A stretch of DNA of 48,130 nt from positions 1 to 48,130 of the forward strand of contig DASZWD010000003.1 of NCBI GenBank assembly GCA_035546775.1, given 5' to 3'. The DNA is from Acidimicrobiales bacterium. GTDB lineage: Bacteria > Actinomycetota > Acidimicrobiia > Acidimicrobiales > JACCXE01. Under the pieces are notes generated by a model. That model made no database searches. It saw only the letters and a list, made by a program, of their open reading frames with translations, and was not told the origin of the DNA. Positions 1 to 48,130 of the stretch are shown here, piece after piece; positions within the stretch are counted from its first letter, which is position 1, and the number at the start of each line of letters is the position of its first letter. The position numbers were made by a program, and so were the translations under genes.

Positions 1-368
1 TCGGCGGCAGCACCGCCGCCGTCGCCACGGGCGTCGTCGTCGGTGCCACCGTGCTCGCCGTCAGCGTGTGCACGAAGTACCCGCTCGGCGTGTTCAAAGT
101 GCTGCCCTTCACGCTGCACTCGGCGGGCGACTATCTCGCCGCCACGCTGCTGCTCGGCTCCCCGTTCGTGTTGAAGTTCCACTCGACCGACACCGGTCTG
201 ACGGCGCTGTATCTCGGCGCCGGCGTTGCCGTCGTCCTCGTGAGCCTGATCACCAACTACCAGTACTCGGACGCCAACGCTGTCGTTCCCGTGCCGGCCC
301 CGGTGGTGCCCGTGCGCACGAGCACGCGACCGAACCGTCCGCTCAAGGCGCAGCGCCAAGCCTCGTAA
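1..368 (+). CDS. Small integral membrane protein, 5' truncated by window edge
   Basis: The reading frame is open from base 3 to a TAA at 366-368, so only the C-terminal ~121 residues are visible. They hold about three hydrophobic segments: one at the very start, one around SAGDYLAATLLLGSPFVL, and one around ALYLGAGVAVVLVSLIT. A short Pro/Val-rich and then basic cytoplasmic-looking tail follows. The GDYL...SP pattern weakly recalls SPW-repeat membrane proteins, but I would not assign that family. No function can be given. The gene converges on a TetR gene, with a hairpin between them. Confidence 0.6.
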   Translation, partial: GGSTAAVATGVVVGATVLAVSVCTKYPLGVFKVLPFTLHSAGDYLAATLLLGSPFVLKFHSTDTGLTALYLGAGVAVVLVSLITNYQYSDANAVVPVPAPVVPVRTSTRPNRPLKAQRQAS

Positions 369-386
369 GCCATCGACATCGGTCCC

Positions 387-436
387 GAACTGGCCCTGCT
401 CACGCCCCGCTCTGCGGTGTCGAGCGGGGCCAGTTC
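387..436. terminator. Hairpin between convergent genes, probable bidirectional terminator
   Basis: GAACTG at 387-392 and GCCCCGCTC at 404-412 pair with GAGCGGGGC at 422-430 and CAGTTC at 431-436. This gives a long GC-rich stem with an 11-nt bulge and a 9-nt loop. It lies in the 88-bp gap between the end of a plus-strand gene and the end of a minus-strand gene, where a shared terminator is expected. No long T run follows, so termination is inferred from position and stem strength. Confidence 0.5.
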
Positions 437-456
437 GCGTCAGGCGGCGGTCACAC

Positions 457-1065
457 TCACACGCTGCCGAACAGGAGACGGCACACCGCGTCGGCGTGCG
501 CTTCGATCACTTCGTCCGACGACACGTCGAGCTTGGTCAGCCGGCGCGCCTCAGGCGCCAGTACGAACATCGTCGGGCCGGCGCCGGTGAGGATGTAATA
601 CAGGTGCGCGGCGGCGATGTCGGGCACGGCACCTTCGGCCACGAGCCGCTCGAACAGCGCCACCGTCGACTCATAGATCGGGCGCACGTGGTGATCGACG
701 AGGTAGTCCATGCGCGGCCCGTCGGCTTTGGACTCCTGCATGATGATGCGGTGCAGCTGCGGGTTGCGCGCCGAGAACGTGATGAATTCGTGCACGGTCA
801 GCTTCGCCGCCGTGACGTCGTCGACGCCGCGCAGTCCGGCGGCGCGGTCGCGCAGCGTGGCGCGCAGCCGGGCGAACAACGCGTCGACCGCTTCCTGCCA
901 CAACTCCTCCTTCGAGCGGAAGTGGTAGTTCAGCAACGGCTGGGTGACGCCGGCGCGCGCTGCGATGTCGCGCGTGCTGGCGCCTTCGAAGGACCGCTCG
1001 GAGAACAGGTCGACAGCGGCGGCAAGGATGCGGTCGCGAGCGGGCGAAGTTGCCTCGTCGGGCAT
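457..1065 (-). CDS. TetR/AcrR-family transcriptional regulator
   Basis: A 202-residue protein of ordinary TetR length. Its N-terminal helix-turn-helix reads AAVDLFSERSFEGASTRDIA followed by ARAGVTQPLLNYHFRSKEEL, the classic TetR DNA-binding domain at about residues 10-60. The rest is the helical ligand/dimer domain. ATG at 1063-1065 starts the protein. The gene is divergent from the aromatic-cleavage operon at 1131, and the 65-bp gap carries two palindromes around a promoter. It is therefore probably the local repressor of that operon, answering to an aromatic substrate or CoA intermediate (inference). Confidence 0.93.
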   Translation of the reverse strand: MPDEATSPARDRILAAAVDLFSERSFEGASTRDIAARAGVTQPLLNYHFRSKEELWQEAVDALFARLRATLRDRAAGLRGVDDVTAAKLTVHEFITFSARNPQLHRIIMQESKADGPRMDYLVDHHVRPIYESTVALFERLVAEGAVPDIAAAHLYYILTGAGPTMFVLAPEARRLTKLDVSSDEVIEAHADAVCRLLFGSV

Positions 1066-1077
1066 CCGTCGAGCTTA

Positions 1078-1130
1078 ATCGACTGATCAGGCTCTTGACA
1101 AGATCCTGATCGACCGATCAATATCCTTCC
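1078..1130 (+). promoter_or_regulatory. Promoter with two palindromic operator candidates, leaderless start downstream
   Basis: A consensus -35 TTGACA lies at 1095-1100 and a -10-like CAATAT at 1119-1124, with an 18-bp spacer. This puts transcription start at about 1131, on the GTG codon itself. CTGATCAG (1083-1090) precedes the -35, and the perfect palindrome TGATCG-AC-CGATCA (1107-1120) overlaps spacer and -10. The outer arms ATCGACTGATCAGG (1078-1091) and CCTGATCGACCGAT (1105-1118) also mirror each other at 11 of 14 positions. A TetR dimer bound here would block RNA polymerase. Confidence 0.6.
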
Positions 1131-1990
1131 GTGAACAGTGCAATCGAACTCGGCTACCTCGTCATCGAGGTGCCCGACCCCGACATCCTCACTCCCGTGC
1201 TGCGCGACGTCGTCGGCCTGATGCCGGGTGACGCGCCGAACACGTGGCGCAACGACGACAAGGCGCAGCGCGTGATCGTGCAGGCCGGTGCGGCCAACGA
1301 CGCGGTGGCGGTTGGCATCGAAGCGGTCGACGCCGCGGCGTTCGACGCCGTCGTCGCCCGCACCGGCGCGACACCCGACGCGTCGCTCGCCGCGGCGCGC
1401 CGCGTCAAGCGGCTGGCGCGCACCCGTGCGCCGTGGGGTGTCGACGTCGAGATCGTGCTCGGCCTCGCCGACGCGCCGACGCCGTTCCACTCCGACTTCG
1501 CGCCCGGCGGCTTCCTGACCGACGGCGTCGGCTTCGGCCACGCGGTGTTCGCCACCGCCGCCTTCGACGAGTCGGTGGCGTTTCTGGTCGACGGGCTCGG
1601 CTTCGAGCAGTCGGACTGGCTCGAGATGGAACTGGCGCCGGGCATCGAACTCGAGGTGCGCTTCTTCCACTGCAACCCGCGTCACCACACGATCGCGCTG
1701 GCGAAGGCGCCCTTCGACCTGCCCCAGAAGCTGCACCACATGATGTTCGAGCTCAAGGAGCGCGACGACGTCGGCAAGGCGTTCGACCGCTTGTGGGCGA
1801 CCGACCTCGGCATCCCCAACGGGCTCGGCCGTCACCCCAACGACGGCATGTTCAGCTTCTACTTGCAGACGCCGGCGGGCTTCCAGATCGAAGTCGGTCA
1901 CGGCGCCCGCGTCGTGGGCGACGACTGGGACGACAACCACAAGTACAGCGCCATCAGCGCGTGGGGTCATCAGCCGCTGCGGCAGGCGTA

Positions 1991-1991
<1 letters not shown>
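1131..1991 (+). CDS. Type I extradiol ring-cleavage dioxygenase (VOC fold)
   Basis: A 286-residue two-module VOC protein of the BphC/HsaC/MhpB-like type I extradiol family, which cleaves catecholic rings meta to the hydroxyls using Fe(II). The C-terminal module keeps the metal triad: His137 in GFGHAVF, a His at 202/203 in LHHMMFE, and Glu254 in FQIEVGHG. The second-shell acid/base residues are also visible (His185/186 in NPRHHT, Tyr244 in FSFYLQT), so it should be active. The start is GTG at 1131. No Shine-Dalgarno precedes it, matching a leaderless message. The TAG stop overlaps the next gene's GTG by one base. The substrate is unknown; an aromatic acid or a steroid-type catechol is possible. 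Confidence 0.9.
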
Positions 1992-3459
<1,468 letters not shown>

Positions 3460-3463
<4 letters not shown>

Positions 3464-4287
3464 AGTTCGCCAACTACGACGGTCGCCTGGCGCTCGTCGT
3501 CGCCGACGGCGTCGTCGACGTCGCCACCGCCAGTGACGGTCGCTTCGGGCCCGACCCGATGTCGGCCTACACCGACTGGGACGCGTTCGTGGCGTGGGGG
3601 AGTGGCGTCGCCGCCGCCGCCAAGCCGCTCGACGAGTCGAAGCTGTGCTGTCCGGTGCCCCACCCCGCGCAGGTGTTCGCCATCGGGCTCAACTACCGCG
3701 GCCACGCCGAAGAGTCCGGCATGCAGGTGCCGAACGTGCCGGCGACGTTCACCAAGTTTCCGGCGTCGCTCGGTGGCCCGTTCGACGACGTGACGATCGT
3801 GGGCGACGCCGTCGACTGGGAAGTCGAGCTGGTCGCCGTGATCGGCCGCGCAGCCAACCACGTCGGCGTGACCGACGCCTGGAGCTACGTCGCCGGGTTG
3901 ACCGTCGGCCAGGACATCAGCGACCGCACGCTCCAGTTCGCCGCCGGCATGCAGTTCTCGCTCGGCAAGTCGCGTCGCGGCTACGGCCCGATGGGCCCGT
4001 GGATCGTCACGCCCGACGAAGTCCCCGACCCCGACGACCTGGCCCTCGGCTGCTCGGTCGACGGTGAAGTCGTGCAGGACGCGCGCACCAACGACTTGAT
4101 CTTCTCGGTGCCGCAGCTCATCGCGGAGCTGTCCGCGGTGTTGCCGTTGCTGCCGGGCGACGTCATCTTCACGGGTACACCCGCCGGCGTCGGCATGGCG
4201 CGCAAACCCCCGCGCGCCCTGCGTGCGGGCAACGTGCTCGAGACCTGGATCGACGGCATCGGCACCATTCGCAACCGCTGCGTGTGA
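3460..4287 (+). CDS. Fumarylacetoacetate hydrolase family protein
   Basis: A 275-residue FAH-fold enzyme. The divalent-metal ligands of the family are present: the E-x-E pair in DWEVELVAVIGR (about residues 121-124) and Asp in VGQDISDRTLQ (about 150). The conserved GLNYRGHAEE and FTGTPAGVG segments are also there. FAH enzymes hydrolyse or decarboxylate 2-oxo-alkenoate products of ring cleavage. The start GTG at 3460 overlaps the hydroxylase stop by four bases (GTGA). Together the three genes make a short meta-cleavage route: hydroxylate, cleave, then process the cleavage product. The exact reaction (C-C hydrolysis, hydration or decarboxylation) cannot be read from sequence. Confidence 0.88.
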
Positions 4288-4302
4288 CGCGCCGCGCGCG
4301 GC

Positions 4303-5682
4303 TCATAAGGCTGGCGACGTGCGCGCGAAGAAGTCTGCTTCGATGCGACCGAGTTGGGTCGTAGGCACGCCGGTCACGTCCTCGTCGAAGATGGCTCGCC
4401 AGTCCGCCGTCGCCCGCAGCGCGCCCAGAATCGAGTACAGCCCCACGTAGATGCGGTTGGCGAAGATGAAGTCGCGCGCCACGTTTACGTAACGCATGAC
4501 GTCTTTGTCGAGCGAGACGAGGTGCGCCAGCGTCTCGGCGGCGAACTCCGGCGTGAAAGTGAAGGGCTGGGGTCGATCGAGCGAACCGAAGTTGCCGCGG
4601 ATCCAGGCGAGCATCTTGTCTCGCGGCGGGGGCTTGGCCGCCGGAAAAAATCCTTGCTCGACGAGGACACGCTCGAGCCACTCGCCGTCGTTGGCGAGCG
4701 CGGCCAGCGGCATCTCCCAGAAGCCGCGGCGGGCCCGGTCGTCGAGACGCTTCACGCATCCGAAATCGAGAAACGTGACCGTGCCGTCGTCGTGGAACAG
4801 GTAGTTGCCGGGATGCGGATCGGCGTTGAAGATGCCGAAGCGGGCGATGGCACCGAAGAAGAAGCGATCGATAGCCTCGCCCCACTTGTTCCGCAGGTCT
4901 TGGTCGGCGTCGGCGATTTCGGTCCAGCGCCGGCCGCGCGCGAGTTCCATCGTGAGCACGCGGTCACTCGACAGTTCGGGGAAAACTGTGGGCACGCGCG
5001 CGAAGGGGTGGCCGCGGTAGTGGTCGGCGAACTCCGCTTGGTTGGCGAGCTCGCGGCGGTAGTCGAGTTCTTCGCTGATGCGTTCGGTTAGCTCCTCGGC
5101 GATCGGGCGCACGTCGACGTTGCGCAGTTGCGGCGCAAAGCCCTTGGCCAGCTTCACGAAAGTCAGGAGCAACTCGGCGTTCGCGAGGTCGGCGCCGATC
5201 GCATCAGCGACGCCGGGATACTGAACCTTCACTGCCACTTCGGTGCCGTCATAGAGCCGCGCCGCGTGAACCTGTCCGATCGACGCGGCGGCGAGCGGCG
5301 TCGGCGAGAACGAAGCGAAGAGTTCTTCCGGCGGGCGCCCGAGCTCGCTTTCGACGACGGCGCCCACGAGTACCGGGTCCATCGGGTCGGCGTCCGCCTG
5401 AAGCGATGAAAGTGCGGTGCGGTACACGTCGCCGTACTGGCGGTCGAGCGCCGGCGCTGTGTCTACGAACGACACGATTTGTCCGACCTTCATAAGCACG
5501 CCTTTGGAATGCGACAGCAACTCCGCATAGCGCTGCGCGTTGCGGACGTGGAAGTCGAGGCCCGCGCCGCGCTGACCCTTCAGGCGTCGCTTGAGGACAC
5601 TCACGAGCCCACCGCCGGCGGCGCGTGCCGACGCCGCGGCCAGGGGAGCGGTGCGGCGCAATCTTCCCTGCGGGATCGTCAT
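4303..5682 (-). CDS. ABC1/UbiB-family atypical kinase
   Basis: A 459-residue ABC1/AarF/UbiB protein, an atypical kinase/ATPase family linked to quinone and lipid metabolism. Visible hallmarks are KVGQ in LMKVGQIVSF (the family's KxGQ helix), AAASIGQVHAA replacing the P-loop, VAVKVQYPG with the nucleotide-binding Lys, EELDYRRE, ADPHPGNYLF (catalytic loop) and FLDFGCVKRL (metal-binding DFG). I chose ATG at 5680-5682 because GAGGTGG lies 8 bases upstream. An in-frame GTG at 5704-5706 is possible but falls inside the operator. The gene diverges from a TetR gene, so it is probably repressed by it. Confidence 0.9.
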   Translation of the reverse strand: MTIPQGRLRRTAPLAAASARAAGGGLVSVLKRRLKGQRGAGLDFHVRNAQRYAELLSHSKGVLMKVGQIVSFVDTAPALDRQYGDVYRTALSSLQADADPMDPVLVGAVVESELGRPPEELFASFSPTPLAAASIGQVHAARLYDGTEVAVKVQYPGVADAIGADLANAELLLTFVKLAKGFAPQLRNVDVRPIAEELTERISEELDYRRELANQAEFADHYRGHPFARVPTVFPELSSDRVLTMELARGRRWTEIADADQDLRNKWGEAIDRFFFGAIARFGIFNADPHPGNYLFHDDGTVTFLDFGCVKRLDDRARRGFWEMPLAALANDGEWLERVLVEQGFFPAAKPPPRDKMLAWIRGNFGSLDRPQPFTFTPEFAAETLAHLVSLDKDVMRYVNVARDFIFANRIYVGLYSILGALRATADWRAIFDEDVTGVPTTQLGRIEADFFARTSPAL

Positions 5683-5703
5683 CGCAAAATCCACCTCACT
5701 TGT

Positions 5704-5722
5704 CACTGAGTGTCCCTCAGTG
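5704..5722. promoter_or_regulatory. Perfect 19-bp palindrome, TetR operator candidate
   Basis: CACTGAG at 5704-5710 and CTCAGTG at 5716-5722 are exact reverse complements around a 5-nt centre. The site lies between the divergent ABC1 kinase and TetR genes, 13 bp before the TetR ATG. A -10-like TACTTA at 5725-5730 would place TetR transcription on its own ATG (leaderless), so bound protein would cover that promoter. This is the geometry of an autoregulating TetR controlling its divergent neighbour. Confidence 0.65.
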
Positions 5723-5734
5723 TTTACTTAGGCG

Positions 5735-6325
5735 ATGGCGGCGGCGTCAACCTCGACCAAAGAGCGGCTCCTCGACGAGGCGATGCGCCTGTTCGGTGAG
5801 CGCGGCTACGACGCCACGTCGGTGGCGGAGATCGAACGTTCGGCCGGCCTGACTCCGGGCGCGGGTGGGCTGTTCCACCACTTCCCCAACAAGGAGGCGG
5901 TCCTGCGCGCCGGCATTGATCGGCAACTTGCCCGCCTGGAAGCGGTGCGCCAGATCCGCGGCGCCATGCCGCCACTTGGGGACTTGCGCGCCGAGTTGAC
6001 GCTTGTGGCTCGCTACGTCTTCCTCGAATTGGAAGAAGAGCAAGAGTTGCTGCGCGTGCTGGTGTCGGAGGGCCGGCAGCGTCCGCACTTGTTGACGGGC
6101 GCGGTGGAGCAGGTTGTGCGTGGGACGTTCAACGAGTTCGCTGCGTTGCTGGCCCGTTCGGGGGGCACCGAGGTCGGCGCCGCATTGGCGCTCGGGTCGC
6201 TCGTCGCGTTCGCGTCGGCCGAGCTTCTGCTTGGTCAGACACCGGTCGACGCGGAACGCGACGAGGTCATCGCAACGTGGGTCGAAATGGTCGTGGCCCT
6301 TTTGGAGGCGTCCAGCCGGCGCTGA
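5735..6325 (+). CDS. TetR-family regulator divergent from ABC1 kinase
   Basis: A 196-residue TetR protein. The N-terminal domain reads KERLLDEAMRLFGERGYDATS, then VAEIERSAGLTPGAGGLFHHF, then NKEAVLRAG, a full HTH at about residues 8-55. The downstream helices form the ligand domain. ATG at 5735 has no ribosome site upstream but sits where a leaderless transcript from TACTTA (5725-5730) would begin. The 19-bp palindrome between it and the ABC1 gene is its likely operator. The effector is unknown; given the ABC1 neighbour, a lipid or quinone-related ligand is a guess. Confidence 0.92.
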   Translation: MAAASTSTKERLLDEAMRLFGERGYDATSVAEIERSAGLTPGAGGLFHHFPNKEAVLRAGIDRQLARLEAVRQIRGAMPPLGDLRAELTLVARYVFLELEEEQELLRVLVSEGRQRPHLLTGAVEQVVRGTFNEFAALLARSGGTEVGAALALGSLVAFASAELLLGQTPVDAERDEVIATWVEMVVALLEASSRR

Positions 6326-6380
6326 CCTCTTTCAGGTCCCTTTCTGGTTGAGACACACATCGGAATGTGATCGACAAAAG

Positions 6381-6413
6381 CATGGAGCCCGGGCCAACGG
6401 CCCGGGCTCCATG
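6381..6413 (-). terminator. Strong hairpin terminator between tetR and amt
   Basis: A perfect 15-bp stem, CATGGAGCCCGGGCC (6381-6395) against GGCCCGGGCTCCATG (6399-6413), with an AAC loop. On the minus strand the stem is followed by CTTTT, so it best serves as the intrinsic terminator of amt. It sits between convergent genes and can also stop tetR transcription. Confidence 0.8.
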
Positions 6414-6431
6414 CGTCGAGTGTGCGCTTGC

Positions 6432-7967
6432 CTAGATCGGAGTCGGTGTGTGCGGCTCCGACAGCGGTGCGGCCACGCCCGCCGCTACCAGTTCGGGCTC
6501 CTTGGCGAACTCGGGATAGGCGAGCGCGCCCATCTCCGGTTCGTCGAGACCGGCGATCTCGTCGGCCTCCTTCGAGCGGATGCCGCCGGGCATGATCATG
6601 TCCTGGAGCTTGAAGAAGACGAACGCCACCAATCCCATCACCACGATGATCGTGAGCGCGCCGGCGATCTGCGCCAGCAGCTGGCCACCGCCGTTGCCGC
6701 CGTACAGGATGCCGGTGACACCCTTCGTGTAGGTCGTCTTCGTGAGGTTCCAGCCGGCCCCGTAGGTGCCGTCGGAGAAGATGCCGACGCACAGGACACC
6801 GAAGATGCCGCAGACGCCGTGCACGGAAATGGCGCCGACCGGGTCGTCGATCTTGAGCTTCGTGTCGATGAAGACCACCGACTCGTAGCAGATAACTGCC
6901 GCGAGGCCACCGATGACGGCCGCCGCCCACGGTTGCACGAACGCGCATGGCGCGGTGATCGCGACCAGCCCGGCAAGCATGCCGTTGACCATCATCCCCG
7001 GGTCGGGCTTGCCGCCACGCATCATCGCCCAGAACATCGCGATGGTTGCGCCGAAGGCGGCAGCGATGGCCGTGTTGGCGGCGACGACCGTGAAGCGGAA
7101 GTCGGTAGCGGCGAAGGTCGACGCGGCGTTGAAGCCGAACCAACCGAACAGGAGGATGAAGCAGCCGAGCATGGCCATCGGGATGTGGTGACCGGCGAGC
7201 GTCTTCGACTTGCCGTTGACGTACTTACCGATGCGAGGGCCGAGCACGATGGCACCCGCAAGACCCGCAATGCCGCCCATGGCGTGCACGACGCCAGAGC
7301 CGGCGAAGTCGACGTAGCCGAAGCCCCAACCGCGGGAGTTGCCGAGCTGGCTCAGCCAACCGCCACCCCAGGTCCACGCGCCGAACAGCGGGTAGTAGAT
7401 CGCGCCGCAGAACAGACCCCAGCCGACGAAGGCGTTCCACTTCCAGCGCTCGGCCATGGCGCCGGTCGGGATGGTGGCGGTGGTGTCCATGAACGCCACC
7501 ATGTAGAGGAACATGGCTGCGACCGACACGTCATAGGCCTTGCCGCTCAGCGCCGCGCCGCCCCACCACAGGAACACGTGAGAGCCGGAGCCGATGAGCG
7601 CGTGGCCCACAGCGGTGTTCATGCCGAACACACCAAAGCTGAAGCCACCGAACATGAACGCGTAGCCCACGAGGAAGAAGGCGACGAAGCCGAGGCCGAA
7701 GATGGCGAAGTTGGTCGACACCACGTGCGCCGCGTGCTTGGCGCGGCAGAAACCGGTTTCGACCAGCGCAAAGCCGGCCTGCATGAAGATGACGAGTACG
7801 GCGCCGATGATCACCCAGAGCAGGTTGAGGCCCAGCGCCGTGTGGTCCGGACCGGCCTTGAGCGGCGTCTTGTCGACGGAGCTGGCCCAGGCCGATGCGC
7901 TGGAGGCGAGTACGAGTGCGGCGGTGAGCAAGGCGCCCAAGGCTCCCTTGCTTCGGAGTCGTCGCAT
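6432..7967 (-). CDS. amt: Ammonium channel/transporter Amt
   Basis: A 511-residue Amt/Mep/Rh-family channel. A cleavable signal-like N-terminus ends in SSASAWA (about residue 27), as in actinobacterial Amt proteins. Eleven membrane segments follow. The pore twin histidines are in place: SGVVHAMGGIAG (His168 equivalent) and ISVHGVCGIFG (His318 equivalent). The cytoplasmic tail is long and acidic. A ribosome site AAAGGAAA lies just upstream of the ATG at 7965-7967. The promoter region contains a double GlnR-like box, so nitrogen-limitation control is likely. The upstream same-strand gene is an antiporter carrying GlnD-like and ACT domains. No glnK lies beside amt in this window. Confidence 0.95.
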   Translation of the reverse strand: MRRLRSKGALGALLTAALVLASSASAWASSVDKTPLKAGPDHTALGLNLLWVIIGAVLVIFMQAGFALVETGFCRAKHAAHVVSTNFAIFGLGFVAFFLVGYAFMFGGFSFGVFGMNTAVGHALIGSGSHVFLWWGGAALSGKAYDVSVAAMFLYMVAFMDTTATIPTGAMAERWKWNAFVGWGLFCGAIYYPLFGAWTWGGGWLSQLGNSRGWGFGYVDFAGSGVVHAMGGIAGLAGAIVLGPRIGKYVNGKSKTLAGHHIPMAMLGCFILLFGWFGFNAASTFAATDFRFTVVAANTAIAAAFGATIAMFWAMMRGGKPDPGMMVNGMLAGLVAITAPCAFVQPWAAAVIGGLAAVICYESVVFIDTKLKIDDPVGAISVHGVCGIFGVLCVGIFSDGTYGAGWNLTKTTYTKGVTGILYGGNGGGQLLAQIAGALTIIVVMGLVAFVFFKLQDMIMPGGIRSKEADEIAGLDEPEMGALAYPEFAKEPELVAAGVAAPLSEPHTPTPI

Positions 7968-8015
7968 GTGTTTCCTTTCGAAAGAGGTCAGGTCAAGGTT
8001 CGCTACGAGGCCTCA

Positions 8016-8030
8016 TTGCCCCGTTGGCAA
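8016..8030 (-). other. Small inverted repeat in the amt leader
   Basis: TTGCC (8016-8020) and GGCAA (8026-8030) are inverted around a 5-nt centre between the GlnR-like box and the amt start. It could form a weak 5-bp leader hairpin. Nothing else identifies it, and I assign no function. Confidence 0.25.
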
Positions 8031-8044
8031 CCTACGAAGCTGAC

Positions 8045-8082
8045 GTTTCTCTTTCGTCTCCGAATTGTTTCAATCGCGTAGC
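8045..8082 (-). promoter_or_regulatory. Double GlnR-like box upstream of amt
   Basis: Read on the minus strand, the element is GCTAC-n6-GAAAC-n6-GAGAC-n6-GAAAC, from 8082 down to 8045. The actinobacterial GlnR consensus is GTnAC-n6-GAAAC repeated with a 6-nt gap. All three spacers match exactly, both b-sites are perfect, and each a-site deviates only at its second base. It lies about 80-115 bp upstream of the amt ATG, as expected for GlnR activation of amtB. I found this by eye. Confidence 0.7.
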
Positions 8083-8108
8083 GAAACGGTGCGCGACCGG
8101 TCGCCTCG

Positions 8109-10790
8109 CTAGTGCCGGCGGGCGAAGCGCTTCGACGGGTGCGCCCCGCCAAGCGTCTGCGTCAGGTTCTGCTTGACGGTTTCTGACAGCTTGCGTCCGC
8201 GACCGTCGGTCAACTCGAAACGGTCCGTGGCAAGCGTCCCGTCGCCGCTGATCACCGCCGAGCGAACGTCGATGCCGCAGCTCGTGAACGCGGCCGCGAG
8301 TTGATGCAGCAGGCCGGCGCGATCGGGGGCCTCGATATCGCAGATCGTCGTCCACGGCGAGGCCGCATCGTCGAAGCTGACGCGTACGCCCTCGACGGGT
8401 GTTGGCCGCGGCGGCGAACCGAGGGCGGCGCTGATCGCCCGTTCGAGGGTCTTCGTGTCGGGGCTGACTCCGGTGCGCACCGTGAAGGTTTCGATGACCC
8501 CGCCATCGGACCAGGAAGCGGCCGACGCGTGCGCGACGTCGATGCCGTGGCTGGCGAGGACGCCGGTCACCGCGGCGAGAAAACCGGGCGCGTCACGCCC
8601 GGCCACATCGATGACGAGCGACTCGGGAGAGTCGTATGTCGAGCGCACCCGAACCGTGCGGCGCAACGGGACGGGCTCGACGAGGCGTGCGTGGCGCAAC
8701 AACACGTCGGGGGGATGTGACAACAGCCATGTTCGTGGTCCGGTCGCGATGCGCTGGGCGACGTCGGGTTCGCGTGCCGCCAGCGCCACCGCGGCATTGC
8801 GGCGCTGGTCAAGAGCCGTCCGGGCCTCGCTGCCCGACAGCTCGGGGTGCGACAGCACCGCCTGGATGCGGTCGTGCAAGTCGAGCAGGCGACCTCGGAC
8901 AACTCCCTCGATTCCGCCTTCGGCCAGCGTGAGCAACAGGAGGGCAGTGGCGCGTTCGGAACGCGCGATATGGGTCGCGAGCGCGAGGACACGGGCCTCT
9001 TCCAGAGCGTCGGCGCGGCGCGCCGCGGCGCGCAACAGGTCCCGCTCGCCGACCAGCAGGCAGATTTCCTCCTCGGCCGAGCGCCCGAGGTTGAGACGGC
9101 GAACCAGCGCTTCACCGACGTCCACGGGCGCGGCGTCGGGTCCGGCGGCGTCGAGAATCAGCAACGCCAACATCAGCCACTCTGGCTTTTCCAAACGCGC
9201 GTACGCCTCGGTCGCCACCGGGTCGTCTTCGACGACACCGCGCAGCGAATCGATCAGTGTCCAGCGCAGTACGCCCGCAGGATCCAGTTCCGCGGGGTTG
9301 GCGCGTCGGCGGCGCAGCGCGTCGGCCAGTTCAGGCAGCATCGTGGCGAGCACGCCGGTGACCTCGAGGAAGCGCCACGAGCGCGGCGTGCCGGTGCGCA
9401 GGAGGTCGAGCAGTTCGTCGGCAGCCGCCACGTCCCACTGGACGCCCTCCTCGTGCGCCAACGCGCTTGCCATGTCGATCAGCGAGGCGCTGGGACGAGC
9501 CTCGGCGCCGAGCCGGGCGCCGCGCAACGCCAACTGCAAGGCGACGTCCGGTGGCGGCGAGCCATGCACGTTGATGACCCCGTCGTCGACGGTCATCCAC
9601 CGCCCGCCCTCGGGCAGTACAACTTCGCGCGGGCTGCTGTGTTGTTGCACTCGGCGCAGCCGTGCCTTGAGCATCGACGGCGTGATCAGCGTGGTCGCCA
9701 GCACTACGATGAGGAGCGCGGCGTAGAGGTCGTCGCTGAGGATGCCGTTGCGCAGGCCGATTCCGGCGAAGATCAGGCCGACTTCGCCGCGGGGCAGCAT
9801 GCCGATACCGATGAGGAGTTTGTCCCCCGGCGACCCGAACGCGCCGACGGCGGCGAGGAGTTTGCCGATCGCGGCGACGGCCAGCAGCGCGAGCGCCAGC
9901 CCGATGACCGAAGGTTTCGCCATCGCCTTGAGGTCCGCGTCGATGCCGATCTGCAGAAAGAACACCGGGATGAACAGGTGGCCAACCGGCGTGAGCTCGC
10001 GTCGAATGCGTTCGACGTTGTTGCTGCGCGACAGCGCCACTCCGGCGACGAAGGCCCCGACGATGGGCGCCAAGCCTGCGCCCTGGGCCAATTTGGCGAA
10101 GGTCAGCGTGAAGGCGAACACGATTGCCACGAGCGTCCCGGGGCTGCGGGCGAAGCGTTGCAGCAGGCGGACGCCCGGGGGAGCGACGCGGATGCCGACG
10201 TACGCGGCGGCGACGAGAAAGCCGACGGCGATGGCGATCACGCCCGCGACCGATGCGAGTGAGACCGAACCCTCCCCGACGAGCCGCACGACAACCGTGA
10301 GAATGACCAGGCCCAGCACGTCGTCGGCGACGGCGGCGCCGAGCACCGTTCGTGCCTCGACGGTCGCCAGCGCCCGCAAGTCGCCGAAGACGCGGGCGGT
10401 GATCCCGACGCTGGTTGCGGTGAGGGCGGCACCGACGAAGACGGCGGTGTTACCGCCGTGCCCGAGAGCCGCGGCGACGCCCGCGCCGGCGGCAAAGGGG
10501 ATCGCCACGCCCACGAACGCGACCGCGATCGAGGCGCGCCCGACGGCCGCGAGTTCGCCCAAATCCATTTCGAGCCCGACGTCGAGCAGCAGCAACAGCA
10601 CGCCCAGCTCGCCCAGCACCGTGAGAATCTCGTCGTGACCGACGAGATTCAGCGCCGACGGTCCGATCAGAACACCGGCGAGGATTTCGGCCACGACCGC
10701 GGGCACGCCGATGCGCTCGGCCAACTCCGCGGCCACCTTGGCCGCCACCAACACGACCAAGATGTGAAAGAGAACGTCCCCGAGATTCAT
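8109..10790 (-). CDS. NapA-type cation/proton antiporter fused to GlnD-like HD-degenerate and ACT domains
   Basis: An 893-residue protein starting at ATG 10788-10790, where MNLGDVLFHILVVL opens the first helix. Residues 1-380 are a CPA2 antiporter with the ion-binding DD of NapA-type exchangers (AAVADDVLGL, Asp156/157) and MLPRGEVGLIF (331-341). Residues ~395-700 resemble the central part of PII uridylyltransferase GlnD, including FLEVTGVLATMLPEL (474-487) and a helical region where GlnD has its HD phosphohydrolase. The HDIGK-type motif here reads LLILDAAGPD (543-552), so the metal-binding His-Asp pair is lost. Two ACT domains follow: 723-795 (VAGRDAPGFLAAVTGVLASHGIDV) and 814-880 (IEAPDRAGLLHQLAAAFTSCGIDV). 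The GlnD nucleotidyltransferase domain is absent. The next gene downstream on the strand is amt. I infer an ion exchanger gated by a nitrogen-status sensor. An earlier in-frame ATG at 10898 would add 36 non-conserved residues. Confidence 0.88.
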   Translation of the reverse strand: MNLGDVLFHILVVLVAAKVAAELAERIGVPAVVAEILAGVLIGPSALNLVGHDEILTVLGELGVLLLLLDVGLEMDLGELAAVGRASIAVAFVGVAIPFAAGAGVAAALGHGGNTAVFVGAALTATSVGITARVFGDLRALATVEARTVLGAAVADDVLGLVILTVVVRLVGEGSVSLASVAGVIAIAVGFLVAAAYVGIRVAPPGVRLLQRFARSPGTLVAIVFAFTLTFAKLAQGAGLAPIVGAFVAGVALSRSNNVERIRRELTPVGHLFIPVFFLQIGIDADLKAMAKPSVIGLALALLAVAAIGKLLAAVGAFGSPGDKLLIGIGMLPRGEVGLIFAGIGLRNGILSDDLYAALLIVVLATTLITPSMLKARLRRVQQHSSPREVVLPEGGRWMTVDDGVINVHGSPPPDVALQLALRGARLGAEARPSASLIDMASALAHEEGVQWDVAAADELLDLLRTGTPRSWRFLEVTGVLATMLPELADALRRRRANPAELDPAGVLRWTLIDSLRGVVEDDPVATEAYARLEKPEWLMLALLILDAAGPDAAPVDVGEALVRRLNLGRSAEEEICLLVGERDLLRAAARRADALEEARVLALATHIARSERATALLLLTLAEGGIEGVVRGRLLDLHDRIQAVLSHPELSGSEARTALDQRRNAAVALAAREPDVAQRIATGPRTWLLSHPPDVLLRHARLVEPVPLRRTVRVRSTYDSPESLVIDVAGRDAPGFLAAVTGVLASHGIDVAHASAASWSDGGVIETFTVRTGVSPDTKTLERAISAALGSPPRPTPVEGVRVSFDDAASPWTTICDIEAPDRAGLLHQLAAAFTSCGIDVRSAVISGDGTLATDRFELTDGRGRKLSETVKQNLTQTLGGAHPSKRFARRH

Positions 10791-10812
10791 CCGGCCGGAC
10801 GTTACGGCACGA

Positions 10813-10827
10813 ATATTTCGGGAATAT
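10813..10827. promoter_or_regulatory. AT-rich palindrome upstream of the antiporter gene
   Basis: ATATT (10813-10817) and AATAT (10823-10827) are inverted around TCGGG, 23 bp upstream of the antiporter start. Such an AT-rich patch in very GC-rich DNA is probably part of its promoter or a regulator site. The function is inferred from position only. Confidence 0.35.
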
Positions 10828-10860
10828 GACGGCGGACGAGGCCGGATGACGCGGGTAACG

Positions 10861-10883
10861 CCTATTGGCGTGACGCCAATAGG
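10861..10883. promoter_or_regulatory. Perfect 10-bp-arm palindrome between divergent antiporter and Liv fusion
   Basis: CCTATTGGCG (10861-10870) and CGCCAATAGG (10874-10883) are exact reverse complements around TGA. A further half-site-like CTATTAGCG follows at 10885-10893. The location between two divergent genes and the perfect symmetry point to a dimeric regulator site. The candidate regulator is the TetR encoded at the end of the Liv locus (16435-17070). A transcribed hairpin is the alternative. Confidence 0.5.
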
Positions 10884-10901
10884 GCTATTAGCGTGCACCG
10901 A

Positions 10902-10922
10902 GCGGGCCGCATAAGGGCCCGC
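10902..10922 (+). other. Leader hairpin before the Liv fusion gene
   Basis: GCGGGCC (10902-10908) pairs with GGCCCGC (10916-10922) across a 7-nt loop. It ends a few bases before the ribosome-site-like AGGGGGGAA at 10927-10936, which serves the ATG at 10946. It may influence translation of the fused transporter; I see no known riboswitch pattern. Confidence 0.3.
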
Positions 10923-10945
10923 AGTTCAGGGGGGAACTTTCCGGC

Positions 10946-13900
10946 ATGCACGTTGCTCGGCCATTGGGCTCGGCGCAAAAGGCAGTCATCGGCGTGGCCG
11001 CGACGCTCGTCGCGCTGCTGGCCGCGGCGGCGCTGCTGCCCAAGGGGCTGCCGTTCGGCGTGCTGCTGTACGGGCTCGTGCTCGGCGCGTTGTCGTCGTT
11101 GACGGCGATGGGTCTCGTGATCGTGTACCGCTCGGCGCGCATCATCAACTTCGCGCAGGCCGAAATCGGTGGGCTGGCGGCCTCCGCGGCGGTGATCGTC
11201 GTCGTGGCGCAGCATCACTCGTACTGGTTGGCGTTGCCGGTGGGTTTGGCGGTCGCGGTGGCGACGGGCGCCCTCGTCGACATCCTCGTCATCCGGCGGT
11301 TGTTCAACACGCCGCGCCTGATCGTGACCGTCGCCACGATCGGCCTGGCGCAGGTGCTCGGCGCGGCGGAGCTGGCGCTACCCAACGCGTTCAGTCACAA
11401 CCTGCAGCCCTTCACCACCTTCACCACGCCCTTCACGTTCACGCACCGCATCAACCCGTTCCTCTTCGACGGCAACGATCTCGTCGCCGCCGTCGCCGTG
11501 GTCGTCGCCCTCGGCTTGCTGGCGCTGTTCTTCGGCCGCTCGCTGATCGGCGTGGCCATCCGTGGCGCCGCCGACTCAGGCGATCGCGCCGAACTCCTCG
11601 GTATCCCGGTGCGGCGGCTGTCGACGGTCACCTGGATGGTGGCGGCCGCCCTGTCGGGCATCGGCGCCATGCTCAGCGCCCCGGTGCTCGGCCCGCAGCT
11701 CGGCGTGATCGCGGGCCCCATCGCCCTGCTGGCGCCGTTGACCGCCGCGATCCTCGCCCGCATGGAGAAGCTGACCGTGGCGTTCTTCGCGTCGCTGGCG
11801 ATCGGCGTGTTCGAGCAGGCCGTGTACTGGTCCTACCCGCGGGCGACGACGGTCGACGTGGCGCTGTTCGCCATCGTGCTCGTCGGCATGCTGCGCCAGC
11901 GCCGCCAACTGTCGCGGACCTCTGACAGCGGCCTCGGCGGCTACGTCGCCCTCAAAGAAGTCCGCCGCATTCCCGACGCGTTACGCCGACTCCCGGAGGT
12001 GAAGATCGCGACGCGGCTTATGGGTGCGCTGCTGCTCGCCGCGGTGGTGATCGTGCCGCTCGTGGTCAACGACTCGCGCCGCACGCTGCTCGCCTACGTC
12101 GCCATCTTCGGGATCCTCGCCGTCTCCTTGGTCGTGCTCACCGGGTGGTCGGGCCAGATCAGCCTCGGGCAGTTCGCCTTCGCCGGCGTGGGCGCCGCGG
12201 CCACGGCGAGCTTGTACGTGTATGCCCACGTCGACTTGCTGGTGTGCCTGATCGCCGCCGCGCTCGCCGGCGCCGTCGCCGCCGCCATCGTCGGCATCCC
12301 GGCAATCCGCCTGCCGGGGTTGTACCTGGCGGCGGCCACGATGACCTTCGCGGTGCCGGTGTCGACGTTCCTGTTGAACTCGACGTACTTCCCGCGCCTC
12401 GCGCCGGCGCGCATCGTGCGCCCGGTGCTGCTGCGTCGCTTCGACCTCAACTCGGCGCTCGTATTCTGCTGGTTCTGCGCCGGCATATTGGCGCTGTGTC
12501 TCTACCTGGCGCACAACTACCGGCGCAGCCGCGCCGGGCGCGTGGCGCTGGCGGTGCGCGACAACGAGCGCGGCGCGGCGGCGTTCGCCGTCAGCCCGGT
12601 GCGGGTGCGCCTCGTGGCCTTCGCGTTCGCCGGCGCGCTCGCCGGCGTCGGCGGCGGCCTGTACGCCATCGCCCTCAAGGGCATCGGCTTTTCCGGATTC
12701 AACCCCGAACTGTCGTTCCAGGTCTTCGCCATGGTCGTGGTCGGCGGGCTCGGCAGCCTCACCGGTGGCGTGCTCGGTGCGTTCTACGTGTACGGCGCCC
12801 AGTTCTTCCTGCACGGCGCCCTGCAACTCCTGGCGACCGGTGCCGGCATTCTGTTCGTGGTTCTCGTGCTGCCGGGCGGTCTCGCCGATCTGCTCTATCG
12901 CGGCCGCGACTACCTCTTGCGACGGGTCGCGGCGCGCCACGACCTGTCGGTGCCGAGTCTCGCCGAGACCGCCGCCTTCGCCACCGACGACGCGGCGGAC
13001 GAACCGACGGCGCCGGTTCCGGTCGTTACTGCGACTGCGGGCGACGCGGTGCTGCAGCTCGTCGACGTCGAAGCGTCCTACGGGTCGGTGCCCGTCCTGT
13101 TCGGCGTCAACCTCGAAGTGAACGACGGCGAAATCGTCGGCCTGCTCGGCACGAACGGCGCGGGCAAGTCGACGTCGCTGCGCGTCGCGTCGGGGTTGCT
13201 CCCGGCCCGGAAGGGTCGCGTGCTCTACCGCGGCGAGGACATCACGACGCTGAAGCCCGTGGAACGCGTCAAGGCCGGCTTGGCGATGGTGCCGAGCGGG
13301 CGCAGCATTTTCCCGTCGCTGACCGTCGCCGAGAACCTGCGCCTCGGCGGCTGGTTGTTGCGCCGCGATCACGCCGGCCTGGCGGCCGCCACCGAGCGGG
13401 CCCTCACGATCTTCCCGCGGCTGCGCGAGCGGCTCGACACGCTCGCCGGATCGCTGTCGGGTGGTGAGCAGCAGATGCTCACGATCGCGCAGACGCTGTA
13501 CTGCCAGCCGAAGGTGTTGATGATCGACGAGCTGTCCCTCGGCCTGTCGCCGTCGGTGGTGGGTGAGTTGCTCGGCGTCGTGCGCGACCTCGCGGCCAGC
13601 GGGGTCACCGTCGTCGTCGTGGAGCAATCGCTCAACGTGGCGACGTCGGTCGCCGACCGGTCCGTGTTCATGGAACGCGGCCAGGTGCGTTTCAGCGGCA
13701 AGACCGCCGAGTTGGCCAACCGCGACGACCTGCTGCGCTCCGTGTTCCTCGGCAACCGCAAGAGTCCGGCCCGCGCCAAGCGAGCGGCGCCGCGCACCAC
13801 CGGCGTTGCGCCCCGTTTCGAAGTCACCGAGGTGAGCCGCACCTTCGGCGGCGTGCGCGCCCTGTCCGACGTTTCGCTCGCCGCCTATCCCGGCGAGATC

Positions 13901-14650
13901 CTCGGCATCATCGGTGCGAACGGCGCGGGCAAGACCACGCTGTTCGACGTGTGCTCGGGCTTCACCCCGCCGACCACCGGACGGGTCGAACTCGGCGGCG
14001 TCGACGTGACCGACCTGCCGGCGCACGTGCGCGCCGACCTCGGCCTCGGCCGCGTGTTCCAGGACGCGCGCCTGTTCCCGTCGCTGCCGGTGCGCGAGAC
14101 GATCGCGGTGGCCTACGAACGCCACGTCGAGACGCGCGACCCGCTGCTGAGCATGTTCCGCACCGGCGCCGTGGTCGACTCCGAAGCCGACGTGGCGCAC
14201 GGTGTCGCGGCGCTCATCGAACGGCTGAACCTCGAGCGTTACGCCGATGCCTTCGTCTCCGAACTGTCCACCGGCACCCGTCGCATCGTCGAACTCGCCT
14301 GCGTGCTGGCGCACGACCCGTCGGTGTTGTTGCTCGACGAACCCACTTCGGGCATCGCCCAGCGCGAGAGCGAAGCGCTCGGCCACGTGCTCGCCGACCT
14401 GCGCGACGAAACCGGTGCCACGTTCGTGATCATCGAACACGACGTGCCGCTGGTGGCATCGCTCGCCGATCGCATGATCTGCCTGCACCTCGGCGAGGTC
14501 ATCGCCCAAGGAACGCCGGCGGAAGTGCTCGCCAATCCCGACGTCGTCGCCGCCTACCTCGGCGAGGACCAGGCCGCGATCGCCCGCTCGAACACCGCTC
14601 GACCCAAAACCCGGACGCGACGCTCCCGCGCGCTGACGCCCACCAACTGA
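10946..14650 (+). CDS. Single-polypeptide Liv-type ABC importer: LivH-LivM-LivF-LivG fusion
   Basis: A 1234-residue protein with no internal stop holds four normally separate subunits. LivH-like permease (1-~345) has SARIINFAQAEIGGLA. LivM-like permease (~350-660) has LTGWSGQISLGQFAFAGVGA. The first ATPase (~697-935) is LivF-like, with Walker A GTNGAGKST (735-743), VPSGRSIFPSLTVAENL, LSGGEQQ and Walker B VLMIDELSLGL. The second ATPase (~952-1205) is LivG-like, with GANGAGKTT (990-998), FQDARLFPSLPVRE, signature ELSTGTRR and VLLLDEPTSG. Start ATG 10946 follows an AGGGGGGAA site. One chain thus carries a whole membrane and motor unit, two transmembrane domains and two nucleotide-binding domains. 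Its stop overlaps the ribosome site of the following binding-protein gene. The substrate could be a branched-chain amino acid or any small amphipathic acid. Confidence 0.92.
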   Translation: MHVARPLGSAQKAVIGVAATLVALLAAAALLPKGLPFGVLLYGLVLGALSSLTAMGLVIVYRSARIINFAQAEIGGLAASAAVIVVVAQHHSYWLALPVGLAVAVATGALVDILVIRRLFNTPRLIVTVATIGLAQVLGAAELALPNAFSHNLQPFTTFTTPFTFTHRINPFLFDGNDLVAAVAVVVALGLLALFFGRSLIGVAIRGAADSGDRAELLGIPVRRLSTVTWMVAAALSGIGAMLSAPVLGPQLGVIAGPIALLAPLTAAILARMEKLTVAFFASLAIGVFEQAVYWSYPRATTVDVALFAIVLVGMLRQRRQLSRTSDSGLGGYVALKEVRRIPDALRRLPEVKIATRLMGALLLAAVVIVPLVVNDSRRTLLAYVAIFGILAVSLVVLTGWSGQISLGQFAFAGVGAAATASLYVYAHVDLLVCLIAAALAGAVAAAIVGIPAIRLPGLYLAAATMTFAVPVSTFLLNSTYFPRLAPARIVRPVLLRRFDLNSALVFCWFCAGILALCLYLAHNYRRSRAGRVALAVRDNERGAAAFAVSPVRVRLVAFAFAGALAGVGGGLYAIALKGIGFSGFNPELSFQVFAMVVVGGLGSLTGGVLGAFYVYGAQFFLHGALQLLATGAGILFVVLVLPGGLADLLYRGRDYLLRRVAARHDLSVPSLAETAAFATDDAADEPTAPVPVVTATAGDAVLQLVDVEASYGSVPVLFGVNLEVNDGEIVGLLGTNGAGKSTSLRVASGLLPARKGRVLYRGEDITTLKPVERVKAGLAMVPSGRSIFPSLTVAENLRLGGWLLRRDHAGLAAATERALTIFPRLRERLDTLAGSLSGGEQQMLTIAQTLYCQPKVLMIDELSLGLSPSVVGELLGVVRDLAASGVTVVVVEQSLNVATSVADRSVFMERGQVRFSGKTAELANRDDLLRSVFLGNRKSPARAKRAAPRTTGVAPRFEVTEVSRTFGGVRALSDVSLAAYPGEILGIIGANGAGKTTLFDVCSGFTPPTTGRVELGGVDVTDLPAHVRADLGLGRVFQDARLFPSLPVRETIAVAYERHVETRDPLLSMFRTGAVVDSEADVAHGVAALIERLNLERYADAFVSELSTGTRRIVELACVLAHDPSVLLLDEPTSGIAQRESEALGHVLADLRDETGATFVIIEHDVPLVASLADRMICLHLGEVIAQGTPAEVLANPDVVAAYLGEDQAAIARSNTARPKTRTRRSRALTPTN

Positions 14651-14658
14651 GGAATCCG

Positions 14659-16431
14659 ATGGCAGACACGCCCGACCCCACCCCCGCCGCCCAAGCCGAG
14701 TTCGAAGCGATGCTGCGGCGCTACTTCGCCAAGCTCGGACGGCGCTACGCCCCGTTCCTGATCGGCCTCGCACTGCTCCTGATCGTGGTGATCCTCGTGC
14801 CGACGACCGAGCCGGTGAACAGCCAGCTCGGAACGGGCGACAACACGGCGCTCGGCACGGGAAACCGCCGATCGTCGTCGGGCGACTCCACGGGCACCGG
14901 CGACGTCACCGGTGACACCACCCCCGCCGCGTCGGGCGACACCTCGGGGGGTGACTCCGGAACCGTGACCGGTCCCGCCGCGGACTTCATCGGGTCGAGC
15001 GGCTCGACCAGTGGTGTAGCGCGTTCGGGCGTGACCTGCGGCGAGGGCGTGCGCCAGTTCACGTGGTCGTCGCACGCGCCGCTGTGCGAAGCGGCGTTCT
15101 CGGGCAACAACGGCGGCGCGACGGGACAAGGCGTGACGGCGTCGACGGTCACCCTCACCTTCCGCATCCCGAGCTCGACCCAGGACCAGGCGATCGGCGC
15201 GGCGGCGGGCGCGGCCAACGTCAACTACAACGCCATGGTCGCCGACATGCAGACCTACATCGGCTTCTTCAACAAGCAGTTCGAGCTGTACGGCCGCAAG
15301 GTCGTGTTGAAGGCCTACAAGGGTCAGGGCGACTACATCTCCGAGGACCAGGGCCAGAACCTCGCCGGCGCGCAGGCCGACGCCGTGACCGCGCACGACA
15401 TGGGCGCGTTCGGTGACGTCACGTTCTCGCTCGGGGCGTCGCAGCCCTACGAGCAGGACCTCGCCGACGAGCACGTGATGTCGTTCAGCGCCCTCGGCCA
15501 ACCGCAGAGCTGGTTCGAGCAGTACGCGCCCTACGAGTGGTCGGTGCAGGGGCCGTCGGGTTCGACGGGCGTTCTGGAAGCCGCGGCGTTCGTTTGCCGC
15601 CGCATGGCCAACATGCCGGCGATCTTCTCGGGCGACGCCGTCTCGCAGAAGACCAAGCGCGTCTTCGGCATCGTGTTTCCCGAGATCCCCACGTATGCGG
15701 CGCTGGCCAAGCAGTACCAGGACCTTCTGAAGTCGCAGTGCGGCGTCACCGTCGCCCAGACGTCGGGGTACACCGTCAACGTCGCGCAGTTCCCGACGCA
15801 GGCGGGCACGATCGGGGCGCAGATGCGCTCGTCGGGGGTCACCACGATCCTGTGCGCCTGTGATCCGATCTTTCCAATCTTCCTCACCCGCAGCGCGCAG
15901 GGGCAGGGCTATCACCCCGAGTGGGTGGCCGTGTTGGCCGGCGATCCGTCCGGCCGGCTGTACCAGCAGACGGAGTGGGCCCACGCCCTCGGCGGCGGCG
16001 CGCAGTCCCCGGACCCGAAGACAACGGAGGCGTACAAGGTCTTCAAGCTGGCCAACCCCGGCGGCGAGCCGGCCGAAGGCAGCTCCAACGGCGGGCCGCC
16101 GTACTTCTACGTGCCCTACTACACGCTCCTGCACGTGTTCGAAGGCCTTCAGGCCGCGGGGCCGAACCTGACCGCCGCGAACTTCCAGCAGGGCATGTTC
16201 TCGCTGCCGCCCTCAGGTGTCGATCCCATCGGCGGTCAGTGGGAGTTCGGCAACAAGGTCTACGACCCAGTCACGTCGTTCAGCATCGCGTACTGGGACC
16301 CGAACGGTACCAGCGCCTTCGACGGCAAGGCGGGCCGCTACCTCAACTGCAACGGCGGCCAGATCTACAACGTGAACCACCTCGACGAGCTGGGCGGACC
16401 CAACGAGCAGCTGCACTGTTTCGGGCACTGA
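14659..16431 (+). CDS. Liv-type periplasmic-binding protein, N-terminally membrane-anchored
   Basis: A 590-residue protein starting at ATG 14659, with GAGGAA at 14649-14654. A basic cytoplasmic head (about 30 residues) and one hydrophobic segment (FLIGLALLLIVVILV) are followed by a ~100-residue Gly/Ser/Thr/Asp linker. The type I periplasmic-binding fold comes next, with TASTVTLTFRIPSS, QTYIGFFNKQFELYGRKVVLKAYKGQGD and PEWVAVLAGD. There is no lipobox cysteine, so it is probably tethered by the uncleaved helix. The even mix of Cys residues in the fold suggests disulfides. It is coupled to the fused transporter upstream and should be its substrate-binding component. The ligand is unknown. Confidence 0.88.
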   Translation: MADTPDPTPAAQAEFEAMLRRYFAKLGRRYAPFLIGLALLLIVVILVPTTEPVNSQLGTGDNTALGTGNRRSSSGDSTGTGDVTGDTTPAASGDTSGGDSGTVTGPAADFIGSSGSTSGVARSGVTCGEGVRQFTWSSHAPLCEAAFSGNNGGATGQGVTASTVTLTFRIPSSTQDQAIGAAAGAANVNYNAMVADMQTYIGFFNKQFELYGRKVVLKAYKGQGDYISEDQGQNLAGAQADAVTAHDMGAFGDVTFSLGASQPYEQDLADEHVMSFSALGQPQSWFEQYAPYEWSVQGPSGSTGVLEAAAFVCRRMANMPAIFSGDAVSQKTKRVFGIVFPEIPTYAALAKQYQDLLKSQCGVTVAQTSGYTVNVAQFPTQAGTIGAQMRSSGVTTILCACDPIFPIFLTRSAQGQGYHPEWVAVLAGDPSGRLYQQTEWAHALGGGAQSPDPKTTEAYKVFKLANPGGEPAEGSSNGGPPYFYVPYYTLLHVFEGLQAAGPNLTAANFQQGMFSLPPSGVDPIGGQWEFGNKVYDPVTSFSIAYWDPNGTSAFDGKAGRYLNCNGGQIYNVNHLDELGGPNEQLHCFGH

Positions 16432-16434
16432 CCC

Positions 16435-17070
16435 ATGAGCAGCGTCCCTCGCACCCGACTCGACACCGACGTCCGGCGCCGCCAGATCCTCCACGAAGCG
16501 CGCCGCCTGTTCGCGACGCGTGACTACTCCTCGGTGTCGATGCAGGACATCGCCGAGGCCGCCGGTGTGGCTCGCGGGCTGCTCAATCACTACTTCGGGT
16601 CCAAGCGCGAGCTGTATCTCGAAGTGGCCCGCGACCTGTTACGCGTCGCCGCCCTCCCGCTGCGCGCCGACGGCGACACCGATGCCGACCTGTGGGAACG
16701 CAGCGTGGATGGCTGGCTCGACCTCGTCGACGCCAATCGCGAGAGTTGGCTTGCCGCCGTGCGCGCCGGTGAGAGCGGCCACGACCCCGAACTGCGCCAG
16801 ATCATCGACGACGCGAGCGAGGCGGTGGGCGAACGCGTGCTCGCCGCATTGGGGGTCGACGCCGTGGCCGTGAGCCCGGAGTTACGCGCCGTCGTGCGCT
16901 GTTACGGCGGGCTCGCGCAGGAGGCGACCCGTGAATGGCTCGAGCGCGGACGACTCACTCGGGCGCAAGTGCGCGTGCTGCTCACCGGCACCATGCCGCT
17001 GATCGCCCAGCGGCTCGTTCCCGACGTCTTGGCCGCCGGCTTGGCTAGAACAGGTCGAGCATCTCGTTGA
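16435..17070 (+). CDS. TetR-family regulator closing the first Liv locus
   Basis: A 211-residue TetR protein. The DNA-binding domain reads RRQILHEARRLFATRDYSS, then VSMQDIAEAAGVARGLLNHYF, then GSKRELYLEV (about residues 15-60). The ATG is 3 bp after the binding-protein stop, so it should be co-transcribed with the importer and could give product-controlled feedback, perhaps at the palindrome 10861-10883. Its last 26 bases overlap the end of the convergent phosphotransferase gene. Confidence 0.9.
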   Translation: MSSVPRTRLDTDVRRRQILHEARRLFATRDYSSVSMQDIAEAAGVARGLLNHYFGSKRELYLEVARDLLRVAALPLRADGDTDADLWERSVDGWLDLVDANRESWLAAVRAGESGHDPELRQIIDDASEAVGERVLAALGVDAVAVSPELRAVVRCYGGLAQEATREWLERGRLTRAQVRVLLTGTMPLIAQRLVPDVLAAGLARTGRASR

Positions 17071-18130
17071 CGCCGTGGTCGTCGGCGGCGATGAGGTAGC
17101 GCGGCGTGATCGTGTCGAGCAGGAGCTGGCCGCGTTCGTTACCCGGGTCCATGTCACCCATCGGGCACGTCGACCACGCCTGCTGGCCGATGGCGTAGCG
17201 GTAGTCGCGCCAGCAGCGATCCCAGTCGTATCCGGTCACGCCGGCCGCCAGGAGGCCTTCGTGGTAGCGGCGCACGAGGTCGTGCTCCCACGCGCGGCGG
17301 TTCTCGACCGTCACCGAGCCGGCGAGGAAGTTGGCGATGTCCCACACACCGACCCCGCGCACGCTGAGCTGCCAGTCGAGCACCGTGACGACGTCCGCGC
17401 CGGGGGAGCCACCGAAGAGGAAGTTGTCGGCGCGGTAGTCCATGTGGGCGAAGGTGGGGTGGCCCTGGGCGACCCACCAGTCGAGGAGCGCCGGATAGTG
17501 CGGTGTCATGTCGCGCACGAACGCCACGGCCGCGGCGGGAGCTTTGCCGTCCCAGTACTCGAGGTAGCGCGGCAGCTTGGCCGCCGCGAGATCGGCGGCG
17601 GCCAGGAACAACGGCGTGTTGATGGGTGGCAGCCAATCGAGGGCCCACAGTTCGGGGGAGTCCCAGAAGCGGGCGTGGAGGACGACGGCCTGGTCGACGA
17701 CGGTTTCGGCGTCGGCGCGGGTGGCGCCGGTGATCTGGTCGATGGCGCGCGCCCCGGTGATGTCGTCGAGCAGCAGCACGAAGGACGCGCCGTCGTCGCT
17801 GATGTCGGCGTGGTAACAGCGCGGCGTGTGCACCTCGATGCGGCCGGCCAGCTCGCGATAGAAGCTGACCTCGCGGTGGTAGAAGCCCATCAGCTGTGCC
17901 ACGAACGCGCTCTCGGGCGCGGGCGATTGCGTCTTGGCGATGAGCGTCGACGGGCCGGCACCGGCGGGTGACCAGTCGAGGTGCAGCCGCGTGACTTCGC
18001 CCAGCAGGCCGAGGCCGGCGCCGAGGTTGTCGGCGCGCACGCCGGTGACCTCGCCGGCGAAGGAGCCGGCGAGCACCGCCCGTAGCCAAGCAGCGTCGAT
18101 GTCGGCGACCGATGCCGGGATGGAACTCAT
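17045..18130 (-). CDS. Phosphotransferase-fold protein (APH/ecdysteroid-kinase-like)
   Basis: A 361-residue member of the aminoglycoside-phosphotransferase/choline-kinase superfamily, closest in style to the EcKinase-like proteins common in actinobacterial catabolic loci. Visible elements are LLGEVTRLHL and the ATP-binding lysine in STLIAKTQSP, SFVLLLDDITG, the catalytic loop FAHMDYRADNFLFG (H-x-D-x4-N) and VTVLDWQL (DFG equivalent). It probably phosphorylates a hydroxylated small molecule. It is last in a seven-gene operon; its ATG overlaps the upstream stop (ATGA at 18127-18130). The 3' end overlaps the convergent TetR gene by 26 bp, with no terminator visible. Confidence 0.88.
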   Translation of the reverse strand: MSSIPASVADIDAAWLRAVLAGSFAGEVTGVRADNLGAGLGLLGEVTRLHLDWSPAGAGPSTLIAKTQSPAPESAFVAQLMGFYHREVSFYRELAGRIEVHTPRCYHADISDDGASFVLLLDDITGARAIDQITGATRADAETVVDQAVVLHARFWDSPELWALDWLPPINTPLFLAAADLAAAKLPRYLEYWDGKAPAAAVAFVRDMTPHYPALLDWWVAQGHPTFAHMDYRADNFLFGGSPGADVVTVLDWQLSVRGVGVWDIANFLAGSVTVENRRAWEHDLVRRYHEGLLAAGVTGYDWDRCWRDYRYAIGQQAWSTCPMGDMDPGNERGQLLLDTITPRYLIAADDHGVNEMLDLF

Positions 18131-19053
18131 CGACCCGCTCCGGCCGCGGCGGGGCGGTGGGCGAGCCGGTCGGGCGACCACACGTCGTGGTCCTCGCCGT
18201 GGCCGGCGCGGCCGTCGATGGTCCAGTCGGCGATGCTCATCCAGGCGAACATGCCCGGCGTGGACTGGCTCGCCAGCGACGCCGTCACCCGGCCGGACAC
18301 GACGAACTCGCGGCCGAGGGCGTCGGTCGCCGTCAGCGTGACCGCGTCGGGATGGCCGCGGCGACGGCTCACCACCGTGCGGGTGCCGCCGGTGAGCGTG
18401 GCTTTCTCGCCGTCACGTATCAGGTAGCCGCCGGTAACGGTGCTGGTGTCGTCGTCGGTGAACGCACCGGTGAACGCGAGGAACTGGTGGTGCTCGTCGA
18501 CGGCGCCGTAGACGTAGCCCGCTTGCATCGAGCGGGCGTCGTCGCGCACGTACCACGACCGGTCGCGGATGGCGAGGCAGTCGACGTCGACTGGCTCGCC
18601 GGCGACGACGAGGCGGCCGGTGACGCGGCACAGCTGGTCGAAGTGGCCGGCGCGTCGTTCAGCTATGGCGACGTGCGGGTCCATGGCGGCGTCGACGCGC
18701 AGGTCGAGGGTGAGCGCCTCGCCGTCGGCGTAAGTGAGTTCGTAGGCGCGCAGTGGGTCGCGCACGCGGATCCGCAGCCCGCCGACGTCGATGTCGTCGA
18801 GGTCAGAGTCGGGCAGCGGGATGTGCCACTGGCTGCGGTGGTACGGCACGCGCCACGGCTCGCACGCCTCGGCGTCCCACACCGCGACGAGGAGCGTCGC
18901 CACCCCGAGGTTGGGGCGGAACAGCGTGTAGATCATGCCGCCGAGCGACCGTTCGGGCACGTGCAGGCCCCACCACGTGGTCTCGGTCCACAGCGGATGG
19001 GTGTCGGCGACGTCGTGAAAGCGGTCGTCGGCGGCGGTGAGCGTGGAGGTCAC
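18127..19053 (-). CDS. Beta-rich protein of unknown function in catabolic operon
   Basis: A 308-residue soluble protein starting at GTG 19051-19053, which overlaps the upstream stop (GTGA). It has no signal peptide or membrane segment. It is rich in Trp, Tyr and Asp and in alternating hydrophobic residues, with motifs such as PLWTETTWWGLHVPERSLGG near the N-terminus and DCLAIRDRSWYVRDD mid-protein. This is the look of the AttH/lipocalin-like beta-barrel proteins that accompany phosphotransferase-fold genes in actinobacterial lipid/steroid loci. That family link is from general appearance and is not certain. It lies between two kinase-fold genes. Confidence 0.75.
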   Translation of the reverse strand: MTSTLTAADDRFHDVADTHPLWTETTWWGLHVPERSLGGMIYTLFRPNLGVATLLVAVWDAEACEPWRVPYHRSQWHIPLPDSDLDDIDVGGLRIRVRDPLRAYELTYADGEALTLDLRVDAAMDPHVAIAERRAGHFDQLCRVTGRLVVAGEPVDVDCLAIRDRSWYVRDDARSMQAGYVYGAVDEHHQFLAFTGAFTDDDTSTVTGGYLIRDGEKATLTGGTRTVVSRRRGHPDAVTLTATDALGREFVVSGRVTASLASQSTPGMFAWMSIADWTIDGRAGHGEDHDVWSPDRLAHRPAAAGAGR

Positions 19054-20117
19054 AGCAATGCTCCAAGGTCGTCGAGGTGAAGGGGGTCGTCGAGGACGTG
19101 CGCCACGGGGGACTGCTCCCAGGCGCGGCGGGCGTCGCGTTCCTCGTCGGAGGGTGTGGTCGCCGTGGCGGCAAGGCCGGCGCGGCGCAGCGCTTCGAAC
19201 ACGGCGACGGCCAGCCAGGGTTGGAGGACTGCCTGTACCCGCGCCGCCGGCGCGTCGGCCCCGGCCCAGCCGATCGTCGCGTCGCAACTCACGAGCATCC
19301 GCGTGAGCACCAGCGCGCGCAACCACTCGAGCCGCATGAGGTCGAGGGACTGGCCGGTGGCGGCGCGCCACGCCGAGAACACGATCGACGCGTCGAGCGG
19401 GTGGCGCAACGCTTGGTTGCGTACCGCCACCCAGGCGAGGTCGTCGTGCGGGTCGCCGACATGGGAGAACTCCCAGTCGAGTAGCGCGGTCACCCGCTGG
19501 CCGTCGTGGAGGAAGTTGCCGGGCCCGGCGTCGCCGTGGCACAGCACGGCGCGGCCCGTCGGTGCCGGGAGGGCGGCGGCGAGCGCGTCGAGCGCGATTG
19601 CTGCCGCCGGTGACGCGGCCGCGGCGCCGCGTGTGCGGTGAATGCCATGCCACAACGCGAGATCCTGCGCCGTCGGATCGGTGGCGGGTGGGTTGGTCAA
19701 CGGTCCGAGTTCCAGCGCTTCGGGTGCCAGCAGATGCAGCCGACCGAGGCAGCGACCGTAGTCAGCGGCCACGGCACCGCGGCTGTCGTCGTCGAGGTCC
19801 TTCAGCCGCTCGTCGCCCGGGGCGCGGTCGAGCAGCAGCGCGGCGCCGTCGGGAGCGACGGCGCGCAGCGCGGGGACCGGAAGGTCGGTGTCGGCCAGCG
19901 CGGCGTAGACGCTTGCTTCGCGCGCCAGCGTGAGCGGCGTGCCGGCGACCGGGCCGTCGCCGGTGTCTTCGCGCACGATCACGGCGTCGCCCGACGCGAG
20001 ATCGACACACCAGATGCGCCGCGACGCGCCGCTGCCGATGCGCCGCGCGTCCGCGATGGTCGAACCCATGGCGTGCTCCACCCACTCGCGTCGCTGCGGG
20101 GACAGGTCGTCGCTCAC
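19050..20117 (-). CDS. Phosphotransferase family protein (APH fold)
   Basis: A 355-residue APH-superfamily protein of the type often found beside acyl-CoA dehydrogenases. It keeps SGASRRIWCVDL (nucleotide loop), AVIVRED where the usual Lys is replaced by Arg, the catalytic loop VLCHGDAGPGNFLHDG (H-x-D-x4-N) and ALLDWEFSHVGDPHDDLAWV. The substrate is unknown. It starts at GTG 20115-20117, overlapping the preceding stop by four bases, and its own TGA overlaps the next GTG. It differs in sequence from the second kinase-fold gene downstream, so the two are not a recent duplication. Confidence 0.88.
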   Translation of the reverse strand: MSDDLSPQRREWVEHAMGSTIADARRIGSGASRRIWCVDLASGDAVIVREDTGDGPVAGTPLTLAREASVYAALADTDLPVPALRAVAPDGAALLLDRAPGDERLKDLDDDSRGAVAADYGRCLGRLHLLAPEALELGPLTNPPATDPTAQDLALWHGIHRTRGAAAASPAAAIALDALAAALPAPTGRAVLCHGDAGPGNFLHDGQRVTALLDWEFSHVGDPHDDLAWVAVRNQALRHPLDASIVFSAWRAATGQSLDLMRLEWLRALVLTRMLVSCDATIGWAGADAPAARVQAVLQPWLAVAVFEALRRAGLAATATTPSDEERDARRAWEQSPVAHVLDDPLHLDDLGALL

Positions 20118-20986
20118 GCGGCGCCCGTCGCGTCGTCGTCCGCGGCGGCCGGCCGGGCGTTACCGGCTTGGACCCACAGCGCGACGGAAAGCGCGGTGAG
20201 CGCCAGGAGCGCGAACGCGAGCGCGGCGCCGTGGGCCCGTCCAGGCGTGGTGATGGCGCCAACGGGCGGCAGGTCGAGCGCCGATGGTGCCGGCGCGCCG
20301 GCGGCGCCGGGCTCCGCGTCAAGGCTGGGCAAAGAACCCAACAGGCCGCTCACGCCGCCCGCATCTATGTCGCCGCGTTCGGCCCGGCTCGGGAGCACCG
20401 AGTCCGACGCCTCCGGTTGGGGATCGGGCGCCGGGTTGTGGCCGTCGGCGCACTGGAGAAGATTGTCGGCGGCGCGGCTCAGCGCTCCGTTGAGCGGGAC
20501 GCCCGCCCCGGACAGGGTGTGGTCGAGGGCGCGCAGTTCGTTCGCCAGGAGCGCGAAGGGCAGGACGGGCCGGCCGAGCGTCGGCAGTGCGGGCAGTTGT
20601 TGATCGGTGGCGCAGTCGGGCGCTTCGTCGGGCAGCGGGATCTGCTGGCACAACTCGAAGAAGGCCGTCAGCGCGGGCCCGCTCGCCGTGGCGACCGCCC
20701 GGTTGAGCGGCACTCCAACCTGCGGCGGCACGCCGGCCAGCGTGCCGGCGACGACGACGAGCCCGACGGCCAGACCCACCCCGTTGCACGCTTGCCACAT
20801 GACGGGGCTCACCGCCGCGGTCGCGGGATCGACCGCCGGCGGCAAGGGCGGCACCACGGTGTCGGGCGTCGGGACGGCGTCGCCCACACCAGCTTGTGCC
20901 GGACCGCCGCCGCAGAGCAGGGCCACGGCGACGACGACGGCGACCGCAACCGCCGCGCCGCGGGCCAGCAGGCGGGTCGTCATCAC
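20114..20986 (-). CDS. Secreted, C-terminally membrane-anchored hypothetical protein
   Basis: A 290-residue protein with a signal peptide (basic MTTRLLARG, then a hydrophobic Ala/Val stretch, possible cleavage after GPAQA). A Pro-rich section and a central region with a few Cys residues (WQACNG, FELCQQ, PDCATD, LLQCAD) follow, then a low-complexity Pro/Ala/Asp segment, a C-terminal helix (LAFALLALTALSVALWV) and a short tail. It is probably exported and held at the membrane. I do not recognise the family. It is translationally coupled on both sides within an operon of otherwise cytosolic enzymes. GTG 20986 or ATG 20983 may be the start; they overlap the P450 stop. Confidence 0.75.
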   Translation of the reverse strand: MMTTRLLARGAAVAVAVVVAVALLCGGGPAQAGVGDAVPTPDTVVPPLPPAVDPATAAVSPVMWQACNGVGLAVGLVVVAGTLAGVPPQVGVPLNRAVATASGPALTAFFELCQQIPLPDEAPDCATDQQLPALPTLGRPVLPFALLANELRALDHTLSGAGVPLNGALSRAADNLLQCADGHNPAPDPQPEASDSVLPSRAERGDIDAGGVSGLLGSLPSLDAEPGAAGAPAPSALDLPPVGAITTPGRAHGAALAFALLALTALSVALWVQAGNARPAAADDDATGAA

Positions 20987-22170
20987 CTCGGGTCGAACCC
21001 CATCTCGAAGCGTTCGACGGCCTTCACGAAGACGTTGGCCTCGTAGACGGGGGGCGCCACGGCACGCAGGTTCTTGAACCGCGGCGTCAACTCCTCGAGC
21101 GCGACGCGCAGCACGAGGCGCGCCACGTGGGCGCCGAGGCAGAAGTGCGTGCCGAACCCGAAGGCGATGTGCGGGTTGGGGTCGCGCGCCAAGTCGACGC
21201 CGTCGGGTTCTGCGAACACCGACTCGTCACGGTTGGCCGACGGGTACACGAGCGCGACGCGATCGCCGTGCGCCATGCGCACGCCGTCGATCTCGACGCC
21301 GTTGCCGTCGGGCGACGCGACGGTACGGAACATGTTGTTGAGCGGGGTGATGAAACGCAGCAGCTCTTCGACCGCCGTGGAGATGCCGGCCGGGTCGGCT
21401 GCGAGCTGTTCCCACAGATCGTTGCGCTCGCTGAAGAGGATGAGGGCGCGGGCGAGCGTCGTGCGCGTCGTCTCGGCGCCGCCCGGGATCACGAGTCCGA
21501 GCTCGGAATTGACGTCGGCCGCGCTCATCGGGCAGCTCTTCTCGGCTCCGGCGAGCCACGCGCTCAGCAGATCGTCGGCCGGACAGGCGGAGCGTTGGGC
21601 CAGCGACGCGTCGACGAGCCGGGCGATCTCGCCCACGGCGCGCATGGCGTCGGACGCGTGGCCGGGCACGCGCAACATGGTGTCGACGCGCATGAGGCGC
21701 TCCGACCACGAGCGCACGTCGCGCCAGTGGCTGTCGTCCCACCCGATCAGGCGGCACGTGAGGATCGAGGGAATACGCGCCGCCAGCGCGTCGACCACTT
21801 CGACCATCCCGGCGAACGCGAACATCGAGATGGCGTCGATCACGAGGGCGCGCACGTCGTCTTCGAGCCGGGCGACGGCGCGGGGCGTGAAGCGGTCCGA
21901 GACGAGCCGGCGCTGGTGCGCGTGCTCCGGGTCGTCCTTCGAGATCATCGAGGTCTCGTGGTGCACCCAGATCGAGCGATACCCCTGGCTGCTCACGAAC
22001 TCGTCGGTGCTGCGCTCGACGTGGCGCAGGTGCTCCATGCGCGTGATGCACCACAGTGCGTTGTGCTCGTCGCGGTACACGGGCTCGTGTTGACGCATCC
22101 ACCGGTAGGCGGGATGCGGGTCTCCCACGTGGAATGCGGGATCGAGCAGATCGACGTCGGGACGGCTCAT
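20983..22170 (-). CDS. Cytochrome P450
   Basis: A 395-residue soluble bacterial P450. The heme loop FGFGTHFCLGAHVAR is intact (Cys near residue 344). The K-helix EELLRF gives the ExxR motif. The I-helix reads IPGGAETTRTT, matching the (A/G)Gx(D/E)T oxygen-activation site. Class I actinobacterial P450s like this hydroxylate terpenoid, steroid or fatty substrates with a ferredoxin partner, and no ferredoxin gene is present here. It starts at ATG 22168-22170, 3 bp after the preceding stop. The operon context with a Rieske oxygenase suggests two oxidative steps on one substrate. Confidence 0.93.
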   Translation of the reverse strand: MSRPDVDLLDPAFHVGDPHPAYRWMRQHEPVYRDEHNALWCITRMEHLRHVERSTDEFVSSQGYRSIWVHHETSMISKDDPEHAHQRRLVSDRFTPRAVARLEDDVRALVIDAISMFAFAGMVEVVDALAARIPSILTCRLIGWDDSHWRDVRSWSERLMRVDTMLRVPGHASDAMRAVGEIARLVDASLAQRSACPADDLLSAWLAGAEKSCPMSAADVNSELGLVIPGGAETTRTTLARALILFSERNDLWEQLAADPAGISTAVEELLRFITPLNNMFRTVASPDGNGVEIDGVRMAHGDRVALVYPSANRDESVFAEPDGVDLARDPNPHIAFGFGTHFCLGAHVARLVLRVALEELTPRFKNLRAVAPPVYEANVFVKAVERFEMGFDPR

Positions 22171-22173
22171 GGA

Positions 22174-22992
22174 TCAGATCGGCGCCGCGCCCGTGAGCTG
22201 GAACCGCACAGTGGCGCGGCTCGTGACGGCGCGCACCGCCTCGACGCGGCCGCCGGCGACTTCGGCGATCCCCGACACGCACAAGGTCACGGGGTCGCCG
22301 ACGTGGGAGTCGGGGACCTCCGGAATGCCTCCGGCGTACCCGCCGGCGATCGTCACGTGGAACGGGACGCGGGGCCCGGCGGAGAAGAGGTCGTCGACGG
22401 TGATCGCGGCCGGCGTCACCGCGGCCGACCACGCGGCGTCGCTCGGCGTGTCGTCGATCCTGACCACCGCAGCGTTGCCGAGATCGCCGGCCTCGAGCCA
22501 GGCGCGCACCACCGCCTCGGCGGCGGGATCGGCGGCGACGGGCTGGGTCGCCACCCACGGGTCGAGGTGCGGCGGCTCGAGCGCGTCAGGCGTTCCGGTC
22601 GCGAGCTGGCGGTGCATGGCCACGTAGTCCTGCTCGACCCAGTTCTCGGTGAGGCGCGTGCCGTTCCACTTGTACAGCCCGATGCCGCGCCAGCACGCCA
22701 GCGCAACGCCGTCGCCCGCGGGCATGGCAGCGTGCTCGCTGAAGCGCATGCACAAGCGGTCGCCGTTGAGGACGAACTCGTGCACCACGAGCCCGAGCCC
22801 CGGGGCGCGGCGGTACAGGTCGGCGACGGCGGGCTTGTACGACGCGTCGCGCACGAGGTCGAACCCGCTGATGTGCACGACGTAGTCCGGTTCCATGATG
22901 TCGTCGCACACCGACTGGTCGTGGGTGTTGGTGTAGTCGACGCAGTAGCGGCGCATCAGCGCGACGAAGGGATGCATGGCGTGGTCGGTCAA
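22174..22992 (-). CDS. Tandem SnoaL/NTF2-like domain protein
   Basis: A 272-residue protein. The first half (about 1-135) is a SnoaL-like NTF2 fold: FVALMRRYCVDYTNTHD, IMEPDYVVHISG, VHEFVLNGDRLCMRFSEHA, CWRGIGLYKWNGTRLTENWVEQD. The second half ends in the same type of strand series (VGDPVTLCVSGIAEVAGGRVEAVRAVTSRATVRFQL), so I read it as a second NTF2-like domain. Such folds act as cyclases, isomerases, hydratases or small-ligand binders. The start is TTG at 22990-22992, overlapping the Rieske stop (TTGA). An in-frame ATG at 22975-22977 is the alternative. Confidence 0.8.
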   Translation of the reverse strand: MTDHAMHPFVALMRRYCVDYTNTHDQSVCDDIMEPDYVVHISGFDLVRDASYKPAVADLYRRAPGLGLVVHEFVLNGDRLCMRFSEHAAMPAGDGVALACWRGIGLYKWNGTRLTENWVEQDYVAMHRQLATGTPDALEPPHLDPWVATQPVAADPAAEAVVRAWLEAGDLGNAAVVRIDDTPSDAAWSAAVTPAAITVDDLFSAGPRVPFHVTIAGGYAGGIPEVPDSHVGDPVTLCVSGIAEVAGGRVEAVRAVTSRATVRFQLTGAAPI

Positions 22993-24218
22993 CTCTCGAT
23001 GTGATCGGCGAGCACCGCGGGCACCCGCAGGTGCGCGGGCGTGCGTTCACCCATGTAGTGGTCGATGGTTTCGTGCAGGTGGTAGATGCGCCGTTCCTGG
23101 TAGCCGAGGCGCACCACGTCGATGCCGCCGGCGTCGATGGAGCGCTGCATGCCGGGCAGCACCGACAGGTCTTCGAGCAGCACGGCGCGGTTGATCTCGG
23201 CGAACGCGTCGTTGAGCTTGGCGGAGTCTTCGGTCGCCGGTGCCAGCGACGAGCAGAAGTGCACGTGGTAGCTCGAACGGTTGGGCGCGATCGGCCAGTT
23301 GGTGATGAAGAACACGAAGCCCCGACCCGAGAACACGATGCTCAGGTTCGGGAACACGTGGTAGCTGAACGTGCCGGCGTCGGGCAGGTCGCCCACGCCG
23401 TCGAAGAGCGGTGCGAAGGGCATGACGTCGCCCATCGAGCGGCCGTCGCGGGTGGCGATCAGCATGCGCGAGTGGCCGTTGCGCAGCAGCTGGATCGCGG
23501 TCGCCGCCTGGTCGAGGAGGCGCGCCGCGCTGTCGCGGTGAACGGTGTTGACGTGATACGTCTCGATGTTGGCGTCGACCGGCAGCTTCCAGTTCACGTC
23601 GACGTCGATGGCCGGGTGGCTCACCAGGTGCAGCCGGTCGGCGAGGGCGCCGAGTTCGCTGAGGTCGCGGTTGACGGGGTCGAGGTATTCCGCCAGCGGC
23701 GGCGCGGCATTGTCGAGGTTCACGAACACCAGGGGGCCCCACGTCTCGCAGCGCACCGACCGCAGCGCCAGGCACTCGCGGTCGCCTTCGGGGAAGTTGT
23801 GGGTTTCGGGCAGGCCGACGAGCGCGCCGTCGAGGTCGTACACCCAGCTGTGGTACGGGCAGGTGAGCCGGCGCCCCGCGTTGCCGGACGCCTCGGTGAC
23901 CAGCTCGGCGCCGCGGTGCTGGCAGGTGTTGTAGAAGGCGCGCACCTCGTCGCCGGTGCCGCGCACGAGCACGATCGGTTCGGGCAGTTGGTCGACGCGG
24001 CGGTAGTCGCCCGGGTTCGCAAGCTCGTCGAGATGGGCGACCATGAGCCAGCTATGGCTGAACACGGTGTCGTGCTCGAGGCGGGCGAAGTCGGCGTCGC
24101 AGTAGCGGGCGGCGGGCACTCCCGGCAGCGCCGGAAACCCCTCGGGGTGGGCGCGCCGCGCCGCCTCGGTGGCCGCCTGCTGCTTCACCTTGTCGATCAG
24201 TGCTGCGCTCATCGCCAT
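22989..24218 (-). CDS. Rieske non-heme iron oxygenase, large subunit
   Basis: A 409-residue ring-hydroxylating-type oxygenase. The Rieske cluster ligands sit in CQHRGAELV (about residue 97) and CPYHSWVYD (about 121). The mononuclear iron site reads DANIETYHVNTVHRDS (about 214-229), giving the conserved His-x4-His. No beta subunit or reductase gene is nearby, so it resembles homo-oligomeric KshA/phthalate-type or betaine/carnitine-type oxygenases that borrow a reductase. ATG 24218 with GGGGGACGAG upstream is preferred; a second ATG lies two codons later. It is the first gene of the seven-gene operon, divergent from an SDR gene. Confidence 0.93.
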   Translation of the reverse strand: MAMSAALIDKVKQQAATEAARRAHPEGFPALPGVPAARYCDADFARLEHDTVFSHSWLMVAHLDELANPGDYRRVDQLPEPIVLVRGTGDEVRAFYNTCQHRGAELVTEASGNAGRRLTCPYHSWVYDLDGALVGLPETHNFPEGDRECLALRSVRCETWGPLVFVNLDNAAPPLAEYLDPVNRDLSELGALADRLHLVSHPAIDVDVNWKLPVDANIETYHVNTVHRDSAARLLDQAATAIQLLRNGHSRMLIATRDGRSMGDVMPFAPLFDGVGDLPDAGTFSYHVFPNLSIVFSGRGFVFFITNWPIAPNRSSYHVHFCSSLAPATEDSAKLNDAFAEINRAVLLEDLSVLPGMQRSIDAGGIDVVRLGYQERRIYHLHETIDHYMGERTPAHLRVPAVLADHIES

Positions 24219-24263
24219 CGACGCTCGTCCCCCACGGCCACTCTCACGACAGGAAATGAATCG

Positions 24264-24275
24264 CTATACATATAG
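24264..24275. promoter_or_regulatory. Palindrome and promoter region between Rieske operon and SDR
   Basis: CTATA (24264-24268) and TATAG (24271-24275) are exact inverted arms around CA. They lie in the 100-bp gap between the divergent Rieske operon and the SDR gene. TATAGT (24271-24276) can serve as a -10 for the SDR gene, and TATAGC reads on the minus strand for the Rieske operon. The same site could thus be the shared operator/promoter, with the TetR encoded at 25110-25709 as candidate regulator. Confidence 0.45.
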
Positions 24276-24318
24276 TCGGCGCGTGGGGCGCTGCCAAGGG
24301 CCCGGTGGGAGGAGCAGG

Positions 24319-25104
24319 GTGGCACGCACAACAGTGGTGACGGGTGCGGCGTCGGGAATCGGCGCCGCTGTGGTCGAATTGCTGTCGGCGGGCGGTGACC
24401 GAGTGATCGGCGTCGACCGCGCGGACGCCGAAGTCGTCGCCGACCTGTCCACCGCCGACGGGCGCCGCGCCATGGTCGAGCAGGTCGACACGCTCAGCGG
24501 CGGCCGCGTCGACGCCGTGGTGGCGAACGCCGGCGTGATGGGCAACGACACCGGCGCGATCGTGGCCGTGAACTTCTTCGGAGCGGTGGCCACCCTCGGC
24601 GGGCTGCAGCCTTACCTGGCGGCAAGCGACGCGCCGCGGGCGGTCGCCACGGCCTCGGTCGCGCTGCTGCAGGGCGTCGACCCGAAGCTGGTGGCGCTGT
24701 GCCTCGCGGGCGACGAGCCCGCCGCGCTGGAGCACGTGGCGCGCGCCGGCGTCGACCCGCTCGCCGGCTACGCGTCGACCAAGCGTGCGCTCGCCCGCTG
24801 GATCCGCGCCCGCGCCGTCGAGCCGGAGTGGGCGGGTGCCGGGATCGCGCTGAACGCGGTGGCGCCCGGAGTGGTGCGCACACCCATGACGGCGCCGCTC
24901 CTTGCCGACGAGGCGATGTCCGCCGTCCTGCTCGACCTGGTGCCGATGCCACTCGGTGGCGTGGCCGACCCCGCCGCGATCGCCCGCCTCCTCGTGACCT
25001 TCACCCGCCCCGAACTGGCGGCGGTCACCGGCCAGGTGCTGTTCGCCGACGCCGGCGGCGAGTGCGTGCAGCGGGGCGACGACGTGTGGGGCCGCGGCGG
25101 CTGA
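24319..25104 (+). CDS. Short-chain dehydrogenase, 3-alpha-HSD/carbonyl reductase-like
   Basis: A 261-residue SDR starting at GTG 24319 with GGGAGGAG upstream. It has the NAD(P) motif TGAASGIG, the acidic cofactor residue in VIGVDRADAEVVADLS, NAG in VVANAGV, a catalytic Ser region (ATASVAL) and YASTK. A ~25-residue insertion precedes YASTK. The short DRxDAEVxADLS segment and this insertion resemble 3-alpha-hydroxysteroid dehydrogenase/carbonyl reductases (Comamonas HsdA type). It may oxidise an alcohol made or used by the divergent Rieske/P450 operon. The C-terminus keeps the LFADAGGE motif. Confidence 0.9.
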   Translation: MARTTVVTGAASGIGAAVVELLSAGGDRVIGVDRADAEVVADLSTADGRRAMVEQVDTLSGGRVDAVVANAGVMGNDTGAIVAVNFFGAVATLGGLQPYLAASDAPRAVATASVALLQGVDPKLVALCLAGDEPAALEHVARAGVDPLAGYASTKRALARWIRARAVEPEWAGAGIALNAVAPGVVRTPMTAPLLADEAMSAVLLDLVPMPLGGVADPAAIARLLVTFTRPELAAVTGQVLFADAGGECVQRGDDVWGRGG

Positions 25105-25109
25105 TCGGC

Positions 25110-25709
25110 TCAGGCGCGGCGTTGGGGCACGAGCACTTCGACCAGCGCTTCGACGGTGCGGGCGAGCGCGGTTGGGCGGGCGCGCACGGATTCGAGATCG
25201 TCGAGGTGGCACAGGCCGAGCAGCAGCAGGAACAGCGCCTTGACCGTGGCGCCCGGATCGGGGTCGCCGGGCGGCAGCACACGGCGCAGCGCGGCACTCC
25301 AACTGTGGTGCCACTCGGCGAGCAGCGCGGCCAGCCGGGGCTCGCGGTTGCTGGCGACGTGCAGTTCGGCGAGGAGGCGGCGCGTCTGGGCCAGCTCCGG
25401 TCGCAGGTAGGCGGTGGCGATGAGCCGGGCGGCGTCGGCGCCGGCGCCCGCGGGCACGACGGCGGTCACCTGTTCGAGGCCGCGGCGACCGGCGGCGTAG
25501 AGCAGATCCTCGCGGCTGTCGTAGTAGTTGTAGATCGCAGCGGGAGTGAGCCCGGCGCGACGGGCGATCTGGCTCACCGTGGCCCCGTCGAAGCCTGTCT
25601 CGGCGCAGATCGCTGCCGCGGCGTCGAGCAGGCGGGCGCGGGTGGCTTCGCCGTCGGCGTTGACGGGCCGGCCCCGGGTGCTGGTTGACGCTCGCGACTT
25701 GGTCGCCAC
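25110..25709 (-). CDS. TetR-family regulator
   Basis: A 199-residue TetR protein read from GTG 25707-25709 (MATKSRAST...). The HTH reads TRARLLDAAAAICAETGFDG, then ATVSQIARRAGLTPAAIYNYY, then DSREDLLYAA (about residues 25-72). Longer in-frame starts up to 25808 would enter the neighbouring LivF gene and give an implausible N-terminus. It lies between the SDR gene (convergent) and the second Liv operon (divergent, 74-bp gap), so it could control either. An AT-rich GCATATGAAC patch at 25732-25741 may be its promoter or operator. Confidence 0.9.
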   Translation of the reverse strand: MATKSRASTSTRGRPVNADGEATRARLLDAAAAICAETGFDGATVSQIARRAGLTPAAIYNYYDSREDLLYAAGRRGLEQVTAVVPAGAGADAARLIATAYLRPELAQTRRLLAELHVASNREPRLAALLAEWHHSWSAALRRVLPPGDPDPGATVKALFLLLLGLCHLDDLESVRARPTALARTVEALVEVLVPQRRA

Positions 25710-25783
25710 GGCGCGCGACGCTAACCGATTGCATATGAACGAGCCATCATTTAACGTGCGGCTGGCATCGGTCGGGGGGACGA

Positions 25784-26533
25784 ATGGCCACTGCATCCAC
25801 GACGGCAACGCGGCTCGAGATCGACGACGTGCACTTCGCGTACGGCAAGACGCCGGTGCTGTTCGGCGTGTCGTTCAGCGTTGCCCCCGGCGAGATCCTC
25901 GGGCTTCTCGGCACCAACGGCGCGGGCAAGTCGACGGTGCTGCGGGTGCTGGCGGGGCTGGAGACCCCGTCGTCGGGACGGGTTGTGCTCGACGGTGAAG
26001 ACGTCACGCGTGAGCCCGCCGAAGACCGGTTGCGGCGCGGCGTGGCGCTCGTCATGGGCGGGCGGGCGGTGTTCGCCGATCTCACCGTGCGCGAGAACCT
26101 CGAGCTCGGCGGCTTCACTCTCACCGCCCCCGTGCTCGACGCCCGGATGGCGCGCGAGCTCGAACGCTTCCCGGCGCTGGCGGCGCGACTCGGCAACCTC
26201 GCCGGCACGCTGTCGGGCGGGGAGCAGCAGCAACTGGCCGTGGCCAAGGCGCTGCTGGTCGACCCGCGGCTGCTCTGCATCGACGAGCTTTCGCTCGGTC
26301 TGGCCCCGGCGGTCGTGGCCGACCTGCTGGCGACGGTGCGCCAGGTGAACGCGTCGGGCGTGACGTGCGTGCTCGTGGAGCAGTCGCTCAACCTGGCCGC
26401 CGAGCTGTGCGGGCGTGCGGTGTTCCTCGAGAAGGGCGAGGTGCGCTTCGAAGGCGACCCCCGCGCGTTGCTCGAGCGCGGCGATCTCGCACGCGCCGTG
26501 TTCCTCGGCGGCGACACGCCGGGCGGCGCATGA
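25784..26533 (+). CDS. livF: LivF-like ABC transporter ATPase
   Basis: A 249-residue ATPase with Walker A GTNGAGKST, the GGRAVFADLTVRENLELGG segment typical of LivF (normally GRxIFPxLTVxENL), the LSGGEQQ signature, Walker B LLCIDELSLGL and the switch His region replaced by VEQSLN, as in LivF proteins. GGGGGGACG directly precedes the ATG at 25784. Its stop overlaps the ATG of the permease fusion (ATGA at 26530-26533). It supplies the second nucleotide-binding domain that the downstream H-M-G fusion lacks. Confidence 0.94.
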   Translation: MATASTTATRLEIDDVHFAYGKTPVLFGVSFSVAPGEILGLLGTNGAGKSTVLRVLAGLETPSSGRVVLDGEDVTREPAEDRLRRGVALVMGGRAVFADLTVRENLELGGFTLTAPVLDARMARELERFPALAARLGNLAGTLSGGEQQQLAVAKALLVDPRLLCIDELSLGLAPAVVADLLATVRQVNASGVTCVLVEQSLNLAAELCGRAVFLEKGEVRFEGDPRALLERGDLARAVFLGGDTPGGA

Positions 26534-29328
26534 GCGACCTACCGGTCGTCGCGCTGCTCGGCACCGCCAGCGGCCTGCAGGCGGCGTTGCTCGCCATCGG
26601 CGTGATCCTCGTGTTCCGCGCCAACCGGTTCGTCAACTTTGCCCAGGGACAGATGGGCACGGTCGCGAGTGCGGCGCTGGCGGTCATGGTGTTCCGCTTC
26701 GACGCGCCGTACTGGGTGTCGCTTCCGCTGGCGCTGGCGCTCGGCGCCGCCACCGGTGCGCTCGTCGAGCGTCTGTTGATGTGGCGGCTGTTCGACAAGT
26801 CCCGGCTCACGCTGCTGGTGGCGACCATCGGGGTGTCGCAGCTGATCCTGATGCTGGTGCTGGCCGGTCCGCTCAAGCCCGACGCCCGGCGACTGGCGAC
26901 GGACGGTTACCCCGAACCCTTCGACGTGCACTGGAAGATCGGCAGCGCGGTGATGACGTCGAGCCAGGTGCTCACCATCGTGGTGGCGCCGCTCATCGCG
27001 GTGGGTCTCACGCTGTTCCTCACGCGGACGCGCACGGGTCGCGTCATCCGCGGCGCCGCGTCGAACCCCGACGCCGCCCGGCTCGCCGGCATTTCGGTGC
27101 GCCGCGTGTCACTCATGGTCTGGACCCTCGCCGGGCTCGTGTCCTCGGTGGCCGCCATCCTGTACGCGCCCACGCAGCCCGCCATCGGGTTCAGCGACAG
27201 CGGGCCGGGCCTGCTGCTGCGCGGTCTCGCCGCCGCGCTACTGGCGGGACTGACGGACTTCCGCATCGCCGTGCTGGCGGGGATCGGCATCGGCGTGCTC
27301 GAGCAGTCGACGGTGTTCTACACCCACGTCGCCGGCCTGCCCGACGTGGTGCTGGCGCTGGCGCTCGCCGCCGGGTTGCTGCTGCGCTGGCGCGCCCTCG
27401 CCGCGGGATCCCGCGACGACGCGGACACGCTCGTGGTCGAGCGCTCGGCGATGCCGCTGCCGGCCCAGGCGCGCCTGCCCTTCGTCCTGCGCCACGCGGG
27501 CCGGCTCGGCTGGGTGGCGTTGCTCGGGCTCGTGGCCCTCGCCCCGCTGCTGCCGGGTCTGCACACGCAGGAACGCGCCGTGTTCCTGCTGTTCATGGTC
27601 GCCTTCGCCCTCACCGCGCTCGCCATCAGCTTGCTCACCGGGTGGGCGGGTCAGGTGACGCTGGGTTCGTTCGCCTTCCTGGGCGTCGGCGCGTACACCG
27701 CCACGCGCGCCGACGGCCTCGGCCTCCCCGTCATGCTCCTTGCGTCGGGGTTGGCGGGCGCGGCGGCCAGCGCGGTGGTGGGCGCGGCGGCGTTGCGTTC
27801 CCGCGGCCTGCTCACCGGCGTCGTCACGCTGGCCTTCGCGTTCGCCGCCCGCAGCTGGCTCTTCCGCCAGGGCATCTTCACCCACGACGCATCGGCCATC
27901 GTCAGCCTGGGCCCGCCCCACCTGTTCGGTATGCGCATCACCACGGTGCGGGGCTTGTACCCCGTGGCCGTCGGCGTGCTCGCCCTCTCGCTGGCGTCGT
28001 TGCACTCGCTGCGGCGCAGTGCGGTGGGGCGCGCCATCGTGGCGTCGCGTGACAACCCGGCGCTGGCGGCGGCGCACGGCCTGTCGCCAACACGCGCACG
28101 GCTCACTGCCCTCGCCGTCTCCGGCTTCATCACCGGGATGGCGGGAGCCATCTGGGCGATGGCCGCCGGCAGCTTCAGCTTCAGCGCCTTCGAGCCCTCG
28201 ACGTCATTCGTGTTGCTGGCCGTCGCGGTCGTCGGCGGGCTCGGCACCCTGCAGGGGCCCATCCTCGGCACGATCGCCGTCTTCGCCTGGCCCTTCCTCG
28301 TGCCCGGCGCCAACACGCTCGCGGTGCGGTCGTTCACCTCGGGCGCGCTGCTGCTCGTCACGCTGCTGTTCTTCCCCGGCGGCCTGGCGTCGGTGTTCGA
28401 GCGCGCCCGGCGCGCCGCGGTGTCGCGGTGGCTGGCCGACGGCGGCGACGAGAGCGCCGCCGAGTCCGCGTTGCGGAGCGTGCAGGGCCCCGCGGCCGCG
28501 CCCGTCGCGGTGCCCAGCGAGCGCGGGGCGCTGTCGGTGCGCGGCGTGTCGGTGGCCTTCGGCGGGATCCGCGCCGTCGCCGGCGTCGACCTCGACGTGC
28601 ACCCGGGTGAGATCGTCGGGCTCATCGGCGCCAACGGAGCGGGCAAGTCGACGCTGCTCGACGTGATCTCCGGCCATCGCGCGCCGGTCGCCGGTGCCGT
28701 GACGCTGGGCGGTGACGATGTCAGTCGCATGGGTCCGGCGGCGCGCCCCGCGCGCGGACTGAGCCGCACGTTCCAGGACGCGCGGCTCTATCCCGGGCTC
28801 ACCGTCCTCGAGGTGGTGATGGCCGCCGCCGACGCGAAGAGTCCTGCCGGCACCGTCTCGGCGATGACGGCGAGTCCGTGGCTGCGGATGTCCGAGCGCG
28901 CCAAGCGCGCCCGCGCGCTGGAGGTGCTCAACGGCCTTGGGCTGGGACCGCGCGCCAGCACGCTCGTGGGCGAACTGTCCACCGGCATGCGCAAGGTGTG
29001 CGATCTCGCGGCGGTCGTGGCGGCCGATGCGGGAATCGTGCTCCTCGATGAACCGACGGCGGGCCTCGCCCAGCGCGAGGTCGAGGCGCTGGCGCCCCTG
29101 CTGCGGGCGTTGCACGATCAGCACGGCGCGTCGGTGCTCGTGGTCGAGCACGACATGCCGCTGTTGATGGCGCTCTGCGACCGCATCTACTGCCTCGAGG
29201 CCGGCGAGGTCATCGCCGAGGGCACGCCGGCCGAAGTGCGCGCCGACCCGCGCGTGGTGGCGAGTTACCTCGGCACTGAAGCAGCGGCGGTCGAGCGGTC
29301 CGGGCGTGCGATGACGGGGCGGCGCTGA
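26530..29328 (+). CDS. LivH-LivM-LivG fusion: two permeases plus one ATPase
   Basis: A 932-residue protein. The LivH-like permease (1-~300) has FRANRFVNFAQGQMGT. The LivM-like permease (~325-630) has LTGWAGQVTLGSFAFLGVGAYTA. After a linker, the LivG-like ATPase (~663-925) has GANGAGKST (700-708), FQDARLYPGLTVLEVV, signature ELSTGMRK, Walker B IVLLDEPTAG and the switch His in VVEHDMP. The start ATG 26530 overlaps the livF stop. This is the same architecture as the fusion at 10946-14650 except that LivF is separate. The two loci are clearly related but diverged. Confidence 0.92.
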   Translation: MSDLPVVALLGTASGLQAALLAIGVILVFRANRFVNFAQGQMGTVASAALAVMVFRFDAPYWVSLPLALALGAATGALVERLLMWRLFDKSRLTLLVATIGVSQLILMLVLAGPLKPDARRLATDGYPEPFDVHWKIGSAVMTSSQVLTIVVAPLIAVGLTLFLTRTRTGRVIRGAASNPDAARLAGISVRRVSLMVWTLAGLVSSVAAILYAPTQPAIGFSDSGPGLLLRGLAAALLAGLTDFRIAVLAGIGIGVLEQSTVFYTHVAGLPDVVLALALAAGLLLRWRALAAGSRDDADTLVVERSAMPLPAQARLPFVLRHAGRLGWVALLGLVALAPLLPGLHTQERAVFLLFMVAFALTALAISLLTGWAGQVTLGSFAFLGVGAYTATRADGLGLPVMLLASGLAGAAASAVVGAAALRSRGLLTGVVTLAFAFAARSWLFRQGIFTHDASAIVSLGPPHLFGMRITTVRGLYPVAVGVLALSLASLHSLRRSAVGRAIVASRDNPALAAAHGLSPTRARLTALAVSGFITGMAGAIWAMAAGSFSFSAFEPSTSFVLLAVAVVGGLGTLQGPILGTIAVFAWPFLVPGANTLAVRSFTSGALLLVTLLFFPGGLASVFERARRAAVSRWLADGGDESAAESALRSVQGPAAAPVAVPSERGALSVRGVSVAFGGIRAVAGVDLDVHPGEIVGLIGANGAGKSTLLDVISGHRAPVAGAVTLGGDDVSRMGPAARPARGLSRTFQDARLYPGLTVLEVVMAAADAKSPAGTVSAMTASPWLRMSERAKRARALEVLNGLGLGPRASTLVGELSTGMRKVCDLAAVVAADAGIVLLDEPTAGLAQREVEALAPLLRALHDQHGASVLVVEHDMPLLMALCDRIYCLEAGEVIAEGTPAEVRADPRVVASYLGTEAAAVERSGRAMTGRR

Positions 29329-29330
29329 GC

Positions 29331-30842
29331 GTGCCCGTGCTGCCCACACAGGTGCGCGACTGGATCGGCCGTGCGTCGCCACGCGAGCGCGTTTTCACCG
29401 CGGCGGCGTTGATCAGTCTGCTGTGCCTGTTCGTGGCGTCGATCGCCGTGCGGCCCGATGACCCCGCCGCGGCGCGTTCGCTGCAGGCGGGTGGGGGCGG
29501 CTCGCGCCGCTCGGTCACCACGACGACGCTCGGCGACGCCGGAGCGGTTGTCGCGGCGAACGGCGGCGGCCAGAGCACGGCGACGACCGGCGGTGTCGGC
29601 CGCAGCACGGGTGGCGCTTCCGGTGACGACGCCGCCCGGATCGCGTCGGACCGCGGGGTCACCACCGATGCCGTCACCGTGGGGTTCATGTTGCAGAACC
29701 CGGCGGGCCTGAGCGGAACCGGCTTCTCGACGGGCCAGCGCGACGACGGCGACAAGTACGTGCGCGCCCTCGCCGACTGGGCCAGTCGCAACGGCGGCGT
29801 CGACGGGCGCCGGATCGTGCCCGTCTTGCGCTACACCGACCCCACCAGCGTCGAGGATCAGGCCGCCGCCTGCCGGGCCATGGTCGACGACGCCAAAGCG
29901 TTCGGTGTCGTCGACGTGGCCGCCATGCTCGACACGGCGTCGCTCGACTGCCTCACCAACACGTCCAAGGGCGACACGCCCTTCGTCCACTCGGTCATGT
30001 GGTCCCGCGACTGGCAGAAGCGATCGGGGGGCAACGAGGTGAGCTACCAGGCGGCGGTCGACCGCATCAGCGTGACGTGGGCCCGCGACCTCGGCGCGAT
30101 GCGGTGGTTCCCCCAAGGTGCGACCGTGGGGATCCTCGGCGACAAATGCCCGGCGACCGAGCCGACGATCCTGAACGTGCTCGCGCCGGCGCTCGAGGCG
30201 AACGGCGCGGGCAACGTCGTCGTCGGCGACCACGACTGCAACCTGAGCGCGGTCGTCGGCGAGCCGTCGAACATCGCGACGCGCTTCCGGCTGGCGCACG
30301 TGACCCACGTGCTCGTCGTGAGCAACTTCGCCGCCGCCCAGATCTTCATGAACGCCGCGGACAGCCAGAACTACCACCCGAAGTACTCGACGTCGGACTG
30401 GTTCCTGAACACGAGCGACCCCACCGCCGCCAACTTCCCGCCCGACCAGTTCAACGGTGCCATCGGCATCGCGTCGCTCGGATCGATGCTGCGCCCCTCG
30501 GGCAAGACGCCCTACGACGGATGGCAACTGTGTTCGCAGATCGCGCAAGACGCGGGCCTCGCACCGATCCCGCCCGACGGCGCCGCCTCGGCCGAACTGC
30601 TCGGCCTGTGCGACAACTTCATGCTGTTCCGCGACGCGCTCGACCTGGCGGGACCGAACCCGACCCGGGCGCGCTGGCGCGCCGCGATACCCGCGCTCGG
30701 CCAGCGCGTCAGCGCCGTGTTCGGCCCGAGCCGCTTTGGCCCCGGCAAGCTCACTGGATCCGACACCGTCCACACCGTGCAATGGCAGCAAGGGTGCCGC
30801 TGCTGGCGCTCGATCAGCGATTTCCGTCCGGCCGCCGCCTGA
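29331..30842 (+). CDS. Liv-type substrate-binding protein, membrane-anchored
   Basis: A 503-residue protein from GTG 29331, two bases after the permease stop. A basic head and a single hydrophobic helix (FTAAALISLLCLFVASIAV) are followed by a Gly/Ser/Thr-rich linker (about 50-110). The type I binding fold follows: TDAVTVGFMLQNP, ADWASRNGGVDGRRIVPVLRYTDP, QAAACRAMVDDAKAFGVVDV. The Cys in the anchor helix is not in a clear lipobox, so a tether by the helix is more likely than a lipoprotein. It is the binding component for the H-M-G/F importer. The ligand is unknown. Confidence 0.87.
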   Translation: MPVLPTQVRDWIGRASPRERVFTAAALISLLCLFVASIAVRPDDPAAARSLQAGGGGSRRSVTTTTLGDAGAVVAANGGGQSTATTGGVGRSTGGASGDDAARIASDRGVTTDAVTVGFMLQNPAGLSGTGFSTGQRDDGDKYVRALADWASRNGGVDGRRIVPVLRYTDPTSVEDQAAACRAMVDDAKAFGVVDVAAMLDTASLDCLTNTSKGDTPFVHSVMWSRDWQKRSGGNEVSYQAAVDRISVTWARDLGAMRWFPQGATVGILGDKCPATEPTILNVLAPALEANGAGNVVVGDHDCNLSAVVGEPSNIATRFRLAHVTHVLVVSNFAAAQIFMNAADSQNYHPKYSTSDWFLNTSDPTAANFPPDQFNGAIGIASLGSMLRPSGKTPYDGWQLCSQIAQDAGLAPIPPDGAASAELLGLCDNFMLFRDALDLAGPNPTRARWRAAIPALGQRVSAVFGPSRFGPGKLTGSDTVHTVQWQQGCRCWRSISDFRPAAA

Positions 30843-30861
30843 CGATCACAAAGGAACGTCG

Positions 30862-32091
30862 ATGACCATCGCTTATGACCCCTTCGACAACGCACCAGCC
30901 GACGTGTACGCGCTGTACGACAAGTTGCGCGCCGACGATCCGGTCCACTGGGCGCCGGGCACGGGGACCTTCGTCCTGTCGCGCCACGACGACGTGGCGT
31001 GGGCCCTGTCGGAGCCGGGCCTCTTCTCGTCCGACGCCATGCGCGGCGTGCTGATGGATCAGCCGACGGGCCACGGCGAGCAACGCCTGCCGCGCGAAGA
31101 CGCGCAGGGGATGCTCGTGTCCGTCGATCCGCCCGAACACACCGACCTGCGGCGCATCGTCAACCGCGGCTTCACGCCGCGTCGCATGCAGGAGTGGCGC
31201 GCCCACATGGACAGCACCGTCGCCGAACTGCTCGACCCCGCCCGCGCCGGCGGCTCCTTCGACGTAATCGCCGGGTTGGCGGCGCCGCTGCCGGTGCGGG
31301 TCATCTGCGCGCTCGTGGGCGCCGACCCCGCCGAGGCCGACTCATTCCGCGCGTGGGCTGACGCCATGACCAAGGTCATGAGCGGGAGCGCCCGCGGCGT
31401 CGGACTGGGGCAGGACGAGATGCTGGCGATGTTGCAGTTGGCCGACGACCTCGGGCGCCGCATCGACGAGCGCCAGCGCGAGCCGCGTGAGGACCTGTTG
31501 ACTGCACTCGTTCGGGCCCAGGACGAAGACGTATTGTCGCGTGGCGAAGCCGTCGGCTTCGCCGCCCTGCTCCTGTTCGCCGGAACGGAGACGACGACCA
31601 ACCTCATCGGCAACACGGTGTTCGCGCTGCTGAGCCATCCCGAGGAGCTACTGCGACTCCGCGCCGAGGGCGACGACACTCGCTTGGCAGCGGTCATCGA
31701 GGAGACGCTGCGGTGGGAGTCGCCGGTGCAGTACGTGTTCCGGCGCACGACCCGACCCGTGACCCGCCACGGCGTGGATATCCCCGTCGACAGCACCGTC
31801 ACGCTGCTGCTGGGCTCGGCCAACCGCGACCCAGCGCGCTGGGGCGACGACGCCGACCGGTTCAACGCCGACCGCGACACGGCCGGTCACGTGGCGTTCG
31901 GGTTCGGGCCCCATTTCTGTTTGGGCGCAGCGTTGGCCCGCGCCGAAACGATGAGCGCGCTGCGCCCACTCGTGCCCCGTCTGGTGGCCGGCGAGCACGC
32001 CGTCGACGGCGTGACCGACTGGGTCGACGCCATGCAGTTCCGCGGCCGCCATTCGCTCTCGGTCGAGCTGCGGCCCGAGCCGGAGACCTGA
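30862..32091 (+). CDS. Cytochrome P450 at the end of the second Liv operon
   Basis: A 409-residue P450 starting at ATG 30862 with AAAGGA upstream, 19 bp after the binding-protein stop. The heme loop FGFGPHFCLGAALAR has its Cys at residue 353. The I-helix reads LFAGTETTTN, the K-helix EETLRW (ExxR). FRRTTRPVTRHGVDIP is typical of CYP107/CYP125-like actinobacterial enzymes. Placement in the importer operon suggests that the imported compound, or something derived from it, is oxidised. The nearest relative inside the window is the P450 at 20983-22170, but the two are clearly distinct. Confidence 0.92.
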   Translation: MTIAYDPFDNAPADVYALYDKLRADDPVHWAPGTGTFVLSRHDDVAWALSEPGLFSSDAMRGVLMDQPTGHGEQRLPREDAQGMLVSVDPPEHTDLRRIVNRGFTPRRMQEWRAHMDSTVAELLDPARAGGSFDVIAGLAAPLPVRVICALVGADPAEADSFRAWADAMTKVMSGSARGVGLGQDEMLAMLQLADDLGRRIDERQREPREDLLTALVRAQDEDVLSRGEAVGFAALLLFAGTETTTNLIGNTVFALLSHPEELLRLRAEGDDTRLAAVIEETLRWESPVQYVFRRTTRPVTRHGVDIPVDSTVTLLLGSANRDPARWGDDADRFNADRDTAGHVAFGFGPHFCLGAALARAETMSALRPLVPRLVAGEHAVDGVTDWVDAMQFRGRHSLSVELRPEPET

Positions 32092-32127
32092 GGCGTCGGC
32101 GGGCGACGCTTGGGCGCGGCGCAACTG

Positions 32128-32347
32128 GCGCCGAGTCGCGGCTCTACCGCAGCTGGGGCGCGGACGTGATCAACATGACGCAGTATCCCGAGACGGTCTT
32201 GGCCACCGAAATCGGCCTCTCGTATGGCGCAGTGGGCTTGGTGTCCGACTTCGACGCCGGCATCGAGAACCGCCCCGACGTTGCCGCCGTCACGCAGGAA
32301 GCGGTGTTCGAAGAACTCGCCCGTCACCTGCCGCGCCTGCGCGCCGT
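32128..32347 (+). pseudogene. Truncated duplicate of the MTA phosphorylase gene (3' part)
   Basis: These 220 bp align without gaps to 46811-47030 inside the intact MTA phosphorylase gene, with 13 mismatches by my count (about 94% identity). The 73-residue frame is open and keeps ESRLYRSWGADVINMTQYPE, with only five conservative amino-acid changes. Neither the upstream nor the downstream flank matches the intact gene, so start, first two thirds and stop are missing. Eight of the 13 differences are silent, so the copy diverged while coding and was truncated later. It lies between the P450 gene and a tRNA. Confidence 0.88.
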
Positions 32348-32469
32348 CATCCGGCGCAACGGCCTTTGTGGGAGTCCGTCGCGTTGCTCACCAACGGCAC
32401 ACACGCGCAGAAGTCGTACCTGCGACGTGCCCATCACCGACACCGGCGAGGCACCAGCCAGCCAGCCAG
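32348..32469. other. Non-coding stretch between pseudogene and tRNA
   Basis: I see no plausible gene here. The only structure is a short run of three tandem CAGC units at 32458-32470, next to the tRNA 3' end. No terminator hairpin for the tRNA and no integrase-type repeat of the tRNA end was visible. Confidence 0.4.
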
Positions 32470-32542
32470 CGGTCCCGGCAAGATTCGAACTTGCGACGCA
32501 CGGTTTAGGAAACCGACGCTCTATCCCCTGAGCTACGGGACC
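32470..32542 (-). tRNA. tRNA-Arg (anticodon CCU)
   Basis: The minus strand folds into a full cloverleaf. The acceptor stem GGTCCCG pairs with CGGGACC, the D-stem is GCTC/GAGC, the anticodon loop is TTCCTAA with CCT at positions 34-36, the T-arm is GCAAG-TTCGAAT-CTTGC, and the discriminator base is G. The anticodon stem has one T-T mismatch at its base. CCA is not encoded. The CCU anticodon reads AGG arginine codons, which are rare in this GC-rich genome. Confidence 0.95.
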
Positions 32543-32675
32543 GGGACCGGAAGAAAACGTGGGAGAGAACCTCCTCGCTTTCGATCCCATGTAGCAGCGT
32601 AAGCGTACGTCGTAGGTTCTTTTCGCTCTCGTCGTCAGCGCAACTCGTGGTCACAACCTCCGTTAGCTTCTCGTG

Positions 32676-34139
32676 ATGATTGACGGACGTACTCCCGCGA
32701 TTGCCGGTGCGGCGCAAGTGGTCCAACGCCCCGACGAGGTCGTGCTCGTCGACGGGCGCGGGCCTATCGAGTTGATGGTCGACGCCGCGCGCGCTGCCGC
32801 CGACGACGCCGGCGTGCCCGCGTTGCTACAGAAGCTGGACTGGGTCGCCGTGGTCGGCGGCGTGTGGCGTTTTACGAACCCGGGCGCCCTCATCGCCCGC
32901 GCGGTCGGTTCACCCGACGCCGCGACCGCACTCTCGGCGTTTTCGGGCTCTTCGGGCCAGGACCTCGTCGGCATGGCGGCCGAACGCATTGCCCGCGGCG
33001 AGATCGAGGTCGCGCTCGTGGTCGGTGGTGAGGCGCGCTACTCCGAGCAACGATTGAAGAAGGCCGGTGAGGTGCCGCGCTGGATCACCGAGCCGGGCGA
33101 CGGCACGCCCGAGTCGCTGTCACCGTTTGCGCCGGAGATGCTGGCGGAGATGGCGACGCTCGGCCCGCCGGCGGTTGCGTACGCACTGTTCGAGGACAGT
33201 CTGCGGGCGTCGCGCGGCGAGTCGATCGATGCGATGCGCGATCGAGCGGCGAAGCTGTGGGCGGCCATGAGCGAAGCGGCGGCCGGCAACCCGTACGCCT
33301 GGGATCGCAATGCGCACTCGCCGACCGAGGTGCGCGAGCCCACACCGGACAACCGCATGATCTCGTTCCCGTATACGAAGGCGATGGTTGCGAACAATCA
33401 GGTCGACATGGCGTCGGCGACGCTGCTGTGTTCGGTCGACGCGGCGCGCGCCGCCGGCGTCGCCGACGACCGACTCGTCTTTCCGCTCGTCGTCACCGTG
33501 GCCCACGAGACGTGGCAGATCATCAACCGTGACGAACTGCACGGCTGCCCGGCACTCACCACCGCGGGAACGACCGCCTTCGCGCAAGCGGGCATCGCGG
33601 CCGATGACGTCGAGCACGTGGATCTCTACGCGTGTTTTCCGTCGATCGTGCAGATGTCGGCTAACGCGCTGGGCTTGTCGACAGACCGGCCACTGACCGT
33701 CACCGGCGGTCTCGGGTTCGCCGGCGCGCCGCTGGCGAATGCCGCGGGCCAGTCGATCGCCGCGATCGTGCCGCTCGTACGCCGCGGTGGTTACGGGTTG
33801 GTGCACGGCAACGGCGGTGTCGCGACGAAGCACGCGTTCGGTGTGTACGGCACGACGCCTCCCTCACAGTTCCGTCGCATTGATTGCCAGGGCGATGTCG
33901 TCGACAACGCGCGCGCCGGTGTGCCTGAGGGATGGGCTGGTGAGGGTGTCGTCGAAGCGGCGACCGTCGTGTACGACCGTGAGGGACCGGCCAACGTCTT
34001 CGCCGCGCTGCGCACCGCCGAAGGAGCACGCGCCTTCGCTCGCACAGCCGACGAGTCTGCGATGACCGAAGCGATGAACCACGGCATCGCGGGCCTGGCG
34101 GCGTCACGCACGGCCGACGGAGAACTTCACATGGTGTGA
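32676..34139 (+). CDS. Thiolase-superfamily protein (acetyl-CoA acetyltransferase-like)
   Basis: A 487-residue thiolase-fold protein like those annotated acetyl-CoA acetyltransferase in actinobacteria (Rv1867-like, from memory). It keeps AAERIARGEIEVALVVGGEA, the GLGFAGAPLANAAGQSIA segment and a C-terminal VHGNGGVATKHAFGVY. At the usual catalytic-Cys site the sequence is SAFSGSSGQD, with Ser instead of Cys, so classical thiolysis is doubtful. ATG 32676 is preferred; GTG 32673 is adjacent. No ribosome site precedes it, and TTAGCT at 32663-32668 would give a leaderless message. Its stop overlaps the next gene's GTG. Confidence 0.85.
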   Translation: MIDGRTPAIAGAAQVVQRPDEVVLVDGRGPIELMVDAARAAADDAGVPALLQKLDWVAVVGGVWRFTNPGALIARAVGSPDAATALSAFSGSSGQDLVGMAAERIARGEIEVALVVGGEARYSEQRLKKAGEVPRWITEPGDGTPESLSPFAPEMLAEMATLGPPAVAYALFEDSLRASRGESIDAMRDRAAKLWAAMSEAAAGNPYAWDRNAHSPTEVREPTPDNRMISFPYTKAMVANNQVDMASATLLCSVDAARAAGVADDRLVFPLVVTVAHETWQIINRDELHGCPALTTAGTTAFAQAGIAADDVEHVDLYACFPSIVQMSANALGLSTDRPLTVTGGLGFAGAPLANAAGQSIAAIVPLVRRGGYGLVHGNGGVATKHAFGVYGTTPPSQFRRIDCQGDVVDNARAGVPEGWAGEGVVEAATVVYDREGPANVFAALRTAEGARAFARTADESAMTEAMNHGIAGLAASRTADGELHMV

Positions 34140-35416
34140 GCGCAAACAGACGTAGGCGTCGACCGTTGAGCTCCGAAAGTCCCTTGCCGGTGGAAGGACG
34201 GGGCCGCCCCAGGGGCGCGCCCGGGCGCGTCGCGGACGCGCAGCGCCAAGCGCGTCCGACCTTGCTGCTCGCCGGTGCGTTCCTCGTAGCCGCGGCGGCC
34301 GGGACCGCCGTGCCGCACTGGACGGGCCGCTGGCTGTCGCTGCACCTGGCGCTGGCCGGCGCCCTGGTCCTGGCGATCTCCGGCGCAACGCAGTTCCTGG
34401 CGGTCACGTGGGGCGCGGCACCGCCTCCTGTGCGCGCCGTCTCTGTGACGCAGCGGTGGCTCGTCACCGGCGGCGCCGTGCTCGTCGTCGCCGGCCGCCA
34501 GGGCAGCTGGTCCTGGGTCGTCGCCGTCGGCGCGGTGTCGACCGTCGCGGGTCTCGTGACGCTCGCCGTAATCCTGTGCGCCATCGCCCGGCGTGCCGTC
34601 CAGCCACGGGTGCGGCCCGCCATAACGGCGTATCTCGTCGGTATCGCGACAGGGGTGGTGGGCGTAGTCCTTGGAGGGGTCCTCGGTTCCGGCGGTGGCG
34701 GCGATCTCGCGGGGCGGTTGCGCGACGTGCACGAGACGCTGAACCTCCTCGGACTCGCGGGTTTCGTGGTGGCGGGAACGCTGCCGTTCTTCGTGGCCAC
34801 CGAGGCAAAGGTGAAGATGTCGCGGCGCGCGACGCACGCCGCGCAGTGGGGCATCCAATCGCTGATGGCGGCGGGGCTCGCGGTGGCGACGATCGGGTTG
34901 GTCGGGCGTTGGCGTGTGGCCGCAGCCGCGGGGTTCGTCGGCTACGCCGCCGCGCTGCTGTGCCTGCTCGCCCTGATGCCGCGCGTGCGCGGCAAGCAAC
35001 TGCGCTGGGCAGGTCCACGGCTCGTCCAAACCGGCGCCGCGATCACATGGTGGGTCGGCTCCGTGGTCTACGCCGGCGCACGCGCCGGGCGCGGTCTGCC
35101 GCCCTTTGCCGGCGGCGTTGTGCCGGCGCTCGTCGTCGGTGGCTACGTGCAGCTCATCGTGGGCTCGCTGTCGTACTTCGGGCCCGTGCTGGTCGGCGGC
35201 GGTCACGAGCAGCTGGCCGCCAGCTTCCGTATCACCCGCTCCTGGCTCGGACTGGTCAGCGGCAACGTTGCCGTCGTAGCGGCGACCGTGGGCGGGCTCC
35301 GGGTCGTATACGGCGTGGCGCTGGCCGCATGGGCGCTCGACGGCGCTGTGCGCGCGGTACTGCTCGTGGTGGCTCGGCGTCGGCTCACGCAGACGCCACC
35401 GGCCAACGCCGCATAG
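34136..35416 (+). CDS. Polytopic membrane protein, possible NO/copper-related
   Basis: A 426-residue protein with a basic, disordered first ~40 residues and then about 10-12 hydrophobic segments. Conserved-looking polar spots in the membrane region include SLHLALAGALVLAISGATQF and VHETLNLLGLAGFVVAGTLPFF (possible His ligands). The general pattern recalls the N-terminal membrane domain of some actinobacterial copper nitrite reductases and NnrS-like proteins. I offer this only because the next genes look like a nitrosative-stress cassette. The GTG start at 34136 overlaps the thiolase stop by four bases; the true start could be ~10 codons later. Confidence 0.75.
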   Translation: MSANRRRRRPLSSESPLPVEGRGRPRGAPGRVADAQRQARPTLLLAGAFLVAAAAGTAVPHWTGRWLSLHLALAGALVLAISGATQFLAVTWGAAPPPVRAVSVTQRWLVTGGAVLVVAGRQGSWSWVVAVGAVSTVAGLVTLAVILCAIARRAVQPRVRPAITAYLVGIATGVVGVVLGGVLGSGGGGDLAGRLRDVHETLNLLGLAGFVVAGTLPFFVATEAKVKMSRRATHAAQWGIQSLMAAGLAVATIGLVGRWRVAAAAGFVGYAAALLCLLALMPRVRGKQLRWAGPRLVQTGAAITWWVGSVVYAGARAGRGLPPFAGGVVPALVVGGYVQLIVGSLSYFGPVLVGGGHEQLAASFRITRSWLGLVSGNVAVVAATVGGLRVVYGVALAAWALDGAVRAVLLVVARRRLTQTPPANAA

Positions 35417-35445
35417 GGACGATCGGCCCTACCGCCGCCTCCGCT

Positions 35446-35471
35446 ATTTCTCTACCCTTCGGTAGAGAAAT
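35446..35471. promoter_or_regulatory. Operator-like palindrome overlapping a start codon
   Basis: The 11-bp arms ATTTCTCTACC (35446-35456) and GGTAGAGAAAT (35461-35471) are perfect reverse complements around CTTC. The right arm includes the A and T of the regulator's ATG (35470-35472), and a -10-like TATTTC (35445-35450) lies in the left arm. A dimer bound here would cover promoter and start. The adjacent winged-helix regulator is the obvious ligand (autoregulation). As RNA the same sequence would form a hairpin sequestering the start codon. Confidence 0.65.
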
Positions 35472-36114
35472 GACCCTGCCCCGTTCCGACGCCGAGCCCG
35501 ACGCACTCCGCGCTCGAGCTCTCGCGAGCCGCAGTCGCCGCGAACTGCTCGCCATCCTGCAGGAGGGACCGGCTGCAGTGGTCGCGCTGGCCGCGGCGAC
35601 GGGCTTGCACGTGAACGCGATCCGCCAACACCTTGCGGTGCTCGAGTCCGCCGGCCTCGTGGTACGTGAGCCTTCGCCGCCCCGTGACGAACCGGGCCGC
35701 CGCGGCAACGTCTACCGCGCTGTCCAAGCGATCTCGCCGGTCAATCCGTTCGAGCGGATCGCAGGCATGCTCAGCCGCGTCGCCGACGGTGCGTCGATCG
35801 ACGAGGTCGCGGCCGACGAAGGCGCTCGCCTCGCCGACGCGCACGCGGCGAGCTCGGCGGTGGACGCCGTCGCCGCGGCCGCGGGCGACCTCGGTTTCAA
35901 CGTCCGTCGCCGGCCACGCCGTGCCGCCACCGCAATCGAGCTGCACGACTGCCCGTTCGCTGCCATCGCCGGTCCCACCGTGTGTGCGCTGCATCGTGCC
36001 GCGGTCGAGCACCTCGCAGCGCGGCTCGCCGCCCGGGTCGAGGACTTCAGCGTCGTCGATCCGCGGCGCGGTCCGTGCTCGCTGTCCATCGCACCCCTCG
36101 GAGGAATCCCATGA
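35470..36114 (+). CDS. Winged-helix regulator with C-terminal Cys motif (ArsR/SufR-like)
   Basis: A 214-residue regulator. Residues ~15-75 form a winged helix: RRELLAILQEGPAAVVALAA, then ATGLHVNAIRQHLAVLESAG, then LVVREP. The C-terminal half carries HDCPFAAIAGPTVCALH and RRGPCSLSI, three Cys plus His, spaced as in Fe-S-binding relatives such as SufR. It therefore probably senses NO, oxygen or iron-sulfur status through a cluster (inference). It starts at ATG 35470 inside its own palindrome. Its stop overlaps the ATG of the RIC gene, so regulator and repair protein are co-translated. Confidence 0.87.
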   Translation: MTLPRSDAEPDALRARALASRSRRELLAILQEGPAAVVALAAATGLHVNAIRQHLAVLESAGLVVREPSPPRDEPGRRGNVYRAVQAISPVNPFERIAGMLSRVADGASIDEVAADEGARLADAHAASSAVDAVAAAAGDLGFNVRRRPRRAATAIELHDCPFAAIAGPTVCALHRAAVEHLAARLAARVEDFSVVDPRRGPCSLSIAPLGGIP

Positions 36115-36809
36115 CCGACGTCCACACTTCGAATTCGCTCGGCGATCTCGTCGCGGCCAATCCCGCGTCGGCCCGCGTCCTCGAGCGCTACGGGCTCGAC
36201 TACTGCTGCCATGGCGCCGACACCCTCGCGGACGCGTGCCGCGCGCGCGACGTCGACCCGGCCGCAGTAGAGGCCGATCTCGCCGGGCTCGCCGTTCACG
36301 GCGACACCGCGTGGCGCGACCTCGACGCGCCCGCGCTTGCGGCACACATTGTCGCCACGCACCATGCCTACCTCCACGAGGAACTGCCCGCCCTCGACGG
36401 CCTCGCAGCCAAAGTGCTCGGCGTGCACGGCGAGCGGCATCCTGAGTTGGTCGAGGTACGGCGTCTCGTGAACGCGTTGTACGCCGACCTCGAGCCCCAC
36501 ATGCTGAAAGAGGAGCGGATCCTGTTTCCCGCCATCACCGCGTTGGCGGACGGGCCCCGCGACTTCCCGTTCGGGTCGATCGCCAACCCGATCCGGATGA
36601 TGTCCCTCGAGCACGAGCGCGACGGTGACGTTTTGCGCGCCCTGCGGTCGGTGACGCGGGACTTCGCGATCCCCGACGACGCCTGCGCGAGTTACCGGTC
36701 GCTGTACGAACGTCTCGAAGCGCTCGAGGCCGACACGCACTTGCACATCCTCAAGGAGAACCACACGCTGTTCCCCGCCGCGCTCGTATTGGCTGACGAC
36801 CATGTGTGA
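36111..36809 (+). CDS. ric: RIC/ScdA-type iron-sulfur cluster repair di-iron protein
   Basis: A 232-residue protein. The N-terminal DUF542/ScdA_N domain has LVAANPASARVLERYGLDYCCHGADTLADAC. The hemerythrin-like domain supplies His/Glu ligands in HIVATHHAYLHEELP, LEPHMLKEERILFPA, MMSLEHERDGD and LHILKENHTLFPA. RIC proteins (YtfE/ScdA/DnrN) repair Fe-S clusters damaged by NO or peroxide. An ideal GGAGGAATCCC precedes ATG 36111, which overlaps the regulator stop. Its final bases overlap the start of the next hemerythrin gene. Confidence 0.94.
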   Translation: MTDVHTSNSLGDLVAANPASARVLERYGLDYCCHGADTLADACRARDVDPAAVEADLAGLAVHGDTAWRDLDAPALAAHIVATHHAYLHEELPALDGLAAKVLGVHGERHPELVEVRRLVNALYADLEPHMLKEERILFPAITALADGPRDFPFGSIANPIRMMSLEHERDGDVLRALRSVTRDFAIPDDACASYRSLYERLEALEADTHLHILKENHTLFPAALVLADDHV

Positions 36810-37254
36810 CCACTGCGGTTGCCGCGAGTACCCGCCGATCGCGGAGCTGACCGCCGAACACGAAGCGATCCTCGCGCTCGCCGAACCGTTGGCCGACGCC
36901 ATCCGTCACCAGCGACCTGTAGACGAGCCTGGCCGCGCCCGGCTTGTCGAACTGCTCGATCTCCACGTCACCAAGGAAGAGGCCGGGCTTTACCCGCTGC
37001 TTATTGCCGTGACCGGCGACGCGGCCGACGCCTTCGCGCATCTCGAAGCCGAGCACGCCGAGCTGTTCGCGGCCCTCGAGCAGCGCAGCTTCGACCACCT
37101 GGCGCTGTACGCGTTGCAGCGCCATATCGAAGAGGAAGAGGAAGTCCTCTTCAACGCGGCGCTGTTCCGGTTCGACGGCGACGCGTGGGACGACCTCGAG
37201 TCCGCGCACCGCCACGTCGAACAAGCGCTCACGGTCGTGAGTCGAGGAATGTGA
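36802..37254 (+). CDS. Hemerythrin-domain protein with N-terminal Cys motif
   Basis: A 150-residue protein opening with MCDHCGCREYP, a compact C-x2-C-x-C metal-binding-like motif. A hemerythrin four-helix bundle follows, with ligands in LTAEHEAIL, LLDLHVTKEEAGLYPLL, HLEAEHAELFAAL, ALQRHIEEEEEVLF and ESAHRHVEQA. Its ATG at 36802 lies eight bases inside the RIC gene, so the two are tightly coupled. It probably binds a di-iron centre, acting in O2/NO/iron handling as a partner of RIC. The MCDHCGC start is common to actinobacterial homologues, from memory. Confidence 0.9.
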   Translation: MCDHCGCREYPPIAELTAEHEAILALAEPLADAIRHQRPVDEPGRARLVELLDLHVTKEEAGLYPLLIAVTGDAADAFAHLEAEHAELFAALEQRSFDHLALYALQRHIEEEEEVLFNAALFRFDGDAWDDLESAHRHVEQALTVVSRGM

Positions 37255-37530
37255 CGCCGGTTCGGCGGAACATGCGCCGCGTCGCCTGATCCGCGTCTAC
37301 CGCCGTACTGATCAGAGCCAGCCGGCGAGTGTCTCGATGCCCCGCCGGCGTTCGGGCCCACGGTTGCACGTTCAGCACTGCGACGCCGGCCTCGCGGTAG
37401 GCCGCGAGCCGGTCGTTCATGGCTCGACCGTTCCATCCGTTCCCGGTTCCGACGAATCTCGAGGTTTTCTTCCGGCCCCACCCGGGACCAGGACCGGGAT
37501 CGGGACACGCCCCTGCTGATCCCTAATCGA
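37229..37530 (-). pseudogene. Possible remnant of an LLM (luciferase-like F420/FMN) oxidoreductase
   Basis: On the minus strand, 37420-37229 encodes MNDRLAAYREAGVAVLNVQPWA and then a short tail to a stop. This matches the C-terminal helix-strand of luciferase-like monooxygenases in style. Directly upstream, the same frame reads VGTGNGWNGRA, and another frame reads VPIPVLVPGGAGRK, resembling the preceding family segment. This suggests a frameshifted fragment without start or catalytic core. It overlaps the hemerythrin gene end by 26 bp. The similarity is by eye and weak. The rest of the 37255-37587 gap shows nothing else. Confidence 0.35.
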
Positions 37531-37587
37531 CGTGAAGGTTGCGAGCGCTGGTGGGAGAGCGTCGCACTCCGAGTACCCTCCGACAGC

Positions 37588-37959
37588 GTGATGCGCCGCC
37601 ACGTCGCGATCCTCGTCGCGCTCGTCGCCGCAGCGCTCGGCATCGTCGGTTCGGCCGCGGTGTCGGAACTCGCGGTCGCGTCGCCGGTGTCGTCGTCGAT
37701 GCACGCCGGCGTCTTCACCGAGCAGCGCGCGGCGCACATGATCGGCGCCGCCACCGAGCCGAGCGCCGTGGCTTCCTTGGCGCGACCCGCACGCCGCGAC
37801 GTCGACGTCGCATCGCCCAAAGTCGCTGCCCTCTTCGCTGCCGGTCTTCGCGGGACCGGCCCGGCTAACGACTTGCTCGCCACCGCGCTGACCCCGTCGA
37901 TCCAGGTTCGCCGTTTGCTGGCGAACGACGTCGCCGGCCGAGCACCGCCCGTTCGCTAG
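37588..37959 (+). CDS. Small secreted hypothetical protein
   Basis: A 123-residue frame from GTG 37588 (or ATG 37591). It begins with a basic MRRH and a hydrophobic stretch (VAILVALVAAALGIVGSAAV), a plausible signal peptide or anchor. The remainder is Ala/Val/Arg-rich without a recognisable domain. A -10-like TACCCT at 37574-37579 would allow a leaderless GTG start. An opposing minus-strand frame covers the same DNA but has no better signals. I regard it as a real but unassigned gene with limited confidence. Confidence 0.4.
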   Translation: MMRRHVAILVALVAAALGIVGSAAVSELAVASPVSSSMHAGVFTEQRAAHMIGAATEPSAVASLARPARRDVDVASPKVAALFAAGLRGTGPANDLLATALTPSIQVRRLLANDVAGRAPPVR

Positions 37960-38090
37960 CCGCTCCGGGCGCGACTTCCGCGCTGCATGCCAAGCCGCAC
38001 CGCGCCTTCTTGTCGCGCGTGCGCGCACCGTTCACCCCGATGACTCGCGCCGCCGCGCGGTCGGTCACGCGTAACCAAAGGACAACAGCC

Positions 38091-38429
38091 TTGAGTAATC
38101 ACGACACCCTGCTTCTCTTCTATCTCGGCATCGGCTTCAGCATCTTCCTGCTCTACATGGCCTTCACTCACGACGGAATCCACGGACACACGCCGCTGTC
38201 AATGCGCATCCGCTACGACCGCTGGGCGCGCATCCTCGCGGTCGTCGGAGTACTCCATCCCGGATTCGCCCTCTGCGGTCTCGACCTTGCCCGTCAGCTG
38301 ATGCGACTCGACGAACCACCGACGGCGCGTGCGCAGACAACGCTGCGCCGAGCGCGGTGGGGGACCCGCGCATCGTTCGCCGTCGGCGCGGTCGCGTCCG
38401 TCACCTATCTCGCGGTGAGTCCGCAATGA
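38091..38429 (+). CDS. Small two- to three-helix membrane protein
   Basis: A 112-residue protein. TTG at 38091 is preferred because AAAGGA lies 8 bases upstream and the hydrophobic segment begins soon after: TLLLFYLGIGFSIFLLYMAF, with a second helix near ILAVVGVLHPGFALCG and a third near FAVGAVASVTYLAV. Several His residues (THDGIHGH) lie after the first helix. An in-frame GTG at 38010 would add 27 basic residues. No family is recognised. Confidence 0.6.
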   Translation: MSNHDTLLLFYLGIGFSIFLLYMAFTHDGIHGHTPLSMRIRYDRWARILAVVGVLHPGFALCGLDLARQLMRLDEPPTARAQTTLRRARWGTRASFAVGAVASVTYLAVSPQ

Positions 38430-38476
38430 GGGCGTGGACGCGGGCGCCCGAACGCTGATGGGGCGGAGTGTGGCCG

Positions 38477-39133
38477 TCAGGCGCGGTGCAACTGACGGCG
38501 CATGTCGGCGGCGGCGGTGAGGGTGCCGCGCACTGTGCCGGTGACCTTGCTGCGGCCGCTCCGGCGGCGGTAGGCGACACCGACTTCGCGGATGCGCCAG
38601 TCGGCGGCTGCGGCGGCCAGCACCATCTCGAGCGGCCAGCCCGAGCGGCGGTCGCGCAGGTCGAGGTCGAGCAATGCGGTGCGATGGGCAACGCGCATGG
38701 GTCCGAGATCGGTGATCGCGGCGCCGGTCTGGCGGCGGACTGCCCGCGCCACATAGCGGTTGGCCAGCCGGGCGTGCAACGGCCACGCCCCCCGCTCGGG
38801 CCGCCGCGCCCCGAGCACGAGGTCGGCATCTCCTCGCGCGACGACGTCGACCAACTGGGGCAGCGCGCCGGGGTCGAGCGAGCCGTCGCAGTCCATGAAC
38901 GCTACGACGGCGGCGGACGCTTCGGTGAGCCCGCGGAAACAGGCGGCGCCGAAGCCGCGCTGGTCCTCCCGCACGACGGTGGCTCCGAGGGCGGCGGCCA
39001 CCGCGCCCGAACCATCGGTCGATCCGTTGTCGACCACGATCGCCCGGTAGCCCGCGGGCAGCCGTTCCAGCACCCACGGCAACGCCTCGACTTCGTCGAG
39101 AACGGGCAGGATGACGTCGACGGCGGCCGTCAC
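38477..39133 (-). CDS. Family 2 glycosyltransferase
   Basis: A 218-residue GT2 (GT-A fold) enzyme with VDVILPVLDEVEALPWVLE, the nucleotide-binding IVVDNGSTDGS, GFGAACFRGL and the metal-binding FMDCDGSLDP (DxD equivalent). There is no membrane segment, so it is shorter than polyprenyl-P glycosyltransferases such as DPM1, though it belongs to that style. It starts at GTG 39131-39133, overlapping the methyltransferase stop (GTGA). It is the last gene of a five-gene minus-strand operon. Confidence 0.9.
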   Translation of the reverse strand: MTAAVDVILPVLDEVEALPWVLERLPAGYRAIVVDNGSTDGSGAVAAALGATVVREDQRGFGAACFRGLTEASAAVVAFMDCDGSLDPGALPQLVDVVARGDADLVLGARRPERGAWPLHARLANRYVARAVRRQTGAAITDLGPMRVAHRTALLDLDLRDRRSGWPLEMVLAAAAADWRIREVGVAYRRRSGRSKVTGTVRGTLTAAADMRRQLHRA

Positions 39134-39720
39134 GACGCCGCTGGCGCCAGCTGGGCGATGAAGCGCCCGTCGATCCGCAACCACTGACGCAGTCGCAAGC
39201 CGGCCGCGGTTGCCAGCGTGGCCAACTCGTCGGCGCCGACCCACGCCCACGCGAACCACGGCCCGACGTGGTCGTCCACCTCGAGGCGAACGTCCTCGAC
39301 GCGGGTGGCGGTGCCGGGCGGGTTCACCTCGACGTAGGCGACGCCGGCGGGGGCCAGCAGTTCGGCCACCCGTGACAGGATCCGCACCGGGTCGCCGCCG
39401 ATCCCGACGTTGCCGTCGAAGAGCAACACCGAGCGCCAGCGTCCTTCGCCCGGCACCCGGTCGAACACTGAGCGGCAGATCGCCGACGCGCCGCGACCGA
39501 GCGTGCGGTCGACGGCGTAGGGCGACGTGTCCACGCCCAGCGCCGGCACGCCGATCTCTCCGAGCGCGACCACGAGCCGACCCGGACCGCAACCCACGTC
39601 GAGCACCGGCCCGTGCATGGTCGCCAACACCGCACGCTCGCCGGGAGTCGCCGGCGCGTCCCACGCATCGACAGGCAAGTGGGCGACGGACCCGCCACGC
39701 CGGCGCAGCGCCGCCGTCAC
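39130..39720 (-). CDS. Class I SAM-dependent methyltransferase
   Basis: A 196-residue methyltransferase-fold protein. SAM-binding motif I is VLDVGCGPGRLVVALGE, motif II GVDTSPYAV, and the motif near strand 4 is SVLLFDGNVGIGGDP. The target is unknown; the neighbouring glycosyltransferases suggest a sugar or lipid-linked intermediate. The start GTG 39718-39720 overlaps the upstream membrane-protein stop. Confidence 0.87.
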   Translation of the reverse strand: MTAALRRRGGSVAHLPVDAWDAPATPGERAVLATMHGPVLDVGCGPGRLVVALGEIGVPALGVDTSPYAVDRTLGRGASAICRSVFDRVPGEGRWRSVLLFDGNVGIGGDPVRILSRVAELLAPAGVAYVEVNPPGTATRVEDVRLEVDDHVGPWFAWAWVGADELATLATAAGLRLRQWLRIDGRFIAQLAPAAS

Positions 39721-40163
39721 GACTGGGGCGTCCCGTGTCGGTGGGTGCGCGCCCATGCGGCGGCGCCGACGGTCGCGCTGACCGCGGTGATGACGGCGAT
39801 GGTGACGACGAGGTTGCGGGTGTAATCCAACGGCAGCACGGTCGCGTTGCGCACCCGCGTCGAGGGCCCCGCCAGCAGCGGCACAGCGAACAGCACCAGG
39901 CTGGCGCTCAGCGCGAGGCCCACGCGCGCGGGGCGGCGGAACGGCAGTGGGACGATCCGCGTCGCGACGCCGCCAGCGACGAGCAGCGGCGCCCACAGGA
40001 AGTCGTGGGCCACGCCGGACGCGCCGAGGAACAGCGACAGGTTGACGATCCGCGCCGGGCGCAAGTGCAGCAGCGCGCCGCGTACGCCGAAGCCGACGAT
40101 GGCGGCGCCGAGCGCCATCGCCGTCCAGAACAGGCGCCCGCCCGCGGGACGGGACTCGCTCAC
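39717..40163 (-). CDS. Small four-helix membrane protein
   Basis: A 148-residue protein with about four hydrophobic segments: FWTAMALGAAIVGFGVRGALL, FLWAPLLVAGGVATRIV, VGLALSASLVLFAVPLL and LVVTIAVITAVSATVGAAAW. It starts at GTG 40161-40163, overlapping the molybdoenzyme stop, and its own stop overlaps the methyltransferase GTG. No known domain is recognised. Position directly after the membrane-bound molybdoenzyme suggests a partner subunit, which is inference. Confidence 0.75.
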   Translation of the reverse strand: MSESRPAGGRLFWTAMALGAAIVGFGVRGALLHLRPARIVNLSLFLGASGVAHDFLWAPLLVAGGVATRIVPLPFRRPARVGLALSASLVLFAVPLLAGPSTRVRNATVLPLDYTRNLVVTIAVITAVSATVGAAAWARTHRHGTPQS

Positions 40164-41326
40164 AGCCGGGTCACCGTCAGGTCGCGCAGCCACTTCGTCT
40201 GCTGCACACCCGGCCGATTCGGACCGATCAGCCGGCACGGGTAGCCGTGGTCGGGATGCAGCGTCTCGCCGTTGACCTCGAGCGCCACGAGCGTGTCGCG
40301 GTCGCGGGCCTGCGCGTTCGACAGCCGCGAGTGCCCGTAGGACCCGCCCCGCTGCAGCGAGTGCACCGTCACCTCGACGACGTCGTCGGCGCGCACGCCG
40401 GCACGCGCCAGCAGATCGCGCACCGGGACGCCGCGCCAGTCCGCCGTCGCGCTCCAGCCCTCGACGCAGGCGATGGGCAGGCGCGTTTCGTGCTGGGTCA
40501 TCGCCGCGAGGTCGTCGATGCCGAGTTCGAGCGGCGTCGGCACGTCGCCGATCACGCGCAACCGGTACGCCGGGTCGCGCCCGGCGGCGCGGATGTCGGC
40601 GGTGGCCAGTGCGTTGACCGGCAGTCCTTGCGGTCCGATGTCGGGCCGGCGGGGACCGAACAACACCAGGCGGCGCAGCGGCCAGTACGTCTGGCCGACG
40701 GTGGTCAGCGTGACGGCGGCGGCGCTGGCGCCGGCAAGGGTGAGGTAACTGCGTCGCGACATCGCAGACCCGTCCATCGCCGTGCCGGGCGCCGGCGGGT
40801 GCCGCAGCGCGTCGCGGGTCGTGGCGAGTTTGGCGCCGGTGTGAGCGACGAGCGCGCCGATGGTGATCCACGCCACCCAGTAGTGCGCCACGGGGAACGC
40901 GAAGTGCCAGGGGTAGAACTGCGCGATGTTCGCCGCGCCGCTGAAGAGCATGAAGACCGCACCGCACACGAGCGGCACGAGCATGATCCGCTCGACGGCG
41001 TGGGCGACCGACGTCACCGGCGGCCAACGGAACAAGTGTGGGAACACGCTCCACAACTTCGCCAGCAACAGCGGGATCGTGGCAAGTCCCGTGGCGACGT
41101 GAATCCCTTGCGTCGCCCGGTAGAGGCCGACGGGGCGCGGCGGCCAGCGGAACCACCCCGTCGGATGCTGGATCAGATGCGACACGAGTCCGGTGGCGAA
41201 GCACACGAGGAAACAGGCGCCGAGGGCGACACCGAGGAGCGCGGCGGTGCGCGTCGAGTGCACCTCATCCTGCAACGCCTCGTCGCGCGCCGACTGGGCG
41301 CGGGTGACGACGCCCGCGATGCTCAT
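40160..41326 (-). CDS. Membrane b561-like domain fused to sulfite-oxidase-type molybdopterin domain
   Basis: A 388-residue protein. Residues ~25-185 contain four membrane helices with His residues placed as possible heme b ligands (GLVSHLIQHP, GIHVATG, HYWVAWITIGALVAHTGAKL), a cytochrome-b561-like unit. A twin-Arg-like MSRRSYLTLAGASAAAV follows inside the chain. Residues ~225-388 are a SUOX/MsrP-type molybdopterin domain with the cofactor-binding Cys in LPIACVEGWSATADWRGVPV, and SLQRGGSYGHSRLSNAQA and HPDHGYPCRLIGPNRPG. This looks like a self-contained periplasmic-type oxidoreductase with its own quinone-coupled anchor, related to MsrP/MsrQ in logic. ATG 41326 overlaps the upstream stop. Confidence 0.87.
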   Translation of the reverse strand: MSIAGVVTRAQSARDEALQDEVHSTRTAALLGVALGACFLVCFATGLVSHLIQHPTGWFRWPPRPVGLYRATQGIHVATGLATIPLLLAKLWSVFPHLFRWPPVTSVAHAVERIMLVPLVCGAVFMLFSGAANIAQFYPWHFAFPVAHYWVAWITIGALVAHTGAKLATTRDALRHPPAPGTAMDGSAMSRRSYLTLAGASAAAVTLTTVGQTYWPLRRLVLFGPRRPDIGPQGLPVNALATADIRAAGRDPAYRLRVIGDVPTPLELGIDDLAAMTQHETRLPIACVEGWSATADWRGVPVRDLLARAGVRADDVVEVTVHSLQRGGSYGHSRLSNAQARDRDTLVALEVNGETLHPDHGYPCRLIGPNRPGVQQTKWLRDLTVTRL

Positions 41327-41973
41327 GCGCGCACCCGGTCCGCGCGAATCGCCGCCTCGCGGGCGACGCGCAGGTGCGGATGATCGGCGGCGATCGCGGC
41401 GACGTCTTCGGGTCGATCCATGTCGCGCAGCTCGGGGAGCAACCCGACGCGCACGCCGAGAGCGCGCAAGCGCGCGAGTTGCCGCGCGCCCGTGTCATCG
41501 GCGCTCATCGGGACACCGGCGAACGCCCCCGGGATCGGGCGCCGGAACCCGATGGCCCACCACCCGCCATCGGTCGCCAAACCCAGGACGGCGTCGTCGG
41601 GCCCGTCGACGAGTTGCGCGAGCGCGGCATCGAGCAGCGCGGGCGTCACCTGCGGCGTGTCCATGCCGATCTGCAACCCCGGCGCGCCGGCGTGCGCCCA
41701 GGCGGCCGCCAGCCGGTCGTTGAACGTCTCGCCCCGCTGCGCGAGCACTTCGCAGCCCGCCCCCACGCCGGTGGGAAGCGGCGCCCCGGCGACGGCAACG
41801 ATGCGCCGCGTCGCTGCGCAGGCGTCGACCGCATCGAGGGTGTCGCACAGCGCGGCGCGGGCAATCGCCGCCGCGCCTTGCGCGCCGAAGCTCGGGATGA
41901 GACGGGTCTTCACCTGTCCGGGGACAGGGGCCTTCGCCATCACGAGGAGGTGGGTCGACCGGCGCGAGCGCAC
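41323..41973 (-). CDS. DUF2064/TIGR04282-family glycosyltransferase-like protein
   Basis: A 216-residue GT-A-like protein. The N-terminal THLLVMAKAPVPGQVKTRL is the hallmark of DUF2064 (a nucleotidyl/glycosyl transferase fold), and LQIGMDTPQVTPALLDAAL carries the family's G-x-D-x-P motif. VLGLATDGGWWAIGF is also typical. GTG 41973 is chosen as the start because it leaves a short basic head before the conserved strand. It is the first gene of the minus-strand operon and divergent from the response regulator gene. Such proteins often cluster with GT2 enzymes like the one at 38477-39133. Confidence 0.88.
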   Translation of the reverse strand: MRSRRSTHLLVMAKAPVPGQVKTRLIPSFGAQGAAAIARAALCDTLDAVDACAATRRIVAVAGAPLPTGVGAGCEVLAQRGETFNDRLAAAWAHAGAPGLQIGMDTPQVTPALLDAALAQLVDGPDDAVLGLATDGGWWAIGFRRPIPGAFAGVPMSADDTGARQLARLRALGVRVGLLPELRDMDRPEDVAAIAADHPHLRVAREAAIRADRVRA

Positions 41974-42023
41974 CGTCGCACGGTAAGAGAACGGCCGCAC
42001 CTGCGAGCCCGAAATCGTCTTAC

Positions 42024-42036
42024 AGTTTGCGAAACT
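42024..42036. promoter_or_regulatory. Short palindrome between divergent operons
   Basis: AGTTT (42024-42028) and AAACT (42032-42036) are inverted around GCG, in the 113-bp gap between the DUF2064 gene and the response-regulator gene. It stands out as an AT-rich patch and could be a site for the adjacent response regulator. The evidence is position and symmetry only. Confidence 0.3.
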
Positions 42037-42086
42037 CGCTCGCCGCGCCACGCGGAGGCGCGGTCCGGCTCCGTACGCTGGCTGGC

Positions 42087-42782
42087 ATGGTCGACGGCAT
42101 CAGCGGCGCGCGCATCCTCGTCGTCGACGACGACCCGGTGCTCTCTGACGTGGTCGGCCGCTATCTCGAACGCGACGGCTTCGAAGTCCTGTTCGCCACC
42201 GACGGTGAGAGCGGGCTTGCCACCGCCTTGACGGCCCTACCGGACTTGGTGGTGCTCGACTTGATGCTGCCGGGACTCGACGGGATCGAAGTGTGCCGGC
42301 GCCTGCGCGAGGTGGCGCCGATCGCCGTCGTCATGCTGACCGCGCGCGGCGAGGAAGAGGACCGCATCGCCGGTCTACGCATCGGCGCCGACGACTACGT
42401 CACCAAGCCCTTTTCGCCGGGCGAGCTGGTCGAACGCGTGCGGGCCGTGCTGCGCCGCACCTTGCGCGACTCGGGCGGCCGCACGGACCCACTCGTCGCC
42501 GGCCGGCTCTGCGTGGACCGCGCCGCGCACGAAGCGCGCCTCGACGGCGACCCGTTGTCACTCACGACCAAGGAGTACGACCTGCTGGTCCATCTCATGT
42601 CGCATCCCCGGCGGTCCTTCGGTCGCGACGAACTGCTCGAGTCGGTGTGGGGATGGTCCTTCGGCGACACGTCGACGGTGACGGTGCACGTTCGTCGCCT
42701 GCGCGAGAAGATCGAGGACGACGCCAGCACACCGCGGCATCTCGTGACCGTGCGCGGCGTCGGCTACCGGTTCGATCCGTGA
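42087..42782 (+). CDS. OmpR/PhoB-family response regulator
   Basis: A 231-residue two-domain regulator. The receiver domain has the acidic pocket ILVVDDDPVLSD, the phosphoacceptor Asp in LVVLDLMLPG (about residue 55), VMLTA and YVTKPFSP (conserved Lys). The C-terminal winged helix has LTTKEYDLLVHLMSHP, ESVWGW and VTVHVRRLREKIE, then RGVGYRF. ATG 42087 is chosen. An upstream in-frame start lacks any signal, whereas TACGCT at 42074-42079 would make this ATG leaderless. The stop overlaps the kinase GTG, giving a standard two-component pair. Confidence 0.94.
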   Translation: MVDGISGARILVVDDDPVLSDVVGRYLERDGFEVLFATDGESGLATALTALPDLVVLDLMLPGLDGIEVCRRLREVAPIAVVMLTARGEEEDRIAGLRIGADDYVTKPFSPGELVERVRAVLRRTLRDSGGRTDPLVAGRLCVDRAAHEARLDGDPLSLTTKEYDLLVHLMSHPRRSFGRDELLESVWGWSFGDTSTVTVHVRRLREKIEDDASTPRHLVTVRGVGYRFDP

Positions 42783-43921
42783 GCGCGCACGACCTCGTCG
42801 CGCTGCTGCTCATGGCGGCCTCGGCGTCGGCAGTCGCGGCGCTCGTCGGCGCCGGCCTGGCACGTGGCACGCGCCGGCGTCCCGTGCGCACGCAGGCGTT
42901 GGTGATCGCCGCCGCCGCCGTCGTCTCGACGTTGGTCGGTGTGATCTTCGCCGCCGAGGAGATGTTCATCTCGGCGCACGACCTGAAGGCGTTGCTGGTC
43001 GTGCTCGGCGCCAGCGCGGCGGTTGGCCTCGGCGCCGCCGCGCAACTCGGCTCGCAGCTCGAGCGCAACGCGGCGTCGGTACGCGACCTGGCGCGTCGGA
43101 TTGGCGCGGGGGAGTCCGATCACGGCGTCGACCGGCTCCCGCCGGCAGCGCCCGAGTTCACGCAACTCGCAGAGGAAGTCGTCGACCTGCCCCGCCGGCT
43201 CGAGGAACTGCGCCAGCGCGCCGAATCGCTCGAGCAGTCGCGCCGCGACCTCGTGGCGTGGGTCTCCCACGATCTGCGCAGTCCGCTCGCCACCATCCGC
43301 GCCATGGCCGAAGCGCTCGACGACGGCATCGTGTCCGACGCCGAGACGACCGCCCGCTACCACCTGCAAATCCGACGCGATGCCGAGCGCCTCAGCGCGC
43401 TGGTCGACGACCTGTTCGAGCTGTCGCGCATCCACAGCGGCGTCCACGAGATGCGGCGTGAGTGTGTGGTCCTCAATGCCGTCGTCGCCGACGCGGTGGC
43501 GAGCCAACTCGAGCGCGCCGAGCGCCGCGGCGTACGGCTCGTCGACGAGGGCGCGGGCGCCGACAACCACGCGGAGGTCGAGGTCGCCGTTCCCGAACTG
43601 AGTCGCGTGCTGCACAACGTGATCGACAACGCGATTCGCCATACGCCGGCGGGCGGTGTCGTGGTCGTGCGGGTCGATGCCGCCGACGGCTGCGCCACGG
43701 TGTCAGTGCAGGACCAGTGCGGTGGGATTCCCGAAGCCGACCTCGAGCGCGTCTTCGACGTCGCCTTCCGGGGCGACGCGGCCCGCGGCAAGGGCGAGCA
43801 GGGTGGTGGGCTCGGCCTCGCCATCGCCAAGGGTCTCGTCGAGGCGTGCGCCGGTGCCATCGACGTCGACAACGTACGGTCCGGATGCAGGTTCACGGTC
43901 ACGCTGCCCCTCCGCGGCTGA
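42779..43921 (+). CDS. Sensor histidine kinase
   Basis: A 380-residue membrane kinase. Two or three N-terminal helices (LVALLLMAASASAVAALVGAG, ALVIAAAAVVSTLVGVIF, ALLVVLGASAAVGLG) are separated by very short loops, so there is essentially no external sensor domain. A HAMP-like linker and coiled coil (LPRRLEELRQRAESLEQSR) lead to the H-box VAWVSHDLRSPL (His164). The ATPase domain has the N-box HNVIDNAIRHTP and the G-box EQGGGLGLAIAKGL. It is coupled to the response regulator by GTGA. It probably senses the membrane state or a partner protein. Confidence 0.94.
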   Translation: MSAHDLVALLLMAASASAVAALVGAGLARGTRRRPVRTQALVIAAAAVVSTLVGVIFAAEEMFISAHDLKALLVVLGASAAVGLGAAAQLGSQLERNAASVRDLARRIGAGESDHGVDRLPPAAPEFTQLAEEVVDLPRRLEELRQRAESLEQSRRDLVAWVSHDLRSPLATIRAMAEALDDGIVSDAETTARYHLQIRRDAERLSALVDDLFELSRIHSGVHEMRRECVVLNAVVADAVASQLERAERRGVRLVDEGAGADNHAEVEVAVPELSRVLHNVIDNAIRHTPAGGVVVVRVDAADGCATVSVQDQCGGIPEADLERVFDVAFRGDAARGKGEQGGGLGLAIAKGLVEACAGAIDVDNVRSGCRFTVTLPLRG

Positions 43922-45255
43922 CCGAGTCCAAGCCGGCGGCGACAACCCGCGGGCCGGTCTTGGTTGCCGCGTGGGCGGGACTCCTCGTGGTGGCCGTTGC
44001 GGTCGGCGTCGTGTACCGGCGGGGCCGTCCGATCGAGGTCGGCGCGGTGCCCTGGGTCGGGCGCTGGGGGTTCGCGGTGGCGCTGCTGCCGCGGCTGGGC
44101 GTCGCCGCGGGTGCGCTGGCGCTCGCCGTTTGGGCGGCGCCGCGCTGGGCGACTCGGTGGCACCTGCGCTCCGTCGTGCTGGCGGCCGCCGCGACGACCG
44201 TCGTGCTCACCCTGGTGCTGGCGTGGGCCGGTCCGGACAACACGCATTGGGTGTCGTTGCGCTTCGGCTACGGCGCACACACGCATCTGGTCGACGACTG
44301 GGGTGGTCCGGCGGCGTTCCTGCGGCGCTACGTCGATCGCCAGCCGTTCCTCACCGCCCATCTGCGGGCCCACCCGCCGGGACTCGTGCTCGTCCTCTGG
44401 GCCTTCGAGCGGATCGGCCTGGCGAGCCGAACGTTCCATCTCGCGCTGATGCTCGCCGCCGGCGCAGTGATGACGGTGGCCGCACTGGCCTCGTTGCGCG
44501 CGCTCACGGGCGACGCCGCGGTGCGCGCCGCTGCGCCCTTCGTCGCCATCGGCCCGGTGCTGGTGTGGCGCACCAACCCCGACGTCGTCTTCGGTGCCGT
44601 CGGCCTGGTAGCCGTGTGGCTGCTGATTCGCGCCATCGTCGAGCCGCCCGGCGCGCGGCGCGACGCGTTCGCCCTCGCCGGCGGCGTCGCCTTCGGCGCG
44701 ACGCTGCTGCTGTCCTACGGCTTGGTTCTGCTCGCCTGCCCGGTCGTGGCCGTGGCCGCGGCGCGCCGCCAGCTGCGCCCGCTGCTCGTCGCCGCGCTGG
44801 CGGCGCTGGCCGTCCTCGCCCTGCCGGCGCTGTGGGGCTTCTCGTGGCTCGCGGGGCTGCGCGAGACGCGGGTGCAGTACGCGCAGAGCGTCGCCCGCAT
44901 CCGCGGCTACCGCTACTGGTTGCTCGGCAACGCGGCGATCTATGCCGCGCTAATCGGCCCCGCGATCGTGGCGGGACTGGCCAGCGTGCGCGGGCGTGCC
45001 GCGCGCGCCCTGGTGTTCGGCGCCGTCGCCTGCGTCGTGCTCGCCGGTCTGAGCGGGTTGTCGTCGGCGGAGACCGAGCGCATCTGGCAACCCTTCGTTC
45101 CCTTGGCATTGCTGGCGGGCGGCGCGCTGTGGGTCGACGGTGCTCGGCTGAGCACGACGGCCGGGGGCTTCGACATCTCGCGGGCACGCCGATGGCTCGC
45201 ACTCCAAGCCGTCGTCGCGCTCGGCTTCCAGACGTTCCTCTGGACGCGGGTGTAG
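43885..45255 (+). CDS. Polytopic membrane protein, GT-C glycosyltransferase-like
   Basis: A 456-residue protein with about ten hydrophobic segments. The extracytoplasmic loop after the second or third helix contains GAHTHLVDDWGGPAAFLRRYVDRQPFLTAHLRAHPPG, the acidic/His-rich layout of GT-C enzymes (GT39/ArnT-like mannosyl or arabinosyl transferases that use lipid-linked sugars). ATG 43885 is the nearest ATG but overlaps the kinase gene by 37 bases; TTG 43960 is an alternative. It is followed three bases after its stop by a sugar epimerase, supporting a glycan role. Confidence 0.75.
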   Translation: MQVHGHAAPPRLTESKPAATTRGPVLVAAWAGLLVVAVAVGVVYRRGRPIEVGAVPWVGRWGFAVALLPRLGVAAGALALAVWAAPRWATRWHLRSVVLAAAATTVVLTLVLAWAGPDNTHWVSLRFGYGAHTHLVDDWGGPAAFLRRYVDRQPFLTAHLRAHPPGLVLVLWAFERIGLASRTFHLALMLAAGAVMTVAALASLRALTGDAAVRAAAPFVAIGPVLVWRTNPDVVFGAVGLVAVWLLIRAIVEPPGARRDAFALAGGVAFGATLLLSYGLVLLACPVVAVAAARRQLRPLLVAALAALAVLALPALWGFSWLAGLRETRVQYAQSVARIRGYRYWLLGNAAIYAALIGPAIVAGLASVRGRAARALVFGAVACVVLAGLSGLSSAETERIWQPFVPLALLAGGALWVDGARLSTTAGGFDISRARRWLALQAVVALGFQTFLWTRV

Positions 45256-45257
45256 CC

Positions 45258-46316
45258 GTGCGCGTCCTCGTCACCGGCGGCGCCGGCTTCATCGGCAGTC
45301 ACGTGGTCGACCAGTTGGTCGCCGCCGGCCACGACGTCGTCGTGCTCGACTCCCTCGACCCGGCGGCGCACGTCGTGCGGCCCGACTATCTCAATCCGGC
45401 GGCGACGTATCTGATCGCCGACCTGTGCGACGCCGACGCCGTAGAAGAGGCGGTGCGCGGCGTCGACGCCGTCTGCCACCAGGCGGCGCGGGTCGGCTTG
45501 GGCGTCGACTTCGGCGACGTCACCGGCTACGTGCGTGACAACGACCAGGGCAGCGCGACGCTGCTGCACGCGCTGTGGCGCGCGCGGTTCCGTGGCCGCC
45601 TCGTGGTGGCGTCTTCGATGGTGGTGTACGGCGAAGGCCGGTACTCGTGTTCGGTCCACGGCGACGTGCGCCCGGGACCGCGCCGCGTCGACGCGTTGGA
45701 ACGCGGCGAGTTCGAGCCGCCCTGCCCTGTCTGTGGCGCGGCGCTGGCGTCCCAAGCCGTGCCCGAGGACGCGCCGCTCGATCCGCGCAACGTGTATGCC
45801 GCGACGAAGCTGCACGGCGAGCATCTCGCCGCCGCCTTCGGCCGCGAGTCGGGCGCGGCGGTGTGCGCGCTGCGCTATCACAACGTCTACGGCCCACGGA
45901 TGCCGAACAACACGCCCTACGCCGGCGTGGCCAGCATCTTCCGTAGCGCGCTCGAGCGCGGCGAAGCGCCGCGCGTGTTCGAGGACGGTGGCCAGCTGCG
46001 CGACTTCGTCCACGTCGACGACGTCGCGGCGGCGAACGTGCTGGCGCTTGGCTCCGACTGGTGCGGCGCCCTCAACGTGGCGTCGGGGCAGCCGCACACG
46101 GTGGGCGAGATGGCGACGGTGCTGGCGTGCGCCTTCGGCAACGCGGCCCCGCCCCCGATCGTCACCGGCGCCTTCCGGCTCGGCGACGTCCGCCACGTCG
46201 TAGGCAGCACGGTTGCGGCGGCGGAACACATCGGCTTCCGGGCAACCGTCGACTTTGCCACCGGGGTACGCGCCTTCGCGCACGCTCCCTTACGTCGAGG
46301 AGAGCGGGATGGATAG
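45258..46316 (+). CDS. NAD-dependent sugar-nucleotide epimerase with Cys/His insert
   Basis: A 352-residue extended SDR. It has the TGGAGFIGSH cofactor motif, SSMVVYGEG and catalytic Y-x3-K in NVYAATKLHGE, and RDFVHVDDVAAANVLAL near the C-terminus. Between the Ser and Tyr elements an insertion holds RYSCSVHGDVRPG and EPPCPVCGAAL, a potential CxxH...CxxC zinc knuckle. I recall this insertion from dTDP-L-rhamnose 4-epimerase-like enzymes. It starts at GTG 45258 just after the GT-C gene stop. Its last eight bases overlap the MTA phosphorylase start. Confidence 0.9.
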   Translation: MRVLVTGGAGFIGSHVVDQLVAAGHDVVVLDSLDPAAHVVRPDYLNPAATYLIADLCDADAVEEAVRGVDAVCHQAARVGLGVDFGDVTGYVRDNDQGSATLLHALWRARFRGRLVVASSMVVYGEGRYSCSVHGDVRPGPRRVDALERGEFEPPCPVCGAALASQAVPEDAPLDPRNVYAATKLHGEHLAAAFGRESGAAVCALRYHNVYGPRMPNNTPYAGVASIFRSALERGEAPRVFEDGGQLRDFVHVDDVAAANVLALGSDWCGALNVASGQPHTVGEMATVLACAFGNAAPPPIVTGAFRLGDVRHVVGSTVAAAEHIGFRATVDFATGVRAFAHAPLRRGERDG

Positions 46317-47067
46317 CACCGTCACGGTGGGCGTCATCGGCGGTTCGGGGTTCTACGACCTCGGTGCCGACACGTCGCCCGTGCGCGTCGCGACGCCCTG
46401 GGGCGAGGCCGAAGCCCACATCGGTGATCTCGCCGGCGTCCCGGTGGCCTTCGTGCCGCGCCACGGGGCCGGCCACACCTTGCCCCCACACCGGGTCGAG
46501 TACCGCGCGAACCTGTGGGCGTTGCGTTGCCTCGGCGTGGCGCACGTGGTGGCGTCGTTCGCCTGCGGCTCGCTGGTGGGCGAGTGGGGGCCAGGGACGC
46601 TGGTGGTGCCCGACCAGCTGATCGACCGCACGCGGGGCCGGGCCGACACGATTTACGACTCCTTCGAGGAAGGTCCGGCGCACGCGCCCTTCGCCGACCC
46701 CTACGCGCCGGCGGTGCGCGCCGCGCTGCTGGCGGCTGCGAGCGAACGGGGCGAGCCGGCCGCCGACGGCGCGACCGTCGTGGTGATCGACGGGCCGCGC
46801 TTCGCCACGCGCGCCGAGTCGCGCCTGTATCGCAGCTGGGGCGCCGACGTGATCAACATGACGCAGTATCCCGAGACGGTCTTGGCCACTGAACTCGGCC
46901 TCTCGTATGGCGCAGTGGGCTTGGTGACCGACTTCGACGCCGGCCTCGAGGATCGCCCCGACGTTGCCGCCGTCACGCAGGAAGCGGTGTTCGAAGAGTT
47001 TGCCCGTCACCTGCCGCGCCTGCGCGCCGTGGTGCTCGACGCCGCCCGCGGCCTCGCCGCCGGGTGA
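46309..47067 (+). CDS. mtnP: S-methyl-5'-thioadenosine phosphorylase
   Basis: A 252-residue PNP-family enzyme that phosphorolyses MTA to adenine and methylthioribose-1-phosphate in methionine salvage. It has VGVIGGSGFYDLG (phosphate loop), VPRHGAGHTLPPHRV, FACGSLVGEWGPG, FATRAESRLYRSWGADVINMTQYPE (residues 183-189 hold NMTQYPE) and TDFDAG, the two-Asp 6-amino-purine recognition site that separates MTAP from inosine-specific PNPs. ATG 46309 has GAGGAGAG just upstream. It overlaps the epimerase by eight bases. A 220-bp near-copy of its 3' part lies at 32128-32347. Confidence 0.93.
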   Translation: MDSTVTVGVIGGSGFYDLGADTSPVRVATPWGEAEAHIGDLAGVPVAFVPRHGAGHTLPPHRVEYRANLWALRCLGVAHVVASFACGSLVGEWGPGTLVVPDQLIDRTRGRADTIYDSFEEGPAHAPFADPYAPAVRAALLAAASERGEPAADGATVVVIDGPRFATRAESRLYRSWGADVINMTQYPETVLATELGLSYGAVGLVTDFDAGLEDRPDVAAVTQEAVFEEFARHLPRLRAVVLDAARGLAAG

Positions 47068-47096
47068 GACGCGCTCGCCCGCTCGACCGCCGACGT

Positions 47097-48130
47097 CTAA
47101 CGGGCGAACAACGCGCCGCGCAGCACGACGTACTTCGGGTGGCGCAACACGGTGACGTCGGTCAGCGGGTCGGCGGGGTACACGACGAAGTTGGCGTCGC
47201 TGCCTTCGGCGAGGCCGTCGGACACGCCGAGCCACTCGCGGGCGCGCCACGAGGCCGCGCCCAACGCGTCGGCGGCCGACAGCCCGGCACCGCGCAGCGC
47301 CAGCACCTCGTCGGCGATGCGGCCGTGGACGACTTCGCTCCCGGCGTCGGTGCCGGAGTAGATCGCTACGCCCGCCTCGTAGGCGTCGCGGACGCGCGCG
47401 TACACCGTGCGATGCAGCGACCGCATGTGGTCGGCGTACACCGGGAAGCGGTGGCCCTTCTCGGCGATCTCGGGGAAGCGGGCGATGTTGATCAGCGTTG
47501 GCACGAGCGCGATGCGTCGCGCCGCCATCGCGTCGATCACGTCGGGCGACATACCGGTGCCATGCTCGATGCAGTCGATGCCCGCGGCGATGAGGTCGGG
47601 CAGCGCCTCTTCGCCGAACACGTGGGCGGTGACGCGGGCACCCAGTTCGTGCGCCCGCGCGATCGCGGCGGTCAGCTCGGCGAACGGCCACAGGGGAGCG
47701 ATGTCGCCGCGGTCGCGGTCGATCCAGTCGCCGACGAGCTTGATCCAGCCGTCGCCGCGGGGCACCTCGGCCTCCACCGTCGCGACCAACTCGTCCGGCT
47801 CCACCTCGAGCCCGATGTCGCGGGTGTGGCGCTTCGGCCGCGCGATGTGACGACCCGCGCGGATGATCCGCGGGAGGTCGTCCGCGGCGTCGATCCAGCG
47901 GGTGTCGGCCGGCACGCCGCAGTCACGGATGGCGTGGGTGCCGCCGTCGCGGTCCTCGGTCGCTTGCTGCCGCTGCCTCGCCTCGTCAACGGCACCGTCG
48001 TCCTCGAGCCCGTCGTGGCAGTGGGCATCAACGAACCCTGGCACCAGCCACACGTTGTCCGCAACGAGGGTGGACCGCGCCGGTTCGGTGCGGGTGACGC
48101 GCCCGTCGACGACCCCGACGGTGACGCTCA
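47097..48130 (-). CDS. Metal-dependent amidohydrolase, 5' end outside window
   Basis: The frame is open from the right edge to TAG at 47097-47099, giving about 344 residues. Metal-ligand motifs are GFVDAHCHDGL (HxH), a Lys in WIKLVGDW that could be the carboxylated bridge, His in VTAHVFGEE, His in CIEHGTGM and Asp in YSGTDAGSE. This is the full ligand set of imidazolonepropionase/prolidase-like amidohydrolases. The N-terminal beta strands GVVDGRVTRTEPA are present, and the codon straddling the edge reads NTG, so the start may be one base outside. It converges on the MTA phosphorylase; the 29-bp gap shows no hairpin. Confidence 0.88.
   Translation of the reverse strand, partial: SVTVGVVDGRVTRTEPARSTLVADNVWLVPGFVDAHCHDGLEDDGAVDEARQRQQATEDRDGGTHAIRDCGVPADTRWIDAADDLPRIIRAGRHIARPKRHTRDIGLEVEPDELVATVEAEVPRGDGWIKLVGDWIDRDRGDIAPLWPFAELTAAIARAHELGARVTAHVFGEEALPDLIAAGIDCIEHGTGMSPDVIDAMAARRIALVPTLINIARFPEIAEKGHRFPVYADHMRSLHRTVYARVRDAYEAGVAIYSGTDAGSEVVHGRIADEVLALRGAGLSAADALGAASWRAREWLGVSDGLAEGSDANFVVYPADPLTDVTVLRHPKYVVLRGALFAR

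Follow-up and report, generated by a model that had tools for sequence, protein, structure and literature searches.

The window analysed here is the whole stretch of 48,130 nucleotides at positions 1 to 48,130 of contig DASZWD010000003.1, from a bacterium of the order Acidimicrobiales. It contains a gene that joins a NapA-type antiporter of the CPA2 family to a long tail homologous to GlnD, the PII uridylyltransferase (Table 1). A sequence-only reading of this DNA had described one continuous frame without giving its strand; the frame is uninterrupted over 893 residues on the minus strand, and the same interval (8109-10790) translated on the plus strand contains stops. The neighboring gene encodes an Amt ammonium transporter, which matches PF00909 (E 8e-101) and TIGR00836 (E 4e-101, 339 bits against a cut-off of 343.3). 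Since a terminator consensus scan found no terminator-like site between the fusion gene and amt, and a strong hairpin follows amt, the two genes likely constitute a two-gene transcript. The scan returned 2 sites where 2.6 are expected, so support for the hairpin as a terminator comes only from the strength of its stem. Divergent from the fusion gene, positions 10946-14647 of the plus strand hold one 1234-aa frame with two BPD_transp_2 and two ABC ATPase domains, the first ATPase exceeding the UrtE cut-off; by its domain content this frame encodes a complete ABC importer, of the branched-chain amino acid or urea type, as a single polypeptide.

Table 1. Coordinates of the fusion gene, its domains and its neighbors in the window, and of related hydrolase-linked ACT pairs at their own loci
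Feature	Position	Strand	Remarks
Fusion gene, antiporter plus GlnD tail	8109..10790	-	893 aa, uninterrupted frame
Ends of fusion gene	ATG 10788-10790, stop 8109-8111	-	From translation; start agrees with orthologue starts
NapA-type CPA2 antiporter domain, residues 1-382	9645..10790	-	Pfam match, NapA alignment, 30-orthologue comparison
Linker and beta-hairpin, residues 383-412	9555..9644	-	GlnD homology starts here (GlnD 'LRDEELHV' strand)
Helical body, residues 413-500	9291..9554	-	Counterpart of GlnD region between nucleotidyltransferase and HD
HD-derived helical domain, residues 501-650	8841..9290	-	Metal ligands lost; HD dipeptide is L-D at 546-547
Helices joining HD to ACT1, residues 651-712	8655..8840	-	Orthologue alignment, model
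ACT domain 1, residues 714-790	8421..8651	-	Pfam, profile match, model, fold comparison
ACT domain 2, residues 800-882	8145..8393	-	NCBIfam/profile match, model, fold comparison
Amt ammonium transporter, 511 aa	6432..7967	-	Same strand, 141 bp downstream of fusion
Perfect 16-pair hairpin with T-rich tail	6380..6414	-	Just past Amt; likely terminator of two-gene unit
Hydrolase-linked ACT pairs	L210:3838-5477; L211:3018-4721; L212:1703-2956	+	Own branch in ACT tree

The membrane domain of the fusion was assigned by its matches to Pfam Na_H_Exchanger (PF00999; residues 16-376, E 5.7e-65) and to its closest solved structure, the electrogenic NapA of T. thermophilus (residues 5-382, E 6e-60). Both matches agree with the earlier description of a NapA-type CPA2 exchanger with a DD motif at 156/157, and the position of that motif is exact. 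A residue-by-residue alignment shows that the NapA core is retained, namely A125-T126-S127-V128 in the unwound helix, D156, D157, K310 and P333-R334-G335-E336, with D156, D157, K310, R334 and E336 identical in 30 of 30 orthologues. Masrati et al. have defined an eight-position CPA motif in which the ATSV...DD...K type is tied to electrogenic, not K+-type, CPA2s, and K+-selective CPA2s show an S-A(-T) pattern (PMC6181914). The fusion carries the electrogenic form of this motif, with Asp at positions 6 and 7, Lys at position 8 and no Glu at position 5; A152 occupies the position four before D156. Based on the likeness to NapA and on this motif scheme, Na+ is the predicted ion and the domain is most likely an electrogenic Na+/H+ exchanger. 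NapA (4bwz/5bz2) has the whole membrane domain in common with the fusion, together with the ion-binding DD, the TM10 Lys and the TM11 PRGE, but at 386 aa it stops after the membrane domain whereas the fusion carries about 510 more residues of GlnD-derived tail. An RCK/TrkA_N tail was considered and rejected, as no such Pfam match appears up to E 10 and KefC aligns over residues 7-386 only.

Homology of the tail to GlnD is evident from NCBIfam TIGR01693 (GlnD), with residues 415-880 aligning to positions 337-845 of the 850-position model at E 9.6e-32. The bulk of this score comes from the ACT pair, as residues 710-893 alone match PRK03381 (E 1e-20) and TIGR01693 (E 3e-20). The middle of the window protein alone (residues 390-712) matches TIGR01693 with E 1e-8; the middles of two divergent orthologues, each tested singly, give no significant match to this model. 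A profile-profile comparison of the fusion middle with the GlnD middle, from which the ACT domains were excluded, gives a probability of 99.7% and E 1.3e-25 over 284 columns, which excludes a coincidental similarity between the middle domain and GlnD. Additionally, the fusion-middle profile retrieves genuine GlnDs from a related family with scores of 124-135 bits, and an alignment with nine GlnDs is collinear from the strand that follows the nucleotidyltransferase through to the C-terminus (residues ~390-885 of the fusion). The sequence-only reading, which saw the back half of GlnD in this tail in the correct order and would have been undone had residues 395-700 lacked a structural match to GlnD, is upheld by the agreement of these three comparisons, the middle matching by profile-profile. 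It was also correct that the nucleotidyltransferase half is missing, for the match to TIGR01693 begins only at model position 337 and the antiporter fills the N-terminal side, and that two ACT domains are present, on which Pfam, NCBIfam and the structural model concur. The TIGR01693 score of the fusion is 110 bits, below the family cut-off of 519. With a homologous tail and a score under the cut-off, the fusion is thus derived from GlnD and is not itself a GlnD. The body, HD-derived domain and two ACT domains stand in identical order in both proteins; the fusion differs from GlnD in lacking the nucleotidyltransferase, in the loss of its HD ligands and in being joined to a membrane antiporter.

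The HD site was compared residue by residue between the two groups. All nine GlnDs in the comparison keep the second His of HNxxH, the TVD Asp, the DRH His, the HD dipeptide and the TEAD Asp; in the fusions these ligands are essentially absent save for the Asp of HD. The His of the dipeptide is replaced in 27 of 30 orthologues (by Leu in the window protein), and the Asp is retained in 29 of 30. The earlier statement that the His-Asp pair is gone therefore stands for the His and fails for the Asp, while its description of the site as dead is sound, since the His ligands and the distal Asp are lost across the orthologues. An isolated HD dipeptide does occur in three loci (L066, L067 and L071), in which the other ligands are missing. 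Judged by these residues, the HD site of the fusion cannot carry out catalysis in the manner of GlnD, and the protein would be unable to modify PII because the active sites for doing so are missing. The dead HD domain may still be able to bind PII. In the adjoining helical body, the orthologue alignment shows R470, W472 and R473 to be invariant.

Predicted structures are in line with these assignments. AlphaFold2 models of the tail, built from a 30-row alignment, have a mean pLDDT of 90.4 and a pTM of 0.80, and the full-length fusion has a pLDDT of 86.8. In a fold comparison of the body and HD part (model residues 9-267), relatives of class II tRNA nucleotidyltransferases rank first, with the A-adding tRNA nucleotidyltransferase 3wfq giving a Z score of 17.0 and an rmsd of 4.2 over 242 residues; as this part consists mostly of helices, and helical models can reach Z 13-14 even between unrelated proteins, the fold match serves only to support the sequence result. 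A sequence search of the PDB found no GlnD structure, and the best weak PDB matches of the GlnD from this genome include 3wfp-type enzymes, which is consistent with a shared fold and is not proof of one. The fold of the ACT pair matches aspartate kinase (Z 12.5), threonine dehydratase (Z 8-10) and the arginine sensor CASTOR1 (Z 7-8), and in this confident model the pair resembles amino-acid sensors.

Full-length orthologues of the fusion, at 41-55% identity, occur in many independent genomes from many families of the order and class. Orthologues were gathered by an alignment-based search of genome contigs, so locus totals are lower bounds, and at least 55 distinct fusion loci remain after removal of duplicates. 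This number excludes a sequencing or assembly error that joined two genes, an outcome that the sequence-only reading had named as fatal to its claim. Among the matches listed, nearly all lie in Acidimicrobiia; named records with the fusion are from Acidimicrobiia, Acidimicrobiales, Acidimicrobiaceae and Ilumatobacteraceae, and a few MAG titles look misnamed. Two full-length fusions were found in another family of the phylum (f101). In a sample of the order, 18 of 198 genomes contain the fusion or a piece of it cut by a contig end, and a search of plasmids did not find it.

In a quick tree built from the membrane domains, all of the fusions fall in one clade (98% SH-aLRT), from which it appears that the fusion arose once. 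Within this clade are a few members scored as antiporter only, some of which are frameshifted or cut by contig ends. Also nested within it, as one clade of its own (100%), are 593-residue variants (L086-L093, L159 and L160) that keep a degenerate middle domain and lack the ACT domains. Their tail of ~200 residues retains the GlnD middle domain as a shortened relic; that of L086, the one protein of this type scanned, has no Pfam or NCBIfam match. Absence of the ACT domains in this clade is best read as a loss, and several of its members adjoin Amt and PII. On this comparison of genes, ACT sensing is not indispensable to whatever role the pairing of antiporter and Amt has, because a clade with Amt and PII as neighbors lacks the ACT domains. 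The genome of the window, which encodes three PII proteins, also has a canonical GlnD of 785 residues with an intact HD site and flanking PII genes, so the fusion is an addition and replacement of GlnD by the fusion is ruled out for this genome. GlnD is encoded in an amtB-glnK-glnD operon in actinobacteria (PMC4285133; PMC3173338). The tail module appears to have been derived once from a copy of GlnD, probably within the amt-glnK-glnD neighborhood common in actinobacteria, and this same neighborhood is also seen around the fusion in relatives. At one locus (L083) a canonical glnD with an intact HD site (2-1531, plus strand) lies directly upstream of the antiporter (1932-3365, plus strand), and the contig ends before the tail.

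Gene neighborhoods were counted for 26 distinct fusion loci and 19 unfused antiporters, each flanked by 2.5 kb or more of sequence in both directions. In 19 of the 26 fusion loci an Amt gene occurs within 2 kb, as compared to none of the 19 unfused antiporters. PII (glnK), detected with a small profile made from the PII proteins of the window's genome, lies within 5 kb in 10 of 26 and glnD within 5 kb in 2 of 26; in seven of the 26, none of Amt, PII and GlnD was found nearby. Where the orientation of fusion and amt was scored, 32 pairs are on the same strand and 3 on opposite strands. The order fusion-amt-glnK is found in L056, L072 and L085, with glnD added in L033 and L069, and in L037 amt lies on one side of the fusion and glnD on the other. 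Amt does occur close to two unfused antiporters at loci with shorter flanks (L094 and L119), which indicates that pairing of the antiporter with Amt may predate the fusion. A separate arrangement occurs at L035 (4500-10551), where amt genes on both sides of the fusion, 36% and 70% identical to the Amt of the window, are followed by PII.

We consider it on balance probable that the fusion is a nitrogen-status-gated, most likely electrogenic Na+/H+ antiporter that probably senses glutamine through its ACT pair. A GlnD remnant without catalysis, with its ACT pair kept and placed on an exchanger beside Amt, is most simply read as a glutamine gauge. The strongest functional clue is the adjacent Amt gene together with the PII genes of relatives, neither of which the sequence-only reading took up. 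Glutamine is favored as the ligand on the precedent of GlnD, which contains a site for glutamine binding and whose ACT domains are regarded as the sensor (PMC4285133; PMC3173338). As we picture it, the ACT pair would bind an amino acid whose level reflects nitrogen supply, by analogy with GlnD most likely glutamine, and the helical block that contains the dead HD site would relay the bound state to the membrane domain. The relayed state would then switch cation/proton exchange on or off in concert with the ammonium uptake mediated by the Amt encoded alongside. A physiological reason for coupling Na+/H+ exchange to nitrogen can be argued. Our guess as to direction is that high glutamine would favor exchange, with proton entry offsetting alkalinisation by ammonia, and that exchange would be restrained while Amt uptake and glutamine synthetase load the cell with acid.

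Close association with Amt also fits a different transport activity. Transport of NH4+ and K+ is known for some CPA2 antiporters (AmhT), and the fusion could be an exchanger of NH4+ (or K+) for H+ that releases Amt-imported ammonium when glutamine is high, which would make the two proteins an uptake/overflow pair. We regard this as quite improbable, given that the selectivity motif is identical to that of NapA (ATSV, DD, K) and not the S-A(-T) type (PMC6181914); selectivity for NH4+ itself is not readable from sequence. The tail could alternatively be mainly structural, serving dimerisation or stability of the antiporter with an ACT pair that has ceased to bind a ligand. Dimerisation is a common role of ACT pairs, the ACT domains have been lost in one clade, and in 9 of 30 orthologues Ala replaces the ACT1 glycine G736. 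The constraint that remains on the ACT domains (D762, F769, P812 and W813 invariant in 30 of 30, G826 kept in 29 of 30) and the persistent linkage to nitrogen genes nevertheless make this the least credible of the readings, and a very improbable one.

The main rival to glutamine gating is docking of PII on the dead HD domain. According to this alternative, the domain has been kept as a platform on which PII (GlnK) sets the activity of the antiporter, much as GlnK does for Amt, with the ACT domains merely tuning it. The HD domain of GlnD removes the nucleotidyl group from PII (PMC4285133), and the HD-derived domain has been retained in the fusions despite the loss of its catalytic residues. Furthermore, PII is near the fusion at the frequency given above, and the ACT-less 593-aa variants keep their shortened middle and have PII nearby in five of five well-flanked loci. 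Since that clade keeps a remnant of the HD domain, the description of the module in the sequence-only reading as a pure ligand-sensing gate is not the sole one available. However, conservation within the tail is lowest in the HD-derived segment, where mean pairwise identity is 33% as compared to 43% for the body and 40-41% for the ACT domains; this is unlike a docking face for a conserved PII. No PII gene was found near the fusion in the window, and PII next to Amt is usual anyway. We thus judge PII docking unlikely, if less so than the two alternatives above, and retain glutamine gating through the ACT pair as the preferred reading.

CPA2 antiporters known to be ligand-gated mainly carry RCK tails. 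For example, KefC and KefB are ligand-gated K+ efflux systems with a KTN/RCK tail that, by analogy, are alike in plan to the fusion in combining a CPA2 exchanger with a C-terminal tail, predicted in the fusion to be a ligand-binding gate. They differ in having an RCK tail, a Kef-type ion site and a glutathione context, whereas the fusion has a GlnD/ACT tail, a DD motif and a nitrogen context. The proposed control by nitrogen status of a membrane transporter encoded beside amt also has an analogue in GlnK-AmtB, although there a separate PII trimer blocks Amt and in the fusion the sensor is covalently part of the antiporter. Plant ACR proteins such as ACR11 contain GlnD-type ACT repeats without the GlnD catalytic domains and are tied to nitrogen assimilation (PMC3173338). 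Like the fusion they have ACT repeats freed from catalytic domains, but they are soluble and have neither an HD-derived block nor a transporter. A search of open-access literature found no account of an antiporter whose tail is of the GlnD or ACT kind, which within that scope lends limited support to the unfamiliarity of the architecture noted earlier.

The fusions constitute a conserved antiporter family with a tail taken from the central nitrogen sensor GlnD, located beside ammonium-transport genes. An antiporter with such a tail next to amt suggests that these bacteria tune ion exchange directly to nitrogen supply. To our knowledge, a direct link between nitrogen status and an ion or proton gradient is not known from elsewhere. 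If the gating is real, nitrogen status would directly control sodium/proton exchange, and the tail would be a natural construct for the sensing half of GlnD, free of the enzymatic half.

Stand-alone ACT-pair proteins related to the antiporter tail are also present. One in the same genome (L050:6844-7479, minus strand) is ~40% identical to the tail, and its gene overlaps the stop codon of a molybdopterin oxidoreductase next to nirB (partner frames 7479-9998 and 11217-13697, minus strand). The closest models to this oxidoreductase are Fdh-alpha and the assimilatory NasA/NasC, so the ACT pair, near an apparent nitrate-reductase-like gene and nirB, again seems to be in a nitrogen setting. A second example, in genome G187 (L049), is an ACT-pair protein at 563-1183 (minus strand) beside a molybdopterin-oxidoreductase-type gene at 1231-2634 (minus strand). 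In a tree of ACT domains, both of these stand-alone pairs group among the antiporter tails and not among the GlnDs. More broadly, and tentatively, it is possible that in Acidimicrobiia the dead sensor module derived from GlnD has become a nitrogen gauge that is portable between proteins: joined to a Na+/H+ antiporter, and acting together with Amt and perhaps GlnK, it would allow glutamine to directly control membrane ion exchange, and its stand-alone ACT-pair relatives would act likewise on nitrate assimilation. Other GlnD-like ACT pairs are linked to hydrolases (Table 1). In the genome of the window, a second GlnD-like ACT pair follows an alpha/beta-hydrolase-like gene, the two genes overlapping, and in genome G068 the same ACT pair and alpha/beta-hydrolase-like protein are fused into one protein of 568 aa, encoded near apparent urease genes.
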